This document shows positions 1 to 64,000 of a stretch of 64,000 nt of DNA, piece by piece. The first letter of the stretch is position 1; every line of letters starts with the position of its first letter. Under the pieces are notes generated by a model. It saw only the letters and a program-made list of their open reading frames with translations, was not told the origin of the DNA and did not search any database. This DNA is from Desulfobulbus oligotrophicus (GTDB lineage Bacteria > Desulfobacterota > Desulfobulbia > Desulfobulbales > Desulfobulbaceae): assembly GCF_016446285.1 (NCBI RefSeq), contig NZ_CP054140.1:1531501-1595500 (forward strand). Direction: 5' to 3'. The position numbers and the translations under genes were made by a program.

Positions 1-1629
1 ACACTTGATCTGGCCGGTCTGGTTGCCCTGTTCATGCTGAGCGGCCTGCTGGTTCGCCGCTATCTGGTGCGACCGGAAGGTCTGACCACCAAGAGTGATG
101 ACGCCCTCATGCATTGCCTCCTTTTTGCGATCCTTATTACAGGATTTGCTCTTGAGGGTGCACGCATGGCGGTGACTGAGCTGGGAACACCGTTGGCCGG
201 CTGGTCTCCCGTTGGTTTCGGCGTTGCCTTGCTGCTCTCCGGTATCCAGGAGGCAGATCTGCGTACTCTGCACAGCACCCTCTGGTGGATACATCTTAGT
301 TTAGCGATGGGCTTCATCGCGGTTATTCCCTACTCTAAGTTTCGTCATATCGTGACAACGAGTGCCAATGCCTTTCTAACGGATCTGGGCCCGACAGGCA
401 AATTAACCACCATCAATCTTGAAGACGAGGATATCGAAAAGTTTGGTGCCGATACAGTAACCGACCTGAGCTGGAAGGATATTTTTGATGCGGATGCCTG
501 TACCCTGTGCAAGCGCTGTCAAGACCGATGTCCTGCATATGCCACAGATAAACCGTTGTCTCCGATGAAACTGATCAATCAGATAGGTGCAGTTGCCTTC
601 TCTGATCGTACGGCGAATCTGCTTGATACCATAACACGTGATGCCATCTGGTCGTGCACCACCTGCCGAGCCTGTCAGGATATCTGTCCGGCCTCAGTGG
701 AACATGTGAACAAAATTGTCGAGATGCGGCGGAATCTGGTGCTGATGGAAGGAGAGTTTCCCGGTGAAGAGGTCATGGCTGCCATGGAACAGACCGAAGT
801 CAACGGTAATCCGCTGGGAATGGGCTATGCCTCCCGGGGAGACTGGGCAGAGGGACTCGGTGTCAAGCCTCTTGCTGAGGATCCTGAGGTGGATGTGCTC
901 TATTTTGTCGGTTGCTATGCCTCCTTTGACAAGCGCAATATTGCCGTTGCCCGGAGTTTTATTACCCTTTGTCAGGCTGCAGGCGTCAAGGTAGGCATCC
1001 TGGGGAAGGAAGAAAAATGTTGTGGCGAACCGATGCGCAAGATGGGCAACGAGTATCTGTATCAGACCCTGGCCATGGAGATGGTCGAGGCTATTAAGGG
1101 GTACGGGGTACGGACTATTGTGACCACCTGTCCACATTGTTTTAATACACTGCATAAAGATTATCGTGATTTTGAGCTTGATGTCACAGTCATTCCGCAT
1201 GTTGTTTTTCTTCAGCAGCTGATAGCTTCCGGTGCTCTGGCGGTGAAGCCTCTGGAGTTTACCTGTACCTATCACGACTCCTGTTATCTGGGCAGGCATA
1301 ACGACATCTACGATGCGCCTAGAAATGTCATTCGAACCGCCGGCGGTCGGATTACCGAGATGACCAGGACTCGTGATCAGTCGTTTTGTTGCAGTGCGGG
1401 CGGTGGCCGAATCATGGCTGAGGAAAAGTTAGGTACCCGAATGAATATCAGGCGAGTGCAGATGGCGGTGGCTACCGGGGCTGACAGGTTACTGAGTAAT
1501 TGCCCGTTTTGTTTGACGATGTTTGAAGATGGCATTAAGGGAGCCGATGTTGAAGAACAACTGCGGCCGTATGATATTGCCGAGGTGCTTGCCGAGCGGA
1601 TTGAACCTGTTGGCACTGAGGGATATTGA
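1..1629 (+). CDS. Membrane-bound Hdr-type Fe-S oxidoreductase (Etf:quinone oxidoreductase type), 5'-truncated
   Basis: The frame is open from base 1, so the start lies left of the window; the first ATG is at 34. The N-terminal part is hydrophobic and resembles the cytochrome b (NarI-like) module. Two ferredoxin-type cysteine clusters follow (CTLCKRCQDRCP and CTTCRACQDICP), then HdrD-like CCG blocks (EKCCGEP, CPHCF, FCCSAGGGR, CPFCLTMFED). Proteins of this build next to EtfBA are proposed to pass electrons between the flavoprotein and menaquinone at the membrane, for acyl-CoA or organic-acid oxidation. etfB starts 30 bp downstream, so this is probably one operon. The family is clear from the motifs; the exact electron donor is inferred from context. 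Confidence 0.88.
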   Translation, partial: TLDLAGLVALFMLSGLLVRRYLVRPEGLTTKSDDALMHCLLFAILITGFALEGARMAVTELGTPLAGWSPVGFGVALLLSGIQEADLRTLHSTLWWIHLSLAMGFIAVIPYSKFRHIVTTSANAFLTDLGPTGKLTTINLEDEDIEKFGADTVTDLSWKDIFDADACTLCKRCQDRCPAYATDKPLSPMKLINQIGAVAFSDRTANLLDTITRDAIWSCTTCRACQDICPASVEHVNKIVEMRRNLVLMEGEFPGEEVMAAMEQTEVNGNPLGMGYASRGDWAEGLGVKPLAEDPEVDVLYFVGCYASFDKRNIAVARSFITLCQAAGVKVGILGKEEKCCGEPMRKMGNEYLYQTLAMEMVEAIKGYGVRTIVTTCPHCFNTLHKDYRDFELDVTVIPHVVFLQQLIASGALAVKPLEFTCTYHDSCYLGRHNDIYDAPRNVIRTAGGRITEMTRTRDQSFCCSAGGGRIMAEEKLGTRMNIRRVQMAVATGADRLLSNCPFCLTMFEDGIKGADVEEQLRPYDIAEVLAERIEPVGTEGY

Positions 1630-1659
1630 TATCACGTACGAGATTGCTGGAGGAGCACG

Positions 1660-2430
1660 ATGAAAATTCTTATATGCATCAAACAGGTTCCTGACATGGA
1701 ATCTAAATTTAAGGTTGATAGTGAGGGCATCTGGTACGATCGTGCTGATCTTGCCTGGCGGATGAACGAGTACGATGAATATGCGGTTGAGCAGGCCATC
1801 CGTCTTAAAGAACAGGTGAAAGAGGCTGACCTGACCGTTTTGTGCATCGGTCCGGGGCAGGTTACCGAGACCATCAAGAAGGCGCTGGCCATGGGATGTG
1901 ATCGGGGAGTGCACATAGCAGATGCAGATTCTTACAAAAAAGAACCCATTGAAATTGCCGCAATGATCGCTGGTTTTGCTCAGGACAAGAACTTTGACAT
2001 CATCTTTACCGGTATGCAGTCACAGGATCGCGGCAGTGCCCAGGTAGGGGTCATGGTTGCAGAGCTGCTGGGCATACCTGCAGTAACGACCATTGTCGAT
2101 TTTCTCTACGAGAATGGTACCATTCAGGTCAAACGTGAGCTGGAGGGCGGAAGCAAGGCGGTGGTGACTACCGGCACCCCGGTTCTCCTTACCTGTCAAC
2201 TGGGATTGAATACTCCCCGTTATCCCACCCTGCCCAACATCATGAAAGCCAAGAAAAAAGAACTTTTAACGGTGGAGGGCAGTACCGGTGACATTAGCCG
2301 GATGCAGGCAACAGCAGCCTGTTATTTTCCGGAAAAGAAGGGCGGTGGGCTGGTGCTGGAAGGAGATGTCGCTGAACTTGCCGATAAACTGATTCAAATA
2401 TTGAAAGAAAAGACCAGCATCCTGGCCTAG
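1660..2430 (+). CDS. etfB: Electron transfer flavoprotein, beta subunit
   Basis: This 256-residue protein begins MKILICIKQVPD, the standard EtfB N-terminus, and carries the TGMQSQDRGSAQVG block typical of the beta subunit. It forms the soluble FAD- and AMP-binding heterodimer with EtfA and collects electrons from acyl-CoA or related dehydrogenases. A GGAGGAG Shine-Dalgarno sequence precedes the ATG. The gene sits between the Fe-S oxidoreductase and etfA, 8 bp before the latter, as expected for a co-transcribed module. The length is normal for the family. Confidence 0.95.
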   Translation: MKILICIKQVPDMESKFKVDSEGIWYDRADLAWRMNEYDEYAVEQAIRLKEQVKEADLTVLCIGPGQVTETIKKALAMGCDRGVHIADADSYKKEPIEIAAMIAGFAQDKNFDIIFTGMQSQDRGSAQVGVMVAELLGIPAVTTIVDFLYENGTIQVKRELEGGSKAVVTTGTPVLLTCQLGLNTPRYPTLPNIMKAKKKELLTVEGSTGDISRMQATAACYFPEKKGGGLVLEGDVAELADKLIQILKEKTSILA

Positions 2431-2438
2431 GAGAGTCT

Positions 2439-3359
2439 ATGAAAACGTTACTTGTAGCGGAGTTTCGCGAAGGAAAGCTACGCGCTGAATATATGCAACT
2501 TATTGCGTTTGCCCAGCAGCAACAGGCCGATTCTGCTATGTTTTTAGTGGGAAGTCCGGACGATCTCCCCCATTTTGCAGGCAACCTGTACCTGGCTGAT
2601 GTGCATAAATACGGTGAATATAACCCCAGTGTACACAAGCAACTGCTGCTGGATGTTATTGCCAGGGAGCAACCGGCACAGATCGTCTTTATGCATTCCT
2701 CTTATGGGTGGGATCTTGCCCCCCGGCTGGCCGTTGCCCTGAAAGCTGCCCAGATTTCCGAGGTCATTGCGGTTGATGCGGATGGATTGCCGGTTATTCC
2801 GGTCTGTAATGCTAAGCTGAGACGGAAAATTAAAGCAACCACAGCGCAGAAAATCATAACAATTCAGGCAGGAGCCTTTTCTCTGGAAGAAGAACCTGCT
2901 GCAACGCCGACTGTGGTGGCTGTTGATACTGATGTCAGCGGCAAGGTGCAGTGTACCGGCTATGAGGCCGCTAAAATCGAAGGTGTCGATCTTGGGAAAG
3001 CTGATGTTATCGTCAGTGCCGGACGTGGTGTGGGTAAACCTGAGAATGTGGCAATGGTGCAGGCCCTGGCCAAAACTCTGGGTGGTGAATACGGTGCCAG
3101 CCGCCCGGTGGTTGATGCCGGCTGGCTGGATCATAATCGTCAGGTTGGTACCACCGGCAGCACGGTTGCCCCCAAACTGTATGTTGCCTGCGGTATTTCC
3201 GGAGCTATTCAGCACCTTGCAGGTATGAAAAAGTCGGATTTTATTGTGGCTATTAATACAGACAAAGATGCACCCATAGCTGAGGTGGCGCATGTCCTGG
3301 TGGTGGCTGATGTCAAGCAGTTCCTGCCCGTGTTGACAGAAAAACTGAGTGCAGGATAA
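2439..3359 (+). CDS. etfA: Electron transfer flavoprotein, alpha subunit
   Basis: This 306-residue alpha subunit binds FAD through its C-terminal domain. Visible landmarks are the ADVIVSAGRGVGKPENV segment, the DAGWLDHNRQVGTTG segment and the YVACGISGAIQHLAGM segment, all conserved in EtfA. It follows etfB by 8 bp with a GGAG ribosome-binding site, and a strong terminator stands 33 bp after its stop, closing the operon. It is expected to shuttle electrons to the membrane Fe-S oxidoreductase encoded upstream. Confidence 0.95.
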   Translation: MKTLLVAEFREGKLRAEYMQLIAFAQQQQADSAMFLVGSPDDLPHFAGNLYLADVHKYGEYNPSVHKQLLLDVIAREQPAQIVFMHSSYGWDLAPRLAVALKAAQISEVIAVDADGLPVIPVCNAKLRRKIKATTAQKIITIQAGAFSLEEEPAATPTVVAVDTDVSGKVQCTGYEAAKIEGVDLGKADVIVSAGRGVGKPENVAMVQALAKTLGGEYGASRPVVDAGWLDHNRQVGTTGSTVAPKLYVACGISGAIQHLAGMKKSDFIVAINTDKDAPIAEVAHVLVVADVKQFLPVLTEKLSAG

Positions 3360-3392
3360 CCTGCCTGATCATACACTTCCATTTCTCTTCCG

Positions 3393-3431
3393 GGACGTGC
3401 GGATCATGACTGATCTGTACGTCCTTTTTTT
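3393..3431 (+). terminator. Rho-independent terminator of the etf operon
   Basis: GGACGT pairs with ACGTCC and an inner GATCA pairs with TGATC around a TGAC loop. The structure ends in seven T residues. It lies just past the etfA stop and before the convergent csaA gene. Confidence 0.85.
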
Positions 3432-3437
3432 ATTTTC

Positions 3438-3776
3438 TTACAGGAGTTTAGCACCCAGGGGGACCGGGCGGTCGGGTATGCAGAGTACCACTTCGCCTTG
3501 TGCATTATGAAATCCGGTGATCAGGCACTCGGACATCAGAGGTCCGATTTGTTTCTTTGGAAAATTGACCACGCCCACAACTAAACGCCCGATAAGTTCT
3601 TCCGGACTGTAAAGAGCGGTAATTTGCGCGCTGGATTTTTTTATGCCGATTTCCGGACCGAAATCCACATGAAGAATGTAGGCTGGTGTGCGTGCCGCTG
3701 CAAACGCTTCAGCCTTTTTAATTTCACCTACCCGTAGTTCTATCTTTGCAAAGTCATCCCATGTGATAGTGTTCAT
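3438..3776 (-). CDS. csaA: CsaA-type tRNA-binding / chaperone-like protein
   Basis: This 112-residue single-domain OB-fold protein of the tRNA-binding (EMAP-like) family resembles the Met-tRNA synthetase C-terminal domain. It shows FAKIELRVGEI near the start, then KKSSAQIT and a VVNFPKKQIGPLMSE segment typical of CsaA. CsaA dimers bind RNA and have been described as having secretion-related chaperone activity. I chose the ATG at 3776 because the translation from there matches the usual N-terminus (MNTITWDDF). An in-frame ATG 12 bp upstream (3788) would add four residues, and neither has a strong ribosome-binding site. It is a monocistronic gene convergent with the etf operon. Confidence 0.85.
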   Translation of the reverse strand: MNTITWDDFAKIELRVGEIKKAEAFAAARTPAYILHVDFGPEIGIKKSSAQITALYSPEELIGRLVVGVVNFPKKQIGPLMSECLITGFHNAQGEVVLCIPDRPVPLGAKLL

Positions 3777-3848
3777 CGATTGTTCCATTGTGCTGTGCTC
3801 TGTTGTGTTTTGTATCGTTTATCTGGCTTGGAGATCGTTGCCTTGAAT

Positions 3849-3882
3849 AAAAAAAGCCGCTCCAATTGACTGGTGCGGCTTT
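3849..3882 (-). terminator. Rho-independent terminator after the Tim44-like gene
   Basis: On the minus strand AAGCCGC pairs with GCGGCTT across a 14-nt loop and is followed by a T-rich run. It stands about 27 bp downstream of the stop of the gene at 3908-4867. Confidence 0.75.
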
Positions 3883-3907
3883 ACTCATTGCAATAAAGGA
3901 GGGGAAG

Positions 3908-4867
3908 TTAACCGGAAACCACCTCAATGCCCTCCAGTTTCCAGTTCTCACTGCGGACCGGGCGAGCCCATGTCCACTCTTCGGCAAACTTGACCGGTTC
4001 GGTCATGCTGCCTTTCACTACATTGCCGGTGTGTTCGTCAATGGTATAATCAAGCAGGTTTGCGGTAAACAGCACTGTGATGAAGTCTTCCCCATCAGTG
4101 CTGCCTGCAGCAACAATTTTCACGTTGCGAATGGCTATACTTTCCAGTTTGTTGATCTGCCCCTGTTCACGCATTTCAGCAAAGTGGTCGGCATACTCTG
4201 CAGCCAGCTGGTTGCCCAGGAGATGGCGATAGGCATCCAGATCGCGCCGCATCCACCCGGCCTGTACCTTAAAAAAGACATCTGAGGCCACTTCAAGAAA
4301 GTATTTATCATCAAATCCGGGATCTGTTTGACGAATAGCGGTAAGTCCCTGTTCGACCGGATCAACTGCATAAGGAGACGATGTCGGTGATTCGGTTTGG
4401 GTGGTTTGCCCGCCAAAGCTTCCCAGGCCGGATTGAAATCGATTGGCTTCAAAGGGTGGTGCCTGGTAACCGGCAGAGGGTGCCTGCGGCCGGTTGATAA
4501 ACCGTCTGTACAGGAAGTAACCAATCCCGCCAAGCAACAGGAGCGGTAGAATTCCCATACCGCTGCCGCCGGCTCCGAAGAGGCTGCCAAAGAGCAACCC
4601 TCCCAGTGCACCGCCAAGCAGGCCGCCCATCAGGCCACGACCAAATCCTCCGGCAGGTTGTTGCGGTGTCTGTTGACGCTGATTGAAATTACCCTGTGTG
4701 GATTTGGGGATGACCGGAGAAGCTGGTTGACGAGAGGGTGCACTGAAGGAGCGACCTCCGCTTCGAGATCGGGCGTCGGCATTGTCAGGTGTGATGCCCA
4801 CGTCTACACAGGTCAGGGTGAACAAAACAAGGAAAAAAGGTATGCATTTTTTCAAGAGTGCAAGCAT
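3908..4867 (-). CDS. Tim44-like domain membrane protein
   Basis: This 319-residue protein has an N-terminal hydrophobic signal or anchor (about residues 5-24) and a Ser/Pro/Gln-rich linker. A glycine-zipper-like stretch and a transmembrane helix follow (about residues 80-115). The soluble C-terminal half (about residues 170-318) has the Tim44-like pattern, including VFFKVQAGWMRRDLDAY and EEWTWARP. Bacterial members are poorly characterised exported or membrane proteins; the mitochondrial relative works in protein import, but that role should not be assumed here. It stands alone, upstream of and divergent from the rhomboid gene. Confidence 0.8.
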   Translation of the reverse strand: MLALLKKCIPFFLVLFTLTCVDVGITPDNADARSRSGGRSFSAPSRQPASPVIPKSTQGNFNQRQQTPQQPAGGFGRGLMGGLLGGALGGLLFGSLFGAGGSGMGILPLLLLGGIGYFLYRRFINRPQAPSAGYQAPPFEANRFQSGLGSFGGQTTQTESPTSSPYAVDPVEQGLTAIRQTDPGFDDKYFLEVASDVFFKVQAGWMRRDLDAYRHLLGNQLAAEYADHFAEMREQGQINKLESIAIRNVKIVAAGSTDGEDFITVLFTANLLDYTIDEHTGNVVKGSMTEPVKFAEEWTWARPVRSENWKLEGIEVVSG

Positions 4868-5064
4868 GATTGGCAGTCCGTTGCTATGTTGGAATGAAGA
4901 GAAGAGGGCGGCGATGCGTTTGCCGCTGTTGTCTTTAACCGTATGCTATGAGTGCGCACACCATAACAACGGACTTCTATAAGTCAAGTTGTATCCGTAA
5001 CGCGCTGATACTGTCTGAACGATTGGAGCTCTAAAGGGAGCTTTTTTACATACACTGTCGTGCT

Positions 5065-5961
5065 ATGATCGGGCCGGATGATCTTTATGAAAAAGGTATA
5101 GTCACCATTGCGACGGAACCAGGCGAGCATCTGGAAACGCTGTCACTGGTTCTTTCTGCGGTTGGTATTGATCATTGGCTTGATCCCTCCGGCAGTTCTC
5201 TTCTCGTTCCGGTTGATCGAGAGCAGGCGGCTCGCTTTCATCTTGAACAGTACCGTCTGGAAAACCGTGACTGGCCGTTACCGGCACCTGTGAGCCACAG
5301 GACTTTAAAGCATCAGACCTTTCCTGCTTTGCTTGGCATGACCATGCTCGTCTTTTTGTATGGGTACACCGGCCCATGGTCGTCAGCACACCACTGGTTC
5401 ACCAGAGGTATGGTCGACAGTGCCGCTATTCTGGAGCATGGTGAATGGTGGCGACTTTTTACCGCGCTCACACTGCATGCGGACCTTGCGCATCTTCTTG
5501 GTAACTGTGTTCTCGGCGGAGTCGTCATCGGTCTGTTAAGTCAGATGCTCGGTTACGGTTTTACCTGGATGTTACTGATACTGTCGGGTGGAGCTGGCAA
5601 TTTTTGTAATATCGTGCTACGACAGCATCCACATGCTTCAGTGGGGTTTTCGACAGCCGTTTTTGGAGCCATAGGTCTGTTGATCGGCCTGACAATCGGG
5701 CGCAGCGCGTCCCCCCGTCCTTATCGCGCGGTACTCCTTCCCTTAGGTGCAGGAGCGGCACTGCTGGCCATGCTTGGCAGTGGTGGTGAACAAACTGATC
5801 TGGGTGCTCATTTTTTTGGGTTTGTGATCGGTAGTGTCCTTGGCCTGCTGCTGGGTGTATTTCGTGTTTTCAGACAACTTCAATCACGCGGATATCAACC
5901 ATACCTTTTCCTGATTGTTCTGTTGGCGTTATTTTCCTCCTGGTATGCTGCATTGCAGTAA
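5065..5961 (+). CDS. Rhomboid-family intramembrane serine protease
   Basis: This 298-residue protein has a cytosolic N-terminal domain of about 85 residues followed by six or more hydrophobic segments. The rhomboid landmarks are HADLAHLLGN (Asn147), the serine motif GFSTAVFG with Ser196 as the likely nucleophile, and GAHFFGF with His249. The usual GxSG is changed to GFST, so the residue after the serine is Thr. Rhomboids cleave transmembrane helices within the bilayer; the substrate here is unknown. The gene is monocistronic and divergent from the Tim44-like gene. Confidence 0.85.
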   Translation: MIGPDDLYEKGIVTIATEPGEHLETLSLVLSAVGIDHWLDPSGSSLLVPVDREQAARFHLEQYRLENRDWPLPAPVSHRTLKHQTFPALLGMTMLVFLYGYTGPWSSAHHWFTRGMVDSAAILEHGEWWRLFTALTLHADLAHLLGNCVLGGVVIGLLSQMLGYGFTWMLLILSGGAGNFCNIVLRQHPHASVGFSTAVFGAIGLLIGLTIGRSASPRPYRAVLLPLGAGAALLAMLGSGGEQTDLGAHFFGFVIGSVLGLLLGVFRVFRQLQSRGYQPYLFLIVLLALFSSWYAALQ

Positions 5962-6166
5962 AATTTTGGTGTGATCTGCGCAAAATTAGGGCTGCTCCGT
6001 GGAAAAGCCGGGTTGTATCCTGAACTTGTTTGACGTAATGGTGTTAAACGCATAATATGTGCGTTGTTTTATTTCAGTCGAACTGATTTCGAGAAGGTGT
6101 GATTCGGTCTGCATCGATACACCACATTTTACTTATCTTATTGCCAACAACCGATGGGGTCATGCG

Positions 6167-7306
6167 ATGCCAATGAATGAACAACCGCCCTGGGGCAAGA
6201 AAAAGAAGCCTATGGGGCCGGAGGATTTTCTTGCTCAACTTATCCAGAAAATCCGTGATGCTTTTGAAAATAAGGAGGGTGCTCCTTCCGGCGGTGACGA
6301 CAGCGGACAGGGCAGCCCGCCCTCAGAAACGCCATCCGGCCTTTTTGCAGGGGCCGGCAAGGTGCTGGCAATCATAGCGGCCGCCCTTGTTCTCCAGGGA
6401 AGTTTTTCCTCGTTTTTCACCATACGGCCCGGGGAAGTGGGCATCATTCTCCGTTTCGGGCAATATGCCCGCACAACTCTTCCCGGGTTGAATTTTAAAA
6501 TTCCCTATATAGAGGAATTGCACAAAGTTGATGTTGAGAGCGTTCGCAAGGAGGAGTTCGGCTTCCGTACTCGTGCGCCTGGAGTGGCCAGTACCTTTGA
6601 ACGCAAGGGATACGATATGGAATCCTTGATGCTGACCGGTGATAAAGACGTGATCGAGGTGGCATGGATTGTCCAGTACAAGGTGAGCGACCCGTTTAAT
6701 TACCTCTTCAAGGTGCGTGATGTCGCAAAAACCGTGCGAGATGCATCAGAGACGGTGACCCGGCGTATTGTGGGAAATATGGACTTCGATTATGTGCTGG
6801 GTAACCGTGAGGTCCTGGCTGCCAATGCCAAACAGGAGTTGCAGGGGCAGGTGGATCGGCTTGAGTGCGGTATCAGTATTGTTACCCTGCAGCTGCTTGA
6901 CATCAACCCGCCGGAACAGGTGAAACCAGCGTTCAACGAGGTCAACGAGGCGGATCAGGATATGAAACGTCTGGTTAACGAGGCTGAGGAGACCTACAAC
7001 AAAGTGATACCTAAGGCGCGCGGTAGTGCTAAACAGATCGTTGAAGAGGCCCACGGATATGCTGCAGAGCGCATCAACCGGGCCAATGGAGAGACCACGC
7101 GGTTTAAGGCGATTGCCAAAGAGTACCGAGGTGCAGAAGAGGTCACCCGCCAGCGGTTGTATTTAGAGACCATGGAGGAGGTGTTGCCGAAAATCGACTC
7201 CCTCTATGTTATTGATAAGAGCCAGCAGGGGCTGTTGCCGCTCTTTGACCTCACCCGTAAGCCGGGCAAAATGCCGGCACCCACCGGTGAGTTGAATCAG
7301 AAATGA
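6167..7306 (+). CDS. hflK: HflK, subunit of the HflKC membrane protease modulator
   Basis: This 379-residue SPFH/band-7 protein has a charged, Gly/Ser-rich N-terminus and one transmembrane helix (about residues 61-80). The signature RPGEVGIILRFGQY follows, then a long C-terminal helical part with alternating Ala/Glu segments. HflK and HflC form large cages around FtsH in the membrane and tune its proteolysis. The frame is open upstream to 6059, but the ATG at 6167 has a GGGG ribosome-binding site and gives the family-typical MPMNEQPPWGKK start. hflC follows after 42 bp. Confidence 0.92.
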   Translation: MPMNEQPPWGKKKKPMGPEDFLAQLIQKIRDAFENKEGAPSGGDDSGQGSPPSETPSGLFAGAGKVLAIIAAALVLQGSFSSFFTIRPGEVGIILRFGQYARTTLPGLNFKIPYIEELHKVDVESVRKEEFGFRTRAPGVASTFERKGYDMESLMLTGDKDVIEVAWIVQYKVSDPFNYLFKVRDVAKTVRDASETVTRRIVGNMDFDYVLGNREVLAANAKQELQGQVDRLECGISIVTLQLLDINPPEQVKPAFNEVNEADQDMKRLVNEAEETYNKVIPKARGSAKQIVEEAHGYAAERINRANGETTRFKAIAKEYRGAEEVTRQRLYLETMEEVLPKIDSLYVIDKSQQGLLPLFDLTRKPGKMPAPTGELNQK

Positions 7307-7348
7307 TCTCTTTTCTTTATTTTTTCATCTCCTATTAGTGACGATCTC

Positions 7349-8293
7349 ATGGATAAATTTATTCGCCTTTTTTTATTGATCATTCTCGGTGGCATCGCCA
7401 TCACGGTTTGGGATGGTTTTTTTATTCTTCCTGAAGGCCAGCAGGCGGTTATCACCCAGTTTGGGAAGCCGGTCGGTAAGCCGGTCAATCAGGCCGGACT
7501 GAAGTTCAAGACACCTTTTATTCAGATGGTTCAATATTTTGACAAACGGATACTGGTGTGGGACGGGGATCCTAATCAGATACCCACCAATGACAAAACT
7601 TTCATCTACATGGATAATACCGCTCGCTGGCGCATAGTTGATCCCTTGCGTTTTCTCCAGGCTGTGGGCACAGAGGCGCGGGCCAAATCTTTGCTGAACG
7701 ATATCATTGCCGGTACTGTACGCGACCTGGTTAACAAGCATGACCTGATCGAGATTATTCGCAGTTCTGATTGGTCCGAGGATTATATGGTGGTCTCCAT
7801 GGCACGGGGGCAGGATATGATTGCGCCACCGAAGGTGGGAAGAGATAAGATCAGTCATATGGTGCTTGAGGCCGCCTCAAAAGTTACCCCGCAGTATGGT
7901 ATCGAGCTGTTGGATGTGATGTTTACCAGGGTAAACTATATAGAGACCGTTCGTCTTCGAGTCTACGATCGGATGGTTTCAGAACGAAAACGAATTGCAG
8001 CGGAGAAGCGTTCAACCGGAGAGGGCCGTAAAGCGCAGATCCTGGGTCGGGTGGATCGGGAACTTCAGGAGATTACCTCAACTGCACAGCGTGAAGCCAT
8101 TGAAATTCGCGGTAAAGCCGACGCCGAAGCTGTCAGGGTTTATGGGCAGACCTATTCTGAATTCCCGGAGTTTTATGCCTTCCAGAAGAGTTTAGAGAGT
8201 TATCGTGCTGTGATCGGCAAGAATGCTTCAGTGGTCCTCACCACTGAATCCGATCTTTTCCGCTACCTGAACAGTCAGAAGGTCCAGAGATAG
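7349..8293 (+). CDS. hflC: HflC, partner subunit of HflK
   Basis: This 314-residue protein has an N-terminal signal-anchor helix, FFILPEGQQAVITQFGKPVG at the start of the SPFH domain, and the family segment SERKRIAAEKRSTGEGRKAQ. The C-terminus RYLNSQK is typical of HflC. It is the second gene of the hflKC operon and would form the heteromeric cage with HflK, regulating FtsH access to membrane substrates. Confidence 0.93.
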   Translation: MDKFIRLFLLIILGGIAITVWDGFFILPEGQQAVITQFGKPVGKPVNQAGLKFKTPFIQMVQYFDKRILVWDGDPNQIPTNDKTFIYMDNTARWRIVDPLRFLQAVGTEARAKSLLNDIIAGTVRDLVNKHDLIEIIRSSDWSEDYMVVSMARGQDMIAPPKVGRDKISHMVLEAASKVTPQYGIELLDVMFTRVNYIETVRLRVYDRMVSERKRIAAEKRSTGEGRKAQILGRVDRELQEITSTAQREAIEIRGKADAEAVRVYGQTYSEFPEFYAFQKSLESYRAVIGKNASVVLTTESDLFRYLNSQKVQR

Positions 8294-8398
8294 GCGCAGA
8301 ACGCTCTTTTTTATGACGAATAGAAGAACTGTATGCCGGAAGTGCTGACGTCAGTTTCTGGAGCAGCGTATTTTTTTGCAGGGTAGTGTCTCCGGCTT

Positions 8399-9079
8399 TT
8401 ACTCATCGAACATGATGTACGGACCATCTTCGGCAAAACTGGGCCGCTGTTCCGGGGAATAAGGGATTCTGCCCCGTTGCTCCAGTAATCTCTCGAAGTC
8501 GAGGAGTTCTTCTTCTGTGCTGATGGTGTCCAGCCCCAGCTGCTCATAACGGCAGTCACAGTGTATGAGCTGGCCGCCGCACCAGGGACACAGTTCCACC
8601 GGACATCCCAGCTCATGGCACTCTCCACTGACGGAATGACAGGCTGGACAGATGTCGGTATCCGTTTGTAAGGGTTCATAGATCATCAGGCTCTCCGGAG
8701 CGGCACAGATTGCAGAGAATGCCCCGGCACTTTCGTATCCAAAGAAATCGAGCAGTTCGTTGCTTAAAAAGCCATCCGCCATGCAACCCTGGAATTCAAG
8801 GCCTTCATTGGACACAAGGTAGAGGTAACGGTTTTGACTGGTACAGGCGGCAAGCAGGAAGATACCGTGATGCCGGTTGAGTAGGCGTATCTCTTTGATC
8901 CAATCCTCCCTGGCCTCCGGCAGATAACTGTAAAATTCATGCAAGACGGCAAGTGCAATACGATCTTCACGGTAGATGTCTAAAAGATCTTCCGCAGCAT
9001 CCCGGTTTTTTTCCGGCACCGAATAGTCCATGGCCTGGAGGATTCTTCTTCTTTTTTTTTCCAAATCTTCGAGTAGCAT
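8399..9079 (-). CDS. Conserved hypothetical protein with a Cys/His-rich putative zinc site
   Basis: I do not recognise this 226-residue protein. The N-terminal half is acidic and helical. Residues about 144-178 contain a dense metal-site candidate: CPACHSVSGECHELGCP, then LCPWCGG and HCDC. An acidic C-terminal tail ends YIMFDE. No signal peptide or membrane segment is visible, so it is probably cytoplasmic. An AGGAG ribosome-binding site lies 9 nt before the ATG. It is convergent with hflC and divergent from gltA. A zinc-binding or protein-interaction role is only an inference from the cysteines. Confidence 0.7.
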   Translation of the reverse strand: MLLEDLEKKRRRILQAMDYSVPEKNRDAAEDLLDIYREDRIALAVLHEFYSYLPEAREDWIKEIRLLNRHHGIFLLAACTSQNRYLYLVSNEGLEFQGCMADGFLSNELLDFFGYESAGAFSAICAAPESLMIYEPLQTDTDICPACHSVSGECHELGCPVELCPWCGGQLIHCDCRYEQLGLDTISTEEELLDFERLLEQRGRIPYSPEQRPSFAEDGPYIMFDE

Positions 9080-9174
9080 TTTGCTCTTCTCCTGTCTGTC
9101 CGGGTCCTTATAAATATGCTCAAGATACAGCTGATACCGGGAGGCAAAGTTTACCGAACCGGCACGAGGCTGTC

Positions 9175-9203
9175 TTGAATTTTCGTGATAAATGCGATAT
9201 TGT
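9175..9203 (+). promoter_or_regulatory. Candidate sigma70 promoter upstream of gltA
   Basis: TTGAAT and TATTGT hexamers are separated by exactly 17 bp, which would place transcription start near 9210. The gltA ATG is almost 200 bp further on, implying a long leader. This is pattern-based only. Confidence 0.45.
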
Positions 9204-9275
9204 GCACCGCCTCGATATATAGGTTGCGGCAGTGCAGCGTGCTGCTTGAGCGGGGTATGACAAACAACTGCAGAT

Positions 9276-9302
9276 GGAGTCCCGGATCGACTCCTCTTTT
9301 TG
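9276..9302 (+). terminator. Terminator-like hairpin in the gltA leader
   Basis: GGAGTC pairs with GACTCC across a 7-nt loop and is followed by a T-rich run (TCTTTTTG). It lies between the candidate promoter at 9175-9203 and gltA, where no gene ends. It could be an attenuator or the end of a short transcript. Confidence 0.5.
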
Positions 9303-9404
9303 TTTCAATGTACGACTTCCTCTTTATTGTGAATACCGCCCATATCTTCTTTGGTTGAGCGGGATTATATCCTGAAACTATTCCCGTGTCTTGGAGACAT
9401 CGTG

Positions 9405-10709
9405 ATGCCTGAAGAAAATTTCTTCGACCGAACCGCAGAGTTAATCATTGATGGTAAGTCTCATTATTTACCTATTCTTGAAGGAATCGAGGGAGATAAA
9501 TCCATTGATGTCAGCGACTTATTAGTCGATACCGGGTACACAGTGTATGATACCGGATACAAGAATTCAGCCTCCTGCTGCAGTACTATTACCTATCTTG
9601 ACGGTGATAGAGGTATCCTTCGTTATCGCGGGTACAACATTGAGGACCTGGCATCCCGCTGTCTGTTCATCGAGGTGGCGTACCTGTTGCTCCACAACAA
9701 GCTGCCGAATCGGGTGGAGCTGGAAAATTTTCGTACCATGCTTGAAGAGCATGCCCTTATTCATGAAGACATGGTACATTTTTTAGACAAGTTTCCGCCC
9801 CATGCCTCACCGATGTCGATCCTGTCGGTGATGGTCAACAGCCTGCACAACTTTTACCCGGAAATGAGTGCTGATCCGCTGGAAAATATTGATCTGACCG
9901 CCAGCCGACTCATTTCAAAAATTCGTACCATTGCCGCTTTTTCTTATAAGAAGTCCATTGGGCAGCCTCTGGTCTACCCTCGAAATGACCTCTCCTACTG
10001 CGGCAACTTTCTGAACATGATGTTCGATACACCAGTCAGACCGTACATTGTTCTTCCGGAGATCGTTGCCGCCCTCAATAAACTGCTGATTCTTCATGCA
10101 GATCACGAACAAAACTGCTCAACTTCGGCCGTCCGCCTGGTTGGCAGCTCCGGAGGAAATCTGTACTCTTCCATCTCTGCAGGCATCAATGCCTTGTGGG
10201 GACCTCTGCACGGCGGCGCCAATGAGGCGGTTATTCATATGCTGGAAGCCATTCATAAGGATAACAATAACTATAAAAAATATATCGCCAAGGCAAAAGA
10301 CCGCAGGGATCCTTTCCGTCTTTCTGGATTTGGACATCGTGTTTATCGAACCTTTGATCCAAGGGGAACAATTATTAAAGATGCGTGCGATGGTATTCTC
10401 ACGATTCTCAATTTTGAAGATCCGCTCATGGATATTGCGCGTAATCTTGAAGAGATCGTGCTCAATGACCCCTATTTTGTCAGTCGGAATCTCTATCCGA
10501 ACATCGATTTTTATTCAGGCATTATCTACCGCGCCCTGGGGATCCCAACCAATATGTTTACGGTTATGTTTGCTTTGGGAAGATTACCTGGTTGGATTGC
10601 GCAGTGGAAGGAGATGCGTGAAGATCCGGAGACCAAGATATATCGTCCTCGTCAGATCTATATCGGCTCACCTGCCCGCGAATTTGTTCCCCTGGGGCAG
10701 CGTACCTGA
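9405..10709 (+). CDS. gltA: Citrate synthase
   Basis: This 434-residue type II-sized citrate synthase condenses acetyl-CoA and oxaloacetate. The three catalytic regions are visible: GPLHGGANEAV (His), GFGHRVYRTFDPRG (His/Arg) and PNIDFYSG (Asp). The frame is open from a TTG at 9351, but the ATG at 9405 follows GGAG by 8 nt and is preferred. It is a standalone gene; a promoter-like sequence and a terminator-like hairpin lie in its leader. Confidence 0.93.
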   Translation: MPEENFFDRTAELIIDGKSHYLPILEGIEGDKSIDVSDLLVDTGYTVYDTGYKNSASCCSTITYLDGDRGILRYRGYNIEDLASRCLFIEVAYLLLHNKLPNRVELENFRTMLEEHALIHEDMVHFLDKFPPHASPMSILSVMVNSLHNFYPEMSADPLENIDLTASRLISKIRTIAAFSYKKSIGQPLVYPRNDLSYCGNFLNMMFDTPVRPYIVLPEIVAALNKLLILHADHEQNCSTSAVRLVGSSGGNLYSSISAGINALWGPLHGGANEAVIHMLEAIHKDNNNYKKYIAKAKDRRDPFRLSGFGHRVYRTFDPRGTIIKDACDGILTILNFEDPLMDIARNLEEIVLNDPYFVSRNLYPNIDFYSGIIYRALGIPTNMFTVMFALGRLPGWIAQWKEMREDPETKIYRPRQIYIGSPAREFVPLGQRT

Positions 10710-10787
10710 GTAAACAGGAACTGGCAGGCTGGCCTAAGGCCAAAAGGAGCATTGTGGGAAGGTTGTGCTTCAGCCATAATCGACACC

Positions 10788-11200
10788 TTACAGTTTGACC
10801 TGGACACGATACGTCATCGATATCGTTTTTTCAGCGGGAACGGTGCGCATCCAGGTGGCGGCCTCAGCGGTTTCCTGCACGTTTCTGTTCAATTTTTGAG
10901 TATTTTTCACTCTCCTGTACTTTGACGGTTACCTGTTTCTGACAGGCCTTGTTCAGATCAATACCATACTGACTTTCAGCCACTGCAGAATGCGTGTCTG
11001 TATTAGTCCCCCTGTACTTTTTTGTAAACTCGAAACATCCCTCCATCCAGTTGTTGGCTCAGGCTGTTTGTTAACGCAGTTGCTGGTTTAATCTGCGTAC
11101 TCGCGTCCTCGAACGCTAAGATCTGCATCCCTTCCGGCAGGTTGATCAACCGGCGATCTCTGATCAGGTTGAGATTTTGGCTGAACACGGTAACAGTGCG
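10788..11200 (-). pseudogene. Relic of a DUF4139-family gene
   Basis: Three minus-strand pieces in different frames look like parts of a DUF4139 (mucoidy-inhibitor A related) protein. The first (11200 downward) reads TVTVFSQNLNLIRDRRLINL and continues to an AFEDASTQIKP segment, matching the family N-terminus. The second (about 10880-10970) contains YGIDLNKACQKQVTVKVQES, resembling the late beta-strand region. The third ends with TVPAEKTISMTYRVQVKL and a stop at 10788. Intact members are about 450-500 residues, so most of the middle is deleted and frameshifts separate the rest. A stop precedes the first piece. The assignment rests on remembered family patterns, without a search. Confidence 0.6.
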
Positions 11201-11450
11201 CTAAGTATCGAAAAATATCGTATACGCATGTTGTCCCGGACTGAAAGACAAGGGGAGGGGACAGACTGTTTCCTGTGCAATCCGGCCCTGAAAGGCGAAT
11301 AAAACAGGAGAATTTGAAGGAGTATTCTTTTTTTTGGGGGGAACGGTCAATCAACTGTTGAAGTGATCAGCTGCTTGATACCGGTTAGAAGTTAAGGCCG
11401 GTTTGTCCTCTTTTGTAATCGCTGTGAGAGTAAAAAATCAGGGAGTCATA

Positions 11451-11573
11451 TCAGATGGATGTACTGTTAAAGAGGCGACAGTATTCGCGTACCAGCTGCC
11501 AGCGCTGGGGTAGACGAAGACGAAAGTAGAGTGGACTGAGCATCAGGATTCGAATGGCTTCCCGCGAGTTCAT
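11451..11573 (-). CDS. Small 40-residue protein, unknown
   Basis: The ORF starts MNSREAIRILMLSPLYFRL and ends FNSTSI. A perfect GGAGG (plus-strand 11581-11585) stands 7 nt before the ATG, the best ribosome-binding site in this kilobase. The product is basic and amphipathic, rich in Leu and Arg. It lies in the otherwise gene-poor stretch between gltA and polA. I do not recognise the family. The Shine-Dalgarno sequence and reasonable residue composition are the only evidence for expression. Confidence 0.5.
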   Translation of the reverse strand: MNSREAIRILMLSPLYFRLRLPQRWQLVREYCRLFNSTSI

Positions 11574-11818
11574 GATAACACCTCCATACAGTGGTTTTGT
11601 TTTAATCTATTCAAAAAGCATTCCACATTGATAAACAACGGAACATCAATCGGTAACGGTACATTCTTTCAGTTTTCTCCGTATTGTGCTGACTGAAGAT
11701 ACATTTTTTTCCGGGAAAGTGGAGAAAAGATGCTTTTTGTACCGTTTTTACGAACAGATTGAAGTGTGGTCTTTTTGGGTCAGTGGATTTGTATATCCGG
11801 GTTGACTGCTTTGAGGTG

Positions 11819-14503
11819 TTACGCATTTTCGTCTAGATTCTGACCGTGACTGACGTGTACCACCAGGGGAACCCGAAGAGGCATCGCCTCTTCCATCTGC
11901 TGCTGAACCAGTGCGGTCACTTCGTCCAGTTCGTTGTCAGGGACTTCCAGAACCAGTTCGTCGTGGATTTGTAACAGGAGCCTGGCCTGGAGTTGACGGT
12001 GTTCCAGTTCATGATGCACCCGTAGCATAGCCACCTTGATGATATCGGCTGCAGTGCCCTGAATGGGCATGTTGATCGCCGTACGTTCTGCAAATTCACG
12101 CTGTACCCTGTTGTTGCTGCTGATGTTCGGTAAAAGCCGTCTGCGACCCAGAAGCGTGGTGACATAGCCGTCTGTTTTGGCTTGTGTGAGCACTGAGGCC
12201 ATAAATTCCTTTATACCGGAAAAATGAGCCAGATAGCGGTCAATAAAAGTCTGTGCCTCTTTTCGACTCAGGTGGAGTTGGCTGGCTAAGCCAAAACTGG
12301 ACATACCGTAGATGATACCGAAGTTAATGGTTTTGGCTACTCTTCGCATCTCTGAGGTCACCAGTTCCGGGTTCACAAAAAATATTTCCGCCGCGGTCTG
12401 TCTGTGAATATCCTGGCCACTGTGAAAGGCGGTCAACAGGGCAGCATCTTCCGAGTAGTGAGCTAATACGCGCAGATCGATTTGGGAGTAATCCGCCGAG
12501 AGCAGACAGGAACCCTGAGCAGCTACAAATGCGGAGCGAATTCGCCGTCCTTCTTCGGTACGGATGGGAATGTTCTGCACATTGGGATTGCTCGAACTCA
12601 AGCGGCCGGTAGCTGTTCCACACTGGTTGAATGAGGTGTGTACCCGACCAGTCACCGGATCACTCAGGCTGGCCAATCGATCGACATAGGTTGATTTGAG
12701 TTTGGCCAGGTTACGGTACTGGAGGATTTTGGCCGGCAGTTCATGCGTCATACTGAGGTTCTCCAGTACTTTGACATCTGTTGACCAGCCGGTTTTTGTT
12801 TTGCGTCCCTTGGGCAGCTGTAGTTTTTCAAAGAGTACTTCACCCAACTGTTTTGGTGAGTTGATGTTGAATGCCATCCCTGCCGAGGCATAGATGGCCT
12901 GTTCTTCAACAGCTAAGCGCTGCTCAAACTCTTGTGAGAGCTGCGTCAGAAGCGCTGTATCAATTAAAATACCTGCCTGTTCCATGGCAGCCAGTACCGG
13001 GATCAGCGGTCCTTCCATATCTTCCATCAGTGACAGAAGCTGTGCCTCATCCAGTTTCGGCTGCTGTTCGCGATAGAGTTGCAGTGCACCGTATACATCT
13101 TCACAACTGTAGTTTTTGGCAGCCTCCAGCTCGACCCGGCTGAAGGCGTCTTCCTTTTTATCACCAGCAGTTACTTCCGGATAACTGGTCATCTGGAGTT
13201 CAATTTCCTGGCAAAGATCGTCAAGCCTGTAAGAATGGCGATCCGGATCAAGAAGCCAGGCACCGACCATGGTGTCATACAGTGGTCCGCGGAGTTGAAT
13301 GCCTCCATTTCCGGGAAGGGCAAGGACAGCCAGGTCGAATTTCAGATTGTGTCCGATTTTGGTGATATGCTGATCTTCCAGCAGTGGTTGAATGGTGCGG
13401 ATAAGCTGGCTCAGCTGCAGTTGACCGGGCTGCAGTTGGCCGGCGTTGTCACGATGGCCGCAGGGAAAGTACCAGGCATTCCCTTCATGATCGGCAAGTG
13501 ACAGCCCAACCAGTTGAGCATGCAGGGTGTTCAACGAGTTGGTCTCCGTATCGAGCACCAGGTGTTGCACCCCGGATAATCGCCGGGCCACTGCCTCTAG
13601 CTCCGCCGTTGTCTGGACAAGATGAAAGTTTGCAGTCGTGATCTTTTTTGCAGGAGCCTGATTTTTGAGCAGTGAATAAAATTCTAATTCAGTGAGAAGC
13701 CGGCGCAGCTCTTCGCTATCCGGTGGAAGAATATGATAACTGGCAATATCGGTCGGTATGCCGACTGCTGTATTGAGGCGGACCAGGTCACGGGACAGAA
13801 AGGCTGCATCCTGATGATCTCTCACCTTTTCCATGGTCTTTGACAGTTTCATGTCTTTGATCTGTTCATACAGGTTGTCCAGGCTACCGTATTCGTTCAG
13901 CAGTTTGAGTGCCGATTTGGGGCCGATCCCGGGAACACCGGGAATGTTATCCGAGCTGTCACCGGTCAGGGCAAAATAATCGAGAAGCCGGGAAGGGGGC
14001 AGACCGTATTTCGATTGCACAGCAGTCTCATCCATTACCCTGTCGTTCATTGGATCCCACAGGCTGACATGGGGAGAGACGAGTTGTAACAGGTCTTTAT
14101 CACCTGAGACGATGACGACCCTGTGTCCCTGTTGGACCATCCGGGTGACAACAGAAGCAATCAGATCATCTGCCTCCTGACCCTCTTGTTCGAGCAGACA
14201 AAAACGGTACGCCTGAACAAGTTGGCGTATATATGGAATCTGCTGAGCGAGGTCATCAGGCATTGGCGGGCGGTTGGCCTTGTAGTCTGCATACAGCTGA
14301 TGACGAAACACCGGTCCCCGGGTATCAAAAGCAACCGCCAGGTACTCCGGGGCCCGTTCCCTGATCAACCGACGGAGAATAGCGGCAAATCCATACACTG
14401 CATGAGTCGGCAGCCCACGGGAATTGGAAAGCGGCTTAATTGCATGATAGGCCCGATAGATATAGGCGCTGCCGTCAATGAGATAGATTGCAGGTGCAGA
14501 CAT
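11819..14503 (-). CDS. polA: DNA polymerase I
   Basis: This 894-residue polymerase has all three domains. The 5'-3' nuclease begins at YLIDGSAYIYRAYHAIKPLS and includes DSSDNIPGVPGIGPKSA. The 3'-5' exonuclease keeps LDTETNS and the IGHNLKFDLAVL segment, so proofreading is likely active. The polymerase has motif A (SADYSQIDLRVLAH), motif B (RRVAKTINFGIIYG) and motif C (QIHDELVLE). It fills Okazaki fragment gaps and repair patches. It is monocistronic on the minus strand. Confidence 0.97.
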   Translation of the reverse strand: MSAPAIYLIDGSAYIYRAYHAIKPLSNSRGLPTHAVYGFAAILRRLIRERAPEYLAVAFDTRGPVFRHQLYADYKANRPPMPDDLAQQIPYIRQLVQAYRFCLLEQEGQEADDLIASVVTRMVQQGHRVVIVSGDKDLLQLVSPHVSLWDPMNDRVMDETAVQSKYGLPPSRLLDYFALTGDSSDNIPGVPGIGPKSALKLLNEYGSLDNLYEQIKDMKLSKTMEKVRDHQDAAFLSRDLVRLNTAVGIPTDIASYHILPPDSEELRRLLTELEFYSLLKNQAPAKKITTANFHLVQTTAELEAVARRLSGVQHLVLDTETNSLNTLHAQLVGLSLADHEGNAWYFPCGHRDNAGQLQPGQLQLSQLIRTIQPLLEDQHITKIGHNLKFDLAVLALPGNGGIQLRGPLYDTMVGAWLLDPDRHSYRLDDLCQEIELQMTSYPEVTAGDKKEDAFSRVELEAAKNYSCEDVYGALQLYREQQPKLDEAQLLSLMEDMEGPLIPVLAAMEQAGILIDTALLTQLSQEFEQRLAVEEQAIYASAGMAFNINSPKQLGEVLFEKLQLPKGRKTKTGWSTDVKVLENLSMTHELPAKILQYRNLAKLKSTYVDRLASLSDPVTGRVHTSFNQCGTATGRLSSSNPNVQNIPIRTEEGRRIRSAFVAAQGSCLLSADYSQIDLRVLAHYSEDAALLTAFHSGQDIHRQTAAEIFFVNPELVTSEMRRVAKTINFGIIYGMSSFGLASQLHLSRKEAQTFIDRYLAHFSGIKEFMASVLTQAKTDGYVTTLLGRRRLLPNISSNNRVQREFAERTAINMPIQGTAADIIKVAMLRVHHELEHRQLQARLLLQIHDELVLEVPDNELDEVTALVQQQMEEAMPLRVPLVVHVSHGQNLDENA

Positions 14504-14650
14504 GGAGTCTCCGCGAACTAATGGGAATGAAGATGTATCAGGACGCCGGCAGATAGATTTTGTCGTATGTGGGTGCGGGAAATGCCGTGCGCACTGCTGT
14601 TTTTTTAAACAAATCGACTTTAGCAGAGCTTGTCAGGGTGTACCAGATAT

Positions 14651-14680
14651 AAAAAAACCCGCCGTCTGCACGGCAGGTTT
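14651..14680 (-). terminator. Rho-independent terminator after the RaiA-CSD gene
   Basis: Read on the minus strand, AACCTGCCGT pairs with ACGGCGGGTT (one mismatch) across a short loop and runs into seven T residues. It lies about 40 bp downstream of the stop at 14719. Confidence 0.75.
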
Positions 14681-14718
14681 TAAAAAGAACAGGTTGTATG
14701 CAGATGTATGGCGAGGTT

Positions 14719-15261
14719 TCAGTCCTTGCCCACCCGAACCCAGATTGCTTGCAGCCCTTTATCTCCTTCTTCCATGGCAAAGGTCACCTCATCACCTTCA
14801 GCCAAGTCGTCCAGTGTGCCATCCTTCAGGCTGCTGGCATGGAAGAATACATCAGTATTGTCGCTGCTTACAATGAATCCATACAGTTCGTCCGGCACAA
14901 TTTTGCGGACGACTCCCGAGGTTTTGTTGTTGGCAGGAGCGCCTTGCGTCTTTGTGGTTTTATGGCTTTGTTTCTTTCTGACAATCTCTTTAAGCCGACC
15001 ACCGAGAACATCAAAGGCTTCAACCAGCAACGGTCGAACATTTTCACCCCGACGTTTAACGACAACGGTGTCGTTGGGCACAGCTGCCACAAGTCGGACC
15101 TCATGTCCACCTTCCTTATATCCTGGAGTGGCCTCAATGGTTACTCGCAGGTGCAAAACCAGATTGGCATAATGGCGAATCAGCTTAGCTTGCTCCTCGT
15201 CGATTTTTTCTTGCCAGCTTTTCCGAAGGTCCAGATTCTTGGCTTCGATTTTCAATTCCAT
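14719..15261 (-). CDS. Ribosome hibernation-type (RaiA/HPF) protein fused to a cold-shock domain
   Basis: This is a 180-residue two-domain protein. Residues 1-110 resemble the HPF/RaiA beta-alpha ribosome-binding fold (start MELKIEAKNLDLR, with VRLVAAVPNDTVVVKRRG). Residues about 120-180 form a cold-shock-like OB domain (GVVRKIVPDELYGFI, TDVFFHASSL, GDEVTFAMEEG). I set the start at 15261 because GGAGG lies 6 nt upstream; the longer upstream frame overlaps that ribosome-binding site. The combination suggests a protein acting on ribosomes and RNA under stress. The gene is divergent from hemH, and a terminator follows. Confidence 0.82.
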   Translation of the reverse strand: MELKIEAKNLDLRKSWQEKIDEEQAKLIRHYANLVLHLRVTIEATPGYKEGGHEVRLVAAVPNDTVVVKRRGENVRPLLVEAFDVLGGRLKEIVRKKQSHKTTKTQGAPANNKTSGVVRKIVPDELYGFIVSSDNTDVFFHASSLKDGTLDDLAEGDEVTFAMEEGDKGLQAIWVRVGKD

Positions 15262-15540
15262 AAGCATCCTCCACAAAGAAAGATTCAACGGCCCTATGCC
15301 GTTGCCTAAGGTTGTGCGCTGTATCCTCTTGTGAGCAATCTTCACCGGTTCTCAGGTTCTTTGTTTCCTGACAGATAAGTGGGAAGGACGTGACAGAGCA
15401 GGAGAGAAGAGGGAGAGAAGCGAGTGATTCTGAAAGGATACAGGTAACCATGCCTGTAATATAGCCATTGAGCCCTGGAGAAATCAAGAGAGAAGCACAT
15501 TTTCTTGACGGTAGCCTGTGAAGACCTGTATGGTGGGGCC

Positions 15541-16500
15541 ATGAAAATGCAGAGAGTAACAGGAGTTGTCCTGCTTAATCTTGGTGGCCCGGAACGTCCT
15601 GAAGATGTTCGGCCGTTCTTGTATAATCTGTTTTCCGATCGGCAGATTATTCGACTGGGGCCGTCTTTTTTACAAAGGCCGATCGCCTGGGCTATTGCCC
15701 GTCGCCGTGCTCCGAAGAGCATAGCAAATTATGCGCAGATCGGCGGTGGCTCACCCATCAGAAAGACAACAGAAGAACAGGCCCGTGCACTTGAACAGCT
15801 GTTGCAGGAGGATGGTCGTTTTTTCGTCCGGCCCTGTATGCGCTACTGGCATCCCTTTGCGGCGGAAATACTCCAGGAGATGAGACGGCTCGGGGTTGAG
15901 GAGATTGTAACACTGCCGCTGTATCCTCATTACTCCATAGCGACCACGGGTTCATCCCTGTCCGATCTGCAGCAGTCGATGGATAGACTCAATTGGCACA
16001 TCCCTGTTCGCACTGTTCTTTCCTGGCCGACCGAACCACTGTTTATCGCCTGTCTGGCCGATAGAATTCTGGCTGGTGTGCAACGTTTTAATGGGGCGGA
16101 CGTGCGGGTGGTCTACAGTGCGCACAGTTTACCCGTGCAGTTTATTCTCGAGGGGGATCCCTACGTGGATCATCTGCAACAGTCCATTGCAGCCATTGAA
16201 ACATGTACCGGTATTCAGGGGCATCTGTGCTATCAGAGCAGAAGTGGTCCGGTGGAGTGGCTGGGGCCGTCGTTACCCGACATGCTGACAACTCTGGCAG
16301 CAGAGGGGTGCACTAATGTGCTGGTGGTCCCGATCTCTTTTGTTTCAGATCATGTTGAGACGCTGTATGAGATCGATATACAGTACCGACGGACAGCTGA
16401 AGACCTGGGCATGGGGTTTGCCATGACCACGGCTCTCAACGTTGATCCCCGGTTTATTTCCGGTCTCCGCAACCTGGTTCTTGGCAGCCTGAGTGACTGA
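15541..16500 (+). CDS. hemH: Ferrochelatase
   Basis: This 319-residue protein inserts ferrous iron into protoporphyrin IX, or into coproporphyrin in the alternative route. Landmarks are VVLLNLGGPERPEDVRPFL near the N-terminus, YSAHSLP with the metal-site His, and SFVSDHVETLYEID with the C-terminal Glu. The frame is open back to a TTG at 15505, but the ATG at 15541 follows a GGTGGGG ribosome-binding site and gives the usual length. It is divergent from the RaiA-CSD gene and convergent with rodA, 7 bp from its stop. Confidence 0.93.
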   Translation: MKMQRVTGVVLLNLGGPERPEDVRPFLYNLFSDRQIIRLGPSFLQRPIAWAIARRRAPKSIANYAQIGGGSPIRKTTEEQARALEQLLQEDGRFFVRPCMRYWHPFAAEILQEMRRLGVEEIVTLPLYPHYSIATTGSSLSDLQQSMDRLNWHIPVRTVLSWPTEPLFIACLADRILAGVQRFNGADVRVVYSAHSLPVQFILEGDPYVDHLQQSIAAIETCTGIQGHLCYQSRSGPVEWLGPSLPDMLTTLAAEGCTNVLVVPISFVSDHVETLYEIDIQYRRTAEDLGMGFAMTTALNVDPRFISGLRNLVLGSLSD

Positions 16501-16507
16501 AATCAGG

Positions 16508-17635
16508 TTACTGCTGACCGCCCTGCACAGGAAAGCTGCGCATCCGTACATTCATGATAAGACCAATGGCCGCCATGGTGGTCAGCAGCGAAGACCCACC
16601 GTAACTGAAAATAGGCAGCGGTACACCAACCACCGGTAAAAAGCCCATTATCATAAACAGGTTGATCAAAGCCTGCCAGAAAATCAGGGCAACACAGCCA
16701 AAGGCGAGAATAGAGCCCAGCTTGTCTTTGGCTGACATCGCCACATTCAATCCCCAGATCAGCAAAAAGAAATAGCAGCTGAGCAGAAACAGAGAGCCGG
16801 CAAAACCCCACTCCTCAGCCCAGATCGCAAAGGCGAAATCCGTATGTTTTTCCGGTAAGAATTGGAGGTGCCCCTGTGTACCGTCGAGGAACCCCTTGCC
16901 GAACATCTTGCCACTGCCAACAGCGATTTTAGACTGCTCGATCTGGTAGCCGTGGTTCATGATATCAGCCTCTGGATTGAGGAAGGTCTCAATGCGTTGG
17001 CGCTGATAATCTTTGAGCAGGAATTTCCATGCGAAAACAACACTGCCAATAGCCATGGAGCCGAGAATGACCAGGGTTGTCCAGCGTAGCCTGACATACA
17101 AGGTCATGGAAACGAAAAGGATGCAGCAGATGAGTGCCGTGCCGAGATCCGGCTGTTTAAGAATCAGCACAAAGGGCAGCGCTATAAGAATCCCGGGTTT
17201 GATAAGATCACGCAGGCGGTACCCGCCCGGCGCATCGGTTTTGGCAAAGCAGGCAGCGAGTACGAGAATGAGGGAGAGTTTTGCCGGTTCAGAGGGTTGG
17301 AGGTTGAAAAAACCAAGATCAATCCAGCGCTGGGCTCCGGATATGGGATTGACGAACAGCAGGGTGTACAACAGTAATAGCAGGATGGCCGCATAGAGCG
17401 CATAGCTCAGTTTGATGACTTTATGGTAGTCATGAAAAAGGATGAGGAGCATGGTTGCTAGGCCGAAGGTAAAGAAGAGCAACTGCTTGTAAAAGATCTG
17501 TGAGGCTCCTTTTTCGGGGATGTACGTCGAACTGTACAGGTTGATGAAAGACAGAGTGGCGACGATGAAGAGCATCATCAGCATGACCCAGTCAAAATTT
17601 TGCAGAAGACGTCGGTCAAAATGAAACATATTCAT
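16508..17635 (-). CDS. rodA: Rod-shape peptidoglycan polymerase RodA (SEDS family)
   Basis: This 375-residue polytopic SEDS glycosyltransferase has about ten transmembrane helices. Family blocks are GAQRWIDLGFFNLQPSE and the C-terminal FSYGGSSLLTTMAAIGLIMN. It polymerises lipid II during elongation together with PBP2, encoded immediately upstream; its start overlaps the mrdA stop. It is the last gene of the mreBCD-mrdA-rodA group. Confidence 0.95.
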   Translation of the reverse strand: MNMFHFDRRLLQNFDWVMLMMLFIVATLSFINLYSSTYIPEKGASQIFYKQLLFFTFGLATMLLILFHDYHKVIKLSYALYAAILLLLLYTLLFVNPISGAQRWIDLGFFNLQPSEPAKLSLILVLAACFAKTDAPGGYRLRDLIKPGILIALPFVLILKQPDLGTALICCILFVSMTLYVRLRWTTLVILGSMAIGSVVFAWKFLLKDYQRQRIETFLNPEADIMNHGYQIEQSKIAVGSGKMFGKGFLDGTQGHLQFLPEKHTDFAFAIWAEEWGFAGSLFLLSCYFFLLIWGLNVAMSAKDKLGSILAFGCVALIFWQALINLFMIMGFLPVVGVPLPIFSYGGSSLLTTMAAIGLIMNVRMRSFPVQGGQQ

Positions 17636-19740
17636 TACTGTCGAGCCTCGTGAGGTTGCCCGGGGGGATTGATTCTGTCAGGATCAGTGTCCGCCGGTGA
17701 GAGGGATTCCTGATCTGCTATCATGTCTTGTGAGAGAACGACCTGGCTCCCCGATCGGGTTGACTGAGGGGGCTTACTTTCGTCCTGCTCGGCAAACTTG
17801 TCGTTGAAGTACCTGTTGAGCAGCTTGCCGGCAACCGGGGCTGCTGCTGAGCCGCCATGGAGACCGTGTTCAACCAGGACGGTGACGACCACTTCGGGAT
17901 TTACAGCCGGTGCAAAGCAGGTGAACCAGGCATGATCCCGGTACTTGTAAGGGATATCCTCTTCCTTCAGATGCATATACTGGGCAAGACGGACCACCTG
18001 GGCAGTGCCGGTCTTGCCGCCGACGATGATTCCGTGCTCAGGATTGACCTGAGCTTCCCGACCGGTCCCTCTGCGACTGTTGACAGCATCGATCATACCT
18101 TCCCGCACCCGTTTCAGGTTGCGTCCCTGCCCCTGCATTCTGGCAAGAACTTCAGGTTGAAAGGCACTGACCACCTGACCATCCGCGTTGATCACCTTTT
18201 CAACCACTGCGGGTTTAAACTGCGTTCCACCATTGGCAATAACAGCGGTCATCTGGGCAACCTGCAGGGGTGTGGTCAGGTCGTATCCCTGACCAATGGA
18301 GATCGAGAGTGTTTCCCCCTCATGCCACTTGACATTGTATTTTTTTCTTTTCCAGTCGGAACTCGGTATAATACCAGGTTTTTCGTGTTCCATTTCAACG
18401 CCGGTTTTCTCTCCCAAGCCGAACATTTTAGCATATCTGGCCAGTCGGTCAACGCCCAGCTTAAGACCAACGGTGTAGAAATAGACATCGCACGATTCAG
18501 CCAGAGCCCGGCGAAGACTGACACTGCCATGCCCTCCTCTTTTCCAGCATCGATAGGTCCGGTTACCAAACCGCATGGATCCCGGACAGAAAACCGGGGT
18601 GTCCGGCGTGATGACACCTTCAGCCAGGCCGGCAAAAGCAGTGACCGTTTTGTAGGTTGATGCAGGCGGGTACTGGCCCTGCACCACCTTGTTGATCAGC
18701 GGATGGAGCGGGTTGTCCAGCATTGCTTTCCAGGATTTCTGGGAAATACCGCCGACAAACTCTTCAAGATGAAGTTCCGGAGCACTGGCCAGGACAAGCA
18801 ACCTGCCGGTGTTTGCTTCCATCATGACCACGGCACCGGCCCTGTTGTTTGCGGTCATTTCTTCTTCAGCGACTTTTTGCAGTTCAACATCAATGGTCAG
18901 GTGGAGATCATTGCCGGGCATGGGCTCGTCTCCCTTCAGGGTTTGCTGTTCAAACCCCAGGGCATTGACCTCCATGTTATCATGGCCTTTTTCGCCCCGC
19001 AAATCGTATTCCCGCAGGCGTTCCAGCCCCATTTTTCCTATAAGATCGCCACCTCTGTACAGGGTCTTATCCGCTTTGTCCAATTCATCTTTGTTGATTT
19101 CCCCCATGTACCCAATCAGATGAGAGGCCAGATTGCCGTAGTGATAGATGCGTAGCGGTACAACCTGGATTTTAATTTCAGGGAGGTGCATACGGTTGTT
19201 TTCAATCCTTGCCACGGTTTCCCAATCGATATCTTCAGCCAGCCGAACAGGGATATGGCCGGGTGTACCTGCCATTTTACGGATCTTTTCAAGTAAGGTG
19301 GTGGTGTCCTGCTGAAGCAGCCGTGTAAGATGTTTGAGCCACTCATCGTTGATCTTGTTGCTTTCCCGTATCCAGACGACATTGAATGACGGTCTGTTGG
19401 TGACAATCTCCCGGCCTTTACGATCGTAAATGTTTCCCCGTGGAGCGGCAATTTCAATAGAACGAACCCGGTTGGAATCGGCTTTCCGGCTGTACTGCTC
19501 TCCTTTTTCCACTTGCAGAGACCAGAGACGGCTGACAATAATCGCAAAGAAAAGGACGACGAGAATAAGGGAGGAGAGCGCTTTTTTTCTGTAACCACTT
19601 AAATCGCTTTCATCCCTTTTCGGGAGCTGCGGATGTTTGTCACCGGATGTCAACTCCGCATCCAGTAGGGAATCGACCCTTTTACGGTTCTGTTGACCAG
19701 GGTGTTTTGTGTTGCTGCGTAAATGAGTTCTGACTGTCAC
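17635..19740 (-). CDS. mrdA: Penicillin-binding protein 2 (elongasome transpeptidase)
   Basis: This 701-residue class B PBP has a cytosolic N-terminal extension of about 50 residues, one transmembrane anchor (about 54-74), and the PBP dimer domain starting near RGNIYDRKGREIVTN. The transpeptidase domain carries SxxK as ASTYK, SxN as SCD and KTG in GGKTGTAQV. The long N-terminal extension and the Pro/Ser-rich C-terminal tail make it larger than E. coli PBP2. It partners RodA in side-wall synthesis, and the genes overlap. Confidence 0.95.
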   Translation of the reverse strand: MTVRTHLRSNTKHPGQQNRKRVDSLLDAELTSGDKHPQLPKRDESDLSGYRKKALSSLILVVLFFAIIVSRLWSLQVEKGEQYSRKADSNRVRSIEIAAPRGNIYDRKGREIVTNRPSFNVVWIRESNKINDEWLKHLTRLLQQDTTTLLEKIRKMAGTPGHIPVRLAEDIDWETVARIENNRMHLPEIKIQVVPLRIYHYGNLASHLIGYMGEINKDELDKADKTLYRGGDLIGKMGLERLREYDLRGEKGHDNMEVNALGFEQQTLKGDEPMPGNDLHLTIDVELQKVAEEEMTANNRAGAVVMMEANTGRLLVLASAPELHLEEFVGGISQKSWKAMLDNPLHPLINKVVQGQYPPASTYKTVTAFAGLAEGVITPDTPVFCPGSMRFGNRTYRCWKRGGHGSVSLRRALAESCDVYFYTVGLKLGVDRLARYAKMFGLGEKTGVEMEHEKPGIIPSSDWKRKKYNVKWHEGETLSISIGQGYDLTTPLQVAQMTAVIANGGTQFKPAVVEKVINADGQVVSAFQPEVLARMQGQGRNLKRVREGMIDAVNSRRGTGREAQVNPEHGIIVGGKTGTAQVVRLAQYMHLKEEDIPYKYRDHAWFTCFAPAVNPEVVVTVLVEHGLHGGSAAAPVAGKLLNRYFNDKFAEQDESKPPQSTRSGSQVVLSQDMIADQESLSPADTDPDRINPPGQPHEARQ

Positions 19741-19767
19741 GTCATTACCTGCACAAATCGAATCGTT

Positions 19768-20316
19768 TCACGTTGTCCGTCGGCGGCGGTTATCACTGCG
19801 TAACCGCAATTTATTGCGAGGCAGAAAATTTCGATGAGAATATTTCTGCAGAAGATCAAAAAGAAAAAATAACGGGTACGTTGCACCGGCAACGAGGACC
19901 ATGTGGATAACCATTTTCCACCAGGCCCAGGCAGCCTGTTGACCTGGAGCAAAGAATTCCAGGAAAAGATAGAGTGCCCAGGAAACGGCAAGATAGATCA
20001 GGGATATTAAGGGGATCTGGTATAAAAGTTCATTCACAGGCAGTTTTGAGGATATCTGCTGCAGGAGAAAGTATCCGCTGAAGCACGACAGAGCATAGGT
20101 TCCCAGCACTGTTCCGGAGAGAACATCAAGGACACACACCAGTGGAAAGAGGATAAGCAGGCTGCGCACCAGATCAAGACGGAGGGCAAGATAGGCGACA
20201 AAGACATAGTGTAAATCCGGCGAAAAAGATGAAACCGGGGAAGGCATGAAGACTGTGGTCTGCAGCACCACCAGTAAGATGCCGGCAAGTATAAAAAATA
20301 CAACAACCATTACCAC
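19768..20316 (-). CDS. mreD: Rod-shape determining protein MreD
   Basis: This is a 182-residue integral membrane protein with about five hydrophobic helices and a basic C-terminal tail (RLRSDNRRRRTT). It is identified mainly by size, topology, the PDLHYVFVAYLALR segment and its place between mreC and mrdA. It is part of the membrane complex linking MreB filaments to cell-wall synthases. Confidence 0.88.
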   Translation of the reverse strand: MVMVVVFFILAGILLVVLQTTVFMPSPVSSFSPDLHYVFVAYLALRLDLVRSLLILFPLVCVLDVLSGTVLGTYALSCFSGYFLLQQISSKLPVNELLYQIPLISLIYLAVSWALYLFLEFFAPGQQAAWAWWKMVIHMVLVAGATYPLFFLFDLLQKYSHRNFLPRNKLRLRSDNRRRRTT

Positions 20317-20393
20317 TTTTCCCTGATTGTGCCGGTACCGGCACTGTTCACATAAAGATGTCAGGCTATGCGTTGAGGAGACGGATTGAACGA

Positions 20394-21278
20394 TTACTGC
20401 TGTTCCATCTTTTCGATTTCACTGGACTTCGGTTGCTCAAGTATCAGCAGATTCTCCAGTTTCTGATAATCCACCGAAGGCGTCACCTCAATTTCATGAA
20501 ACATACCGCGGGATTTTTTAATGATTTTTGAAACAACCCCCACCTGCAGACCGGTTGGGAAAACCCCTCCGTAGCCGGCGGTTACCACATAATCCTGTTC
20601 TTCAACTTCAGCTGTCTTTAAAATATATTCAAGACGATAGGTCAGCGTGCCATTCCCTTTAAGGATACCACGTACACGGGATTTCTGCAGGAGAACATCA
20701 ATGGCGCTTGACGGTGCGATTGCCAGCAGGACTTTTGCGTAATTGGGCGTGACGGCAAACACCTGCCCCACCACACCGTCACTGTTGATCACCGGATCTC
20801 CTTTGGTTATGCCCTTGTTCGCTCCCTGGTCGATAATGACGGAGCGGTACATTGCCGACGGATCTTTACCAACAATGGTGGCAGGGACAGACTGCTGCTG
20901 ATCAAGGGTGTTTTTGAACTCCAGCAGCCGGCGCAAACTGGCGTTGGTTGCCAGAGCTTCGCGGCTTCTGTTGAGCAGGACCTCTTTGTCCTGGAGTTGT
21001 TTAAGGAGTCGCTTGTTTTCTTCAGAAAGACGCAAGCTATCCTGAAGGATATCAACATACTCCCTTTTAAAGGTTTCGACGTGATTACTGCTTACCGTGA
21101 CTATCTTCTGCACTGGGCCTACCATTTCAAGGACCAGTTTATGGAGTGGTCCGAAGGTCTGGCTGCTCAGTGTGGAGAACAGGAAGATGAACGCCAGGGT
21201 CGTCAACAGTCCGACGAAGATGATGATACGGAAGAGCCGGTAACGGTCGCTCCGTTTTCGGTTGCTTTTTTTTCTCAT
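20394..21278 (-). CDS. mreC: Rod-shape determining protein MreC
   Basis: This 294-residue bitopic protein has a basic cytosolic start (MRKKSNRKRSDRYR), one transmembrane helix (about 17-36), and a coiled coil (about 65-110) with many Leu, Glu and Lys residues. Periplasmic beta domains follow and include IIDQGANKGITKGDPVIN. It forms the periplasmic scaffold for PBP2. It lies 81 bp after mreB in the same orientation. Confidence 0.93.
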   Translation of the reverse strand: MRKKSNRKRSDRYRLFRIIIFVGLLTTLAFIFLFSTLSSQTFGPLHKLVLEMVGPVQKIVTVSSNHVETFKREYVDILQDSLRLSEENKRLLKQLQDKEVLLNRSREALATNASLRRLLEFKNTLDQQQSVPATIVGKDPSAMYRSVIIDQGANKGITKGDPVINSDGVVGQVFAVTPNYAKVLLAIAPSSAIDVLLQKSRVRGILKGNGTLTYRLEYILKTAEVEEQDYVVTAGYGGVFPTGLQVGVVSKIIKKSRGMFHEIEVTPSVDYQKLENLLILEQPKSSEIEKMEQQ

Positions 21279-21359
21279 GAGAGAGGAATAACAGCGGAAA
21301 CCATTGCAGCGGTAAAGTGCAGGGCAAGATGCCCTGTCCCGGAATGTGTCACCAGTGAA

Positions 21360-22484
<1,125 letters not shown>

Positions 22485-22572
22485 TCATGGATAAATAAAC
22501 GGTGTACATTACCAGCTGAACCCCTGCTTGGCAATTGATATGGTGCATGTTTGAAAAAGAATTGAGAAAAAC

Positions 22573-22602
22573 TTGACAGCTTCTGATGAAGCATGGTACA
22601 TG
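22573..22602 (+). promoter_or_regulatory. Candidate promoter of tRNA-Ala
   Basis: A perfect TTGACA is followed after 18 bp by TACATG, placing initiation about 10 bp before the tRNA 5' end. The -10 match is only partial. Confidence 0.4.
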
Positions 22603-22620
22603 GTTGAAACCTTGACGTAA

Positions 22621-22696
<76 letters not shown>

Positions 22697-22707
22697 TCAG
22701 ACTTTAC

Positions 22708-22744
22708 AAACCCGCCTTTCTTGAACAGGAAGGCGGGTTTTTTT
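22708..22744 (+). terminator. Rho-independent terminator after tRNA-Ala
   Basis: An 11-bp perfect stem (AAACCCGCCTT with AAGGCGGGTTT) has an 11-nt loop and is followed by seven T residues. Confidence 0.9.
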
Positions 22745-22790
22745 ATTGGCCGTTGATAGCCGTCGTGATACGCCATCATCAGAAATTACC

Positions 22791-22904
22791 AACAGATCCC
22801 TCGCTGTCTTCTCAGCCGTCTTGGCGCAGAAGCTCAGCCGAGCCGTCTATTTCATGCTCAAGAACCGGCAGGGGTTCAGTCTACAGAAATTCCTGATCGT
22901 ATGA
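22791..22904 (+). pseudogene. C-terminal fragment resembling an IS110-family transposase
   Basis: One plus-strand frame reads LAVFSAVLAQKLSRAVYFML, continues with KNRQGF and stops at 22902. This matches the usual end of IS110/IS116-type transposases (a [K/H]LxRAVYxML pattern close to the stop). No upstream transposase sequence remains in the 45 bp between it and the tRNA terminator. It sits at the outer edge of the integron cassette array. The identification is by remembered pattern and is tentative. Confidence 0.45.
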
Positions 22905-22998
22905 TCGAGGGGACGGGCGAGCCTGGCTCTGACTCCGGCATGCAATGGTACGACCAAGTCGTTTTGAATGGAACGGCACGAGGGTATGTGATTGTTTC

Positions 22999-23056
22999 TG
23001 GGATGCAGCAACACAATCCTTGCTGCAACTACCCGGCCTTCTAAGGGTTGGGCCTC
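22999..23056 (-). repeat. Partial attC site of cassette 2
   Basis: On the minus strand, the inverse core GAGGCCCAAC (plus 23047-23056) is the exact reverse complement of the start of cassette 2 (GTTGGGCCTC, beginning at 23520). It lies just after the lipoprotein stop, as expected for an attC. An imperfect hairpin follows (GCAGCAA with TTGCTGC, plus 23005-23026). I could not find a convincing distal GTTRRRY core, so the site is probably truncated or interrupted. Confidence 0.5.
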
Positions 23057-23060
23057 GGCG

Positions 23061-23492
23061 TCATTGTGCGGCCTTTGCGCGAGACAGGATGCTTTCAACA
23101 AGTGGGCGAGGAAATACTTGTTGAACTGTCGTAGGATCAGCACGGATTTCCTGAGCGGCTAAGAAATTGGTTACCTCAAAGCGAACTTGATCAATAGCAG
23201 CCACTCGTACTGCGCCCTCGCTTACAAGGCCACCGAAGGAGTTGCGAACTTTCACCCAAATATAATACTTGGGATAGGAAATGCCGGTTTGGGTAGGCCT
23301 TTGGCGAAGAAGTTCATAGTCGACGCGTGGTGCCTGAAAATATGATTGAAGGTCACGGACTAACAGGCTGGAAAACTGACCTGAAGTGGGGACGTTTGCC
23401 TCTATGTGCGAACTCGCAATTGGATCTCCGCATGCCGAGCTGCAGAAAGCAATAAAACAAGCCGCGAGAAATATCATGAAGTGTCGGAGCAT
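23061..23492 (-). CDS. Cassette-encoded small lipoprotein, unknown
   Basis: This 143-residue protein begins MLRHFMIFLAACFIAFCSSA followed by Cys, a signal sequence with a lipobox-like SSAC, so it is probably a lipoprotein. The rest is soluble, contains YPKYYIWVKVRNSFGG and ends SRAKAAQ. I do not recognise the family. The frame is open to a TTG at 23519, but that codon is inside the recombination core, so the ATG at 23492 is used. It is the only gene in cassette 2, bounded by the cores at 23518-23520 and about 23050, and shares orientation with cassette 1. Confidence 0.65.
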   Translation of the reverse strand: MLRHFMIFLAACFIAFCSSACGDPIASSHIEANVPTSGQFSSLLVRDLQSYFQAPRVDYELLRQRPTQTGISYPKYYIWVKVRNSFGGLVSEGAVRVAAIDQVRFEVTNFLAAQEIRADPTTVQQVFPRPLVESILSRAKAAQ

Positions 23493-23512
23493 AGTATCGC
23501 TGTCTTTTAAGA

Positions 23513-23577
23513 GGCCCAACGTTCCGGTTCAGGCGCGCGCGGCTTTATGCGCGTCGCCTGCAACCGGTTGTTAGAGC
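23513..23577 (-). repeat. attC recombination site of integron cassette 1
   Basis: This is a 65-bp imperfect palindrome. On the minus strand it opens with GCTCTAAC (inverse core) and closes with GTTGGGC, a perfect GTTRRRY core. Internal arms CCGGTT/AACCGG, AGGCG/CGCCT and CGCGC/GCGCG fold into a long hairpin. The opening TCCGCGCTCTAA is the exact reverse complement of the first 12 bases of cassette 1 at 25881 (TTAGAGCGCGGA, allowing for the adjacent bases), which is expected because the excised circle joins these ends. Confidence 0.8.
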
Positions 23578-23810
23578 GCGGATAAGCAGAACCTACCATG
23601 CAGCGCGCTCTGGAGCAGGTAGATCATGCTCGTGACATAGCGAACGCGCTGCCTCAAGAAAAGCCGCTGGTGCGCTTGGGTGCACGAAGACAAGATCAAC
23701 AGTTGTGGAAAGCTGGATGGGTGGCGCGAACACTCGGAAGTCCGGATTGTTCTCGGCTTCAAAGTGATTATTTCGAAAGTGCTGCTGGTCTAATCCTTCG
23801 ACGATAGGAT

Positions 23811-25304
23811 AGTCGTCCGTGAAAAACTCTTAATATTCTGAAATATATAGATAAATGATGAAAAGTATAGCACTGTAAATTGCAGGATATTGCACTTTTC
23901 CCCTTCAATTTCTGGTGATTTTCGATGCAGCCGAAGAAGCAGATTTCCAGCCCCCAGTTGGACATGTTCCGTAACCGTCTGGAGAGTATTCTCAACCATC
24001 GTCATGAGTTGTACCAGCTAAGCAGACTGATTGACTGGGGAGTGTTTGAAAGCGAGTTTGGCAAGCTGTACTCTGAGGAAGGCCGGCCGGGGCTCCCGAT
24101 TCGTTTGCTCGTAGGCCTGACCTACCTGAGTCATGCGTTCAACACGTCGGACGAAGAGACAGTACGGCGGTGGGTGGAGAACCCGTACCATCAATATTTC
24201 TGCGGGGAAGAGTACTTTTGTCATGCGTTACCGATCGATCCGTCTTCGTTGAGTCGCTGGCGGAAGAGGATAGGTGAGCAGGGATCGGAATTGATCCTGA
24301 AGCTGACTGTGCAGGCGGGCTTGGCGAGTGGAGCGGTTGCACCGACGAGTTTGGCGCGGGTCATTGTTGATACGACTGTTCAGGAAAAGGCCATTGCGTT
24401 TCCGACCGATTCACGATTGTACAACCGCAGTCGGGAACGACTGATCAAGTTGGCTGCGGTTTGGGGCATTCGTCTTCGGCAGAGTTACTCCCGTCTTGGA
24501 CGTCAGGCCTTGTTGAAGGCCGGCCGGTATTTTCACGCCCGCCAAACCCGAAGAGCCCGTCGGGAGGTAAAACGGCTGAAGACCTATCTGGGCAGGGTGT
24601 ATCGGGACATTGTGCGCAAGATCGAAGGGCAGCAGGCGCTTGGCCCTGTTTTTCATCCGGAGCTTATGCTGGCGGGGCGGTTGTTGACGCAGCAGAAACA
24701 GGACAAGAACAAGCTCTACAGCCTGCATGCACCGGAAGTCGAATGCATTGCCAAGGGCAAGGCACACAAGAAGTACGAGTTCGGGGTCAAGGTGAGCGTG
24801 GCCACCGCCAATCGAGACAACTTCGTGGTGGGCATGTTGGCTGAACCTGGCAATCCCTATGATGGCCACACCCTGGGCAGGGCCATTGAGCAGGTGCAGC
24901 GGATCACGGGTTGTTTGGTTGAGCGCAGCTTTGTTGACCGGGGTTACCGTGGTCACAACCTCAAAGACCCGCAGGTCTTGATCTCCGGTCGCAGACAGGG
25001 GATGACGCCGCAAATGAAAAAAGAACTGAAGAGGCGCAGCGCTGTTGAGCCGGTGATCGGTCACATGAAGACGGACGGCAAGCTTGGACGCAATTACCTG
25101 CTGGGTACGTTGGGTGACACCATCAATGCCCTGCTTTGCGGCGCAGGGCACAATATCCGCCTGATCCTCAAGAAGTTGAGGGAAAGGTTGTTTCTTCTTT
25201 TTACCGGATTGCTTTTGGTCCTCTGGTGCCGCTTCGATGGGCAAAAAAAGGGTGCCGGAGCGATCGTCCCGGCAATATGAAAAAAGGCTTTTTCAAGGAC
25301 GACT
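23811..25304 (+). mobile_element. IS5-like insertion sequence, 1494 bp, with 5-bp target duplication
   Basis: The ends are inverted repeats: AGTCGTCCGTGAAAAA at the left and AGTCGTCCTTGAAAAA at the right when read inward. They match at 15 of 16 positions, with a few weaker matches beyond. AGGAT flanks both sides (23806-23810 and 25305-25309). A single transposase gene fills the element. The clean ends, intact duplication and undamaged transposase suggest a fairly recent insertion into the cassette gene. Confidence 0.9.
23925..25280 (+). CDS. IS5-family-like DDE transposase
   Basis: This full-length 451-residue transposase has an N-terminal DUF772-like region (about 30-115: SRLIDWGVFESEFGKLYS, then PIRLLVGLTYLSHAFNTSDE). 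The catalytic core has candidate DDE residues at Asp149 (RVIVDTTVQ), Asp in SFVDRGYRGH, and Glu in AVEPVIGHMKTDGKLGRN, which keeps the YREK-like spacing of the family. It is the sole gene of the element at 23811-25304 and is opposite in strand to the cassette gene it interrupts. I do not assign a subgroup. Confidence 0.9.
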   Translation: MQPKKQISSPQLDMFRNRLESILNHRHELYQLSRLIDWGVFESEFGKLYSEEGRPGLPIRLLVGLTYLSHAFNTSDEETVRRWVENPYHQYFCGEEYFCHALPIDPSSLSRWRKRIGEQGSELILKLTVQAGLASGAVAPTSLARVIVDTTVQEKAIAFPTDSRLYNRSRERLIKLAAVWGIRLRQSYSRLGRQALLKAGRYFHARQTRRARREVKRLKTYLGRVYRDIVRKIEGQQALGPVFHPELMLAGRLLTQQKQDKNKLYSLHAPEVECIAKGKAHKKYEFGVKVSVATANRDNFVVGMLAEPGNPYDGHTLGRAIEQVQRITGCLVERSFVDRGYRGHNLKDPQVLISGRRQGMTPQMKKELKRRSAVEPVIGHMKTDGKLGRNYLLGTLGDTINALLCGAGHNIRLILKKLRERLFLLFTGLLLVLWCRFDGQKKGAGAIVPAI

Positions 25305-25881
25305 AGGATACATTGCGACCGCGCGAACTTCGCTTTCGTGTTCGAAGATCTTGTTCTTATGCGTAATGTACTCGAGCATGTTGAGTGTAGGCAGCCGCTC
25401 GGTCGTGTAGTCGATGTATCGGACGACTCCGATATCTACGTACGCCGGGAGTGCCGCCCGTAGCTTCGACACGGTCGTCCGTACCGCCACCGACTCTGAG
25501 TTGTCCGCGTAAAGGGTCCACATTTCAGGATTGAGGGCATCATTGAGATGCCAGCAGCTCACGTAGTAGCGTGTCCGGAATGCGGCGGCAACCCGAGATA
25601 TGAGCTGTCGGTTGTGCTCGATCGTGCGTCTTTGCTCCTCTGATGCGGCGCCGTCCACTAGCGCCTGCCAGTAGTTTGAGCCCCCCACCGGCTGCGTACC
25701 TTCCAGAGGATCGCCGAGGTGCGCGGCGTTTGGCATGAAAAGGCGACCTTCTTTCACCATCCATTCAAACTTGTGCCGAGTCAGGAATCGCCAAATCGGA
25801 GCATGAGGGTTGGCAGGTTGCGGAAATGCGGGATGGTGAACTTGCTCGACCATGAGGAGGTGCCAGCACTCCGCGCTCTAA

Positions 25882-25917
25882 CAAGGTATTAGCTGGACGG
25901 AATCGTCCAGCTAATAC
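25882..25917 (-). repeat. Candidate attI: 14-bp perfect hairpin beside the cassette junction
   Basis: GTATTAGCTGGACG and CGTCCAGCTAATAC form a perfect 14-bp stem with a 4-nt loop (25886-25917). The insertion core GTTAGAG (cut after the G at 25882) starts 3 nt away. The hairpin has none of the unpaired bases typical of attC, and it lies between the integrase end and the first cassette, where attI is expected. No T run follows, so it is not an ordinary terminator. Confidence 0.55.
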
Positions 25918-25964
25918 ATTCAATAGTATTGCTAATGATAATAGCACAAAAACATGTCAAATCT

Positions 25965-25993
25965 ATTATATTTCACAATGAAATGATGCTTAA
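25965..25993 (-). promoter_or_regulatory. Possible cassette promoter (Pc)
   Basis: The minus strand has a perfect TATAAT (plus 25965-25970) with a weak TTAAGC 17 bp upstream, overlapping the integrase stop. A separate perfect TTGACA (plus 25955-25960) has no good -10 at the right spacing. Either could drive cassette transcription leftward. The evidence is weak. Confidence 0.3.
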
Positions 25994-26370
25994 AAATCCA
26001 ATGGGCTTTTTGCCTCTTTTGCCGTCTTGCCTGGTATGCAGTGGGTATACATCATCGTTGTTCTCACATCGGTGTGGGCCGGCATCGTTTGGATTGTCCG
26101 TATGTCGTAGTCAGCTTGTAAAAGATGGGTCGCGAAACTGTGGCGAAAAGTGTGCGATTTAACGCAGTTAACGAGTTTTGCCATCCATACGGCTCTTTTC
26201 AACGCGCCCTGAACGTGCGATTCATGCAGGTGATATCGTCTCCATTCTTTTGTTCCTGGAATCGGGGTCAGTTCCTTTTGCGGCAGCAACCATTGCCGGA
26301 TGAAATATTTTACAGCGGCCGGATACTTCTTTTCGAGTGAACCGACAAGAAATACTCCGGCATAGCCTGT
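25990..26370 (-). pseudogene. intI: Integron integrase IntI, N-terminally truncated relic
   Basis: About 125 residues of a tyrosine recombinase C-terminus remain. It starts [18 protein letters not shown] and shows [11 protein letters not shown] (an IntI-specific region), HTFRHSFATHLLQADYDIRT (box II His and Arg), AHTDVRTTMMYTH (His and the catalytic Tyr) and a final SPLDF, as in integron integrases. The box I arginine and the whole N-terminal half are missing. The frame continues to 26478 but loses similarity at about 26370. The gene is on the same strand as the cassettes with its 3' end toward them, opposite to class 1 integrons. It is almost certainly inactive. Confidence 0.8.
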
Positions 26371-26474
26371 TGCCCATGACTCCCACGGTCTGGATGGGCA
26401 AAAGCACGGCAAAGGACTGCCACACTTTGCGGTACCAGCCGCTGTCCTCCATCTCTTCCAGGACAAGGGTATCC

Positions 26475-28475
26475 TCAACCGGGCAAGAGAATGTCGGCTT
26501 CGTTAATGGTAACCAGAGCCTCTTCCTGATACAGCTGGTTTAAGAACTGTTTGTGCTGTTGCCAATCGATACGACCGTCTCGTTCCAGGGCTGCCTGGTA
26601 TGTTGCTATAGAGGTGGGCTGCTCAAGCAGACGGAGTGTGGCTCGGTAAAAGCTGTGGGGTATGGTGATGATGCCGCTGCCGGTGAACAGACAGACCGTG
26701 CGTTGGTAGGGGATCGGCTGTTGTTCGCTGGAGCTCAACTGTTGCAGCAGGGGGAGGAGGTCAAGATAATCCTGCTCGTGTATACTCATGCGACTGCGGT
26801 CGAGCTGCACCTTATCGGCATCACAGAGCGCGGGGCGGGTACTGGTTTCCGGTTCAGGTGCCAGGGTGAGTTTGTTGACACTAAACCGGATGAGATCTGG
26901 CAAAAAGGGTGGTCGGCGCAGTGAACTGCTGCCAAGTTCTTTGCCCAGTTCCTGGATAATGGAGACCAGTGGTGGTGCCGCGAAAAAAGTGGTTGCTTGC
27001 TCGTCTGCCAGATAGGGTTTGAGGACTGTTGACAGGATCTGCAGCCATTGGGTCTCCATAGAGGCCAGTAGAATATGGAATAACTCATGGCAGTACTTTT
27101 CGATCAGTTCAAGAACCAGCAGGAGGGCCTCGTGTTGGACCAGAAAATCCTCTTCTGCCTGTGGGACCAGTAAGCAGAGGTTATCGACTGGGAAACGATA
27201 ACGAATTCCCCTGTCAACCTGCTCTTTTAATAAAAGAAATTGAGAAAAATCACGCGGATTTTTCTGGTGCTCCTCCCAGTACCGACTGGCTATGTCACTG
27301 GAGAGATGATCGTAGCGCACATGCACCGGAAGCCCCTCACGTATCATTCGATGTTTAAAGAGGAGGATAGCTTTGATCTCCTCTTCCAGGTCGCGGGTGG
27401 ACAGGGTTGGATGATAGCGGCTGAAGAAGATCTCTATCCGGACCTTACCGTTAAAAAACTCGGCCACAGTGTGCAGGTTATCTTCCATGGCTGCAAGTTC
27501 ATAAGTATATCCCCGCTTGATTCTCTCCCGGTGCGTATTCACGGTCACCTCTGGAGAAAATTCGAATATCGGTCGCGTGTTTTCCCAGTGAAAGGCGTAC
27601 TGATACAGCTTAAGAAACTCCTCATCAAGAAGATGCCAGGCCCCATAGTTGAGGGTAAAGTGGCCGCGCAGATCCGGATCATCACCAATGGCCTGAAACA
27701 AGGTTTTGATCATGACAGGGTCGTTTTCGTAGCAGAGATAAAGCACCGTGGTCCACTGTTTGAGCTGATGCAGGTCGGCAAGGGTTGAGGGGAGAGCCCG
27801 TACAATGGGGAGGGGGCGACCGGAATGAAGTCGGAAGGCATGACGGCTGCCGCCGCAGTAGGCACAGTCAAAAATACAGCCGCGGCCAAGCAGGAGGGGG
27901 AAGCCGAGCTTGCTGTTGATTTTATCGATATAGATATCAGCGTCGAGCAGATGTGAACAGTCGGTAAAGGTCAGCTGATCAAACAACTTTTGGTCGATTA
28001 ACCACGTGCTATCGTTGCGTCGTACTGTCCCTTCCGTATCTCTCCAGACCAGATTGGCAATTGATTGCCTGGCGTGGCCTTGAACAAGTTGCAACACCGG
28101 TTCTTCCGGATCGCCGGTCACGACACAGTCAAGCGCCGGGACACTGCGCAGAAGATCGTCAGCAAAATAAGAGGCTGTGAACCCGCCTGCAAAGGTCAAA
28201 ACCGTGTTGCTCCAGTTCCGGACCAGCTGCAGGGCTTCCAGCAGGCCATGGGCTGTTTCCTGCCAGTGACAGGCCAGCCCGACATGGGTGGGTTGCAGTG
28301 TGGTGAGCACCCTGGTGAGTTGTTTGTGCAAGGTATCCTGAGAGTAGAGTGCCGGATTAAACAAACGGGTTTCGACTCCCTGTCTGCTGAGAAGGTCGCA
28401 GAGACCGAAGCATCCCATGGGGATGTAGAAGAAATAGGGGCTGGCACAGTTGATGAGCAGAAGGCGTGGTGACAT
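26475..28475 (-). CDS. B12-binding-domain radical SAM protein
   Basis: This 666-residue protein has an N-terminal cobalamin-binding-like Rossmann region (start [31 protein letters not shown] about residues 110-125). The radical SAM core cluster is [13 protein letters not shown] (CxxxCxxC). The C-terminal third, about residues 430-666, is a long unassigned extension. The ORF extends upstream to 28553, but the ATG at 28475, 13 bp after the stop of the GTPase gene, fits the family start. Its substrate is unknown. Co-transcription with the DUF3482 and DUF2868 genes is likely from spacing. Confidence 0.82.
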
Positions 28476-28488
28476 TGGCAGGCAGTAT

Positions 28489-29949
28489 TTACTGTTTGTT
28501 GGTTTGTGAGAAAAAATGCCGTGGTGCCTGCTGCACCATCCGATCTTCAGCAATCTCAGTGAACTGGTTGAGCAGCATGTTCACAAGCAGTGCGGCGGTT
28601 TCATCAATTTTTTCGATTTGATCTTTGCGTACAGTCTGGAAAAACTGATCGCAGATACCCAGCTGCTCCCGGCTCCAGTGGCTGGTGAAACCTTCTTTCC
28701 CCCCTTCCGGTTGTAACAGCGCCGGGTCTTGCCTGTAATCCCGGCGGCCATGGGCCCAGTTGATAACATGCTGATAGAAAAGCAGGCTTCGGTCAAGGAG
28801 GATATAAAGCAGTTGAATGTTGTTGACCGGCCCCACCTGCAGCTGTTCACTATCCAGCTTCATCCCCAGGAGCCGTGAGCCGCTGAGCAGCTCCTTGCCT
28901 TTCAAGGCGGTGGCACCGGCACCGATCAGACCTCCGACTGCTGAGAATATCCCAAAGGAGGTACCGATGGTGGCGGCATCAATGCCGACTCCGGCCGCTG
29001 CACCGAGTAAGGCCCCGGCCAGAATAAGCTGACGATCGGTCAGGCCGAGAAATTTCCAGGTGCGTTGACTGAACAGATCTTCTTCCAGGATGGACTGGGG
29101 GGGCAGGTCGAGATGAAAGATGTTGTGTTTGAAGAGTTTTCGGATTGCCTGTTGGGTCCTGCGTTCCTGATCAGTAACATAGGTGAGGTATTGCTGATGA
29201 AGTTCCGTGCGCAGGGATTCCTGCCGGCCCTTTGGACAGGGCTTTACCCGTTGATACGAGAGCACGTCTTGCAGAAATGCGACAACAAGGGCCGCAGTAC
29301 GCTGATTGCGTGCTTTCCAGTCCTCCTTAAAGGCCTTGATCACGAATCGGAGGGTTGGTTCCAGTTGCTGATCAATGCTTTTCAGGCTCTCCAGCAGCTC
29401 AATCCGTTGCCGATAGGTGGCCCGGTGGGCATTAAATATCCGAACCGCATTGAAATGTTGCCGAAAGGTGGCAAGCCATTTTTCCTGGTAAGCACTTTCT
29501 TCTTCTTTGCAGTTGAGCACTGCCATACGGGGGGCACCACTGAGACGAAGGATTTCCATCTCCACCTGGTCCACATTTCTCAGCGGTCGCGAACCGTCAG
29601 CCACAAAGATAACCCCTGCTCCCGCCGCCACCGGCCTGAGCAGTTCGCAGTCGTCGGCAAAGAGCGGGTTGTCCTGATGGGCGTGAATGAATGCGGGCAA
29701 TAACTCCTCAGGTCCTTCATGGTTCTGTAACCAGCGGAGGGTCTGACGTGGATTCTGAAAACCCGGGGTATCAATGAAACGAATAATAGTCCGGCCGTCG
29801 ATGCGCACAGGGAACGTCCGGCAGACAGCCGTTTCACCGGGAACAGGGCTGACCCGCACCGAGTCATCTTCAGCAAGCGTTGAAAGAACAGAGGACTTCC
29901 CTTCGTTGGGATGACCGATGATGGCGAATTCGGGTATCTGTGACATCAT
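28489..29949 (-). CDS. GTPase with DUF3482 domain
   Basis: This 486-residue protein has an N-terminal Era/HflX-like G domain: G1 GHPNEGKSS, G3 DTPGF, and a G4-like LNCKEE instead of NKxD. A Gly/Ala-rich stretch (about residues 300-350, ILAGALLGAAAGVGIDAA) looks membrane-inserting, and the rest matches the DUF3482 pattern. Its start overlaps the stop of the DUF2868 gene (ATGA), so the two are translationally coupled, the usual pairing in proteobacteria. The role is unknown; a membrane-associated GTP-driven function with the DUF2868 partner is an inference. Confidence 0.82.
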   Translation of the reverse strand: MMSQIPEFAIIGHPNEGKSSVLSTLAEDDSVRVSPVPGETAVCRTFPVRIDGRTIIRFIDTPGFQNPRQTLRWLQNHEGPEELLPAFIHAHQDNPLFADDCELLRPVAAGAGVIFVADGSRPLRNVDQVEMEILRLSGAPRMAVLNCKEEESAYQEKWLATFRQHFNAVRIFNAHRATYRQRIELLESLKSIDQQLEPTLRFVIKAFKEDWKARNQRTAALVVAFLQDVLSYQRVKPCPKGRQESLRTELHQQYLTYVTDQERRTQQAIRKLFKHNIFHLDLPPQSILEEDLFSQRTWKFLGLTDRQLILAGALLGAAAGVGIDAATIGTSFGIFSAVGGLIGAGATALKGKELLSGSRLLGMKLDSEQLQVGPVNNIQLLYILLDRSLLFYQHVINWAHGRRDYRQDPALLQPEGGKEGFTSHWSREQLGICDQFFQTVRKDQIEKIDETAALLVNMLLNQFTEIAEDRMVQQAPRHFFSQTNKQ

Positions 29950-31559
29950 GACTGTATCAGGGGGCGTACTTCGAGAAAGGCGTCTCCCACGACCTGCATC
30001 TTCTTGGTCCAGATCTGCAGGTGTTGCAGATCAACCGGTGTCAGCATGGTTGCCGGTGTCGGCCGACCAATCAGGAGCAGGATGATGGGTTTATGGCGGC
30101 CGATCAGCAGTCGCAGGTTGCGCAGCATCTGTTCTGTCTCTTTAAGTGGCGGCTGCCAGGCTTCCTGAAGGATGAAGATACCGGCTGTCATCTCGCCGAT
30201 GTTCTGAGCATCCAGTTCGTTGTCGCGCGCTGTTTGCAGCGTTTCCAGGCCGTCGTAACGAATCCAGCCAAAACTGACATGGGGTTCTATTTTTCGCAGA
30301 TATTCACGTAAAAGGTTTTTTGGGCAGTCGTCGAAAAGCTCATCCGGGATGAACACATACCACTGTTCGCCAATGGAATCCAGGCTCGATTCCATTGGTC
30401 TGTCTGCCGGAGTTGCCGGTACAGACAAGGAAGCCGCTGCTTTCTGCGATTTTCGGGAAGACGTCTTTTCCAGCATGCCACTGGTGTCAACCTGTGCAGT
30501 GGTCATACGCAGCAGAAGCCTGCGGGTCTTCAGATCGTTGCCGTAAAGTCGCTCCACAGCTTTTTGCTGGTAGATCAGACCTGCAACAAGTAAGACGCAT
30601 CGGGGCAGTAATCCATAGACCAGCACGGCACAGACCAGAAAAGGCCACCAGGAGATGAGATCAGTGGTGGCAAGATGCGCAATGCCATCCTTCAGTATTA
30701 TCCGGCTGCCCTGAATATGCTCAAGACCCGGCACAGCCGCGGGAAGAAACCACGACCAGGGCAGGGCCGTCCATTGGACAAGGGCAGCTATTGTCTCAGC
30801 GGAAAGTTGCAGGCTTGACTGCCAGGCAAAGGCGATATCAGAAAAAGTTACCTTGGCCAGGGTGGCAATGATCACCCCGATGTTAAAGCCGATACCACCC
30901 AGTTGCAGAAAGATGAAACCCGGCCGGATAAACAGTGCTGCCAGCTCCTTACGTTGATACATCCCGCTGGTAAACGAGGCCATTTCAAGGCGCTGTCGAC
31001 CTGTCAGCAGGGGGTGCATCTTTTTGTACAGCCAGTTCAAAGCGCGTATGAACAGGCGGTTTATCAGTCGATAGGTTATGGAGGATGTCAATGAGCGTTG
31101 GCAGAGACCACGGTAGATGAAGAGTGCACCCTGTGCCCCGAGCAGTGCGAGCTGGAGGAGCACAAAGAGACCGAAGTACAGGGAAATATTTAAAGGTGCA
31201 GTGCCTGAGTAGAGGAGAAGAGAGCCGGCTGCACTCAGACCGGTGAACAGGCCCAGCAACAGGATCAGCCAGCTGCAGAAAAAGGAGAACTCCCGCCAGA
31301 TTGCACCGGGCAAGGGCGTGTCTTCGTGTTCACCGGCATGTTGATACTGGTGCCGACGGCTGCTTACCCACTCCCGGACCAGCAGGGAGTTTGAGTGTTC
31401 TGTCGTGTGTTCGGATCGCCGGGGTTTAATTGCGGTGAGATAGATTGTTCTGTCGCGTTTGTTGAGAGCCGCTGCTCCTTCGCGTTTTTCTATCTCCTCA
31501 TCGATCTTGAAAAAGTAGTGGAGGTCAATCAGATCAGCGATGTTCCAGCGTTTGGCCAC
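29946..31559 (-). CDS. DUF2868-domain membrane protein
   Basis: This 537-residue protein starts at a GTG (31559) preceded by GAGG at 7 nt. It has four strongly hydrophobic segments (about residues 88-110, 118-150, 215-245 and 320-345) and a soluble C-terminal domain that ends IQS. Pairing by 4-bp overlap with a DUF3482 GTPase is characteristic of DUF2868. It probably forms a membrane complex with that GTPase; the biological process is unknown. Confidence 0.8.
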   Translation of the reverse strand: MAKRWNIADLIDLHYFFKIDEEIEKREGAAALNKRDRTIYLTAIKPRRSEHTTEHSNSLLVREWVSSRRHQYQHAGEHEDTPLPGAIWREFSFFCSWLILLLGLFTGLSAAGSLLLYSGTAPLNISLYFGLFVLLQLALLGAQGALFIYRGLCQRSLTSSITYRLINRLFIRALNWLYKKMHPLLTGRQRLEMASFTSGMYQRKELAALFIRPGFIFLQLGGIGFNIGVIIATLAKVTFSDIAFAWQSSLQLSAETIAALVQWTALPWSWFLPAAVPGLEHIQGSRIILKDGIAHLATTDLISWWPFLVCAVLVYGLLPRCVLLVAGLIYQQKAVERLYGNDLKTRRLLLRMTTAQVDTSGMLEKTSSRKSQKAAASLSVPATPADRPMESSLDSIGEQWYVFIPDELFDDCPKNLLREYLRKIEPHVSFGWIRYDGLETLQTARDNELDAQNIGEMTAGIFILQEAWQPPLKETEQMLRNLRLLIGRHKPIILLLIGRPTPATMLTPVDLQHLQIWTKKMQVVGDAFLEVRPLIQS

Positions 31560-31673
31560 GATCAGTCCTCAGATAAACAACTGCAGTGTCTTTATCGGTA
31601 TCACGGCACTGCAGGGGGTGGGGCCGCCCGACAGGGAAGACCCCGGGTTGGCGCTCTGATTTTTTTCTTGTCC

Positions 31674-32735
31674 TCAATGTTGTTTTTCTCCTTCGAGAAA
31701 ACAGGTGAGCTGGAAACCCTTGCCCTTCATATTGACTTCAGCTGAACAGGAAAAACAAAAATCGCGGTTCAAGCGGGAGCGAACCGCGTGGGAGGCGTTG
31801 ATACGCATGGGCTCGGAGAGTGTCTGCAAACGGGCGGCAGTGTTGACCGTATCACCAAAGATATCGTAGAGATACTTCTTGGTCCCGACAATTCCGCCGA
31901 TCACCGGTCCGGTGTGAATGCCGATCCGTACCTCCCACCTGTGGTTGGCTGTTTCGTTTCGCCTGGTTAAGTAGGCGATCATCTCCAGGGCTGCAGTTGC
32001 AGCATGCTGGGCGTGGTATTGGTTGGGTTCGGGAAGACCGGCAACATAGAGGTAGGCGTCCCCGATGGTTTTCATCCGTTCACAGAGATTGGCCTCGGTA
32101 ATCTGATCAAAGGCGGTAAAAAGATCGTTGAGTTCACTGATCAGGGTTTCCGGGGGGAGAAGAGTGGCCGCCGAGGTGAACCCGACAATATCCACAAAGC
32201 AGACGGTTACCTCGGCATAGTGCTGGGGTGTGCATGAACCTTTTTCCATCAGTTCCGCCGCCACCTGAGCAGGCAGTACGTTGAGGAGCAAGGCTTCGGA
32301 TTTTTGCTTTTCCAGTTCCAGTTGCCGGTTTTTTTCGGTCAGTTGTCGCTGCAGGCGACAGATTTTAAGATGGGTGCTGATTCGTGCCAGAACTTCCGAT
32401 GGCTGAAACGGCTTGGTAATGTAGTCAACGCCACCGGCGGCAAATCCGTTGACCTTGTCACTGGTATTGTCCAGGGAAGAGATGAAGATGATCGGAATCT
32501 CAGAGGTTGCAGGATGTTTTTTCAATAAGCGGCACAGTTCAAGTCCATCCATCTCCGGCATAAGGATATCAAGAAGCAGGAGATCCGGCCGCTTTTGGGC
32601 AATCTCCGCCAGAGCCTCCTTTCCACCGCCAACCAGTCCGACCTCATAGCCTGCCTTTGAAAGGAGGTTGTACAGGATCTTCCGGTTGATCAGCGAGTCG
32701 TCAACAACCAGGATTGAGGCTGGTCTGTCAGGCAT
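31674..32735 (-). CDS. Response regulator with class III adenylate/guanylate cyclase output
   Basis: This 353-residue protein has a receiver domain (residues about 8-120) with phospho-acceptor Asp in LLLLDILMPEMDG and Lys in YITKPFQP. A helical linker with coiled-coil character (about 130-155) leads to a class III cyclase domain. Metal Asp is in CFVDIVGFTS; MKTIGDAY and YDIFGDTVNTAARL supply a Lys/Asp pair and transition-state Asn/Arg, which suggests ATP rather than GTP as substrate. It starts one base after the aroC stop and must be coupled to it. No histidine kinase is adjacent. Confidence 0.9.
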   Translation of the reverse strand: MPDRPASILVVDDSLINRKILYNLLSKAGYEVGLVGGGKEALAEIAQKRPDLLLLDILMPEMDGLELCRLLKKHPATSEIPIIFISSLDNTSDKVNGFAAGGVDYITKPFQPSEVLARISTHLKICRLQRQLTEKNRQLELEKQKSEALLLNVLPAQVAAELMEKGSCTPQHYAEVTVCFVDIVGFTSAATLLPPETLISELNDLFTAFDQITEANLCERMKTIGDAYLYVAGLPEPNQYHAQHAATAALEMIAYLTRRNETANHRWEVRIGIHTGPVIGGIVGTKKYLYDIFGDTVNTAARLQTLSEPMRINASHAVRSRLNRDFCFSCSAEVNMKGKGFQLTCFLEGEKQH

Positions 32736-32736
32736 T

Positions 32737-33840
32737 TCACCCCCGGAGGTCTAGAGTGCCGGGTCGGCGTGATCGTTGGTGGAGCGCCATATCGATGAGA
32801 ACAAGCGCCGCCATGGATTCGACGATGGGTACGGCCCGGGGTACCACGCAGGGGTCATGTCGTCCCTTGGCTGCAAGGGTTACTGTCTTGCCGTCAAAAT
32901 CGACAGTTTCCTGAGCTATGCCGATGGTCGCCACTGGTTTGAAGGCCACCCGGAAGATGATGGGCTCACCGTTACTGATCCCGCCCTGGACACCGCCGCT
33001 GTAATTGGTGCGGGTGCCCAGCGTTGTACCTTTCTGAATAAAAGGATCGTTATGCTGACTGCCGGACAGGCGGGTACCGGCAAATCCGGAGCCGATATCA
33101 AAGCCCTTGGTGGCCGGCAGGGAAAGCATGGCCTGGGCCAGACGCGCCTCCAGTTTGTCAAAGACCGGTTCCCCTAAGCCGACGGGTACATTGCGGCAGA
33201 CACAGGTCACCACCCCACCGGTGGAATCCTTGGCATCCAGCACCTCTCTGATGCGGGCGGTCATACGGGCGGCTGTGGCCGGGTCCGGGCAGCGGATCGT
33301 CTGGCTGTCGACCTCGGTCCGGCTGATCTGTTCGATGTCCGCAGGCGGAGCTTCAATATCACCCACCGCACTGACCCAGGCCACGATCTCGGTGGCATAG
33401 GTCTCGCGCAGCCATTTCTCAGCAATGGCACCGGCTGCAACCCGACCGATGGTCTCCCTGGCGCTGGAGCGGCCGCCGCCGCTGGAGGCGCGGATACCGT
33501 ATTTCATCTGGTAGGTGAAATCAGCGTGGGAGGGGCGGGGGATATTGCTCATCTCACCATAGTCCTGTGGCCGCTGGTCCCTGTTATGTACCAGAAGCAT
33601 GATCGGGGTGCCCAGGGTGCGACCGAACTCGGTTCCGGAATAGATCGTGACCTGGTCCGCCTCCTGGCGGGGGGTTGAGAGGTCGGACTGGCCGGGACGT
33701 CTGCGGGAGAGTTGCGGCTGGATGTCGGCCTCGGTAAGCTCCAGTCCGGGCGGACAGCCGTCAACAACAGCACCGACACCCTTGCAGTGCGATTCGCCAA
33801 AGGTGGTGACTTTATACAGGGTTCCCAGACTGCTGGACAT
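32737..33840 (-). CDS. aroC: Chorismate synthase
   Basis: This 367-residue enzyme catalyses the last shikimate-pathway step, EPSP to chorismate, using reduced FMN. Signatures are [34 protein letters not shown] with [18 protein letters not shown], and [20 protein letters not shown] precedes the ATG. The cyclase-response regulator follows after one base, an unusual neighbour for an amino-acid biosynthesis gene. Confidence 0.96.
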
Positions 33841-34145
33841 ATGGCCTCCGGACTGTGGTCAATGGCGTTGCGTCGTACAACGTGTGTGAGCGTTGAGCAT
33901 GGCGCGGCTTCTGTTCTTTTACAGCAGAGGATTGTACCTTGTTTCGTTGCTCAACCAAAGATTGAATCGTTATAATCGTCATTTTATGACGGCAACAGCT
34001 GCCGAACAGATGAGGATAGTGACACGTGGCGACACGCTGGGCCCAACAAAGGGTCGGGTCAGGCTCCCCCATCATATAAAAAAAGACTTTTGCCGGGTTT
34101 GTCCCGGGCCGGTTGTTTATTGCAGGGTTGTTTTACAGAGGTCAA
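33841..34145. other. Intergenic region between aroC and the epimerase gene
   Basis: No convincing gene is present. Near 34080-34115 the minus strand has a short CCGGG/CCCGG hairpin followed by AAAAGT and then seven T residues; it may be a weak terminator for the epimerase gene. The rest should include the aroC promoter, but I cannot place it. Confidence 0.4.
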
Positions 34146-35183
34146 TTACGGACCTAAAAGTTTGTCCATGTACCAGTCCGCCGCCTTATCCAGTCCTGAT
34201 TGGATTGAAAATTCAGGGGTGTAGCCGAGCAGTCGCCGCGCCTTGCCGATATCAGCCAGGGAATGACGGACATCTCCGGCCCGGAAATCACGATAGACCG
34301 GCTCGGCCGTTGCAACGGACGGTGCCCGGTTCGCCACACGCTCTCTGATCAGGAGGAAGAGTTCGTTGAGTGTGGTGCGTTCACCAAAGGCAACGTTGTA
34401 CACCTGGCCCGCCACCTCTTCACCGGCGGTGGCGGCGAGGATGTTCGCCTGTACACAGTTGTCGATGAAACAGAAGTCACGGCTGGTCTCCCCGTCACCG
34501 TTGATAAAAACCGTCTCGTTTTGCAGCAGCCCGGCAAACCACTTGGGGATGACCGCGGCATAGGCGCCGTCCGGATCCTGCCGTTGGCCGAAGATGTTGA
34601 AATACCGCAGACCGATGGTTGCAAATCCATAAGCACGATCAAAGACATCGGCATACAGTTCATTGACCAGTTTGGTCACTGCATAGGGTGAGAGTGGATT
34701 GCCAATCTGCTCTTCCACTTTGGGCAGGCCCGGAAAGTCGCCATAGGTCGAGCTGGAGGCGGCATACACCATGCGCCGTACCCGGGCATCCCGGGCAGCC
34801 ACCAGCATGTTGAGAAAGCCGGTGATATTGCACTCGTTGGTGGTGATGGGATCTTCAATGGAGCGGGGAACCGAACCAAGTGCCGCCTGGTGGAGGACAT
34901 AGTCAACGCCGGTGCAGGCCTCACGGCAGGTGGACAGGTCCCGGATATCACCTTCAATAAAGCGGAACTGTTGCCAGGCTTCCGGTGTGACCCGTTCCTC
35001 AACTTCGGTGAGGTTGAACTGGTATCCTGTGGCAAAGTTGTCGAGACCAACAACACGTTGTCCGAGATGCAGCAAGGTTTCGAGAAGGTTGGAGCCGATA
35101 AAACCGGCAACCCCGGTCACCAGCCAGGTGGTCGGCTGGGCTTGAAGATATTCCAGACGATCTTGATAGATCTGCATGGTCAT
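34146..35183 (-). CDS. UDP-N-acetylglucosamine 4-epimerase-like SDR (WbpP/TviC type)
   Basis: This 345-residue extended SDR has the NAD motif [16 protein letters not shown], the catalytic region SSSTYGD and YAVTK, and [19 protein letters not shown], a pattern typical of the WbpP/VipB group that acts on UDP-N-acetylhexosamines. The N-terminal extension ([13 protein letters not shown]) is also characteristic. It would supply a precursor for surface polysaccharide. No glycan cluster surrounds it here, so the substrate is a family-based inference. Confidence 0.85.
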
Positions 35184-35310
35184 TATTTCCCTGTTTGTTG
35201 AAGTGTTGTATGGTATCGGTGTCGTTGCCCGGTACTGGTTTGCCCTGAATCATAGCCGTGCGCGTACCGAGCGTCAATGACGATACCACTGTAACCTCCA
35301 GATACCTGTT

Positions 35311-36405
35311 ATGCCACTTCTCCGAAAAATTATTCATATTGATATGGATGCTTTTTTTGCTTCGGTCGAGCAGCTGGATCGGCCCGAGTTACGCGGGAGA
35401 CCGGTCATTGTCGGCGGCAGGCCGGAGAGCCGTGGCGTGGTGGCGGCCTGTTCCTATGAGGCCCGTCGCTTTGGTATCCGTTCAGCCATGCCAAGCGGCC
35501 GGGCTCATCGGCTCTGCCCCCAGGCTGTTTTCGTCAAGCCTCGCATGACTCGGTATAAGGAAATGTCACGACAGATCATGACGCTGTTTCACCAGTATAC
35601 AGATCTGGTCGAGCCTCTGTCTGTGGATGAGGCCTTTCTCGACGTGACTGCCAACCCGCTTGGTGAGCCGTCAGCCACCCGGATGGCTGCAAGGATTCGC
35701 CGTGAAATTCAGACAGCCACCGGTCTGACCGCCTCGGCAGGTGTCTCGTACAATAAGTTTTTAGCCAAAATCGCCTCCGGCTACCAGAAACCGGACGGGC
35801 TGACCGTTATTGCTCCAGCGCAGGCACAGGGGTTTCTGGCTGTCCTGCCGATCGGTAAGTTCTATGGCGTCGGCCGTGTTACGGAAGGCCGGATGCACAG
35901 CCACGGTATTCATACCGGTGCGGATCTGCTTCGTTTTTCCCGTGAGGAGTTGACGGCGCTGTTCGGCAAGGTCGGCGGTTTTTTTTACGACATGGCCCGG
36001 GGCATCGACACCCGGCCGGTCTCACCGATCCGCATTCGTAAGTCCATTGGTGCGGAAGTCACCCTGCCCGCTGATGTGCTCGATCTGTCCAAGGTCACAA
36101 CGATACTGTTTGAGCAGGTGCAGCGTGTTGCCCACAGTCTGGCCGCCCATCAGACCGGTGGCCGTACGCTGACGCTTAAAATCAGGTACAGCGACTTTAC
36201 GACCATCACACGTTCCTGCACCACTGCTGATGGATTTTTTGATGCCGATGACATGCTCCGACAACTGCCCCGTCTCCTTGCCGCCACTGCGGCCGGCTAT
36301 CGTCAAATCAGACTGCTCGGTGTCACCGTGGCGAACCTGTGCACTGAAAAAGAGGCGCGTTCTCTGCGCTTGAGGCAGTTATCTCTGCCTTTCCCGTCAG
36401 GCTGA
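35311..36405 (+). CDS. dinB: DNA polymerase IV (Y-family translesion polymerase)
   Basis: This 364-residue protein shows IIHIDMDAFFASVEQLD (motif I, metal Asp), the steric-gate region, and SVDEAFLDVT (catalytic Asp-Glu). A little-finger domain follows from about residue 240. It performs error-prone bypass synthesis. I saw no clear LexA box in the 127 bp upstream. It is divergent from the epimerase gene. Confidence 0.95.
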   Translation: MPLLRKIIHIDMDAFFASVEQLDRPELRGRPVIVGGRPESRGVVAACSYEARRFGIRSAMPSGRAHRLCPQAVFVKPRMTRYKEMSRQIMTLFHQYTDLVEPLSVDEAFLDVTANPLGEPSATRMAARIRREIQTATGLTASAGVSYNKFLAKIASGYQKPDGLTVIAPAQAQGFLAVLPIGKFYGVGRVTEGRMHSHGIHTGADLLRFSREELTALFGKVGGFFYDMARGIDTRPVSPIRIRKSIGAEVTLPADVLDLSKVTTILFEQVQRVAHSLAAHQTGGRTLTLKIRYSDFTTITRSCTTADGFFDADDMLRQLPRLLAATAAGYRQIRLLGVTVANLCTEKEARSLRLRQLSLPFPSG

Positions 36406-36507
36406 CTCTGTGGACAAGGTGATCTGTCGTATGTTCACAGAGGATCTCAAGTGTATTACCGGTCGGGCGGGTACGGAAAACAAGGTATTTCCGCACCTGG
36501 TCCTGTT

Positions 36508-38211
36508 CTACTCCCTGATCATGGGACTAGTCCAGGAGTGAGCCGCCATCGCGTCGTTGCACAACTCCTCAAGTTGCACGATCACCGCCTCTAAACGACG
36601 GTTGTCGGCCGGTGGCGGCGTTTTCCTCAACTCTTCACGCAACAGAGGCGATTGGCGTCGTGCCAATTCGATCTGATCTTCAATCTGGTCGATGGCCATA
36701 TGAATGGTCATGGTGATATAGTCGTCAGCTTTGACTGGCTGTTTTTTGAATTCGAAGTGTGAGCGGAACTGTTCGATCAGGTGCTCACCCATGACAAACA
36801 GGCTGTGAGAGATGAGTTTGTTCGTAAACCCCGAGGACAGGGGCAGAAAGCTGATGGTGTGGGCATACTGTTGCATCATCGGCCGGTTACGGGTGCGAAG
36901 AACCGTGACAATCAACTGGTAGAGCAGCTTCGCATGGGAACGTGCCACGGTGCTGCTCACAGCCTGCAGGTCAGTGGCAGCGCCGGCTGTCTCCCGGTCC
37001 GGTCCGGTATCGCGAGCAGCCATTGCCGGGGCGGTTGCCGACCGGGTTGTGAGCTGTGTTGTAATGGCATCTACCATGTCATCACGGGCATTGGTCAGGG
37101 CTTCACAGAGCCGGTCGTGGAGAAGCAGCTGGGGACGATACGCGGTTTTAACCAGCATGGCCTCGTTCCAGCTTCGCCAGAGTTCCGGGTTCTTTTTCAT
37201 GTTTTCAACGAGAAAGACCAGCCTTCTGATGATGGTTTTACGCGGTGTTACCTTCCAGTCCAGGTGATCGCGGGTACGGGCGCTGTCCGCCACCAGCTGC
37301 TGATCAATGTAGTCAAGCATCCAGAGCCGTTCAAAGGGTTCTTTGCCCTGGAGGTGACAGAGCACATATCGGGCAAGGACCATGGGTTTGAGAAGCCATC
37401 GAGGGGTAAAGAACGGTTTGCGTGGGGCATTGTAATAAAACTGGGTGGCAACATTGAAGAGTTCCAGATGTGAGACAGCCCCGTCCGGGCCGCCGTTGAA
37501 CACGCAGATCTTCTCCAGCTCGTTGCTTTTGTCTAAGATCCGCAAAAACAGCTGCACCAGATCATGCACGTGGATATAGGGAATGGCTGAACGGCCACGA
37601 CCGGCAAGGATATGGGATTCGAGTACTTTTCCGGAGCACCAGTTGTTGAGCATCGTGTACAGTGGCGGATACTCACACCAGTCGCTGAACACCGCAGCAA
37701 TTCTGACGATGGCGCCGGGCACCCATTGGGCATACTCATGGATCAGTTCCTCACCCTTCCGTTTACTGCGGGCATACGGAATCGGGGCGTCGGGCGCTGT
37801 CTGTTCATCCACAGTCACTCCAAACCGGCAGGCCGCCTGGGAGCTGGCAAAGATAAAGCGTTTAACGTGCAGCTCTTTAGCCAGATCGAGCATGTTCCTG
37901 GTGCCCCACACGTTGGTTCGCACATATTCAGGATGCTCCTGGTTGGTGAAGTCGTAGTAACCGGCCAGGTTCACCACATAGTCGATACCACCATGGTCTC
38001 GCAGTCGTTGACTGTTGGCAAGCAGTTTGTCCCGGTCGGCGATGTCAACCTGAATCCAGCGCAGGTTGGCCTCCGGCTGGACACCGGCCTCTTCCATGGA
38101 GCGGCGGGCCACACAGAACAGCCGGAAGCTGCCGCCGGCCGCCTTGATAAAGTTGCGTCCGACAAATCCGGATGCACCGGTGAGTAGTATTCCTGGCAGT
38201 GTTGCATCCAT
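36508..38211 (-). CDS. Extended SDR (NAD-dependent epimerase/dehydratase) with a long C-terminal helical domain
   Basis: This 567-residue protein starts at the ATG at 38211, preceded by an AGGGGG-rich ribosome-binding site. Residues 1-330 form an extended SDR: ILLTGASGFVGRNFIKA for NAD and YARSKRKGEELIHEY with Tyr/Lys; VNLAGYYDFTNQ replaces the usual NNAG region. The remaining 230 residues are mostly charged helices with no domain I recognise, and are the unusual part. The substrate is unknown. It has no close operon partner and is divergent from the flavoprotein gene. Confidence 0.78.
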   Translation of the reverse strand: MDATLPGILLTGASGFVGRNFIKAAGGSFRLFCVARRSMEEAGVQPEANLRWIQVDIADRDKLLANSQRLRDHGGIDYVVNLAGYYDFTNQEHPEYVRTNVWGTRNMLDLAKELHVKRFIFASSQAACRFGVTVDEQTAPDAPIPYARSKRKGEELIHEYAQWVPGAIVRIAAVFSDWCEYPPLYTMLNNWCSGKVLESHILAGRGRSAIPYIHVHDLVQLFLRILDKSNELEKICVFNGGPDGAVSHLELFNVATQFYYNAPRKPFFTPRWLLKPMVLARYVLCHLQGKEPFERLWMLDYIDQQLVADSARTRDHLDWKVTPRKTIIRRLVFLVENMKKNPELWRSWNEAMLVKTAYRPQLLLHDRLCEALTNARDDMVDAITTQLTTRSATAPAMAARDTGPDRETAGAATDLQAVSSTVARSHAKLLYQLIVTVLRTRNRPMMQQYAHTISFLPLSSGFTNKLISHSLFVMGEHLIEQFRSHFEFKKQPVKADDYITMTIHMAIDQIEDQIELARRQSPLLREELRKTPPPADNRRLEAVIVQLEELCNDAMAAHSWTSPMIRE

Positions 38212-38376
38212 ATCTCCCCCTGTCGACAGGCCAAGGCAGTTCATAGGCGTACATGGGTACTGTTCGTATGGATAGAAAAAGGAAGCGGTTCTGTCAAGCA
38301 GGTACACATCTTTTTCGTTGTCAGGCAGATGTGAGATTATGCTGTTTTTTTAGAGGGTATGGTGTAGGACATCTCC

Positions 38377-39669
38377 ATGCAAAAAGAATCTTCCTCAACA
38401 GACAGGTACAGAGACAGCAAACCCATTGACTCACCGGTACACTGTCTTGTGGTCGGTGGCGGTGCGGCCGGTCTGCTGGCGGCAGGGCAGGCGGCCCTGG
38501 CCGGGGCGGATGTGCTGGTGCTTGAAAAGATGTCTCGCCCGGGCCGCAAGCTGGCGATTACCGGCAAGGGGCGGTGCAATCTCACCAATGTTGCACCTAT
38601 AACGGAGTTCATCGACCATTTCGGGCCCACCGGTTCTTTTCTTCGCCAGGCCTTTCACCGGTACTTTACCAGTGATCTGCTCGAATTTTTACAGGAACTT
38701 GGAGTGGCCACGGTCACCGAACGGGGCGGGCGTGTTTTTCCCGCATCCGGTGGCGCACCGGAGGTGGTAACAGCACTGCTTCGCTGGCTTGAGCGCTGTG
38801 GTGCTGCTGTGCGCACCGGTGCACCGGTTGAGCGTTTGCTGATCACCGATCAGGCCGTCACCGGTGTTGTCTGCAACGGTACGGTTCTTCCCTGTTCCAC
38901 CCTGATCCTTGCCACCGGCGGCGCCTCCTATCCGCTCACCGGTTCCACCGGCGACGGCTACCGGCTGGCCGAGCAGGCCGGGCATCGTCTTGTTCCTGTC
39001 CGTCCCGCCCTGGTGCCGCTGATCACCGAGGGTGAGTGGGCCGGCCGGGCGGCTGGTTTGCAACTGCGCAACACCCGGGTGCAGCTGTACATCAGCGGCA
39101 GAAAACAGGCTGAAGCCTTTGGCGAATTGACCTTTATGCAGTTCGGTCTCAGCGGTCCGGTCATTCTCACCTTAAGCGGTCGGGCGGTGGATGCTCTGAG
39201 ACAAAGACTGGAGGTACATCTGGTGCTGGATCTTAAACCCGGCCTTGATGAGAAAAAACTTGATGCGCGACTGATTCGTGATTTTGAACAACGGCACCGG
39301 GAGCCGCTTGACAGCGTGTTGCGCGGCCTGCTCCCGCAGGAGCTGGTGCCGATTGCCCTGGAGCTCAACGGGTTGGCCCCTGATCGACTGGCCGGCACTG
39401 TTCGCAGTGTGGAGCGTAAACAACTCCGTCACTGGCTGAAGAACTGGCGGCTTCGTATTGTCGGGCATCGACCGATGGCCGAGGCCATTGTCACTGCCGG
39501 CGGAGTCGATACCCGTGAGGTGGATCCCCGTACCATGGGCTCCCGGCTGGTACGGGGTCTCTTCTTTGCCGGTGAGATTCTCGATCTCCAGGCCGACACC
39601 GGTGGCTACAACCTTCAGGCCGCCTTTTCCACCGGCTGGCTGGCAGGACGTGCTGCGGCTGCTGGGTAA
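38377..39669 (+). CDS. HI0933/YhiN-family FAD-dependent oxidoreductase
   Basis: This 430-residue flavoprotein has the dinucleotide motif VVGGGAAGLLAAGQA near the N-terminus, followed by KLAITGKGRCNLTN, the family hallmark. RGGRVFPASGG lies in the middle, and GLFFAGEILDLQADTGGYNL near the C-terminus. Family members are conserved but their reaction is not established. It starts 165 bp from the divergent SDR gene and stops 22 bp before the convergent hydrolase. Confidence 0.92.
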   Translation: MQKESSSTDRYRDSKPIDSPVHCLVVGGGAAGLLAAGQAALAGADVLVLEKMSRPGRKLAITGKGRCNLTNVAPITEFIDHFGPTGSFLRQAFHRYFTSDLLEFLQELGVATVTERGGRVFPASGGAPEVVTALLRWLERCGAAVRTGAPVERLLITDQAVTGVVCNGTVLPCSTLILATGGASYPLTGSTGDGYRLAEQAGHRLVPVRPALVPLITEGEWAGRAAGLQLRNTRVQLYISGRKQAEAFGELTFMQFGLSGPVILTLSGRAVDALRQRLEVHLVLDLKPGLDEKKLDARLIRDFEQRHREPLDSVLRGLLPQELVPIALELNGLAPDRLAGTVRSVERKQLRHWLKNWRLRIVGHRPMAEAIVTAGGVDTREVDPRTMGSRLVRGLFFAGEILDLQADTGGYNLQAAFSTGWLAGRAAAAG

Positions 39670-39691
39670 CCCGGCCTGCGGTACTGTCTTG

Positions 39692-41179
39692 CTACCGCCA
39701 TCTTCCTGCGGTCAATCGCAGCTTGCCCTTGAATCCCTTGGCAGATTGCAGGGGGATGATGAATGCATTGCCATCGTCTTGCGCATCCCGCCCACGGGAA
39801 TCACTCCAGGCGTCATCGGTCATGTTGTAGCGTACGTTCCAGCTGCCTTTATCAGGGGTGGCACGGATAACAATGGTGTCGCGGAACAGGTATTCACCCG
39901 GAATTTTCCGGTCTAAAAACAGAAAACCGTCAATCTCATACTCTGTACTGGAGACGCAGAGCTCCACGCCAAAGACCAGGGTCCGCCCGATGGTGATCTT
40001 GGCTGTATCGAGAAAGACCGAGAACAGCACCGGCATACGTGGTGTAGTGAGGCCATCGACCCTGTCGACCCGAAGAATCTCGTCATAGGAGCGAAAGATT
40101 GCCGAATAGGTCTCTTTGCGGCGTTCGGTGAGTTTGTAGTCAGCACCGCGGGGAGAGACTGTGGCCTCGAAAAAGTAGGAGACACGGACCTTCTTTTTTT
40201 CATCATAGGCCTTTTGCACGGTTGGCGGCAGAGGCAGGTTGTCCACCTCCAGAACACCGTCCACCAGCACGTTGCCAAACAGAAAACGGGTCAGATTCTG
40301 ATACCCCTCCTCAGAGTTGACAATGCCGAAGGGACCGCTATGACTGCGATGCACAAAGGCGCGGCGGGTATTTTGCACTGCGGCGTTTTCGATCTTGACC
40401 AGGCCGTCACTCATCTCACCGGCCATGACTCGGGAAAGACCGGCAGCTGCACCATAATCCTTGTAGTTTGTCCCCACCAGACAGAAAAAACGCTCCGGAT
40501 CAAAGGTGTTGTTGAGATCGTCAACCCGTTTCGGCTTGCCGGGAAGGGCCAGGTATTCGGCCATCTTGTCGCGGCTGAAGTTGTTCATGTCAAACAGACC
40601 GAGAAAATCGGGCACGTTGATCCCGGCTATCTCAATACCGTTGTGGGGAGTGGCATAGGTAAACACCTTGTCCACCAGTTTTTTGACGGCTGGTTCCGAC
40701 ACCTTCGGGTTCTGGAGGAAACAACGGCAGACCAGGCCACCCATGGAGTGGGCCACCAGATACACCTTAAAGGCCTGTTGCGCCTCCTCATCATCCCCGC
40801 AGACCTGGTCTCTGATCTTTACAATCAACTCACCCAGCCCGGCCGCCGCCTCGACGATCGACGGGACCTTGCCACTGCCGAGATCCGTATCAGCCTGTTC
40901 ATAATAGCGGTAAATGATGATGCTGCGCGGCGAGATTGTATCCGTACGCTCCTGACCGTCCTGGTAGACGTCAAGATAGCCGTAATCTTTCATGAGCCGG
41001 ACCAGTGGTGACTCAAAGATATGCCGGGCCACCTTGCCGGTCCAGTCCTGACGGGTTTTGGTGGCTCCCAGGTTGAACCCCATATAGGGGGTCGACACCG
41101 TGGCCTCGATTTCATTTTTGGTCATGGCGTACCCACGGACATAGATGATCGGATAAAAGGGCGGGGTGATCAGCGTCAT
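39692..41179 (-). CDS. PGAP1/lipase-like alpha/beta hydrolase
   Basis: This 495-residue cytoplasmic-looking protein has an alpha/beta-hydrolase domain in its first 300 residues. YPIIYVRGYA supplies the oxyanion region, and VAHSMGGLVCR the nucleophile elbow with Ser145. ATPHNG follows the next strand, as in lipases. The C-terminal 190 residues look beta-rich and are unassigned. It starts with AGGAGG 5 nt before the ATG. A lipase or acyl-ester hydrolase role is likely; the substrate is unknown. Confidence 0.8.
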   Translation of the reverse strand: MTLITPPFYPIIYVRGYAMTKNEIEATVSTPYMGFNLGATKTRQDWTGKVARHIFESPLVRLMKDYGYLDVYQDGQERTDTISPRSIIIYRYYEQADTDLGSGKVPSIVEAAAGLGELIVKIRDQVCGDDEEAQQAFKVYLVAHSMGGLVCRCFLQNPKVSEPAVKKLVDKVFTYATPHNGIEIAGINVPDFLGLFDMNNFSRDKMAEYLALPGKPKRVDDLNNTFDPERFFCLVGTNYKDYGAAAGLSRVMAGEMSDGLVKIENAAVQNTRRAFVHRSHSGPFGIVNSEEGYQNLTRFLFGNVLVDGVLEVDNLPLPPTVQKAYDEKKKVRVSYFFEATVSPRGADYKLTERRKETYSAIFRSYDEILRVDRVDGLTTPRMPVLFSVFLDTAKITIGRTLVFGVELCVSSTEYEIDGFLFLDRKIPGEYLFRDTIVIRATPDKGSWNVRYNMTDDAWSDSRGRDAQDDGNAFIIPLQSAKGFKGKLRLTAGRWR

Positions 41180-41770
41180 GTCATCCTCCTGATAATGTGG
41201 GGCGAAAGGGGAGATGCGGACTGCAGCCGCACCGGTTTAAGCACTGTATCGAAATTACGCTGTTTCGACCTGGTTGACTGTACGGTTGGAGCAGGTCCGG
41301 CAGCGGGGCCACTGCTGGTGTGTCATTTTTTAGACCTGCCGGTGCCTGGAAAAAGAGGACCATAAATACGGGTTCAAGGCAAGGTACAATTGGCGTGGAG
41401 AGCCGGAGGTTTTCTTTTTTATCTTTTTTATACTGTCGTGATCAATGCTTTTTTTGCCGGATGTGTGCTGGGTACCGGATACGGCACGGTGATCCAGGTT
41501 CAAAAGGAAAACCAGCGATCGATTATTTTGGTGCTTGTTGTTCCCCCTGGTATTGGGTAAGGTGTCATTCTAAACTTGTTACCTGATGATATTATTAAGA
41601 ATTATTATTTTCTCTTTTGCTGTTGATCAGCCATTCGATATTTCCGGAAAGCTCAACGATCCGGTAGAACATTTTTTGTGCAGGTCGTCGGCCGGCTCGC
41701 CATCGGGCCTCAGCAGACATGATCTGTCCTCTCTGTACTCAGTTTTTCCTGACACGGGTGATCCGGCATT
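41180..41770. other. Intergenic region before the permease gene
   Basis: About 590 bp have no supported gene. A 40-codon frame with a lipobox-like AFFAGC (41439-41560) lacks a ribosome-binding site. The segment should contain the divergent promoters of the hydrolase and permease genes. Confidence 0.5.
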
Positions 41771-43072
41771 ATGAGCCTTCCTGACATTCGATACAATATT
41801 GACGATCAACCGCCTCCCGTCGCCCTGTTTCTTTTTGGTGTGCAGTGGCTGGCTGTCATGGGGGTAGCCGCCATCATTATGGGGAAGGTGGTGGCAGCCC
41901 TGCACTATACCGACCCGGCTGCCCAGTTTCTCTACATGCAGAAACTCCTCTTTTTAATTGCCGTGGCCCTGATCGGCCAAATTTTTCTGGGGCACCGTTT
42001 GCCGCTGGTGGTCGGGCCGGCGGTTATCCTGCTGGTGGGGATTATCTCCAGCATGCAGCAGGATATCGCTGCGATTTACTCCAGTATCATGATCGGCGGT
42101 CTGTGCCTGAGCATACTCTGCGCCTCCGGTCTTTTTCGTTATGTGGCCCGACTCTTTACAACCAGGGTTGTGGCCACCATCCTTATCTTAATCGCCCTGA
42201 CCATCACCCCCACTATCCTCAAACTGGTGTTGACTGCACCAGGTCCGGACAGGGTACCAGCCAATCTGCTCTTTGCCCTTATCCTGCTGCTGACCATGAT
42301 TGCCGGCGATCGCCTGCTTAAAGGAGTCTGGCGTTCAACCCTGCTTGTCTGGGCACTCATCGGCGGCAGTCTGGGCTGCGCCTGGCTGCTTCCCGGCACC
42401 ACGGCAACGTATCAGAGCAGTTTACCGCTTTTTGCACCGATGTTCAGCCAGTGCACAACCAGTCTGAGTTTGAATCCCGGCCTTATTCTCTCCTTTTTGA
42501 TCTGTTTTGTTGCCCTGGCCATTAACGATGTGGGCTCCATTGAATCCATCGGCAAGCTGCTCAATCCGCCGGAAATGGAGCGACGCCTGACCAGGGGCAT
42601 GGTGCTGACCGGTATAACCAATGTGGCGGCCGGTTTTCTGGGGGTGATCGGTCTGGTGAACTTTTCCCTGACCACAGGTATCATTGCCTCCAACGGCAAT
42701 GCCTCCCGGATCAGTTTTCTGCCTGCAGGCCTGATTCTGTTACTGGTTGCCTTTATGCCGCCGGTGGTGGCCTTTGTCTGGAATGTGCCGGCCGTGGTGG
42801 TGGGAACTATCTTACTGCACATCATGAGCATGCAGCTGGCAGCCGGTCTGATGGTGGCCTTTGGTACCTCTGGTTTTACGTTTCAGGACGCACTGGTTAT
42901 CAGTCTTCCGGTCATGGTGAGTGTGATTGTATCGTACCTGCCGCCGGAGGCGGTGGCGTCTTTTCCTGCGCTGCTGACTCCCCTGGCCGGTAACGGTTTT
43001 GTGGTGGGTACCCTGACCGTTCTTCTGCTGGAACATGTGCTGCTGCGCCGGGCAGTGGAACCTGGAAAGTGA
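41771..43072 (+). CDS. Uracil/xanthine permease family transporter (NCS2)
   Basis: This 433-residue polytopic protein has about 12-14 transmembrane segments. The NCS2 features include VVGPAVILLVGIISSMQQD early, VALAINDVGSIESIGKLLNP in the functional eighth-helix region, and GLVNFSLTTGIIASNGNASR. These carriers import nucleobases with protons; uracil versus xanthine cannot be decided. It is monocistronic. Confidence 0.85.
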   Translation: MSLPDIRYNIDDQPPPVALFLFGVQWLAVMGVAAIIMGKVVAALHYTDPAAQFLYMQKLLFLIAVALIGQIFLGHRLPLVVGPAVILLVGIISSMQQDIAAIYSSIMIGGLCLSILCASGLFRYVARLFTTRVVATILILIALTITPTILKLVLTAPGPDRVPANLLFALILLLTMIAGDRLLKGVWRSTLLVWALIGGSLGCAWLLPGTTATYQSSLPLFAPMFSQCTTSLSLNPGLILSFLICFVALAINDVGSIESIGKLLNPPEMERRLTRGMVLTGITNVAAGFLGVIGLVNFSLTTGIIASNGNASRISFLPAGLILLLVAFMPPVVAFVWNVPAVVVGTILLHIMSMQLAAGLMVAFGTSGFTFQDALVISLPVMVSVIVSYLPPEAVASFPALLTPLAGNGFVVGTLTVLLLEHVLLRRAVEPGK

Positions 43073-43298
43073 TGTCCTGTCCGGCAGGGTGCCGCAGCGC
43101 GTACCGGTGTTTCCAGAGTGCTGCGGGTGTGTTGCCGGCACGCGCATCTTTTCTGTTGGTGAGGCTGACTGCCTGTTAAAAAATAAGGAAACTACTGTTC
43201 TCTCTTTTTTTTCCCGACAAAACAAAGTACACACCGAATGTGTGAGGAAAGGTTTAACACTGTGGTAGTTGCTGCATACAGCTAAAGGAGGACAAGCA

Positions 43299-45539
43299 AT
43301 GACAAATCCAAAGGTTCGAGCAGTTTTTTTCTTTTGTCTTGTGCTGGCTTTCGGTGTTTTAATTTTCGGCGGTTACATCATTTACAAAGAAAAACCGCCC
43401 ATCCCTGACCAGGTCACGGATGTCTCGGGGAAGGTTCTCTTCACCGGTGCGGATGTGATCGATGGCCAAAACTATTTTTACAGCAGAGGCGGTCAGCATA
43501 TCGGTACTATCTGGGGACACGGAGCCTACCTGGCACCTGACTGGTCAGCCGATTTTCTGCACCGGATGGGACTTTTTCTGGCAGCCAGACATTTCGGTCT
43601 GGACGCGGAACAGGCGGCCGGCTTCACAGACAGCGACTTCAAACAGCTCAACCCTGCTGAACAGGCGCAGTTACAGGTACAGGTCACCCAGGAGATGAAG
43701 AAGAATCGGTACAATCCGCGTACCGGTGTCCTGACCTTCACTGATTTTCAGGCCGAGTCCTTTGCAGCACTGACCGATTATTACACCGAACTCTTCAAGA
43801 ACGGTCACGATCGCATGGCCCTGCAACCGGGCATTGTGCGCAGTGCTGAAGAGGGACGCCTGATAACCGTGTTCTTTGCCTGGCTCTCCTGGTCCGCAGG
43901 TACACAGCGGCTTGATGCCGATCATACCTATACAACCAACTGGCCCTATGATCCGCTGGTTGGCAATGAACCATTGCCGGACTTTCTCATCTGGTCCATT
44001 GTCAGTGTGATCCTGCTTATCTTTGCCATAGCCGGGGCACTGTTTGCCTATCAGCGCTACATCGGCCAGGATGAGTATCCAGCTACACTGCAGCTCGATT
44101 TTCCGGAACCCCAACCAACCAGCAGTCAGAAAGCAACACTGGTGTACTTCCTCACTGCCATTGTTTTATTCACGCTGCAGCTGGGGCTGGGGGCAACCAC
44201 AGCGCACTTTACGGTGGAGGGCAACTCGTTCTTCGGTATTCCACTGGCCTCTTTTCTTCCCTATGCCGCAGTGCGTACCTGGCACATTCAGTTATCCATC
44301 TTCTTTATTGCCACCTGCTTTCTGGCCGCCGGCCTGTTCATCGGACCGTTTGTCGGCAAAGAGCCAAAGGGACAGACCTTTTGGGTCAACACCCTTTTCG
44401 GGGCCCTGGTGGTGGTGGTGGTCGGTACTCTGGTCGGCACCTATCTTTCAGTGGCTGGTTTTTTTGACGGCGACGGGTTCATGTTCGGTCATCAGGGCTA
44501 TGAGTTCATCGAACTGGGGCGTGCCTGGCAGCTGCTCCTCATCGCCGGGATGATCATCTGGCTCATTCTGGTCTGGCGTGCCATCCGACCGGCCATGCAG
44601 GATGAAAAAGATGCCGGCGGGCTGACCCACATGCTGTTGTACAGCTCCATTGCCATCCCGCTTTTTTACATGGCAGGTCTTCTGTACGGCAAGGGAAGTC
44701 ATCTTTCCGATGCCGAGTACTGGCGCTGGTGGGTGGTGCACCTGTGGGTGGAGGGCTTTTTCGAGGTGTTTGCCACGGTGGTGATGGCGTTTTTGCTGTC
44801 CCGCATTGGTGCCGTCAGCAGAAAGTTTGCCCTGACCAGTGTGTACTTCATTGTTTTTCTGTACCTGGGCGGTGGAATCATCGGTACCTTCCATCACCTC
44901 TACTGGAGCGGGACCCCGACTGCTATTATTGCCCTTGGCGCTGTTTTTTCCGCCATGGAAGTTGTTCCGCTTTCCCTGTTAGGGTTTGAGGCTGCGCACA
45001 ACCTGCGGGTTGTGGACGCCGGTGGCAAGGCCTATGCCTATCGGTGGCCCATCTACTTTTTTGTGGCTGTTGCTTTCTGGAACCTGGTGGGTGCCGGTGT
45101 GTTCGGCTTCTTGATCAACCCACCCATTGTCCTGTACTATGCCCAGGGTATCAACACCACACCCATCCATTCCCATGGAGCACTGTTCGGTGTCTACGGC
45201 ATGCTTGCCATCTCGCTGATGCTCTTTTCGGTCCGTCATATTGTGACCAGGGCATCCTGGTCCGATCGTTTACTGAAGTGGAGTTTCTGGGGATTAAATG
45301 GCGGACTTGCGGGGATGATGGTCTTCAGTCTGATCCCTTCAGGTTTTTATCAGTTCTACCATGCCATCAAAGAGGGGTTGTGGTATGCGCGCAGCCCGGA
45401 GATCACCTCCGGGGAGTTTATCCGTACCGTCACCTGGATACGCATTGTTCCGGACATGATCTTTGCGGTGGGCGCTCTGGCACTGTTGCTCTTTTTGTTG
45501 CGGGCCATTCGCATCAGCTTTTTTTCAAAGACGCAATAA
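43299..45539 (+). CDS. norZ: Quinol-dependent nitric oxide reductase (qNOR)
   Basis: This 746-residue single-subunit NO reductase starts with a membrane anchor and a periplasmic cytochrome c-like domain without haem c (residues about 35-240, including GHGAYLAPDWSADFLHRMG). The NorB-type catalytic core of about 12 helices follows, with WHIQLSIFFIATCFLAAG, WWVVHLWVEGFFEVF (haem/FeB ligands and Glu) and GTFHHLYWSG. It reduces NO to N2O with menaquinol. AAAGGAGG precedes the ATG at 43299. A CACAC/GTGTG inverted repeat at 43230-43244 could be an operator. No other denitrification gene is nearby, so NO detoxification is the likely role. Confidence 0.93.
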   Translation: MTNPKVRAVFFFCLVLAFGVLIFGGYIIYKEKPPIPDQVTDVSGKVLFTGADVIDGQNYFYSRGGQHIGTIWGHGAYLAPDWSADFLHRMGLFLAARHFGLDAEQAAGFTDSDFKQLNPAEQAQLQVQVTQEMKKNRYNPRTGVLTFTDFQAESFAALTDYYTELFKNGHDRMALQPGIVRSAEEGRLITVFFAWLSWSAGTQRLDADHTYTTNWPYDPLVGNEPLPDFLIWSIVSVILLIFAIAGALFAYQRYIGQDEYPATLQLDFPEPQPTSSQKATLVYFLTAIVLFTLQLGLGATTAHFTVEGNSFFGIPLASFLPYAAVRTWHIQLSIFFIATCFLAAGLFIGPFVGKEPKGQTFWVNTLFGALVVVVVGTLVGTYLSVAGFFDGDGFMFGHQGYEFIELGRAWQLLLIAGMIIWLILVWRAIRPAMQDEKDAGGLTHMLLYSSIAIPLFYMAGLLYGKGSHLSDAEYWRWWVVHLWVEGFFEVFATVVMAFLLSRIGAVSRKFALTSVYFIVFLYLGGGIIGTFHHLYWSGTPTAIIALGAVFSAMEVVPLSLLGFEAAHNLRVVDAGGKAYAYRWPIYFFVAVAFWNLVGAGVFGFLINPPIVLYYAQGINTTPIHSHGALFGVYGMLAISLMLFSVRHIVTRASWSDRLLKWSFWGLNGGLAGMMVFSLIPSGFYQFYHAIKEGLWYARSPEITSGEFIRTVTWIRIVPDMIFAVGALALLLFLLRAIRISFFSKTQ

Positions 45540-45547
45540 ACCATGCA

Positions 45548-45573
45548 TCAGGAGGCGGTTCACCGCCTCCTGA
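45548..45573 (+). terminator. Stable hairpin after norZ without a T run
   Basis: TCAGGAGGCGG pairs perfectly with CCGCCTCCTGA over a TTCA loop, 8 bp after the norZ stop. There is no T run, so it may protect the 3' end or work as a non-canonical terminator. Confidence 0.5.
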
Positions 45574-45770
45574 AGTCGCCGAAGATGACTCCGCACTGTT
45601 GCAACCGGATGGTTGCAGAAAGTACTGTTCACACACAGGCCATCAACAGCCTGTCCTGCTGACAGCCGCCATCAGGTTGCAGAGAAAACAGGACTGTTTG
45701 TTCTGTTTTCTTTTGTCGGGCTGAAGGCGGCGAGACAGTGAAGAGACGCAGGAAAAGAAGAGGAGGGGAA

Positions 45771-46310
45771 ATGATACGCAGGGAAGATACCGGTCTTCTG
45801 GTGATCGATATTCAGGGAAGGTTGGCGCAGATTGTTCATGAAAGCGAGCAGATGCTTGCCAATACGGCCAATCTTATTAACGGCGCGCGTCTTTTGCAGC
45901 TGCCGGTGCTGTGGTTGGAGCAGAATCCGGAACGGCTTGGGTCGACAACTGCATCTCTTGCCGAATTGCTTGCCCCGGCAGAACCGATTACCAAGTACAC
46001 CTTTGACGCCTGCAAAGAACCGTCATTTGTCGAGGCCGTCCGTCGTACCAAGGTGTCCACCTGGCTTGTCTGCGGGGTTGAAACTCACATCTGTGTCTAT
46101 CAGACGGTCATGCACCTGAAAAAGTTGGGCTATGATGTGGAGCTGGTGTGTGATTGCGTTTCTTCTCGTACGCTGTTTAATAAACAGCTGGCCATGGAGA
46201 AGATGGCTGCCCGGGGTATTGGCATGACCAGTGTGGAGATGTGCTTATACGAGCTGGTGGTGGACTGTCGGGCCGGGGAGTTCAGAGATCTTCTTAAGAT
46301 TGTCAGATAG
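45771..46310 (+). CDS. Isochorismatase-like cysteine hydrolase (YcaC-like)
   Basis: This 179-residue protein has the Asp-Lys-Cys triad: LLVIDIQGRL (Asp), KYTFDAC (Lys) and VCGVETHICVYQT (Cys). It falls in the hydrolase subgroup with GVETHICVY, related to YcaC; the substrate is unknown. I took the ATG at 45771 because AGGAGG lies just upstream; the longer frame from 45738 encodes the ribosome-binding site itself. A bidirectional terminator follows. Confidence 0.87.
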   Translation: MIRREDTGLLVIDIQGRLAQIVHESEQMLANTANLINGARLLQLPVLWLEQNPERLGSTTASLAELLAPAEPITKYTFDACKEPSFVEAVRRTKVSTWLVCGVETHICVYQTVMHLKKLGYDVELVCDCVSSRTLFNKQLAMEKMAARGIGMTSVEMCLYELVVDCRAGEFRDLLKIVR

Positions 46311-46395
46311 ACTTTGGGGGTGTTGTTCGGGCAAGCTGTTGTCTGCGAACTTCCTCTCGATACGGTTTGTTCCTCCCGGCCGTCCGCTGTAAAAA

Positions 46396-46432
46396 AAGAA
46401 GCGGCAGAATGTTTATGTTTCTGCCGCTTCTT
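46396..46432. terminator. Bidirectional Rho-independent terminator
   Basis: A 14-bp perfect stem (AAGAAGCGGCAGAA with TTCTGCCGCTTCTT) is flanked by A residues on the left and T residues on the right, so it can stop transcription from both sides. The surrounding 303-bp gap (46311-46613) contains nothing else I can name. Confidence 0.9.
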
Positions 46433-46613
46433 TTTTTTAAATGGTCACCTGCAACACCGCTGATTCTGTCATGATCGGTGTAGTACACTGCAGTCCGATG
46501 CTTCTGTTTATGAAAGACGGATGAAGCAGAAGGAGTTGCTCATATGGTTTAGTATCCGTCACATCACAGAGCAGCGGTGTCAGGTCTTATCACCTTATGG
46601 TGACAGCCTTCTG

Positions 46614-46868
46614 TTAAAATTGCTTGCCTTCAATATTTTTTCGTAACTGCGCGATTTCCAGACCAAGGGATACGCACTGTTTGTCGTCCATGCAGTAGTC
46701 GGCATCCGTAGTCGCCAGGTAATGGTCCAGCTTGTGCACATCTTTTTCAAGATGAACCACCCACATCTTCTCCTGTTCGTCCCAGCTCACATCGACATTC
46801 ATACCACATGCGCCGATATCAGGGTAGAGAGCCGTGATCTTGTCGCAGAGTTCTTTCTTGTCGTGCAT
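46614..46868 (-). CDS. Small conserved acidic protein, unknown
   Basis: This is an 84-residue cytoplasmic protein. A GGAG ribosome-binding site sits 7 nt before the ATG at 46868; the ATG two codons upstream is too close to it. Residues include DVSWDEQEKMWVVHLEKD and HYLATTDADYCMDDKQC with paired cysteines. I do not recognise a family. The composition and ribosome-binding site support a real gene. Confidence 0.65.
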   Translation of the reverse strand: MHDKKELCDKITALYPDIGACGMNVDVSWDEQEKMWVVHLEKDVHKLDHYLATTDADYCMDDKQCVSLGLEIAQLRKNIEGKQF

Positions 46869-47142
46869 TGTCATTCTCCTTTTCGTCGATAGGTTTGCCT
46901 TCTGCCGGTGACGCTGAACAGCCTTTTGCAGTGCGTAAACGACACCAAATTATCGTAGCCCCACTTTAACCATTTTTGGCGGAATAACCAGCGAAAAGCA
47001 GGGAAACAGGTTACTGCCGATCAGAAAATTTTGTGACAGGCATGTTTTGTGATATTCTTTTAAAGAGCCGATAAACGGAACGATGCAGATTTTTTATACG
47101 CCTCGGGCCTGTTCTTTATCAGATTATTTTCTCATTAGTGTC

Positions 47143-48288
47143 ATGATTATAAAACAGCCGGACGATAAACAGTCGCAGATAGCGTTTCTTACCGAGCTTC
47201 TTGTCCATCCTGAGGCTGACTCCACCACCAGAAAGAACATCCGGAAAGAGATCCGCCTCATGCAGGCGGGTATTAAGGGTGAGAAGGAAGCTGCCTATGA
47301 GATGAAGCTGTATTGGGGTCACTCGAAGAATTGGATGGTTCTCAACGATTTACGTATAGAACACAATGGCTTTGCCGCTCAGATAGATCATCTGCTCATA
47401 AACCGCTGGCTTGAAATGTGGGTCTGTGAGAGCAAACATTTTGCCAATAGCGTCGAGATTAATGAGCATGGCGAGTTTCTGGCGTTTTCCGGGAACAAGT
47501 CCTGCGGTATTCCTTCGCCCATTGAACAGAACAACAGACACATTCTGATCCTGCAGCGGTTTTTTGACTCCGGAGTGGTCAAGTTGCCGACTCGTCTTGG
47601 TTTTACTCTTAAGCCTGTCCTGAGAAGTCTGGTCCTGGTGTCCAAAGGTGCCAGAATCGACAGGCCAAAGAAAAAGATTGATGAATTGTCCTGTGTTGTC
47701 AAAAACGATCAGCTTTTCAAAACCATCGATAAGGCGCTGGATGAGAGTAACCCGCTCATAATGGCGAAGCTCATCGGGCAGGGAACTCTGGAAGAGGTAG
47801 CCCGGGATATCGCCGGACAGCACAAACCAATTCAGTTTAACTGGGCTGCAAGGTTCGGTCTTTCCACCATCGAAAAAATGCCTGTATCCGTTGTCTGTGA
47901 AGCCGTGCCATCCTGGCAGAAAATCACCGACTCAAAGGCCACGGCAACAGATCCGGGAACAAAACGTGCCGCTGGTGCCGCCATACTCTCTCCGGAGAAG
48001 CAGCATACCTGTCATGCCTGCGGCACAGCCATAACCGATAAGGTGGTCAGGTTCTGTCTGGGAAATATATCCAGGTTTAGCGGCAAGGTGTACTGCCTGG
48101 CCTGCCAGAAAACTGTACCTGCTGCAGGTAAATGCTCAGCTGAGCCGGCATTGAACAAGCCTGGGCAAAAACGCATCTGTCATGCCTGCGGTGTACCCCT
48201 CACCTACAGTGTGGCCAGGTTCTGCTGGACCAACACATCCAGATTTGGTGGCCTTCTGTACTGCATGGATTGTCAGAAGACGGTCTGA
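47143..48288 (+). CDS. NERD-domain nuclease-like protein with two C-terminal zinc-finger repeats
   Basis: This 381-residue protein has a NERD nuclease-related domain at residues about 35-160: GIKGEKEAAYEM, then IDHLLI and VCESKHF, which supply the Asp/Glu/Lys pattern of PD-(D/E)xK-like folds. The C-terminus holds two copies of a CHACG...VxRFC...NxSRF...YCxxCQKTV module (about residues 308-340 and 350-381), likely zinc-binding. I chose the ATG at 47143 because the family usually begins there; the frame is open to 47083. It may bind or cut nucleic acid, but no partner gene is obvious. Confidence 0.78.
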   Translation: MIIKQPDDKQSQIAFLTELLVHPEADSTTRKNIRKEIRLMQAGIKGEKEAAYEMKLYWGHSKNWMVLNDLRIEHNGFAAQIDHLLINRWLEMWVCESKHFANSVEINEHGEFLAFSGNKSCGIPSPIEQNNRHILILQRFFDSGVVKLPTRLGFTLKPVLRSLVLVSKGARIDRPKKKIDELSCVVKNDQLFKTIDKALDESNPLIMAKLIGQGTLEEVARDIAGQHKPIQFNWAARFGLSTIEKMPVSVVCEAVPSWQKITDSKATATDPGTKRAAGAAILSPEKQHTCHACGTAITDKVVRFCLGNISRFSGKVYCLACQKTVPAAGKCSAEPALNKPGQKRICHACGVPLTYSVARFCWTNTSRFGGLLYCMDCQKTV

Positions 48289-48377
48289 TCAGGCAGATAC
48301 AGGGGCAGGCCGGAGATGACCATCTTCGCCTGATATTCCAACCGGCTTACCTCAAAGTGCCGCTTGCAGCGGAAACC

Positions 48378-48896
48378 CTACAGACTGCCTGTTTTAGAAA
48401 GTCGGCCGAGAATGTTGTCCGGTACAAAGCCGGTGAGGCTTCGCTGGGTGGCCCACTGGATGGTCTTGGGGTCTCTTGCCGCCCCGGTGCAGAGGAGCTT
48501 GGGGTCTGGCGTTTTTCCGGCCCGCGCGAGATCCAGACGATCTGCATCAAAACAGGTCTGCACCGTGCTGTCGGCATGGGTTGTGGCCCTGGTGTGCAGA
48601 CTGCACGCTGTATAGAGCAGGTCAAATTCGTCATCCGGCAACTCAAAGTATTTTCCCCGATATAACCTGGCCAGCTGTGCACCCCGGGGGCCATGCTCCA
48701 TGTCCCGGCCATCTGTAAAACGGCGGCTGTCATGAAACACAGCAAACAGCCGTACCACATTAGTGCTAGCACCAGTGGACTGTGCCAGATGCAGGCCATT
48801 ATCATACACCCTGGCCCAGTGTCCCACCCCGTGCAGGCCGTTCCAGTCTACCTCAAATTGGTTTTTAACTGCTTGAATAAGTTCGATATTGATCAT
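48378..48896 (-). CDS. HD-domain phosphohydrolase-like protein
   Basis: This 172-residue protein starts MINIELIQAVKNQFEVDWNG. The metal-binding HD pattern is HGVGHWARV (His), FAVFHDSRRF (His-Asp), and SLHT (His), with LARAG ahead of the C-terminus (LDLARAGKTP). It is similar in build to small HD hydrolases; the substrate is unknown. An upstream extension to 49004 exists, but has no better start. No strong ribosome-binding site precedes either candidate. Confidence 0.75.
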   Translation of the reverse strand: MINIELIQAVKNQFEVDWNGLHGVGHWARVYDNGLHLAQSTGASTNVVRLFAVFHDSRRFTDGRDMEHGPRGAQLARLYRGKYFELPDDEFDLLYTACSLHTRATTHADSTVQTCFDADRLDLARAGKTPDPKLLCTGAARDPKTIQWATQRSLTGFVPDNILGRLSKTGSL

Positions 48897-48972
48897 GGTG
48901 TGTACGTTGTGTGTGTGGTTTGTACAGTGAGAAAATCTCTTCCGACAACCCTCCTTGTCAGGCAGCAGGGTT

Positions 48973-49155
48973 TCAGATGAACCGGTCCAGAAAAAAGAGA
49001 CCAACAGCAGGCAACAGCAGGATGATCACCACCCCCAGACAACCGCTGCTGTTGCGCGGCTGTCTCTGCTCTTTGCTCATCTCTTCAAAAAGAATGCAAT
49101 CCAGAGCCGGGTCGTCATCAAGCAGTCCGTCCGGCTCAACAGGTTCATGGTTCAT
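48973..49155 (-). CDS. Small tail-anchored membrane protein, unknown
   Basis: This 60-residue ORF has an acidic N-terminal half (MNHEPVEPDGLLDDDPALD) and one C-terminal transmembrane helix (SGCLGVVIILLLPAVGLFFL). GAGG lies about 5 nt before the ATG. It is located between the ABC permease and HD genes and could be translated from the efflux operon transcript. I do not recognise it. Confidence 0.5.
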   Translation of the reverse strand: MNHEPVEPDGLLDDDPALDCILFEEMSKEQRQPRNSSGCLGVVIILLLPAVGLFFLDRFI

Positions 49156-49213
49156 CAGATCCTCTATGGTCCAATTGCCTGGTGATGTGCCCCGTTTTTT
49201 CCTGTCAAACTGT

Positions 49214-50341
49214 TCAGGCCAGCTGGGAGATCGTCTTGCGAAAACGTTGTAAAGAGAGCATAGAGAGCAGGATACCTATGATGAACAGGGCCAGAAAGGG
49301 TTTCCACACGGTTTCAATTCCGGCCCCGCGAAACAGGATGGCCTGACCAAGTTCGACAAAATGGGTAGTTGGCACGACCTGCATTAGATCCTGCACAAGT
49401 TCGGGCATACTTTCCCGGGGCGTCCGCCCTCCGGACAGCATGTTCATGGGCATGATGGTCAGCATGAGCAACAGGCCGAACTGCGGCATACTGCGCGCAA
49501 CAGTGGCCATGTAGATCCCCATCGATGTCATGGCAAACAGGCAGAGCACCGTACCGCACAAAAAAAGCAGGATGGAACCTTCAATCGGCACCTGCAGCAA
49601 CCCGCGCACCACCAGATGAAGCGACAGTGCCGTGGCTGCCAGCACCACCAACCCCATGGCGCAGATCTTTGACGCCATGATCTCACCGGGTGTGATCGGC
49701 ATCACCAGCAGATGTTCGATCGTGCCGTGCTCACGCTCGCGGATGAGTGCAGCGCCGGTGAGGATGATGGAGAGCATGGCCACCGAGTTGATGACCTCGG
49801 CAATACTGCCGAACCAGGACTGTTCCAGGGTGGGGTTGAACCGGATGCGCAGGGCCAGATCCACAGGCAGTGCCTCTGTGCTGCGATAACGATGAACAAA
49901 TTCGTTGATCTCGGCAAGGACAACCTGCTGGATATAGCTGTTGCCGGTAAAGGCCTGACTCATGCGGGTAGCATCGATGTTCAGCTGGATTTCCGGGTTG
50001 CGCGATGCCAGCACATCACGTTGAAAATTCGGGGGAATATTCAGAACAAACGTAAACTCGCCACGGTCCATGCCCGGGTCGGTCTCACGCTGGGTAATCA
50101 TCTTCGGCCGCGTGAACTCCGGCGGATAAAAGGCTGAGCTGATGCGGGCGGACAGGGGTGAGTTGTCCTCGTCCACAATGGCTATGGCGGCGTTGTGCAT
50201 GGTTTCCGGCTGCGAGGTGGCCGCAGTATAGATCGAGACTGTGAACACGTAGAAGATGAGGATCATCATCATCGGGTCGCGGGCCAGGCTCCAGAGTTCC
50301 TTGCGGCCGAGACGGAAAACATTTTTAAGTGTCCGCGTCAT
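49214..50341 (-). CDS. ABC-2 transporter permease (YhhJ-like)
   Basis: This 375-residue permease begins MTRTLKNVFRLGRKELWSLA. An N-terminal helix, a large periplasmic domain and five C-terminal helices follow, the ABC2_membrane_3 layout. The segment EREHGTIEHLLVMPITPGEI is diagnostic. I place the start at 50341, one base past the stop of the fused ABC gene. The first ATG upstream runs into a stop. It is the last of four efflux genes. Confidence 0.9.
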   Translation of the reverse strand: MTRTLKNVFRLGRKELWSLARDPMMMILIFYVFTVSIYTAATSQPETMHNAAIAIVDEDNSPLSARISSAFYPPEFTRPKMITQRETDPGMDRGEFTFVLNIPPNFQRDVLASRNPEIQLNIDATRMSQAFTGNSYIQQVVLAEINEFVHRYRSTEALPVDLALRIRFNPTLEQSWFGSIAEVINSVAMLSIILTGAALIREREHGTIEHLLVMPITPGEIMASKICAMGLVVLAATALSLHLVVRGLLQVPIEGSILLFLCGTVLCLFAMTSMGIYMATVARSMPQFGLLLMLTIMPMNMLSGGRTPRESMPELVQDLMQVVPTTHFVELGQAILFRGAGIETVWKPFLALFIIGILLSMLSLQRFRKTISQLA

Positions 50342-50342
50342 G

Positions 50343-53093
50343 TCATTTCTCCTGTTTGCGCAGCAGCGCAACGGCTGTGCCGAGGATGACAGGTACGGCG
50401 GCTGCCAGCGGCCACAGCGCACTGTGCAGGTCGGAGAACACCAGGGCTTTGTTGAAGACACCGCGGCTGATGATGAACATGTGGGTTGCCGGATACACTT
50501 CACCGGCCAGACGGCTCAAGCCTTCCATGGCAGATACAGGGTTCAGAAGCCCGGCCAGCTGAACAGCGGGCAGCATTGTGCCGATCATTGCAAAGAACAT
50601 GGCCGCGATCTGACTGCGGGTGGCTGTGGAGGCAAGCAGCCCCATGCCTGTGGAGATGATGCAAAAGAGCAGGGTGGCTGCAGTCAGGGTCGGAAAACTG
50701 CCCTTGATCGGTACACCAAAGACGGTTACTGCCAGAAGGCTCATGCAGAAGAAGTTGATCATGGCCAGGAAAACGTAGGGCAGTTGTTTGCCGATCAAGA
50801 ATTCAGTCCGCGTCACCGGGGTGACGTAGAGGTTGATGATGGAGCCCAGCTCTTTTTCGCGGACCACTGCCAACGCGGTGAGCATGGCAGGCAGCATCAG
50901 CAGCAGCAGCGGAATAACCGCTGGTACCATGGCAGGCAGACTTTTTACGTCGGGGTTGTAGCGGTAGCGATCCTGGATAGTGGCATTGGGCATGGCACCT
51001 GTTCCCAGGCGTTCCTGTGCCTGCATGGCCAGCCAGTGGCGATGCAGGCCCTGTACATAGCCTTGCACAGTCTCGGCACGCTGCGGCATGGCGCCATCAA
51101 CCCAGGCACCGATCTCCACCTTCCTGCCGCGCATCACGTCTCGCCCGAACCCCGGTGGTATTTCTATGGCCAGCGAGATCTTGCCGCGTCGCATGCGTTG
51201 ATCAAGATCCTGATAATCCACCAGGGGCGGTTGTTCAATAAAGTAGCGTGAACCGGAGATATTGAGCGCATAGTTGTGACTTACGGTTGTCTGGTCGCGG
51301 TCCAGCACTGCATAGCGCAGATCCTCCACATCCATGGTAATGCCGAACCCCATGACAAACATAAGCAGCAGTGAACCGACCAGGGCCAGGGTTGCCCGCA
51401 CCGGATCCCGCTGGAGTTCAAGCGTCTCACGCCAGGTGTAGCTGAGCAGTCGCTGCAAACTGAAGCGTTGGTGTCGGGCCGGGGGCTCATCAGCACCGGT
51501 GAGCACTACCTGCCCGTTGTCCGGACGTTGTCCCTGCTCCTCCGGTTGCGTCTCACCTTCAGCTTCAAGCAGATAGCCGATGAACGCATCCTCCAGGGTT
51601 GCCGCCCCGCGTTTTTTCACCAGATTGGTCGGGGTGTCGCTGTCAAGCACCTTGCCGGCATGCATCATGGACATGCGATCACAACGTTCGGCCTCGTTCA
51701 TGAAGTGGGTGGAGATAAAGATCGTGACCTTATCCCGACGCGACAGCTCGATGAGCAGTCGCCAGAAGTTGTCGCGGGCCACCGGATCGACTCCGGAGGT
51801 GGGCTCGTCCAGGATCAGCAGCTCGGGTTTGTGGACCATGGCCACGGCCAGAGACAACCGCTGTCGCATGCCGAGCGGGATGGATGCCGGCAGGCGATCA
51901 AGGATCTGTGTCAGGGCAAAGCGCTCGGCCATTTCCGCCACCCGAGCCGCAACCTCTTGTTCCGGAACATGGAACAGCTGGGCATGCAGTACCAGGTTCT
52001 GCTTCACGGTCAGCTCATTGTACAGGGAAAACGCCTGCGACATGTAGCCGACCCGTCGCCGGGTATCGATATCTTTGGGGTCAACCGCATGACCAAACAG
52101 CCAGGCCCGACCCTCGGAAGCCGGTAGCAGTCCGGTCAGCATCTTCATGGTGGTGGTCTTGCCACATCCATTGGAGCCCAGAAAACCGAAGATCTCACCG
52201 CGACGGATGCGAAAGGACACGTTGTTCACTGCGGTGAAATCACCAAAACGAATGGTCAGCCCCCTGGCCTCAATGGCAATGTCGTCCTCATCCACTGCCA
52301 GCGGAGGGATCACCACCGGCACATGCCCCTGTTTTTTGTCCTCCGGCAGCAGACGGATAAAGGCCTCTTCAAGGTTGGTGCTCTGTGTGCGTTCCAGCAA
52401 CTCAGCCGGTCGGCCTGTCGCCAGAATCCGGCCGTCATCCATGGCCACCAGCCAGTCAAAACGCTGGGCTTCATCCATGTAGGCGGTTGCCACCACCACG
52501 CTCATGGATGGCCGTTCAAGACGGATGCGATCGATCAGCTCCCAGAACTGCCGGCGGGCCAATGGGTCCACGCCGGTTGTGGGCTCGTCAAGCAGCAGGA
52601 AGTCCGGATCATGGATAAGCGCGCAACACAGACCGAGCTTCTGTTTCATGCCGCCGGACAACTTGCCTGCCGGACGTGAGAGAAATGGAAAAAGACCGGT
52701 GCTGTGTGTCAGATCATCGATCCGGCGCCTGCGCTCTTTGGCATCATGACCGAACAGCCGGGCAAAGAACTGCAGATTCTCTTCAACCGACAGAGTGGGA
52801 TAGAGATTTTTCCCCAGGCCCTGGGGCATGTAGGCAATGCGCGGACAGACTGTATCGCGATGGCGTTTTTTTGCCATATCACCGCCCAGTACTTCAACTG
52901 TGCCTGTTTGAATGATGCGTGCGCCTGACAGCAGGGACAGTAAGCTGGACTTGCCCACACCGTCGGGACCGATGATGCCGACCATGCAGGCGGCAGGTAT
53001 GTTCAGGCTGATAGTGTCAAGTGCAGCGGTGTCCCCGTAGTGCAGACTCACCTGCGTAAGGCGGGCAACGCCGGTTGCCGGCAGTTCTGGCAT
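50343..53093 (-). CDS. Fused ABC transporter: two ATPase domains plus permease (RbbA/YhiH-like)
   Basis: This 916-residue fusion has ATPase 1 (about 10-235) with Walker [10 protein letters not shown], signature [10 protein letters not shown] and Walker [12 protein letters not shown]. ATPase 2 (about 275-500) has GSNGCGKTT and [12 protein letters not shown], but its signature is altered to [10 protein letters not shown]. The rest is an ABC-2 permease with a periplasmic insert and [20 protein letters not shown]. It would export a drug-like or other small substrate with the adjacent adaptor and outer-membrane channel. Stop and start codons touch those of its neighbours. Confidence 0.92.
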
Positions 53094-53096
53094 GCC

Positions 53097-54182
53097 TTAC
53101 TCCGTAAATCGTGAGGAGAGCTGTGCCGGCCATTTTGTCTGCGGATCGAGTTTGACCCAGGCTTCACCCGGCAGACCGGTTTTGACGTGTTCCAGGTGTT
53201 TGTGCAGCAGTGCGGGCGGGATCTGCGCCTTGATACGGAACATCAATTTCTGGCGTTCCGAGGCAGTTTCCACGGTCTTTGGTGTGAACTGGGCTGTGCT
53301 GGAGACAAAGGACACAGTTGCCGGAATCGGGATGTCAGGAGCGGCGTCCAGAACAAGACGAACCTCGGTGCCAAGAGCCAGACGACCCGCAGCCTCACTG
53401 GGCAGAAAGAAGGTCATGTACACATCGGACAGATCGATGACGTTCAGGACACGACCGCCGGCCCCCAGCACTTCGCCGGGTTGTGCCACACGAAACTGAA
53501 CACGGCCGTCGCGCGGGCTTTTCAGTTCGTTGTCACGGATATCGACCTCGACCTTGGCCACCGAAGCCGTGGCTGCCTTCACCGCCGCGGTTGCACCGAT
53601 CAGCTGAGCTTCAGCTGCCTTGATCGCGGCAACAGCAGCTTCGGCCTGGGCACGGGTGGCTGCCAGGGCTGCCTGGGCGCCGAGAACCGCTGCCCGGTCA
53701 TCGTCCACCTCCTGAACTGAGGCCGCGCCTTCCCTGGAAAGTGTTTCCGAACGGACCAGACGTCGCTTCGCTGCATCCAGCTCGGCTTCCCGCTGAGCAA
53801 CAAGCGCCTGTGCGGCTGTGGCATCGCTTTTGCGCAGTGCAACCTGGGCCTCTGCTGCCGCCACATTGGTTTCGGTCTGGTGCAGAGATGCTGCAGCCTC
53901 ATCCTGCTGGGCAATTAAGCTGTCGATATCCATCTTCACAAGCGTCTGACCGGCACGAATAAAGTCGCCTTCATTGACCAGAATGTCGCTGATCCGACCC
54001 GACAGCTTGGTGGAGATATCGATTTCAGTGGCCTCAATCCGGCCGTTGCCTTTAATAAAGCCGGCTTCATGGTTGGAGTTGATATACTGCTGCCGGCCCC
54101 ACCATGCCGCGATACACAGGACTGCGACAATGAGGATAGCGGTGATGATACGGTTGAGGGAAAAAGATCTCTTGGTACTCAT
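53097..54182 (-). CDS. HlyD-family membrane-fusion adaptor (YhiI-like)
   Basis: This 361-residue periplasmic adaptor has an N-terminal membrane anchor (about 10-29). Its first barrel strand is EATEIDISTKLSGRISDI. A long Ala/Gln-rich coiled-coil hairpin (about 80-215) and the second barrel follow, with SPRDGRVQFRVAQPGEVLG. It links the inner-membrane ABC transporter to the NodT-type channel. Its ATG overlaps the channel stop by 4 bp. Confidence 0.92.
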   Translation of the reverse strand: MSTKRSFSLNRIITAILIVAVLCIAAWWGRQQYINSNHEAGFIKGNGRIEATEIDISTKLSGRISDILVNEGDFIRAGQTLVKMDIDSLIAQQDEAAASLHQTETNVAAAEAQVALRKSDATAAQALVAQREAELDAAKRRLVRSETLSREGAASVQEVDDDRAAVLGAQAALAATRAQAEAAVAAIKAAEAQLIGATAAVKAATASVAKVEVDIRDNELKSPRDGRVQFRVAQPGEVLGAGGRVLNVIDLSDVYMTFFLPSEAAGRLALGTEVRLVLDAAPDIPIPATVSFVSSTAQFTPKTVETASERQKLMFRIKAQIPPALLHKHLEHVKTGLPGEAWVKLDPQTKWPAQLSSRFTE

Positions 54183-55693
54183 GGCCTGTTCAGAGGTTGG
54201 GTTGAAGGAGCCTGGTTGTCTGTTGGCGCGGCAGAGGCGGCAAGATCGCTACCACCACCCAGAGCGCTGTACATGGTAACCTGGTTTGAAAGCAGGGCGC
54301 GGCGTGTCTGCACCACCTGCTGTTCTGCGTCCAGAAGGCTGCGTTCGGCATCCAGGACTTCCAGATAGGTGGCGGAGCCGTTGTCGTAGCGCAGTTGTGC
54401 CAGCCGTGCACGTTCGGTCTGGGCAGCCCGGCTGATCAGCTGGACGTCGAGTTGTTCGCGAAGCCGGAGGCGTATTGCCAGGGTGTCTGCTACTTCGCGA
54501 AACGCGCTCTGAATGGTTTGTTCATACTCGGCGACTGCCATGTCACGCCGGATTTCCGACAGTTCGAGGTCTGCCCTGCGCCTGCCGGCATCAAAGATGG
54601 GCAGGGAGATGGTGGGCGCAAAGGTCCAGGACCTGCTGCCCGATCTGAACAGGCCGTCCAGCTCCGCGCTGGCGGAGCCAAGGCTGCCTGTCAGGGCAAT
54701 ACGCGGGAAAAACGCGGCCCGGGCGGCACCGATATTGGCATTGGCGGCACGCAGGCGGTGCTCGGCGGCGATGATGTCGGGGCGGTTGGTCAACAGTTCG
54801 GCAGGGAGGCCGGGCTGCAGATCAGCAAAGACCGTTGTCTGGTCAGAGGATGCCTGTTGCGGCGGCAGATCCGAATCTCCGCCGACCAGAAATCGCAGGG
54901 TATTGAGCTGCACATCCCGCTGCTGTTCGAGTTGTGCCCACTGTGTCTGCGCCTGTGTCAACAGGGTCTGCACCTGAGTGACATCCAGTTTTGAAGTGGA
55001 GCCGACTTCATAGCGGCGCTGGAAAATACGGTACGATTTTTCACGGCTGTCAACGCTCTGGCGTACGATCTGCACGCGTTCATCGAGTTCGCGCAGGGTC
55101 AGGTAACTGTTTGCAACCTCGGCGATCAGAGCGACGCGGGCAGCCTGTCTGCCGGCTTCCGTTGCCAGCCAGCTCTCCAGAGCCGCACCTTCCAGGCTGC
55201 GTACCCGTCCCCACAGATCCAGTTCCCAGGTGGTCAGGCCGAGCTCTGCCCGATATTCGCTACCGGTTGTGGCCTGGCCCATGGGACTCAGGTCTGCCGG
55301 TACCCGGGAGCGTGCTCCCCGGCCATCCACATTGATCTGCGGAAACCGTTCACTGCGTTGAATGCGATAGGCGGAGCGGGCCTCATCCACGCGCAAAATG
55401 GCCATGCGCAGGTCGCGATTGTTCTCCAGCGCCAGCTGGAGAAGTCGAATCAGGGTCGGATCGTTAAAGTACTCCTGCCAGGCCAACTCAGGGACAGGTG
55501 TACTGTGCGCTTCGGGTGACGCCATTGGATACGTTTGGGGCACAGGGGCGTCGGGTCTAGTGTAGGCAGGTGCCATGGAGGTGCAACCGGGCAGGACAGC
55601 AAGTGTGAAGATCATCAACACAACAGTCAGCCAAGGCAAACCGCAGCTGTGATGCATGTGTTTCCGCAAGGGGGAAGAGGTCTGGGTAGTCAT
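54179..55693 (-). CDS. NodT-family outer-membrane efflux lipoprotein
   Basis: This 504-residue TolC-like channel has a signal peptide with lipobox (LAVLPGCTSMAPAYTRP), two repeated helical regions and DVTQVQTLLTQAQTQWAQ in the coiled coil. It starts at the ATG at 55693; another ATG 36 bp later is also possible. It is the first gene of the four-gene tripartite exporter. Pairing with RbbA-type ABC genes gives a complete inner-to-outer-membrane route. Confidence 0.92.
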   Translation of the reverse strand: MTTQTSSPLRKHMHHSCGLPWLTVVLMIFTLAVLPGCTSMAPAYTRPDAPVPQTYPMASPEAHSTPVPELAWQEYFNDPTLIRLLQLALENNRDLRMAILRVDEARSAYRIQRSERFPQINVDGRGARSRVPADLSPMGQATTGSEYRAELGLTTWELDLWGRVRSLEGAALESWLATEAGRQAARVALIAEVANSYLTLRELDERVQIVRQSVDSREKSYRIFQRRYEVGSTSKLDVTQVQTLLTQAQTQWAQLEQQRDVQLNTLRFLVGGDSDLPPQQASSDQTTVFADLQPGLPAELLTNRPDIIAAEHRLRAANANIGAARAAFFPRIALTGSLGSASAELDGLFRSGSRSWTFAPTISLPIFDAGRRRADLELSEIRRDMAVAEYEQTIQSAFREVADTLAIRLRLREQLDVQLISRAAQTERARLAQLRYDNGSATYLEVLDAERSLLDAEQQVVQTRRALLSNQVTMYSALGGGSDLAASAAPTDNQAPSTQPLNRP

Positions 55694-56018
55694 CTGGTTT
55701 ATTTTTGCTGGTACGACAGTATACTCATCGTTTCCTTGTGCCGGAGGAGACTTGGGGCGGTGACCATGAGAACAAAGCTGCACAGCACTCTGCAGAGTGA
55801 AGGGGCCGCAGCAGCCGGCAGACCTCAGCATTTTTTCCGGGTAGGCAGCAGGCAGTCAACCGGCTCGTGACCCTGCCATAATACGCCTGATTGGCCTTTT
55901 TTGCAAACACTGGTCTGTGGAAGAGGCTGGAGAACGTTGCCATGGAATGCTGCTGCACATCATGCCCCTGTGTTGTGCCAACCCCCGATACAACAAGTTG
56001 CTCTGTCTCTGCGCAGAT

Positions 56019-56978
56019 TCAGCGTAGGGCCCAGCGCACCATCCACATACCCGGCAGCATGGGCAGCCATAAGGTAAACCCGCGCAACAGCAGGGTTGCC
56101 GTCAGTGCGGCCTCCACCGGCACGCCCATGACGCCCAGCATCCCCACGCAGGTTGCCTCGAAACTGCCTAAACCCAGGGGAATCGGCCCGATGGTGGCAA
56201 CCATGGAGGCGAGCACAAAACACGGGAAAACAGCCCAGATCGAGACCGGTATGCCGACGACCTGCAGCATCACCCAGAGGGTGGCGCTATCGAGGAGGAA
56301 AACCGAAAGGTGCAGCAAGGTGGCGATTATCATGAGCAACGGCTTGTGCATCAGTTCGTCGGGCGCATCGGCAACATCGTGCATAAGTTGCTTCAGGCCG
56401 GGGGTATGTTGCAGTATCTTCGGCAACTCTTGATACTGCAGATTTCGCAGCCAGAGCGCACCGGTGGGGATACCGGCGGCTACCAGGGAAAAAACAATGA
56501 CCACCGCCACAATCCAGACATGGACCGCATGATAGAAGTGCAACAACCCAAGGGTTGCCAGCGCGGCAATCAGATAGGCCCCATAGTAGGCCACCAGACT
56601 CAGCAGCAGGGTGGCCATGCACAGCTGATTGGGAATTCCGCGGTGATTGAGGGCTGCCATAAAAAACGCGGTTCCACTGATGCCGCCGCTGGGTACGGCC
56701 TGATCGGAAAACAATTTGGCAATGCCCAGTGGAATGAGGGGCAGCAGGGGATAGTGCGTCCCGGCGACGCGCAGAGACAGATACCAGACTGCGGCCACGC
56801 AGAGATAGGTGGTCAGCTGCAGAAAAAGTGCTGCCACCAGCCAGACCGGCTCAGCCCTGCGCACAAGGTGCACGAAATTCTCCAGCTCCCCGATATGGGT
56901 GACCGCGAGTATCAATCCCGCCAGAAGCAGCAGGCCGGGCAGCCGGTTCTTCAGCTTCTGCAGCAGAGACTGTTGCAT
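56019..56978 (-). CDS. Lysylphosphatidylglycerol synthase-type flippase-like membrane protein (YbhN/UPF0104)
   Basis: This 319-residue protein has about eight transmembrane helices. The family region FSDQAVPSGGISGTAFFM and the final GLGSFEATCVGMLGVMGVP are typical of UPF0104/LPG_synthase_TM. GGAG lies 9 nt before the ATG at 56978; a GTG 15 bp earlier overlaps the stop of the Mg2+ ATPase gene. It is probably coupled to that ATPase. The function of family members varies; lipid transport or modification is possible. Confidence 0.82.
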   Translation of the reverse strand: MQQSLLQKLKNRLPGLLLLAGLILAVTHIGELENFVHLVRRAEPVWLVAALFLQLTTYLCVAAVWYLSLRVAGTHYPLLPLIPLGIAKLFSDQAVPSGGISGTAFFMAALNHRGIPNQLCMATLLLSLVAYYGAYLIAALATLGLLHFYHAVHVWIVAVVIVFSLVAAGIPTGALWLRNLQYQELPKILQHTPGLKQLMHDVADAPDELMHKPLLMIIATLLHLSVFLLDSATLWVMLQVVGIPVSIWAVFPCFVLASMVATIGPIPLGLGSFEATCVGMLGVMGVPVEAALTATLLLRGFTLWLPMLPGMWMVRWALR

Positions 56979-56992
56979 AGAGACCGGCTCCA

Positions 56993-59566
56993 CTATGAAG
57001 AGACACCCGTCTGTTGCGGTCTGCTGAACCGCCGAAAGAAGATATGCTTGGTCATTTCAGAGACCAGCACATAACAACCGGTTATGGCAATAATCGCAAT
57101 CAGCACCGGACCCGGCAGGGGGGCGAGTTCAAAGACAGCACCGATGGGCAGGAACGGCAGCAGCAACGTCAACACCACCATCCCTGCGATACTCCACATG
57201 AGAAAACGCCCGGGTCTGCTCTTGAAAAAGGGTTGATTGGTTCGAATAATCAACAGGACAAGCAGTTCCGTCATCAGCGATTCCATGAACCAGCCGGTGC
57301 GGAAAACCTCGGCCACCTCACCTGCCAGGGTCAGCAGTACCGCAAAGGTGATAAGATCGAAGACAACGCTCACCAGGCCGAAGGTGAACATGAAGTTACG
57401 GATCAGCTTGATATCCCAGCGATGCGGCGTAACTTCCCAGTCACGGTCCACGTTGTCGTCGGCAATACCCAAAGCCGGAATATCCGACAGGAAGTTGTTC
57501 AGCAGGATCTGCTTTGCCAGCAGCGGCAGAAAGGGCAGAAACAGGGAGGCGATGGCCATGCTGATCATGTTGCCGAAGTTGGCGCTGGTGGTGATGAAAA
57601 TATACTTGATGGTATTGGCAAAGGTCCGGCGGCCTTCATTGATGCCCTTGTGCAGAACCTCCAGGTCGTGTTCCATCAGGACAAAGTCGGCAGCCTCCTT
57701 GGCCACATCCACGGCCTGATCCACTGAGATGCCGACATCCGCGGCGTGCAGTGCCGGTGCGTCGTTGATGCCGTCGCCAAGATAGCCCACCACGTGTCCT
57801 GTTTTCTGCAGTGCGCTGATGATACGCTCCTTCTGGTTGGGGTCGACCTCGGCAAACAGGTTGACCTGCGGGGCCAGATGCCACAGAGCCTCATCCCGCA
57901 TCTCGTCCAGATCGGCGCCGGTGATGATGCGCTCCACCTGAAACCCGACCGCCTCGGCAACATGCCGGGCAACATGGCGGTTGTCGCCGGTGATGATCTT
58001 GGTCTGCACGCCGAGGTGTTGCAGTGCATCCAGGACATTGTGCACATTTTCCTCGGGCGGATCAAAGAAGAGCAGAAAACCGTCAAACACCATCTGCTGT
58101 TCGTCATCGCGCGTGTAATGCCCGGCCTGCTCAGGCATGTCTTTGTGGGCAACACCCAGCACCCGGTAGCCCTCGGCGCTCCAGGCGGCGAAATGCTGTT
58201 GGATGGTTTGGCTATACCCTTCATTAAGGGGAGCGATTGTCTGAGCTGTCTGTACCCGGTCACAGACAGCCAGAACGTTCTGCAACGCTCCCTTGGTGAT
58301 CATCCGGCATGTTTTGTCAGCTTTTCGTCCAACAACAATGCTCAGACGTTTGCGCGTGAAGTCATACGGAATTTCATCCAGCTTTTCATAGTCCTGTGCT
58401 GTGAGGCCTTTTTTCTGGGCTGCTGCAATCACAGCCTCATCCAGGGGGTTGGAGAGCCCGGTTTCAAAAGAGGAGTTGAGATACGCCAGATGCAGAACCG
58501 TCTCGTTGTTCTGTCCGGTTGTGTCCAGTGTCCTGTCCAGCTCCACCACACCTTTTGTCAGGGTACCGGTTTTGTCGGTGCAGAACACGTCCATGCTGCC
58601 GAGGTTTTCGATGGCATTCAGACGTTTGACAATAACACCGTGCGTTGCCATGGTTTTTGCCCCGCGCGACAGGGTGATCGTCATTATGGCAGGCAGCATT
58701 TCAGGGGACAGGCCCACGGCAAGGGCCATGGCAAACAGCACTGTCTCAATGGTCGGGTGGTGCAGGATGATGTTGATCGCCAGAATGACCACCACAATCA
58801 CCAGCATGACACGGACCAGCAGCATGCCGAAATGACGAAGGCCGCGCTCAAACTCTGTCTCCGGTGCCCGCAACGAGAGGGTGCCTGCAATTTGGCCGAA
58901 ATGGGTTGCTGAGCCGGTTTGCACTACCAGGGCTCTGGCAGTGCCGCTGCGGACCGATGTTCCCATGAACACGCAGTTGTTGCGTTCAACAAGACCGGCA
59001 CCTTCGGGCACAATACCCGGCTTTTTTTCCACGGGAAAGGTTTCGCCGGTCAGCAGGGCCTGGGTCACATGGAAATCCTGCGCCTCGATCAGCAGTCCGT
59101 CACCCGGGATCAGGCTGCCCGCGCTGAGCAGGACAATATCGCCGGGCACCACATCTTTGACGGAGATCGACAGGCTTTGTCCGTCACGGACAACCGTTGC
59201 CCGGACCGCCACCTGTTGCTGCAGTTTTTCCACAGCCTTTGTCGAACGAAACTCCACAATAAAACTGAGCACTGTGGTAATGACGACAATGGCAAGCACG
59301 ATCAGGGCATTCAGCCAATCATGTACCACGAACGCCACGAGAGCAGCAAAGATCAGGATCAGAACCAGCGGGTTGCTGAACCGTTGCAGAAACAGGCGCA
59401 GCGTCTTTGCAGAGCCATGGTCAGCCGTCGTCGCATTGGAGCCGTACTGTTGCAGACGTGTTGCCGCAGTGGAAGAGTCCAGCCCTTTGGTATGGCTCTT
59501 TAGGGCCTGCATGACCTCATCGGCCGGCCGGCTCCAGTATTGGGCAACTGAGAGGGGAGGGTTCAT
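56993..59566 (-). CDS. mgtA: Magnesium-transporting P-type ATPase
   Basis: This 857-residue P3B-type ATPase has phosphorylation motif DKTGTLTKG, the A-domain region PGDIVLLSAGSLIPGDGLL with TGE, and hinge GDGINDAPALHAADVGISVD. The IFITTSANFGNMISMA and NNFLSDIPALGIADDNVD membrane regions are typical of MgtA. It imports Mg2+ across the inner membrane. GGAG precedes the start. It is followed by the YbhN-like gene. No Mg2+-sensing leader was recognised in the 150 bp upstream. Confidence 0.93.
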   Translation of the reverse strand: MNPPLSVAQYWSRPADEVMQALKSHTKGLDSSTAATRLQQYGSNATTADHGSAKTLRLFLQRFSNPLVLILIFAALVAFVVHDWLNALIVLAIVVITTVLSFIVEFRSTKAVEKLQQQVAVRATVVRDGQSLSISVKDVVPGDIVLLSAGSLIPGDGLLIEAQDFHVTQALLTGETFPVEKKPGIVPEGAGLVERNNCVFMGTSVRSGTARALVVQTGSATHFGQIAGTLSLRAPETEFERGLRHFGMLLVRVMLVIVVVILAINIILHHPTIETVLFAMALAVGLSPEMLPAIMTITLSRGAKTMATHGVIVKRLNAIENLGSMDVFCTDKTGTLTKGVVELDRTLDTTGQNNETVLHLAYLNSSFETGLSNPLDEAVIAAAQKKGLTAQDYEKLDEIPYDFTRKRLSIVVGRKADKTCRMITKGALQNVLAVCDRVQTAQTIAPLNEGYSQTIQQHFAAWSAEGYRVLGVAHKDMPEQAGHYTRDDEQQMVFDGFLLFFDPPEENVHNVLDALQHLGVQTKIITGDNRHVARHVAEAVGFQVERIITGADLDEMRDEALWHLAPQVNLFAEVDPNQKERIISALQKTGHVVGYLGDGINDAPALHAADVGISVDQAVDVAKEAADFVLMEHDLEVLHKGINEGRRTFANTIKYIFITTSANFGNMISMAIASLFLPFLPLLAKQILLNNFLSDIPALGIADDNVDRDWEVTPHRWDIKLIRNFMFTFGLVSVVFDLITFAVLLTLAGEVAEVFRTGWFMESLMTELLVLLIIRTNQPFFKSRPGRFLMWSIAGMVVLTLLLPFLPIGAVFELAPLPGPVLIAIIAITGCYVLVSEMTKHIFFRRFSRPQQTGVSS

Positions 59567-59717
59567 GGCCTGTTTCTCCGGTAGGTGTTGAAGAAAACCC
59601 GTCCACTGTTTTCCATTGTTTTTATGGAACGTTGTGCGCGGGTAACATGGTGCTACGGTAAAACGGGTGTGGCCAAAGCTCGTGTCGAGTGTTACCGGTC
59701 TCTTCTTTCCAGGCTAA

Positions 59718-60386
59718 TTAATCAGAGTACTCTGTATTTTCCTGCGGGATCGGCTGATCAGTGGGGCGATGTCCGTTTTTCTTTTCCGGCCTGGATGAAG
59801 GATGATCAGCACTCCGCCTGCGTATACGCTGGATTTCGGAATCAAGGTTCATGGTCAGATAGATGTGCTTGTGCGGATGGCCGAATCCCTGTTTCCGGAA
59901 AAAATGGAGGGCACCCAGGTTCTCAGCAGAGGTGTCTGCCAGGAGCATGCGAATGCCCCGTTCGATCATAAGATCCTTGAACTTCTGGAAGAGTTTGTCG
60001 GCAACGCCGTGCCGCTGGACGTCCGGATGGACCCCCAGCCAGATCAGGTAGCCGTATTTCCAGGCGGAATGGGATTTGATAATGGTTGTCCCCAGTAAAA
60101 AACCCTTCAGCTGCTCTTCGACCTCTGCCACAAGGCAGAACTCCGTATCACTGTGAAAAAGCCCCACCACTTCGTAAACATCCCAGGTCCGATAGGTGTT
60201 GGGCGCCTCATCAGCCGTGTAGAGCATCTCTCCCAAATGAAAAACCGGGGCTATGTCATCCACCTCCATCTCGCGTATCCGAACTGAAACACGCCTCTCT
60301 TTTCCTTCTGAAGATCCCACAGTATCACTTTGTCTGATTGTTGATCGTTTTCGGATCCGGTCTCTGGAGATCCGGTCCTGAAGCAT
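59718..60386 (-). CDS. GNAT-family N-acetyltransferase
   Basis: This 222-residue protein has a GNAT fold at about residues 35-180. The acetyl-CoA motif region is LGVHPDVQRHGVADKLFQKF, followed by MLLADTSAENLGALHFFRKQ. The tail (RRRSADHPSSRPEKKNG) is charged and variable. The N-terminal 35 residues are untypical, so the true start may be the Met in IREMEVDD. The acceptor is unknown. It stands upstream of mgtA in the same orientation. Confidence 0.82.
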   Translation of the reverse strand: MLQDRISRDRIRKRSTIRQSDTVGSSEGKERRVSVRIREMEVDDIAPVFHLGEMLYTADEAPNTYRTWDVYEVVGLFHSDTEFCLVAEVEEQLKGFLLGTTIIKSHSAWKYGYLIWLGVHPDVQRHGVADKLFQKFKDLMIERGIRMLLADTSAENLGALHFFRKQGFGHPHKHIYLTMNLDSEIQRIRRRSADHPSSRPEKKNGHRPTDQPIPQENTEYSD

Positions 60387-60871
60387 TCTTGAAGTGAGCT
60401 ATAATAAATTCAGTTGCACATGATGTCCAGAGTGCGAGGGGCTGACGGTGCATTTATCTGATCGGGCAGGGGGGAAGGAATTGAACAGCAGGCGCTGAAG
60501 CAGTGGTCTGCGGCCATACGATAGTCTGCCGGGGCAGAGAACGATCAAAAGCTGTGTGCAGAGGGTTGACCGGGTAACAGGATGTTTCTTCTATTCAGAT
60601 CGAATAATGATGTTTGAGTATTTAATTCGGATGTGGCTGAAATATGGTCGAAAAACAGCATGTAAAACAGTGTTTCCGTACTTGGGATTGAATACTATAA
60701 ATGACGATGGTATATCCTGTTTCAATTGTTCATGATAACAATGTTAATCAGGACCAGTTCTGTAAAATGCAAGATATAGTAGTCTGTCACTATAGGTTTA
60801 TGCTGCTGCTGGAGACGAAAAATGGCGATATCAAATAAAAACCGAAACGTTATACGCTTGGAGTCTAACTC
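60387..60871. other. Intergenic region before the Abi-alpha gene
   Basis: The 485 bp are AT-richer than the surroundings, especially 60590-60860, and have no supported gene. GTTATAC at 60849-60855, just before the gene, could be a cassette-start core, but it does not match GTTRRRY perfectly. Confidence 0.4.
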
Positions 60872-61597
60872 ATGAACTGGTTGGAAAACCTTTCAAAAAT
60901 ACTTCCTGTGGACAAGATCTACGAGGATATCGCGCAACCAGCATTTCGGGAAATCGGCGATGCTGCACGAAGTAGTGTCAGAGCTGCCCGTTTCCTTCTT
61001 GCTCCCGTAGACTATCTCGCTGCTCACCAGGTTCGATGGCAGCGATGGCTGAAGAAAATAAATGACCAAGTCCCTGAAAAAAATCTAATCCTTGCTCACC
61101 CTCAGCTAACAGGTCCAGCAATTGAGGGGCTGCGATACCTTGAGGAAGAAAATATTCTGGCGGAGCTGTTTGTTAACCTTTTAGCGCGATCCATTGACAA
61201 AGACCGTGTTAGTGAAGCGCATCCCGCCTTTGCAAAGATCATCGCTCAGCTTTCACCGGATGAGGCGCTGATCATCTATCTTTTGAACAAAGAAGAACGA
61301 ATATTAAAGCAATACTCCAAGTACTTTCACAAAACTTCGACATTTGGCCCGAGGGAAATAGTGGAGAATCATTTTCCCCTCGCTAAACTGGCTTACCCGC
61401 AGAACTATTTCATGTACATGGATCATCTTTTCAGTCTGAACTTGGCCGGTGTGTGGCAGCATGGAAATCAAGAGCCAATTATGAAAAATGGGCTCCAAAC
61501 AGGAGTAAACATCACTAGCTACGCTCAACTGACTCCGTTTGGAAAGCTTTTTTCCAAAGCATGCCTTCCGAATAATATCGATGAATGGACGATATAA
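60872..61597 (+). CDS. DUF4393 (Abi-alpha) protein, putative phage-defence gene in an orphan cassette
   Basis: This 241-residue protein has the DUF4393 layout. It starts MNWLENLSKILPVDKIYEDI; an early helix (SSVRAARFLLAPVDY) and an IEGLRYLEEENILAELFVNL region follow, with AHPAFAKIIAQLSPDEA in the middle. The family is named after abortive infection alpha, and a defence role is family knowledge rather than seen here. GGAG is 8 nt before the ATG. The A/T content differs from the neighbours, and a degenerate attC-like palindrome follows at 61764, so acquisition as an integron cassette is plausible. Confidence 0.75.
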   Translation: MNWLENLSKILPVDKIYEDIAQPAFREIGDAARSSVRAARFLLAPVDYLAAHQVRWQRWLKKINDQVPEKNLILAHPQLTGPAIEGLRYLEEENILAELFVNLLARSIDKDRVSEAHPAFAKIIAQLSPDEALIIYLLNKEERILKQYSKYFHKTSTFGPREIVENHFPLAKLAYPQNYFMYMDHLFSLNLAGVWQHGNQEPIMKNGLQTGVNITSYAQLTPFGKLFSKACLPNNIDEWTI

Positions 61598-61763
61598 CAA
61601 CTGGATAGATGGTGGTCTGAAAACTGGCTGCACCTCAATACCGCTGGTGAATTTCAACGTCAGGCACAATGAAAGAGGGACCATGTTTGTCTGAAATGTA
61701 GCTGCTGTTGTCAGTCAATCCAAGTAAGAGGTGGATTTACTTCCTGGGCACCACGTGGGGCTC

Positions 61764-61824
61764 GCGCCTAATCACTCATTCAAACCAACGCCGTTTTGCG
61801 GCGCGGCTTAACTTTAACAGTACC
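61764..61824 (+). repeat. Degenerate attC-like site
   Basis: The sequence begins GCGCCTAA and contains ACGCCGTTTTGCGGCGCGGC followed by TTAACTTTAAC. It follows the classic short attC layout, in which a CGCCGC...GCGGCG hairpin precedes a GGCTTAA stretch. The distal GTTRRRY core has decayed to AACAGTACC. It lies 166 bp downstream of the Abi-alpha stop and 13 bp before the DUF302 start. Confidence 0.55.
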
Positions 61825-61837
61825 TGGCAAAGATCCT

Positions 61838-62239
61838 ATGGCATCATCAGACATCATCAACATCAAAAGTCCGTACCCTTTTTTCGAGACTGTGCAGCGT
61901 CTGCTTGCTGCATTTGCAGCAAAGAACATCAAGGTTTTTGCAACCATTGATCAGCAGGCCGAGGCCAGTGCTGTGGGGCTGACAATGGAACCAACCACTT
62001 TGATCATCTTCGGCAACCCGCAGGCCGGCACACCGCTCATGCTTGCCAACCCGCAGGTCGGTGTTGATCTGCCGCTCAAGGTGCTCATCAGCGAGTCAAC
62101 TCCTGGAGAGGTTGTTGTCTTCTTCACTGCTGCAACAGCCATCATCAAGCGTCACGGGCTGCCATCCGAACTCACTGCAAACCTGGCAGCAGCTGAGCGT
62201 TTGATCGAGGCTACGCTGAGCAGGAGCACTGACTCCTGA
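61838..62239 (+). CDS. DUF302-domain protein
   Basis: This 133-residue protein starts MASSDIINIKSPYPFFETVQ and contains FATIDQQAEASAVGLTMEPT, then LIIFGNPQAGTPLM, the hallmark of DUF302. The family has a TBP-like fold and no settled function. The frame extends to 61796 within the attC-like sequence, so the ATG at 61838 is preferred, though its ribosome-binding site is weak. It may be the first host gene past the cassette or a cassette passenger itself. Confidence 0.85.
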   Translation: MASSDIINIKSPYPFFETVQRLLAAFAAKNIKVFATIDQQAEASAVGLTMEPTTLIIFGNPQAGTPLMLANPQVGVDLPLKVLISESTPGEVVVFFTAATAIIKRHGLPSELTANLAAAERLIEATLSRSTDS

Positions 62240-63457
62240 CAGTTTGTGCAGGCTGTTCCACAGTTATCGGTCTGATCTCCAGCAGGTAGCTGCCGGTAAA
62301 CAGAGGAGCCATCCCGGGCAACTCAGACACAGCAAAGACAATGATCCGCAATCGGACGGATGCTGGTTTTTCTGACCGGTCATTGCCCTCCTTCAGCTTT
62401 AACCATCATTCAACAGCTGGAACCTGGTGATGCATTCTCCATGCAACCTCCCAGCTGAACACTGTTGCGTTTAAACCATCTTTTTCAAACTCATCAACCC
62501 TGATCGCCCTGGACAAGGTTGATCCCGCCACACTTTCATTTCATATTTTTCTTCATAATTTCAATTAGATATTGAGAAGTTTTCAGGTGAACAGCAGGTT
62601 TTTCCTGTTGGGCAATGTAGCTGCATCAAAAAAATTTAGGAGACTCTAACAATTTACTTGTCAGCTTATTTATTTTCGCTATAGTGGATTTCTCGATGAG
62701 GGAGCCTGGTCATGCAGGCATCGTGCACCCGACTTGGTCTTTCCATCATCAAAGCATGCAGACGGAGCAATTCCGATTTTTTCTCCGGAGTTTTTTTACC
62801 CGTTGAATGCAGACTCTTTAAATCATCAGTGTCTGGTTACGGTACAGATTGAACGCTCTAACTTCTTGTTTTTTTGTTTATAAATAAACAAACATGCCTG
62901 TGATCGACTTGAACAGTCATCCCTTTCACCGACACCCTGTTGGAAACTTTCCGGAGGATGGGGCAGGTGCCCATCGGGAAGCTGGTTTTTGCACAGGGCA
63001 TGGAGCACATGTCATCGGCGGTCTTTTGCCGGTGCATGGCCACATATCAAGGCAGCAGGCAGGTAAGCATGTTCACCTGTCTCGATCAGTTTCTTTGCAT
63101 GCGTTTGTTCAAATCGCAGACAGGCAGGGCCCCAGAGCCGCAACGGTTTATACACTGGATTCACCAACCATTGATCTGCGTCTCTCTCCGCCTTTTGGGG
63201 CAACTTTCCGCAGACAAAAAGGGGGTCCTGCCTGTATCCGACGACAATTATTTGCAGAAAATCCGAGCACGGGTGCTCTTTTGCTTGAAAACGATTTGCA
63301 ATTTCGCAGGTGCGGTCTGTCCGGGAAAAACTTGCGGAACAAGCATCGGCTTGAGTGGCGGTTAGGCATTTTTCCCCAGGCTGAGCAGGACTTGTTTAAC
63401 TGAATATTTTCAATATATTCACTAACATCAACCAAGTAGTTGTCATAAGGATCTATC
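62240..63457. other. Long gene-poor region before hutW
   Basis: About 1.2 kb carry no gene I can support. An ORF at 62894-63403 (169 codons) has no ribosome-binding site and an implausible, His- and Arg-rich composition. Other frames on both strands are fragmentary. An 8-4-8 AT-rich inverted repeat (TTTGTTTA/TAAACAAA) sits at 62873-62892. A T-rich stretch around 62550-62700 could be promoter DNA. Confidence 0.5.
63401..63421 (+). promoter_or_regulatory. Candidate operator upstream of hutW
   Basis: TGAATAT and ATATTCA form a perfect inverted repeat with a 7-nt spacer, 36 bp before the ATG. The size and AT-rich palindrome resemble Fur-type boxes, which suits a haem/iron gene, but no regulator can be assigned from sequence. 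Confidence 0.4.
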
Positions 63458-64000
63458 ATGTCCAACAGTCCCAGTGCCATGTCGGGCAGAAAAAAACCCG
63501 CCCCCCTCAACATGGTTCCGGAAGCACCCGGTGCTGAGGCCTCGTACTTTGCCGCAATCTCTGATTCCCCTGTCAGCAGGGCGTTCAGCCGTAAGGTTTC
63601 CGTTCACGCCGGAATGGGCGGTGTTCCGGTTCCCAGGGAAGAGATTCCCGCTTTGCAGGAGCGTTTGCGTGCCGGGCGTGGCGGCCGTCCTGCCGCTGCC
63701 TATGTGCACTTGCCCTATTGCGAAAACAAGTGTCTGTACTGCGGATTTTTTGGCGGCAAGTACACTGAAAACGCAGGGGCAGTGTACCTTGAGGCCCTGG
63801 TACGGGAGATTGAGCTTGAGCGGGCGTACTGTAACCCGGAAGCTCCCATCAACGCGCTCTACCTTGGCGGCGGTACTCCCACTGCCATGCAACCGGATGA
63901 GCTGCTGCATCTCCTGCAGACCCTGAAGCAGGTTCTGCCTCTTGCCAATGATTGCGAGATCACGGTTGAAGGACGCATCCATAATTTTGAACCGAAACGG
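63458..64000 (+). CDS. hutW: Anaerobic haem-degradation radical SAM methyltransferase (ChuW/HutW), 3'-truncated
   Basis: The frame is open to the window end (181 codons). It starts MSNSPSAMSGRKK after AAGGA at 6 nt. The radical SAM cluster is YVHLPYCENKCLYCGFF (CxxxCxxC), followed by NALYLGGGTPTAMQPDE and ANDCEITVEGRIHNFEPKR. The CEIT-EGRIH segment separates HutW/ChuW from ordinary HemN, which it otherwise resembles. The enzyme opens haem anaerobically to release iron. An inverted repeat 36 bp upstream may control it. Confidence 0.85.
   Translation, partial: MSNSPSAMSGRKKPAPLNMVPEAPGAEASYFAAISDSPVSRAFSRKVSVHAGMGGVPVPREEIPALQERLRAGRGGRPAAAYVHLPYCENKCLYCGFFGGKYTENAGAVYLEALVREIELERAYCNPEAPINALYLGGGTPTAMQPDELLHLLQTLKQVLPLANDCEITVEGRIHNFEPKR

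Follow-up and report, generated by a model that had tools for sequence, protein, structure and literature searches.

The Abi-alpha (DUF4393) locus of Desulfobulbus oligotrophicus is fairly likely to be a stranded integron gene cassette, carrying what by homology is probably a defence gene. Within the window (the whole stretch of 64,000 nucleotides that was analysed, positions 1,531,501-1,595,500 on a single 3.10-Mb contig), the gene is followed on the + strand by one attC site that has decayed. Both lie between neighbours shared with a congener, in a genome where no intact integron integrase was found. Abi-alpha likely entered together with this attC.

The attC site

The palindrome at 61763-61828 (+ strand) displayed the layout of a short attC. 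It comprised an R''-like box GCCTAAT (61766-61772), which departs from the consensus RYYYAAC by AAT in place of AAC, an L'' box TTCAAACC (61779-61786), a stem ACGCCG/CGGCG within 61788-61803 and an L' box GGCTTAA (61805-61811), all on the + strand. The R' box (GTTRRRY), expected at about 61818-61824, was absent, and no GTT triplet for its core was found at 61812-61828. From R'' (61766) to L' (61811), 39 of 46 positions matched the consensus of the short class 1 (aadA/qacH) type, against maxima of 24-30 in 40 simulated 64-kb windows (first-order Markov). By blastn against plasmids (7.3 Gb), the palindrome matched the attCs behind qacH, aadA, sat2, aadB and aac(6')-IIa (best E 2e-6). Two covariance models, both built with the window site left out, detected it as well: R1, made from eight plasmid attCs, gave 32.7 bits (E 1e-4 genome-wide), and R2, made from congener and own-genome attCs together with three plasmid attCs, gave 37.9 bits (E 5.5e-7 in 174 kb).

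Judged by these matches, the palindrome is a genuine attC of the short aadA/qacH type that has partly decayed. The original prediction had placed a short-layout attC with a decayed terminal core at 61764-61824; the consensus match and the scores of both models agree with it, and the decay extends beyond the missing R' to the R'' box. Compared with the attCs of class 1 cassettes (qacH, aadA1, sat2, aac(6')-IIa), the window site has the same R'', L'', stem, L', spacing and sequence (39/46), but it lacks R' and its R'' is mutated. Because the R' half-site is gone, the site probably no longer recombines and would be a relic. Its single-stranded folding was not clearly above shuffles (z -1.4). Scans with R1 and R2 found no further attC upstream of 60849 or beyond the DUF302 gene that follows.

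The Abi-alpha gene and its protein

The gene at 60872-61597 (+ strand, 241 aa) belongs to Abi-alpha, as had been claimed from the DNA alone, with matches to the Pfam family PF14337/DUF4393 (E 2e-36, 126 bits, above the gathering threshold of 29), the PADLOC candidate defence family PDC-S47 (E 2.8e-36) and PHROG 2232 (E 1.6e-25). The differing composition that the same prediction ascribed to the gene was also recovered: its GC content is 45%, while the window averages 53%, which puts it at about the 2nd percentile among 726-bp windows. The gene is present in a single copy in its own genome, was found in none of the 36 relatives searched and had a match in just one other genome among 395 of the phylum. 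This rarity makes horizontal acquisition very probable. Of the relatives found by sequence, the closest are carried on viral contigs (at most 39% identity), so phage-borne transfer is possible. The one locus (L039) returned as a relative by a scan of genome contigs was rejected as a chance match within an unrelated long ORF. No promoter-like site was found upstream of the gene on the + strand.

The highest mean hydropathy of any 19 residues of the protein is 1.2, so it contains no strong transmembrane segment. Structure prediction from one sequence gave a pLDDT of 35, and an AlphaFold2 model from ten sequences gave 77, with residues 1-49 unreliable. Minus its N-terminal part, the model resembled PDB 3H35, which ranked first, and winged-helix proteins (Z about 7), with many winged-helix regulators scoring close behind 3H35. 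These predicted-structure scores are middling, and a mechanism cannot be named from them. A sequence search of the PDB with the protein gave no significant match.

AbiAlpha (EF2833, DUF4393) was defined in prophage 6 of Enterococcus faecalis V583; its expression advances lysis upon infection with phage Idefix by about 10 minutes and brings plaquing below 1e-8 (PMC6356687). Its authors discussed early holin triggering or loss of the proton-motive force, and likewise noted the structure 3H35 (PMC6356687). The window gene shares the Pfam family, the single-gene organisation and the 3H35-like predicted fold, but it is chromosomal, beside an attC relic and outside any recognised prophage, and its predicted activity is carried over by homology. 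By analogy with AbiAlpha of prophage 6, the protein would act as single-gene abortive infection, with early lysis and few phages released, and it may still defend its host.

The locus in a congener and the boundaries of the cassette

Among the relatives, the arrangement of GNAT, attC and DUF302 was found only in the congener G016 (contig C120). In the window, the ancestral left neighbour is a GNAT acetyltransferase gene (59718-60386, - strand). The DUF302 gene (61838-62239, + strand, E 1.9e-18) is, from its presence in G016, the ancestral right neighbour of the attC and lies outside the Abi-alpha cassette. The left DNA including the GNAT gene is 81% identical over 4.7 kb between the two species and DUF302 is 86% identical over 475 bp, with the same gene order. 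Abi-alpha is absent from the G016 locus, where 329 bp of unrelated DNA stand in its place. Neither of the two outcomes that the original prediction gave as refuting was observed, as attC models score the palindrome and synteny did not reveal an ancestral DUF4393-DUF302 pair. Comparing 60741-61766 of the window with 10294-10622 of G016 revealed no similarity beyond shuffled controls, the best reverse-strand match between the intervals (17 bp) being at noise level. No Abi-alpha leftovers were found in the G016 interval, and its 329-bp stretch had no other occurrence in the genus.

The attC of G016 aligns with that of the window (18.5 bits with R1, 25.7 bits with R2), has a deletion of 6-7 nt between L' and R' and a partly broken stem, and is followed after L' by sequence common to both species. 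Since G016 has the same decayed attC between the same flanks, the attC, as read from this alignment, was present before the two species diverged. The clean empty site that had been looked for in relatives did not appear, because in G016 the attC is retained and unrelated DNA of 329 bp occupies the place of the gene. The prediction of a deposited cassette thus stood in part: the attC scores and the foreign-like distribution of Abi-alpha favour it, whereas a simple insertion with a clean empty site found no support. A TTG start within the attC (window 61796-61838) would lengthen DUF302 by 14 residues, and this N-terminal extension is partly kept in G016 (GLTLTVP.K.PM.SSD); the 3' half of the attC may have been taken up into the DUF302 coding region.

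On the right side, homology between the window and G016 starts at R''. On the left side it stops at a GTT triplet (AACAATG followed by TTAATC, with the break between them), which is the left edge of an AT-rich leader (60743-60871, + strand, 38% GC). Judging from the density of GTT triplets, chance alone would place one within a base of a break in roughly one case of 17, and the coincidence is no more than suggestive. Two candidate 5' cores were recognised, GTTAATC (60743-60749) at the homology break and GTTATAC (60849-60855), 16 bp before the ATG. The second resembles the attC cores of congeners (GTTATGC) and leaves a leader as short as is typical of cassettes; it would be the more typical cassette core. 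When reverse-complemented, each matches R'' at 4 of 7 positions. The interval that separates the attC from the end of the Abi-alpha gene (61598-61765, + strand) holds no recognisable gene and has no counterpart in G016, and its 168 bp from stop to R'' exceed the usual spacing in a cassette. Downstream of the stop, a frame of 24 residues (QLDRWWSENWLHLNTAGEFQRQAQ) was considered as a gene remnant but gave no match.

Since the attC occurs in G016 but Abi-alpha does not, the gene possibly arrived later by another route. The attC would then be left over from an earlier and different cassette, and Abi-alpha a neighbour by chance, brought in with a prophage remnant or by illegitimate recombination, which we regard as rather unlikely. 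The 168-bp gap, the poor pairing of both candidate 5' cores with R'' and the viral contigs that hold the best sequence relatives would fit such a course, and a decayed attC could hardly take a new cassette. However, no phage or IS gene was recognised beside Abi-alpha in 60.4-62.2 kb, the homology with G016 breaks at the start of R'' and at a GTT core, and a homologue of Abi-alpha forms a canonical-looking cassette on a plasmid.

This plasmid, NZ_CP032092 of Pseudoalteromonas donghaensis, encodes an Abi-alpha homologue with 32% identity. A start box GTTAGGG (L074:3928) precedes the gene, an R'' box CCCTAAC (4799), the exact inverse complement of the start box, overlaps its stop, and an integron integrase lies about 2.8 kb upstream. 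The attC was recognised by reading these boxes, as it is of another type that R1 and R2 did not detect. From its boxes, the plasmid gene looks like a canonical cassette, which indicates that the Abi-alpha family travels as an integron cassette. In both genomes Abi-alpha is followed by an attC, but the plasmid cassette is canonical-looking and near an integrase, and the window one is not. The cassette reading of the window locus is preferred because NZ_CP032092 provides an independent Abi-alpha cassette of canonical appearance.

Under the preferred cassette reading, an integron of the genus's own type would have set a cassette between GNAT and DUF302 before the split from G016. In the window lineage, the intact Abi-alpha at the cassette spot would most likely be the cassette's own gene. 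Afterwards, the right half-site of the attC and the intact integrase of the genome would have been lost, leaving the cassette fixed in place, and in G016 Abi-alpha would have been lost or replaced, with the attC remnant left behind.

Compatible with either origin, Abi-alpha could here be a cargo gene with a function other than defence. The sole tested case found is the Enterococcus protein, a remote relative, but membership in a PADLOC candidate defence family and the phage-borne homologues make this unlikely. The palindrome is highly unlikely to be a plain terminator or a regulatory hairpin in front of DUF302 that resembles an attC by accident. It has a weak terminator match at 61790-61807, of a strength expected by chance, with T-rich DNA behind it, and sits directly upstream of DUF302 in two species, but the 39/46 match (blastn E 2e-6) extends from the stem to the spacers and unpaired boxes, Rfam gave no match, and folding does not look selected because the G016 stem is partly broken.

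Integrons and integrases elsewhere in the genome and genus

Attachment sites of the same type were found elsewhere in the genome with R1 and R2, as a three-site array at 244.4-246.2 kb (C1:244451, 245323 and 246124), a pair at 2172.9-2173.5 kb (2172888 and 2173500) and a single site at 2080.5 kb (2080515). Weaker attCs were detected near 1622 and 1634 kb; these degraded attC-like sites (L076:5161-5568 and 17179-17242) lie 29-41 kb from the Abi-alpha locus, and the first group adjoins a PIN-domain gene. Across the genus, R1 matched attCs in 9 of 24 genomes, the own genome included, with up to 84 bits, and integrons of the genus use the same type of attC as clinical class 1 cassettes. The integron integrase model scored above its cut-off in 9/24 genomes, and in one of the genus (G013) a 4.8-kb contig holds an intact IntI together with an attC. 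The window genome and G016 hold integrase fragments only and no full-score IntI; in the former, no integrase passes the cut-off and the integron-like matches are C-terminal fragments.

One such fragment lies in the window at 25990-26478 (- strand) and covers positions 189-313 of 315 of TIGR02249 (130 bits, cut-off 265). It is the integrase from which, in the original prediction, the cassette had been deposited about 35 kb away. The fragment is about 93% identical to those near 248, 253 and 256 kb (L011:12477-12908, L011:17378-17683 and L012:3-576). An IS lies near it at 23925-25280, and the fragments in the window and at 248 kb (L011:12477) adjoin copies of the same IS (93% identical). Because this integrase is one of several near-identical fragments, at least two of them beside the same IS, the 35-kb distance is, on these alignments, uninformative on cassette deposition.

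Cassettes outside integrons are known as CALINs, with a default threshold of two attCs (IntegronFinder 2.0, PMC9024848), and PMC12901181 cites Loot et al. 2024 for cassette insertion at chromosomal attG sites. The window cassette is likewise off-platform, but it has one decayed attC and no empty site was seen; with a single attC, the locus falls outside the default CALIN definition (at least two attCs without an intact integrase). Single decayed attCs, which default tools drop, can mark old cassette arrivals. According to the review PMC12409362, Darracq et al. 2025 presented chromosomal integrons as biobanks of antiphage systems. A defence gene as a cassette is common to these and to the window, but the window cassette would be an orphan and immobile, in a genome without an intact integrase. 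The storage of antiphage genes in integrons being already known, a stranded cassette would be a further example of a known process. The locus adds Abi-alpha as a likely cassette cargo, with one clear-looking plasmid case and one stranded chromosomal case. No paper naming both integrons and DUF4393 was found in a search that covered little of the subscription literature, so this carries little weight. More tentatively, Abi-alpha may be a recurrent cassette cargo in environmental bacteria, kept here as a fixed host gene after the attC and the integrase died.

Other integron-derived structures were observed in the genus. In the window genome, two IS copies in the same orientation (L077:3666-10163, C1:2169665-2176162; 99.6% identical over 1.34 kb) enclose two attCs with GNAT, unknown and hexapeptide acetyltransferase cassettes, which resembles integron cassettes in a composite-transposon-like unit. 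The three-attC array (L011:8452-10188) has no intact integrase, and two of its cassette proteins had no Pfam match. In the congener G012 (contig C71, L061:1490-1610), an attC broken in R'' is followed by GTGTACGCCCGGCATGGGCGTGATC...GGGGTGAAAGTCCCCTG, which we take to resemble the 5' end of a group IIC-attC intron.
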